From Eubacterium sp. (lineage in GTDB: Bacteria; Bacillota; Clostridia; Lachnospirales; Lachnospiraceae): a stretch of 10,791 nucleotides of DNA. The notes beneath the pieces are model-generated. The model had not been told where the DNA came from, made no database searches, and worked only from the letters and a program-made list of their open reading frames with translations. Positions within the stretch are counted from its first letter, which is position 1; every line of letters starts with the position of its first letter. A program made the position numbers and the translations under genes. This document shows, one piece after another, positions 1-10,791 of the stretch. The DNA lies in NCBI GenBank assembly GCA_020844525.1, contig JAJGAH010000040.1, forward strand, positions 1 to 10,791. The letters run 5' to 3'.

Positions 1-926
1 CTACGATCGGAGAAAAAAATGTACTTGCAAGCAGACTTCAGCCCAACCACCCTGTGGATGACCCCAAAGGAGTGACAGCAAGTATATTGGAAGGGTTAAG
101 CTATGGTGCTGGTGATGCTGTGATCGGTCTGAATCCTGCAATTGATACTGTAGAGGACACGATTGCCATCTGGGACTTATTGTGGGATATCAAAAATGAA
201 TATGAGATTCCCACACAGACCTGTGTCCTGAGCCATATCACAACGCAGATGAAGGCACTGGAAAGAGGTCACAAAGCTGATCTCTGCTTTCAATCCATTG
301 CCGGGACAGAAGCGGCTCTGGCCTCCTTTGGTGTCACCACAGATATGCTGAAGGAAGCTAATGAAATGTTCCATGAAGATGGAGGTTCTAAAGGTCCCAA
401 TATCATGTATTTTGAAACAGGACAGGCCAGTGAGTTATCTTCGGGATTTCACTATGGATGGGACCAGCAGACCATGGAGTGCCGCTGCTACGGTCTGGCA
501 AGACACTACAGACCATTCCTTGTAAACACAGTTGTAGGCTTTATGGGGCCTGAGTATTTATATGACGCAAGGCAGCTGCTGCGGGCCGGCCTGGAGGATG
601 TATTTTGTGGTCATCTGCATGGGCTGCCGATGGGCTGTGACTGCTGCTATACCAATCATATGGTCACGGACCAGAATGATCTGGAAAGCCTGGCTTCCAT
701 GCTTACTGCAGCCGGATGCCATTATTTTATGGGTCTTCCTCAGGGAGATGATGTCATGCTGATGTATCAATCCAGTGGCTATCACGATATCGCTGCCCTC
801 CGGCAATTATTCCGGAAGAAGCCGATTCATGAATTTGAGGTCTGGCTGGAAAAGCGTGGTATCTATGAAAACGGAAGGCTGGGCCCTGCTGCAGGAGATC
901 CGACCAGATTTTGCAGAAAAGCATAG
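1..926 (+). CDS. eutB: Ethanolamine ammonia-lyase large subunit (C-terminal part, cut by window start)
   Basis: This is the catalytic TIM-barrel subunit of adenosylcobalamin-dependent ethanolamine ammonia-lyase, which converts ethanolamine to acetaldehyde and ammonia. The frame is open from base 3 to the TAG at 924-926, giving 307 residues of a family length of about 450, so roughly the first 145 residues lie outside the window. The GTG at 54 is an internal codon, not a start. Family motifs seen in order are SRLQPNH, GAGDAVIGLNP, YFETGQ, TMECRCYGLARHY, GPEYLY, GCDCCYTNH and GDDVMLMYQ. By spacing, these keep the residues known in Salmonella/E. coli EutB as substrate or active-site contacts (Arg160, Gln162, Asn193, Glu257, Glu287, Asp362, numbered from memory). 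Nothing looks broken. The stop codon overlaps the ribosome binding site of eutC, so the two are translated as a pair. Confidence 0.97.
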   Translation, partial: TIGEKNVLASRLQPNHPVDDPKGVTASILEGLSYGAGDAVIGLNPAIDTVEDTIAIWDLLWDIKNEYEIPTQTCVLSHITTQMKALERGHKADLCFQSIAGTEAALASFGVTTDMLKEANEMFHEDGGSKGPNIMYFETGQASELSSGFHYGWDQQTMECRCYGLARHYRPFLVNTVVGFMGPEYLYDARQLLRAGLEDVFCGHLHGLPMGCDCCYTNHMVTDQNDLESLASMLTAAGCHYFMGLPQGDDVMLMYQSSGYHDIAALRQLFRKKPIHEFEVWLEKRGIYENGRLGPAAGDPTRFCRKA

Positions 927-937
927 GAGGAAAACTG

Positions 938-1645
938 ATGCTCCCGAAAGACTACTCTGGAACATATAAAAATCCGCAGGAAATGACACGATTAAAGAAA
1001 AGTACACCGGCAAGGATCGGTATCGGGCATTGCGGTCCGCGTTATACTACAAAGGCTATGCTCGCATTCAGAGCTGCGCAGGCACGGGCAAATGACGCTG
1101 TACAGCTGGAGGTGCCTGATACTGTGATAAAACAGCTCGGAGTCTTTGAAGTAAAAACAAAGTGTTCCAATAAATATGAAATGCTGACACGGCCTGATTG
1201 GGGAAGACTCTTTGATGATGAGACAAAGAAAATAATCAGCGAACGTTGTGAGCATAATGTCGATGTGGAGATATACTTTGGAGATGGTTTGTGCAGTCCC
1301 TCCATCGCTGCCAATATTCCAGATCTCTATCAGGGAATGAAAGCCGGGCTGGAAGCAGAGGGAATCCATGTTGGAACTCCATTTTTCGTCAGATACTGCA
1401 GAGTAAATACAGCACGCACCATCGGTCCGCTGCTGAATGCGAAGCTCACCTGTGTATTAATTGGAGAACGGCCGGGACTGATCACGAATGAGAGCATGTC
1501 TGCATACATGGCGATGCACGCAAACCCCCAAATGTCGGAAAGCGACTACAAAGTAGTCAGCAATATCAGCAGAGTCGGAATGCCACCTGTTGAAGCTGCT
1601 GCGTATATTGTGGAGATCATGCTGGATATGCTGAAGCATACATAA
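938..1645 (+). CDS. eutC: Ethanolamine ammonia-lyase small subunit
   Basis: EutC is the small subunit of ethanolamine ammonia-lyase and helps hold the cobalamin cofactor against EutB. The chosen ATG at 938 has an ideal AGGAGG (925-930) seven bases upstream, overlapping the eutB stop. An in-frame ATG at 911 lies inside eutB and is not needed. The product is 235 residues. Conserved stretches are ARIGIGHCGPR near the N-terminus, EVKTKC, LTRPDWGR, the glycine-rich GDGLCSPSI segment, VGTPFFVRYCRV, LIGERPGL and GMPPVEAAA. It is shorter than the roughly 295-residue enterobacterial protein, and the missing part is the N-terminal extension rather than the conserved core. No other eut gene follows; transcription runs into the terminator at 1652-1685. 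Confidence 0.97.
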   Translation: MLPKDYSGTYKNPQEMTRLKKSTPARIGIGHCGPRYTTKAMLAFRAAQARANDAVQLEVPDTVIKQLGVFEVKTKCSNKYEMLTRPDWGRLFDDETKKIISERCEHNVDVEIYFGDGLCSPSIAANIPDLYQGMKAGLEAEGIHVGTPFFVRYCRVNTARTIGPLLNAKLTCVLIGERPGLITNESMSAYMAMHANPQMSESDYKVVSNISRVGMPPVEAAAYIVEIMLDMLKHT

Positions 1646-1651
1646 AAAAGA

Positions 1652-1685
1652 GAGGGCAGCGATACTTCCGTTCGTTCCTGCCCTC
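1652..1685. terminator. Bidirectional intrinsic terminator between eutC and urtE
   Basis: A perfect 8-bp stem, GAGGGCAG (1652-1659) with CTGCCCTC (1678-1685), closes an 18-base loop. Read on the - strand it is followed by CTTTTTT, a good terminator for the urt operon. Read on the + strand the tail is only ACTTT, so it should work less well for eutBC. It is the only structure in the 78-bp gap between the convergent genes. Confidence 0.85.
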
Positions 1686-1723
1686 ACTTTATCCATGTTC
1701 ATATTTACTGAAAACACTGCCCC

Positions 1724-2413
1724 TCAAATCATCATGCGTTCGATTTCACTTTTATCGGCATCCTTACGCTCGCTATGATAAATAATAGATCCTTTTTGCA
1801 TGACATAAATTTCATCGGCCAGATCCATGACAAAATCCAGATATTGTTCCACCATCAGAATTGTGATGTGACGTTCTTTGTTGATTTTTCGAATCGCATC
1901 CCCGATATTCTGAATGATCGAGGGCTGAATTCCTTCTGTCGGCTCATCCAGAATCAGAAGCCTGGGATCGGTGACCAGAGCCCGCGCAATGGCAAGCTGC
2001 TGCTGCTGACCGCCGGAGAGATCTCCGCCCTTACGCCCGGCAAAAGAAGGAAGTATCGGAAACAAATCGTAAATATACTCCGGGATCTTCAGGCTTTTCC
2101 CTCTTGCCCGCAATCCGATCCGCAGATTTTCCTCTACAGAAAGGTCCGGAAAGATCTCTCTTCCCTGTGGCACATAGCCAATACCCATTCTGGCCCTCTC
2201 ATACGTTGGAATCCCGGTTAACTCCTTGTCTTCCAGTTTAATACTCCCACTGTTTTCCTTTACAATTCCCATAATGGTACGCAGTGTCGTTGTCTTCCCA
2301 ACACCATTACGGCCAATCAGACAGACAATTTTTCCATCGGGAACTTCAAGGTCCAGGCTGGGAAGAACGTTTGTCTCCGAATATCCGGCGTTTAGTTTTT
2401 TTATCTCAAGCAT
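1724..2413 (-). CDS. urtE: Urea ABC transporter ATP-binding protein UrtE
   Basis: This is the second nucleotide-binding subunit of the Urt high-affinity urea importer (HAAT family), acting at the cytoplasmic face of the membrane. I start it at the ATG at 2411-2413, preceded by AGGAGG, giving 229 residues beginning MLEIKKLNAGY. A longer frame to 2476 lies wholly within urtD and lacks a reason to be used. Motifs: Walker A GRNGVGKTT (34-42), Q-loop VPQGREIFP (Gln83), signature LSGGQ (132-136), Walker B LLILDE (152-157). The stretch DEPTEGIQPSII after Walker B is typical of UrtE. The switch-loop histidine is replaced by Gln190 (VEQ), as is usual in UrtE/LivF proteins. It overlaps the urtD stop by 8 bp, implying translational coupling, and is the last gene of the operon. 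Confidence 0.95.
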   Translation of the reverse strand: MLEIKKLNAGYSETNVLPSLDLEVPDGKIVCLIGRNGVGKTTTLRTIMGIVKENSGSIKLEDKELTGIPTYERARMGIGYVPQGREIFPDLSVEENLRIGLRARGKSLKIPEYIYDLFPILPSFAGRKGGDLSGGQQQQLAIARALVTDPRLLILDEPTEGIQPSIIQNIGDAIRKINKERHITILMVEQYLDFVMDLADEIYVMQKGSIIYHSERKDADKSEIERMMI

Positions 2414-3185
2414 CCTTCTCGCCTCCTCTTCCCAGATAGACAGCCTGGACTTCCTTATTCTCCAGCGCTTCCTCAACGGTTCCCTTCACCAGGATCTTTC
2501 CTTCATGCAGAACCGTTACTTCATCGGCAATCTGCCGTACAAAATCCATATCATGTTCAATGACAATGATGGTACATCTGTCCTTGATCGCAAGAAGAAT
2601 ATCACCGGTCTTTCTTGTCTCGTCCTTGTTCATTCCTGCAGCAGGCTCATCAAGCATGATGATCTGGGGCTTCTGGACCAGAAGCATAGCAATTTCCAGC
2701 CATTGCTTATGCCCATGATCCAATGCGCCTGCCCTCTCTTCGGTATAACTTTCCATACCCACCTGCTTCAGCGTGTCAAGAATCAAAGTCCGGTCTTCCT
2801 CTGTCATTTTATAAAATAAAGCTTCTCTGACGCTCTTATGCCCTTTCAGAGAAAGCATCATATTATCCATAACACTCAGTCCGCCAAAGACAGAGGGTGT
2901 CTGAAACTTTCTGGCAACCCCCAGTCTGACGATCTTGTATTCAGGCAGCCTTGTCAGGATCGTCTCCGTACCGTCCTGATTACATAAACGGACATTTCCC
3001 TGTGTCGGCCTGGTTTTTCCGCAAATAATATCCAGGAGCGTTGTTTTTCCCGCGCCGTTCGGCCCGATAAAAAAACTGATCTTATGCTCGGGTATGTCTG
3101 CTGTCACATCCGTCAGCGCCTGGAATCCGTCAAAGACTACGGAGACTCTGCGTATCTTCATAATTGTTCTTGCTTCATCGTCCAT
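2406..3185 (-). CDS. urtD: Urea ABC transporter ATP-binding protein UrtD
   Basis: This is the first nucleotide-binding subunit of the urea importer. The 259-residue product starts at the ATG at 3183-3185, with a purine-rich AGAGGGAAAG upstream. An internal ATG at residue 9 is a weaker alternative. It carries the UrtD hallmark VFDGFQALTD (about 17-26), Walker A GPNGAGKTT (41-49), and the Q-loop RKFQTPSVF (Gln95). Walker B is IIMLDE (175-180) and the H-loop is IVIEHD (His211). The ABC signature is LDHGHKQWLEI (from 155) instead of canonical LSGGQ. UrtD/LivG-type proteins often carry LSHGQKQWLEI here, so the family pattern is present with Ser to Asp and Gln to His changes. It lies 19 bp after urtC and overlaps urtE. 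Confidence 0.95.
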   Translation of the reverse strand: MDDEARTIMKIRRVSVVFDGFQALTDVTADIPEHKISFFIGPNGAGKTTLLDIICGKTRPTQGNVRLCNQDGTETILTRLPEYKIVRLGVARKFQTPSVFGGLSVMDNMMLSLKGHKSVREALFYKMTEEDRTLILDTLKQVGMESYTEERAGALDHGHKQWLEIAMLLVQKPQIIMLDEPAAGMNKDETRKTGDILLAIKDRCTIIVIEHDMDFVRQIADEVTVLHEGKILVKGTVEEALENKEVQAVYLGRGGEKDA

Positions 3186-3204
3186 TTTTCTTTCCCTCTT
3201 TCCA

Positions 3205-4317
3205 TTAGTGCGCCTGTAACTCCTGCTTTTCTTTGTCCAACGGTTTTGAGGCCTTCCGTTTTCGAATGGCAGCAGGAATCTGCTCTGTCAAGATACCCAT
3301 AAGTCCGCCCTTGAAGAACAGAATCATGACAACAAAAAGTCCACCGATAATATACTGCCAGATATCAACAAGGACTCCGGAACTCAGATTATACTCGCAT
3401 AGATTGATCAGCAAGGCACCGATCACTGGTCCCAGAATGGTTCCTCTTCCTCCTACGGCCACCCAGATAATCATGGTGATAGAATAGGTAATGGTCATCT
3501 GTGTAGGTGTGACGCTTCCGTTGAAGTTGATGAAAAGCGCGCCCGCCACAGCTGCAAGCATGGCAGAAATAACATAAATTGTATTCTTATAGGCGCTGAC
3601 CTTGTATCCTGAAAAATACGTACGGTTCTCACCGTCACGAATCGCGATGAGAATCTTTCCGAATTTGGATTTCACGATTTTTTCGGAAAGAAAATACACG
3701 ACAATCAGAACAGCCAGACTCACATAGAACAACATCGCCATATTGGAAAAATGCCTCTTTCCCCGGATACTTCCAAAAACAGATTGAATCTCCGTGATTC
3801 CGACATTTCCGTTGGTGTAGGGAGAAAGGGCAATGAACAGGGAATATCCCGCCCACGTCAGTGCCTGAGAAATAATTGAAAAGTAAACTCCTTTAATTCG
3901 ATTTCTGAAAATCAGCGCGCCCAGAATTCCTGCAATGCCTGCCGGAATGACAAGAATCAGCACGATTGTACCCGGCAAAGTCCGGAAAAGGCTCCATATC
4001 AAGGGCAGCTTCTTCAATCCTCCGGTTTTCATGAAATCCGTCATCTGTCCATCTGTTGCCTGCAGTTTCAGATACATACCCATACCATAAGCACCCAATG
4101 CGAAGTACAATCCATGCCCAAGGGAGAGAATACCTGTATAGCCCCAGATCAGGTCCAGTCCGATTGCTACAATACAGAAACAGATACATTTGCCGATATA
4201 GGTGACAAAGGACGAACTGCTGATTACACCGGAATTTAACAGAACGGGACAGAGCGCCAGTATCCCTGCAATTACAAGAAAACAGATATTTTTTGTCTTA
4301 TCCTGTGTTATTTTCAT
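3205..4317 (-). CDS. urtC: Urea ABC transporter permease UrtC
   Basis: This is one of the two membrane-spanning permeases forming the urea channel with UrtB. The 370-residue product starts at the ATG at 4315-4317, with AGGAGG (4325-4330) seven bases upstream, touching the urtB stop. Strongly hydrophobic segments occur throughout, beginning with a first helix near residues 11-30. Family marks are SLGHGLYFALGAYGMGMYL (about 65-85), the external loop with NGNVGITEI, a cytoplasmic coupling-loop region around AIRDGENRTYFSGY, and AVGGRGTILGPVIGALL near the C-terminus. The end is a charged cytoplasmic tail (AIRKRKASKPLDKEKQE). The gene sits 12 bp after urtB and 19 bp before urtD, in the standard urtABCDE order. 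Confidence 0.95.
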   Translation of the reverse strand: MKITQDKTKNICFLVIAGILALCPVLLNSGVISSSSFVTYIGKCICFCIVAIGLDLIWGYTGILSLGHGLYFALGAYGMGMYLKLQATDGQMTDFMKTGGLKKLPLIWSLFRTLPGTIVLILVIPAGIAGILGALIFRNRIKGVYFSIISQALTWAGYSLFIALSPYTNGNVGITEIQSVFGSIRGKRHFSNMAMLFYVSLAVLIVVYFLSEKIVKSKFGKILIAIRDGENRTYFSGYKVSAYKNTIYVISAMLAAVAGALFINFNGSVTPTQMTITYSITMIIWVAVGGRGTILGPVIGALLINLCEYNLSSGVLVDIWQYIIGGLFVVMILFFKGGLMGILTEQIPAAIRKRKASKPLDKEKQELQAH

Positions 4318-4329
4318 TTCTCTGCCTCC

Positions 4330-5235
4330 TTAATCATCCAGTGCACGGGATTTTCTGGAAAAAATCCCTTCCGGCTTTACCTGAAGGAACGCAATGATAA
4401 TGACCATAACAATGGCATTCGCAATATTTGAACTGGTATAAAACTGCACCCAAATCGTACTAAAGCCTACAATAAGAGAACCGATCACAACACCCGCAAG
4501 ATTTCCGACACCACCAAGTACTACCGTAATAAAGCACTGTACAATATAGTTCTGACCCAGATGGGAATCGATGGAACCGAGCAGCGCAAGAGAACATCCA
4601 GCCAGACCGGCCAGCGCTGAGCCAAAACCAAAGGTCAGGCAGTCAATTCGTCTCGAGTTGATTCCCATACTCTGTGCAATGGGCCGATTGTCAATGACTG
4701 CCCGCATCTGCTTGCCAAAGCTGGATTTATTCAGAACCGCACTGACGATAATCAGGCTGGCAATGACCAGACAAATAATGAAAATTCTGTTATATGAAAA
4801 AGTCACAGATCCTATGCTTAAGCCCCCGGTCAGAAACCCTGGGGCCTGTACATTGACGCCCTGAGTTCCAAAAAGGGTCCGCGCCAGCTGCATCAGAATC
4901 AGACTGATTCCCCAGGTAGCCAGGAGGCTGTCAACCTCCCGGCCATACAGATGGGAAATTACCAGTTTCTCCAGGACGCAGCCCAGCAGGAATGTCACTG
5001 CAAAAGAAACTACAAGGGCTACAGGATAATACAGGTCAAAGACAGCGGCCGGCAGAAAATTTTGAAAGAACAGCTGGACCAGATAAGTGACATAAGCGCC
5101 GATCATCAGAAATTCCCCATGGGCCATATTGATGACTTTCATCAATCCGAAGGTAATGATCAAACCTATGGAAGCCAGAAGAATAATGGAGCTCAGACTC
5201 AGCCCATTAAACATCGTTGTAATAATTGTACTCAT
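4330..5235 (-). CDS. urtB: Urea ABC transporter permease UrtB
   Basis: This is the partner permease of UrtC in the urea importer. The 301-residue product starts at the ATG at 5233-5235; the upstream AGGATGGGGTGA is a modest ribosome binding site. Hydrophobic helices alternate through the whole length. Recognisable permease motifs are MKVINMAHGEFLMIGAYV (about 32-49), the cytoplasmic loop RAVIDNRPIAQSMGINSRR, and VVLGGVGNLAGVVIGSLIVG near the C-terminus. This is the compact permease-only form. Many proteobacterial UrtB proteins carry an extra N-terminal extracytoplasmic region of roughly 200 residues, which is absent here. The gene lies 38 bp downstream of urtA. Confidence 0.95.
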   Translation of the reverse strand: MSTIITTMFNGLSLSSIILLASIGLIITFGLMKVINMAHGEFLMIGAYVTYLVQLFFQNFLPAAVFDLYYPVALVVSFAVTFLLGCVLEKLVISHLYGREVDSLLATWGISLILMQLARTLFGTQGVNVQAPGFLTGGLSIGSVTFSYNRIFIICLVIASLIIVSAVLNKSSFGKQMRAVIDNRPIAQSMGINSRRIDCLTFGFGSALAGLAGCSLALLGSIDSHLGQNYIVQCFITVVLGGVGNLAGVVIGSLIVGFSTIWVQFYTSSNIANAIVMVIIIAFLQVKPEGIFSRKSRALDD

Positions 5236-5273
5236 TGATCACCCCATCCTCTCTTTTTCTGCGTCAGGTCCGA

Positions 5274-6560
5274 TCAGCTCTCAACCGGCTGTACATCGGA
5301 CGCCCATGCATAATTCTTCAGATATGGATCCGGTTCTACAACATCATCTGTTGCATAAACCTCATCGATCAGACCCTGATCGTTCACCTTTCCGATGCGA
5401 ACCTTCTTATAGCAATGCTGATTGTCTCCATCAATGGTAATGGTACCCTCCGGAGCCTTGAAGGAAATCTTTCCGGTATGGATGGCGTCAAGCACATCGT
5501 CAACATCTGTACTATTTGCCGCTTCACAAGCTGCTTTCCAGAGATAAACTGCATCATAGGCAGCTTCAACCGGATCAGAGGTGACACGGTCCTGTCCGTA
5601 GGCTTCCTTATAAGCCTTTACAAAGGCTTCATTCTCCGGGGTATCCGTTGTCTGATAGTAGTTCCAGGAAACCAGATGGCCCTTCAGAATATCCGCACCG
5701 ATGGTTTTTACCTCTTCCTCGGCAATGGAGAAGGACATTGTCATGTAGTCATCTGATGTATAATTTTTTTCAGCCATCTGCTTGAAGAAGGAAACATTTC
5801 CGGTTCCATTCAATGTGTTGATGATAACATCGCAGCCGGAGGACTCTATCTTTGAGATAATGGAAGAGAAATCTGTCTGATCCATATCTGCATATTCCTC
5901 GCCCACCACCTCAAGTCCGGCATCGGCAAGCTGTGCCTTGATAATTTCATTTGCCGTACGCGGGAAAACATAGTCGGAACCCATCAGGAAATATTTTTTA
6001 TATCCTTGATCAATCAGATACTGAATGGCCGGAACAATCTGCTGATTCGGCGCTGCTCCCACGTAGACGATATTATCGGAATCCTCCATTCCTTCATACT
6101 GAACCGGATACCACAAAAGATTGTCGTAATCTTCAAAAATCGGCTTTACTGCCTTCCTTGATGCTGAAGTCCAGCACCCGAAAACCGTGGCTACCTGATC
6201 TTCATCAATCAATTTCTCTGCCTTTGTGGCAAAGGTTGACGGATCTGATTCTCCATCTTCCTCCACATATTCAATCTGCTTTCCCAGAACACCTCCATCA
6301 GCGTTAATCTGCTTAATCGCCAGCACCTCCGCGTCACGTACTGCCTCCTCACTGATTGCCATGGAACCTGTCAGGGAATGCAGCAAACCAACCTTGACCG
6401 TATCTCCGGATGCTGCCGAAGCACCAGAACTGGCAGTCGATGATGCTGATCCTGCGGATGCTGCTGATGAACCTCCGGCTGATGCTGCAGATCCGGCTGA
6501 ACCACATCCTGCAAGTAACGACATCGCAAGTACCGCTGCTAATAATCCTCTCTTTCTCAT
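5274..6560 (-). CDS. urtA: Urea ABC transporter substrate-binding lipoprotein UrtA
   Basis: This is the extracellular urea receptor of the Urt importer, anchored to the membrane by lipid. I start it at the ATG at 6558-6560, which has AGGAGG (6568-6573) seven bases upstream and yields a proper lipoprotein signal peptide. A frame extending to 6665 would place 35 non-signal residues in front and is rejected. The 428-residue product has a positively charged MRKRG start, a hydrophobic core and lipobox LLAG-Cys19. A flexible Ser/Ala/Gly-rich linker follows to about residue 52. The type-I periplasmic binding fold then begins with [17 protein letters not shown]. UrtA-specific marks include [49 protein letters not shown] and [12 protein letters not shown]. 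It is the first and probably most strongly expressed gene of the operon. Confidence 0.97.
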
Positions 6561-6679
6561 AATCTCTCCTCCTTTTTTCTTGAATCTGAAATTAAAAGTT
6601 CCGTGGTTAGAAAAAGGAAGCCGACTGCAGATCCGCTGGTATCTGTCCGTCGACTCCCTTGTCACGCTGTATTCAGTTT

Positions 6680-6695
6680 GCAGAATATATTCTGC
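6680..6695. promoter_or_regulatory. 16-bp perfect palindrome upstream of urtA (operator candidate)
   Basis: GCAGAATATATTCTGC reads the same on both strands. It lies 119 bp upstream of the urtA start in the 166-bp gap after the kinase-like gene. A loopless perfect palindrome suits a dimeric repressor or activator better than an RNA hairpin. I found no convincing -35/-10 pair in this gap, nor a clear GlnR/TnrA-type TGTNA-N7-TNACA site, so the regulator is unknown. Confidence 0.45.
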
Positions 6696-6726
6696 CCTTT
6701 ACAATACTCCCTGATTGGCCTGAGCT

Positions 6727-7383
6727 TCAGGACTGTTCCTGCAGAATATCCCGGCCAAGCTTATAGGAGGTGTACCATATGATCGAATCTACACACCCAT
6801 CAATGGTGACTCTTTCTGAATTCAAAGTCATATCGTAGGCGACAGGATCTGTCCACTTCTTTCCTCCGGTATAATACTGATAGTAATCTGCCCGGTACCT
6901 GTCTGTATGGTGAATCATTTTCGCCGCTTCATCGTACTCACATCCAAAGTCCTTCATGACCCTGGCAGCACAGAAGGCTCTGGGTGCCTCAATGTAAAAG
7001 CTGACTACATTATCCCGGTCCTTCAGGATATCATTGGCGCATTTGCCGATGATCACACAGGATTCTGTATCTGCAAGTTCACGAATCACTTTTGCCTGAA
7101 TATTAAACAAATTGACATCTGAAACAAAATTATGCTCAGTTGGCTCAATAATTTTGTCTCTGTTTGGAACTGCTTTTAAACGTCTCAGGAGTGCATTCCC
7201 ACGCAGTTTTTCATTTGTCTGAACAAACTCTCTTTCATTGATGCCGCTGATCTCTGATGCCATCTTCATGATCTGCGTGTAATAACAGGGAATTCCAAGT
7301 TTCTTTGCAACCTTCAGGCTGATTTCTTTTCCACCGCTCCCAAAGCCTCTGGCGACGGTTATGATATAATTCCTCCGGTTCAC
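6727..7383 (-). CDS. Cytidylate kinase-like family P-loop protein
   Basis: The 218-residue product resembles the cytidylate kinase-like family (Cytidylate_kin2). These are nucleotide-kinase-fold proteins common in Clostridia whose true substrate is mostly unknown. The start is the GTG at 7381-7383, preceded at seven bases by a strong AAGGGAGGTG (7391-7400). The N-terminus IITVARGFGSGGKEIS (about 7-22) is the family's P-loop-like glycine-rich motif. The middle holds VIIGKCANDIL, FYIEAPRAFCAARV and the helical lid-type segment HHTDRYRADYYQYYTGGKKW. YDMTLNSERVTIDGCVDSI lies near the C-terminus, where the family has a YDLxINS-like strand. It is not the essential cytidylate kinase Cmk. It runs in the same direction as urtA, 166 bp upstream, and could be co-transcribed with the urea transporter genes. 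A regulatory or phosphotransfer role there is only a guess. Confidence 0.85.
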   Translation of the reverse strand: MNRRNYIITVARGFGSGGKEISLKVAKKLGIPCYYTQIMKMASEISGINEREFVQTNEKLRGNALLRRLKAVPNRDKIIEPTEHNFVSDVNLFNIQAKVIRELADTESCVIIGKCANDILKDRDNVVSFYIEAPRAFCAARVMKDFGCEYDEAAKMIHHTDRYRADYYQYYTGGKKWTDPVAYDMTLNSERVTIDGCVDSIIWYTSYKLGRDILQEQS

Positions 7384-7390
7384 GCTTGCC

Positions 7391-7400
7391 CACCTCCCTT
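7391..7400 (-). promoter_or_regulatory. Ribosome binding site fixing the GTG start of the kinase-like gene
   Basis: AAGGGAGGTG on the - strand lies seven bases before the GTG at 7381-7383. It is the reason for choosing this non-ATG start. It sits directly downstream of the hairpin and U-tract at 7403-7444, so ribosome binding depends on transcription reading through that hairpin. Confidence 0.75.
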
Positions 7401-7402
7401 AT

Positions 7403-7444
7403 AAAAAACGTCCTGAGAGCTTTTCTAATATGCTCCCAGGACGT
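7403..7444 (-). terminator. Strong intrinsic terminator in the leader of the kinase-like gene (attenuator candidate)
   Basis: On the - strand, ACGTCCTGGGAGC (7444-7432) pairs with GCTCTCAGGACGT (7420-7408). This forms a 13-bp stem with one G-U pair around an 11-base loop, followed directly by TTTTTT (7408-7403). The U-tract ends only 19 bases before the GTG start of the downstream gene, leaving no room for another promoter. Any transcript containing that start must therefore pass the terminator. It may also stop readthrough from the rep gene. Confidence 0.85.
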
Positions 7445-7460
7445 CTTTGTCATGGTTGAA

Positions 7461-7489
7461 ATAATACCAATTCCCATTTTCACATTCAA
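7461..7489 (-). promoter_or_regulatory. Sigma-A-type promoter with extended -10 upstream of the attenuator
   Basis: On the - strand, TTGAAT (7489-7484) and TATTAT (7466-7461) are separated by exactly 17 bases. A TGG directly before the -10 gives the extended -10 form typical of Gram-positive promoters. The expected transcription start is near 7453-7454, so the transcript would begin about ten bases before the hairpin at 7444-7408. The gap around it (7490-7726) is AT-rich and holds another TATAAT at 7581-7586 on the same strand but without a matching -35. Confidence 0.65.
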
Positions 7490-7709
7490 TCACGACTTTT
7501 CAGTATTTATATAGATACTTTTGTTGATTTCAGATATTGATCTCTTCCCGTATACTTATTTACAGGAAAATGCTCTCCGTATTATAATCATATTTATATA
7601 TAGAGAAATAGATACAAATAATATTTTTTCCATTCTTTTCACGTTCATATCCCGCTTAGGAAAACTACATGAAGAGAAAAAACTTCTGCAATAATATTGA
7701 TGCGATACC

Positions 7710-7737
7710 AAAAGAGAACCGGCAGATCAGCTGTTCT
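7710..7737 (-). terminator. Weak terminator-like hairpin at the end of rep
   Basis: On the - strand, AGAAC (7737-7733) pairs with GTTCT (7719-7715), with a partial inner stem, and TTTT follows (7713-7710). The hairpin spans the rep stop codon at 7727-7729. The stem is short, so this is only a tentative terminator; the much better one lies at 7403-7444. Confidence 0.35.
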
Positions 7738-9124
7738 TCATGCTTTCAACAGTGAAGTCCATGTACATCCTGATCCGCTCATCGATATCGAAGGCCAGCT
7801 CCATTGCCTCAAGTGGCACACCAATGCTGTCCACAAAATCCTGGAAATTATCCTTCTGCTTATATCTCTCCCAGACAAGCTCCTTTGTTCTGGTTGTGTG
7901 TGACTCCTTATGCAGGACCCTTGCGGTTTCCGCATCCTCTGTACTGCCTCCCACAGCTTCCACAACCTGATCTGCATAGCGGTTTTTCACGGCTTCTCGA
8001 AGCCAGCCGAAGTAATTCCGGATCGTGACGCCGCTCGTCTTGGCGTAATCAATCTCTCTCTTGATCACATCCGAATCCCCACCGGCCTCCTGCAGCAGCT
8101 TGTCATAATAATCCATTGTAAAACCGCTTGTCGCACGGATTCCGCTCTTCTTCAGATAAGTGAGAAGCTCAGAGTATTCCCGGAGCTTCTTCGCCCCGCT
8201 CTCCTTATCCTCCTTTGCAAGCTTCTCAAAAGGATCCGGCTCTGCAACCTTCGCGTATTCCGGACTGATCTCCACAATCTTCTCACGGTTCTTATGAATG
8301 GTCTCAAGATTTGCCTCCGGCAGGTTCCAGGAAATCATGAAGAGAATATCTGTCGCCCGCCCGCGATTTCCTCTCTCCACTGTATATTCAAAGGTGATAT
8401 CCGCCTTCTCATCCATCTCTGCCTTTGCCTCATCGAGAACCTTTGTGCGGAAATCGGTGAAACGCTCGTACTGCTTGTCCTCCTTCTTCGCCAGATGTAC
8501 GAGTTCCGACCATGTCGCACCATCTGACACGGCTCTCTGCAGATAAGAGGCATCCAGATTCACAAGACCCAGGGTGCAGCGAAGCTCATCCACACTGTAA
8601 ACCTTTGTGACAAACTTGGATTTCGTCGTGTCGATCTTGTAGGCTTCCTTCTTCAGAAGCTCATACAGACGGAAGGAGCTGTTCTTCTCAAAGGATACCA
8701 GCGTTGCCAGCTCCATGGACGTATAGCTCTTCTGGAGACTTGTGATGTGCGGTGTCATCTCCCGGTTGTAGATAATCTCCAGCTTCTGGTCCTTATAGGA
8801 AACATTGGTGATCATCGTAAAGGTGTGGAAGTTTCCAAGCCCGTCCTCAATAGTAATAATGTTGCCAGCCAGCTGCTTGCTTACGCTTTTGAGCTTCTTG
8901 TAAATGTTGGTGTCTGTCTCATTGCCGAGGATCCGCTTGATCTCACTTGGGTAGAGCGTTGCCATAACCTGCTTTGATCCGGGCTCCTGCTGAAGCTTGG
9001 TGAGTGAGACTGCGATAATCTTGTTTCCTAAAATGGAAGTCTTATATTTTGCATTGATCAGTGAATTACTCTTGCGGACAACGACCCCATCGATCAGATC
9101 GTTCCGCACACTGGTGCTTGTCAT
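7727..9124 (-). CDS. RepB/Rep_3-family plasmid replication initiator
   Basis: This protein should bind the iterons upstream of its own gene and open the origin for theta replication. The 465-residue product starts at the ATG at 9122-9124, with AAAGGGGAT (about 9133-9141) upstream. The first winged-helix domain (about 12-150) begins VVRKSNSLINAKYKTSILGNK and includes YPSEIKRILG. The second (about 150-266) contains FRLYELLKKEAYK, YSVDELRCTLGL and the DNA-contacting strand/helix region VLDEAKAEMDEKADITFEY. About 200 residues follow with no domain I can name except a stretch near GVTIRNYFGWLREAVKNRY. That stretch resembles the C-terminal 'IKNPFGYL' segment of several Gram-positive RepB proteins. 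Its dyad- and iteron-marked promoter suggests autoregulation. It points the same way as the kinase-like gene and urt operon. By eye it is richer in G and C than the flanking non-coding DNA. Confidence 0.9.
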   Translation of the reverse strand: MTSTSVRNDLIDGVVVRKSNSLINAKYKTSILGNKIIAVSLTKLQQEPGSKQVMATLYPSEIKRILGNETDTNIYKKLKSVSKQLAGNIITIEDGLGNFHTFTMITNVSYKDQKLEIIYNREMTPHITSLQKSYTSMELATLVSFEKNSSFRLYELLKKEAYKIDTTKSKFVTKVYSVDELRCTLGLVNLDASYLQRAVSDGATWSELVHLAKKEDKQYERFTDFRTKVLDEAKAEMDEKADITFEYTVERGNRGRATDILFMISWNLPEANLETIHKNREKIVEISPEYAKVAEPDPFEKLAKEDKESGAKKLREYSELLTYLKKSGIRATSGFTMDYYDKLLQEAGGDSDVIKREIDYAKTSGVTIRNYFGWLREAVKNRYADQVVEAVGGSTEDAETARVLHKESHTTRTKELVWERYKQKDNFQDFVDSIGVPLEAMELAFDIDERIRMYMDFTVESMKNS

Positions 9125-9148
9125 GTGTACAATATCCCCTTTATCTGT

Positions 9149-9230
9149 CAGAAAGCGACAAAAATACCGTTAAAGGGAATCATACTCTATTCCCTCCGAT
9201 TTGTCTCTCAGATAACGAAAAATCTACTTA
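9149..9230 (-). promoter_or_regulatory. rep promoter and probable autoregulatory operator
   Basis: On the - strand a TATGAT -10 (9184-9179) lies 17 bases from a GAGACA -35 (9207-9202). A 7-bp inverted repeat, AGGGAAT (9174-9180) with ATTCCCT (9189-9195), covers the -10. Reverse-oriented iterons lie on both sides: 9149-9170 between promoter and start codon, and 9209-9230 directly upstream of the -35. Rep bound to these sites would block its own transcription, as is known for other Rep_3 initiators. The -35 is a weak match. Confidence 0.5.
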
Positions 9231-9825
9231 TTAATTTTCCTTTACATTTCAGTAGTTTTTTCGTTATCTATACATTTCCTGAATGCATCAGCGACAAATT
9301 GACTGAATCAGTAATCCTGTCGTTATCAGTTCTCAATAAACACTGATTTTACAGGTTCTCACAACATCTGGCTGTTCAGTATCATTTTCGTCATCTGATA
9401 TTTCCAGGCGTGATTCAGTAGTTTTTTCGCCATCTGGTTACATAAATATGAACCATTTCAGTTTATTTTTCGTTTTCTGCCAGTCTATCTCACCACTTTA
9501 CATAAGTCATTTCTTCGTCATCTTATTTGTTCAGTAGTTTTTTCGCTTTCTGAAGCCTCATTTTCGTCTAACGATCAGTTTCTCTTTCGTTTTCTGAACA
9601 GGTTGCCTTGCATGGCAGACTTTTTGACAGCGACAAAATTACTTAAGATAAGTATCAGTACTTTTTTCGTCATCAGTATTCACATCGGTGTCTGCAGTAT
9701 ATTTTTCGCTTTCTGATTTATGATTGGAGTTTTTTGTTCTTTATCTGCCTTCCCAAAGCTGTTTGCTGAAATTCTCCTTTTTCGTATTCTGCCTTCATTT
9801 CAATGCTTTCTGGAAGTAGAATTTA

Positions 9826-9837
9826 TGTCAGCTGACA
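9826..9837. promoter_or_regulatory. 12-bp perfect palindrome abutting an iteron
   Basis: TGTCAGCTGACA is a perfect palindrome that overlaps the first three bases of the iteron at 9835-9856. Its TGTCA/TGACA half-sites suit a dimeric DNA-binding protein. No partner is identified in the window. Confidence 0.35.
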
Positions 9838-9895
9838 GTAGATCTTTCGTTATCAGGAACCGGAAAGCCCTTGATCTGTAAGCATTTTCCGCCCT

Positions 9896-9957
9896 CTAAA
9901 TAAAGAAATATAAATGTTGTTATATAATAATATAAAATAAATGGGATTTTCCATAAT
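9896..9957. other. AT-rich block, candidate DNA-unwinding element
   Basis: This stretch is almost only A and T (for example TTATATAATAATATAAAATA at 9919-9938). It lies between the last dense + iterons and the reverse iteron at 9963-9984. Iteron plasmids melt at such AT-rich segments next to the initiator sites. I saw no consensus DnaA box (TTATNCACA) nearby, so the assignment rests on composition and position only. Confidence 0.5.
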
Positions 9958-10031
9958 ACAGACAGATGACGAAAAAATGACTTACAACAACTAATATACA
10001 AAGCTTCGCTGCTCCTGCAACGCTGTTGCTG

Positions 10032-10053
10032 TATCTATATCTATATCTATATC
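10032..10053. repeat. TATCTA hexamer tandem repeat
   Basis: The hexamer TATCTA is repeated three times, followed by TATC. It is a short AT-rich microsatellite inside the origin region, 75 bp beyond the AT-rich block. It could add to duplex instability or vary in copy number between strains. Confidence 0.8.
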
Positions 10054-10212
10054 GGGTTACCGCTTTCAATTCTCCCTTAAATGTATTACTGATTTTTTCC
10101 AGCTAGTTGATAATATCGTTATATCAATTGCGTACACCTCCTGCTGATTTCTTTGTATAGTATGGGTATGTGATTTGTGAAAAAGGAAACATTCTGTATG
10201 ACTGCATAATAA
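10054..10212. other. Gene-free origin flank
   Basis: No convincing gene is visible. The stretch holds an imperfect dyad (TTGATA 10107-10112 with TATCAA 10122-10127, centred on an AT-rich core). On the - strand it also holds an isolated AGGAGGTG (10136-10143) with no sensible reading frame behind it. It separates the main iteron field from the inverted iteron pair at 10213-10271. Confidence 0.5.
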
Positions 10213-10271
10213 AAAAGCAGATAACGAAGAAACTACTTGTCTGAGCAGTCATTTTTTCGTCATCTGCTTTT
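10213..10271. repeat. Inverted pair of iterons forming a large imperfect palindrome; terminator candidate for the dipeptidase
   Basis: A reverse iteron (10218-10239) and a forward iteron (10245-10266) face each other across a 5-base spacer. They are flanked by AAAAG and CTTTT, so the 27-base arms (10213-10239 and 10245-10271) match at about 21 positions. Transcribed leftward from the dipeptidase gene, the hairpin is followed by TTTTTTATT (10216 downward), a good intrinsic-terminator layout 113 bases after the stop. The same DNA may therefore act both as an initiator binding site and as a transcription stop. Confidence 0.6.
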
Positions 10272-10384
10272 CTAACAGTAAATTATCAGGTTCTTTTATA
10301 CTTCGGCTTCTAATCCTTTTACGAACACATTGATTTATATCATTGTAAATGAAAACGCGCATTTATCACCAGATCGGTCTGTCT

Positions 10385-10791
10385 TCAATGGTCTGATCTG
10401 GCATAGGAGTTTTTCATCTGATTGCTCAAAGCATAGAGGACTTTGTCCAATGTATCAGATGCTTCCGCTTCAAGAAAATCGGACATTTCCTGATTTGCGG
10501 TTTCAGCAAGTTCATGAATGCTGTCCTGACACTCTGGTCCAGCGCATGCATCGCATACAGCCTTCATCTTCTGATCATACTTGTGCAGAATTTCATGTCC
10601 TTTTGCACCAACGGTCTGCTGATAGCGTTCAATATGGAAAAGGCTCTTTCCATAGGAGGCGTCCGTCATCGCCGCGATCATGCGGCTTGTCCAGTAGAAA
10701 TTGTCAGTGGAGGCGTGCTTTCCGGTATTGGACAGATAAGCAGGCGTCTTTGTGACATTGGCGTACATGGGCACCCATGTATTGAAGGCAT
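10385..10791 (-). CDS. C69-family dipeptidase, C-terminal fragment (runs off the window)
   Basis: The frame is open from the window edge to the TGA at 10385-10387, about 134 residues; the GTG at 10772-10774 is internal. The segment FNTWVPMYANVTKTPAYLSN followed by FYWTSRMIAAMTDASY and IERYQQTV.AKGHEIL matches the C-terminal part of peptidase family C69 (PepD-type dipeptidases, N-terminal-nucleophile hydrolases). The catalytic N-terminal cysteine would be on the missing part, so activity cannot be judged. The last 50 residues are helical and charged (ELAETANQEMSDFLEAEASDT), as usual for the family. Downstream hairpins are at 10369-10401 (weak, no U-tract) and 10213-10271 (better). Confidence 0.8.
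   Translation of the reverse strand, partial: AFNTWVPMYANVTKTPAYLSNTGKHASTDNFYWTSRMIAAMTDASYGKSLFHIERYQQTVGAKGHEILHKYDQKMKAVCDACAGPECQDSIHELAETANQEMSDFLEAEASDTLDKVLYALSNQMKNSYARSDH

Follow-up and report, generated by a model that had tools for sequence, protein, structure and literature searches.

An iteron field beside a Rep_3 initiator gene as a candidate second bidirectional chromosomal origin in an uncultured Lachnospiraceae lineage that keeps dnaA/oriC

Does a field of dispersed repeats beside a Rep_3 initiator gene work as a replication origin in an uncultured Lachnospiraceae bacterium, and which replicon would it serve? The window, by which we mean the whole stretch of 10,791 bases analyzed here, is the entire contig C40 of its own assembly (G000; 2.53 Mb in 384 contigs, estimated to be 69% complete). 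A 1.26-kb gap (9125..10384), the proposed replication origin, separates the initiator gene rep (7727..9124, minus strand) from a gene for a C69 family dipeptidase. The 465-residue rep product scores 77.1 bits against PF01051 (curated cut-off 22.4) and 36.7 bits against PF21205 (cut-off 21.1); with its WH1 (residues 16–158) and WH2 (residues 206–262) domains both above cut-off, it belongs to the RepE-like Rep_3 initiators with the RepE/pi fold, and it bears an extra helical C-terminal part. The dipeptidase gene is represented by its C-terminal part (10385..10774, minus strand), truncated at the contig end and, as a partial gene, scoring 82.1 bits, below the 250-bit cut-off. Its N-terminal part forms the end of contig C83 of the same assembly, which also has scpA- and scpB-like genes; a join of C83 and the window across the C69 gene would place these genes ~6–7 kb from the field.

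The gap is populated by a 22-bp element, consensus TCAGTANTTTTTTCGTTATCTG, of which 18 copies lie within 9149–10266, 13 on the plus and five on the minus strand. The sequence-only reading of this DNA had described around 20 copies with the conserved right half TTCG-YYW-TCTG, the clear ones mostly on the plus strand; the right half was described correctly, and the count holds if two further weak matches, at 9673 and 9813, are included. A position weight matrix built from the clear copies, and so trained on these very window sites, scores 18 sites at 14 bits or more in 9125–10385; first-order Markov shuffling of this region, repeated 300 times, never gave more than one, and the remaining 9,124 bases of the window hold none. 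The independent test of the matrix is the scan of the rep contigs of three other genomes.

Iteron 1 (9149..9170, minus) lies 24 bp upstream of the rep start codon and is a candidate autoregulatory operator of rep. It is followed by iterons 2 (9209..9230, minus), 3 (9249..9270, plus), 4 (9308..9329, plus), 5 (9376..9397, plus), 6 (9415..9436, plus), 7 (9458..9479, plus), 8 (9503..9524, plus), 9 (9531..9552, plus), 10 (9575..9596, plus), 11 (9624..9645, minus), 12 (9655..9676, plus), 13 (9694..9715, plus), 14 (9726..9747, plus; weak, 19.4 bits) and 15 (9835..9856, plus). An AT-rich block (9897..9956, 87% A+T), the highest-AT 60-mer of the window's field, is a candidate DNA-unwinding element and is adjoined by iteron 16 (9963..9984, minus). 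Iterons 17 (10218..10239, minus) and 18 (10245..10266, plus) form the left and right arms of an inverted pair. Read on the C69 strand, the pair (10218–10266) also gives a hairpin of terminator-like form (−30.9 kcal/mol, z −7.7) with a U run behind it, and this part of the origin may serve the C69 gene as a transcription terminator as well.

A close rep orthologue (92% identity) is present in three of the 15 other genomes of the genus, making four of 16 with the window's own; any Rep_3 domain is found in six of the 16. The three orthologous loci lie on contigs of 49–51% G+C in genomes G213 (C16, 87.7 kb), G203 (C14, 90.9 kb) and G208 (C50, 75.6 kb). With the window-trained matrix, their rep gaps yield 16, 18 and 19 sites, respectively, and the rest of these contigs two, two and none. 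The sequence-only reading had staked its proposal of a Rep_3-type iteron origin on repeats being kept beside orthologous rep genes and on a motif sparse elsewhere; both were found, sparseness being judged on the contigs scanned. In a four-way alignment, 12 iterons (1–4, 6, 8–10, 12, 13, 15 and 16) fall within 14 columns of each other and in the same orientation in all four genomes; iteron 7 is common to three of the four, and iterons 5, 11 and 14 are confined to the window. The inverted pair closes the field in every genome and is aligned in three, the alignment positioning that of G213 differently. Identical columns number 258 of 481 inside the sites versus 169 of 496 outside. The AT-rich block can be aligned across the four genomes, and in all but G213 no other 60-mer of the field is richer in A+T. 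The initiator gene is itself under strong purifying selection, since 1.3–5.0% of first and second codon positions have changed while 35–63% of fourfold sites differ.

The proposed placement of the iterons on one face of the helix is not borne out by same-strand sites, which at a 10.5-bp period give Rayleigh R values of 0.26, 0.15, 0.25 and 0.04 in the four genomes (p 0.44–0.98). A scan-corrected search of periods from 9.5 to 12.5 bp returned p values of 0.34, 0.09 and 0.62, and 0.005 at 11.9 bp in G213 alone. DnaA boxes are common in iteron origins; none within one mismatch of TTATCCACA occurs in the fields of the four genomes, and such boxes are present at all six dnaA loci examined.

Taken as a whole, the field is very probably a working Rep_3 origin. 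In the model that we propose for it, Rep monomers would bind the dispersed iterons, the bound Rep would melt the adjacent AT-rich block, and the host helicase would be loaded without a DnaA box in the field. Rep seated on the iterons by its own start codon would repress rep, and iteron titration or handcuffing may limit firing.

The layout is not special to this locus, because dispersed repeats also precede other Rep_3 genes of the family, and the earlier suggestion of an undescribed origin architecture is not supported. A de novo motif search, run with no shuffle control, recovered 9–22 dispersed repeats of ~22 bp from every one of the gaps that precede nine other Rep_3 genes; one orientation predominated, and seven of these loci also had reversed copies. 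A cruder repeat count exceeded 10 shuffles each in all 10 other loci, marginally so in three (L005, L009 and L017). The best annotated comparison locus is the complete, circular, 242,774-bp plasmid of Roseburia sp. 831b (NZ_CP135163.1), in which 19 repeats (16 in one orientation, three in the other) occupy an 869-bp gap. Its Rep is 37% identical to that of the window over 98% of the length, its dispersed repeats are of similar form, and composition flips in the gap; unlike the window locus, it lies on a plasmid, beside a parA-like AAA ATPase gene and a hypothetical gene in the place of parB that borders the gap opposite rep, and its repeat sequence differs. The likeness to mini-F RepE and R6K pi is more distant: identity is 14–19%, the extra C-terminal helical part of the window Rep amounts to ~195 residues, the field is without a DnaA box, and its iterons are spaced and more numerous than those of F and R6K. 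Two further genomes, G200 (C12, L136–L139) and G206 (C73, L142–L143), carry a different, 518-residue Rep_3 gene with parAB-like genes and ~22 repeats; genes that do not look plasmid-borne (HypB-like and SurE-like, by eye) lie nearby, and these are possible chromids.

The contigs that bear rep are also home to housekeeping genes. Above NCBIfam cut-offs, the G203 rep contig carries ureC, thiC, a D-aminoacyl-tRNA deacylase gene, proA, sbcD, tgt, yajC, leuB and ilvD, and that of G213 carries alaS and rpsU, with scpA slightly below cut-off (211 versus 234 bits) and scpB and an adjoining metallophosphoesterase gene named by eye. The sole above-cut-off alaS of G213 lies on the rep contig, 47 kb from rep, and the sole above-cut-off proA of G203, and likewise of G208, is on the rep contig. 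By collinearity with G203, the G213 contig is continued by another, C2 (226,919 bases): the C16 alignment ends at G203 base 43,895 and that of C2 begins at 43,908, 0.7 kb from the end of C2 itself. C2 adds ffh, trmD, ylqF, a gyrB/parE-type gene, smpB, rnr, a phosphoglycerate mutase gene, tmRNA and three tRNAs. The alaS-rpsU-scpAB neighborhood is also found in relatives that lack rep. In the window itself, the stretch directly downstream of rep (54–7383) holds a cytidylate-kinase-like gene, a urea-type ABC transporter operon (UrtA named by NCBIfam, the remaining urt genes by eye) and eutC/eutB. On the orthologous contigs different genes lie downstream of rep, with ureC ~10 to 20 kb downstream of it; the window's genes, which differ from those of its relatives, may be recent arrivals. 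At ~79–87 kb, the G213 rep contig ends in a repeat-rich stretch (L022–L023) that by eye resembles a CRISPR array.

Partition genes were sought among ParB-family and ParA-family matches in the 16 genomes. Neither TIGR00180 (E 0.001) nor PF13614 (E 1e-6) matched on the G213 scaffold of C16 and C2, which covers 314 kb, or on the rep contigs of G203, G208 and G000; the absence of ParB carries little information in G203 and G208, because even the chromosomal ParB goes unmatched there. Genes resembling parA and parB adjoin the more distant Rep_3 genes of G200 (C12), G206 (C73) and the Roseburia plasmid. Outside the rep contigs, G213 has a second parA-parB pair at C1:334998–336201, and G200 shares it. 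The low-copy megaplasmid offered by the sequence-only reading fits poorly with orthologous contigs that hold the sole full alaS or proA, together with ffh, trmD, smpB and tmRNA, and no parA or parB match.

Leading strands are usually G-richer than lagging strands at fourfold-degenerate codon positions, and this pattern is also observed at dnaA here. We located the single best change point of fourfold skew, gene to gene, and assessed it with 300 gene permutations. On the 314-kb G213 scaffold, the change point falls between a gene end at 60,065 and the rep start at 61,132, that is, in the iteron gap; skew passes from −0.12 on the left to +0.23 on the right, being weaker left of rep, with LR 432 and none of the 300 permutations as large. 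The G208 change point likewise lies in the iteron gap (10,875 to 12,139; LR 101, 0/300), as does that of G203 (7,544 to 8,657; LR 67), which has ~8 kb to its left and is reached by 22 of the 300 permutations. When the ORF filter was varied, the G213 change point stayed at the gap or shifted left by a single gene, plus-strand genes alone sufficing and the intervals from minus-strand genes containing the gap; that of G208 was stable with all genes and with plus-strand genes, the minus-strand genes being uninformative (LR 3). The G203 result depends on a 1,458-residue ORF antisense to a 1,412-residue ORF, the counterpart of the latter being kept in C2 of G213. With the antisense ORF retained, four of nine settings moved the change point to this place, at 77–79 kb, and three of nine placed it elsewhere with LR 7; with it removed, the change point was again in the gap at filters of 100, 150 and 200 residues (0/300) and at 13.5 kb with a 300-residue filter (3/300).

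Two controls accompany these results. The G213 dnaA contig (C21) has its change point beside dnaA (LR 72, 1/300). The Roseburia plasmid, over a 49.5-kb stretch, has its change point in the iteron gap (LR 51 with 34 CDS, LR 45 with all 43 complete CDS; 0/300 each), a control that is partly confounded because gene orientation changes nearby and the A/T change point lies at 19.2–21.7 kb, 2–5 kb left of the gap. The Roseburia parA and the next gene, read in the same direction as rep yet negative in skew, favor the gap itself.

The window's own genome shows a faint or contrary signal near rep: skew is +0.09 for rep and −0.14 to +0.16 for the kinase and urt genes, and eutC/eutB on the other strand give +0.18/+0.03 where negative values are expected; the C69 gene end has −0.38, from few sites. 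Coding-strand fourfold skew of alaS is −0.43 to −0.48 in the four rep-bearing genomes (−0.425 to −0.477) versus −0.42 to +0.07 in 11 rep-less genomes, and it does not separate the groups, the rep-less G202 at −0.424 tying with the weakest rep-bearing genome. The A/T skew of alaS is positive in three of the four rep-bearing genomes, the G000 fragment being the exception, and negative in all 11 rep-less genomes. Seven rep-less genomes give +0.16 to +0.39 for the metallophosphoesterase gene, compared with −0.22 in G213 and −0.01 in G000. The lowest scpA and scpB values are those of G213; in G000, scpA (+0.16) is within the rep-less range and scpB at its lower edge. The gene upstream of alaS has −0.25 to −0.36 in three rep-bearing genomes; eight rep-less genomes lie between −0.23 and +0.03, and G202 at −0.45. 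The rep-bearing genomes form one clade and are counted once; the flips of the three long contigs share ancestry and are thus not independent. A leftover signal of an old rearrangement is unlikely, because fourfold divergence among the three long-contig species has reached 0.35–0.46 for rep and 0.38–0.41 for alaS. On contig C16 of the rep-less G205 (L077–L081), GC skew passes from plus to minus between alaS and proA in a terminus-like manner, a pattern hinting at a possible entry of the origin close to the terminus.

The reading that we prefer builds on four observations: the iterons are conserved, purifying selection acts on the RepE-like initiator, core genes lie around the locus, and strand composition reverses at the gap in three relatives. 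On this reading, a captured Rep_3 iteron origin probably gives the main chromosome a second origin, with bidirectional forks, in addition to dnaA/oriC. By a similar, marginally more cautious estimate, this uncultured lineage appears to have fixed the captured origin as a second bidirectional chromosomal origin while keeping dnaA/oriC. A plasmid-type origin near the alaS-rpsU-scpAB neighborhood would thereby send forks both ways. Full-length DnaA is encoded in three of the four rep-bearing genomes (G000, G208 and G213), with DnaA boxes near dnaA, and G203 yields no full DnaA match. In G213, dnaA/oriC is kept with its own skew flip on C21, and composition diverging from the Rep_3 origin is clear in G213 and G208, filter-dependent in G203 and faint in the window's own genome.

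The main rival accepts the working origin but assigns it to a separate second chromosome, or chromid, with alaS, scpAB, ffh, trmD and many other core genes, dnaA/oriC residing on the other chromosome. We regard this as unlikely, though by some way the most serious alternative. A plasmid-type origin is indeed found together with core genes, as expected of a chromid; in each of the three rep-bearing genomes with full DnaA, all drafts and none complete, separate contigs carry rep and dnaA; and the skew is equally compatible with one molecule or two. A dif pattern matched in none of the 16 genomes. Chromids have been reported in Butyrivibrio, of the same family, and chromids in general are said in a review to carry iteron or repABC origins (PMC6090056). 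The chromosome with two origins is nevertheless favored, because universal core genes are dense, many of them lying within the 314 kb of G213 and on the G203 contig, and because no partition pair was found on the rep contigs, unlike at the Rep_3 loci of G200, G206 and the Roseburia plasmid. Of the 'megaplasmid or chromid' first suggested for this locus, then, it is the chromid, as a second chromosome, that stays under consideration.

A silent remnant of an integrated plasmid, with an old inversion boundary that lies there by chance and produces the composition flip, is an improbable account of the locus. The shared ancestry of the three flips, the filter dependence of G203 and the scant signal in the window's own genome would suit such a remnant; against it, Rep and 12 iterons have been retained while rep fourfold sites diverged by 0.35–0.63, the flip persists through this divergence, an inversion boundary inside a gap of ~1 kb would be a coincidence, and the Roseburia control has its flip in a gap of this kind. 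That this is an ordinary plasmid or megaplasmid origin whose core-gene links are assembly or binning chimeras is highly improbable: the source assemblies are drafts and the records of the three relatives metagenomic, but ~65 kb of G203, spanning rep and proA, is collinear with G208, one G213 contig unites alaS, rpsU, scpA and rep, G000 independently links scpA/scpB to the C69 gene, and C2 of G213 aligns to G203 from 13 bases past the point where the C16 alignment stops. The conclusion that the rep contigs are sound and that the field serves a replicon with core genes is thus well supported.

Among known systems, Vibrio cholerae ori2/RctB is alike in that a plasmid-type iteron origin serves core genes. 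Bacteria are held to one origin per chromosome, and a review remarks that such consistency may seem surprising (PMC7174701). The natural exceptions found in the literature are single V. cholerae strains that arose by chromosome fusion (PMC6284228, PMC5603330); NSCV1 and NSCV2, natural single-chromosome strains, carry two origin types on one fused chromosome, both of them described as active in NSCV1 (PMC6284228). In Synechococcus elongatus dnaA-deletion mutants, the chromosome is described as replicating from the origin of an integrated plasmid (PMC7198777); these are laboratory suppressors without dnaA, whereas in the window's clade dnaA/oriC is kept. The chromids and plasmids of Butyrivibrio offer a parallel as secondary replicons of Lachnospiraceae; the Rep of pCY186 differs, being only 24.8% identical over 79%, and a literature search for iterons in Butyrivibrio returned no paper. 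Iteron chromids are placed in beta- and gammaproteobacteria by a review (PMC6090056), and no report of a comparable two-origin system in Firmicutes was found in an incomplete literature search. For archaea, an example of origin capture is ori-pHV4, from an integrated plasmid (PMC7174701).

Whichever molecule bears it, the field offers a clear iteron code for testing the Rep_3 origins of large Lachnospiraceae replicons. If the preferred reading of a second chromosomal origin is true, a clade-wide plasmid-type second origin in a Firmicute would mean that origin capture can persist in bacteria too. Two initiator systems would then have shared one chromosome across species, long enough to rewrite the strand signature of core genes, and the lineage would allow the coordination of two initiators to be studied in a natural setting.
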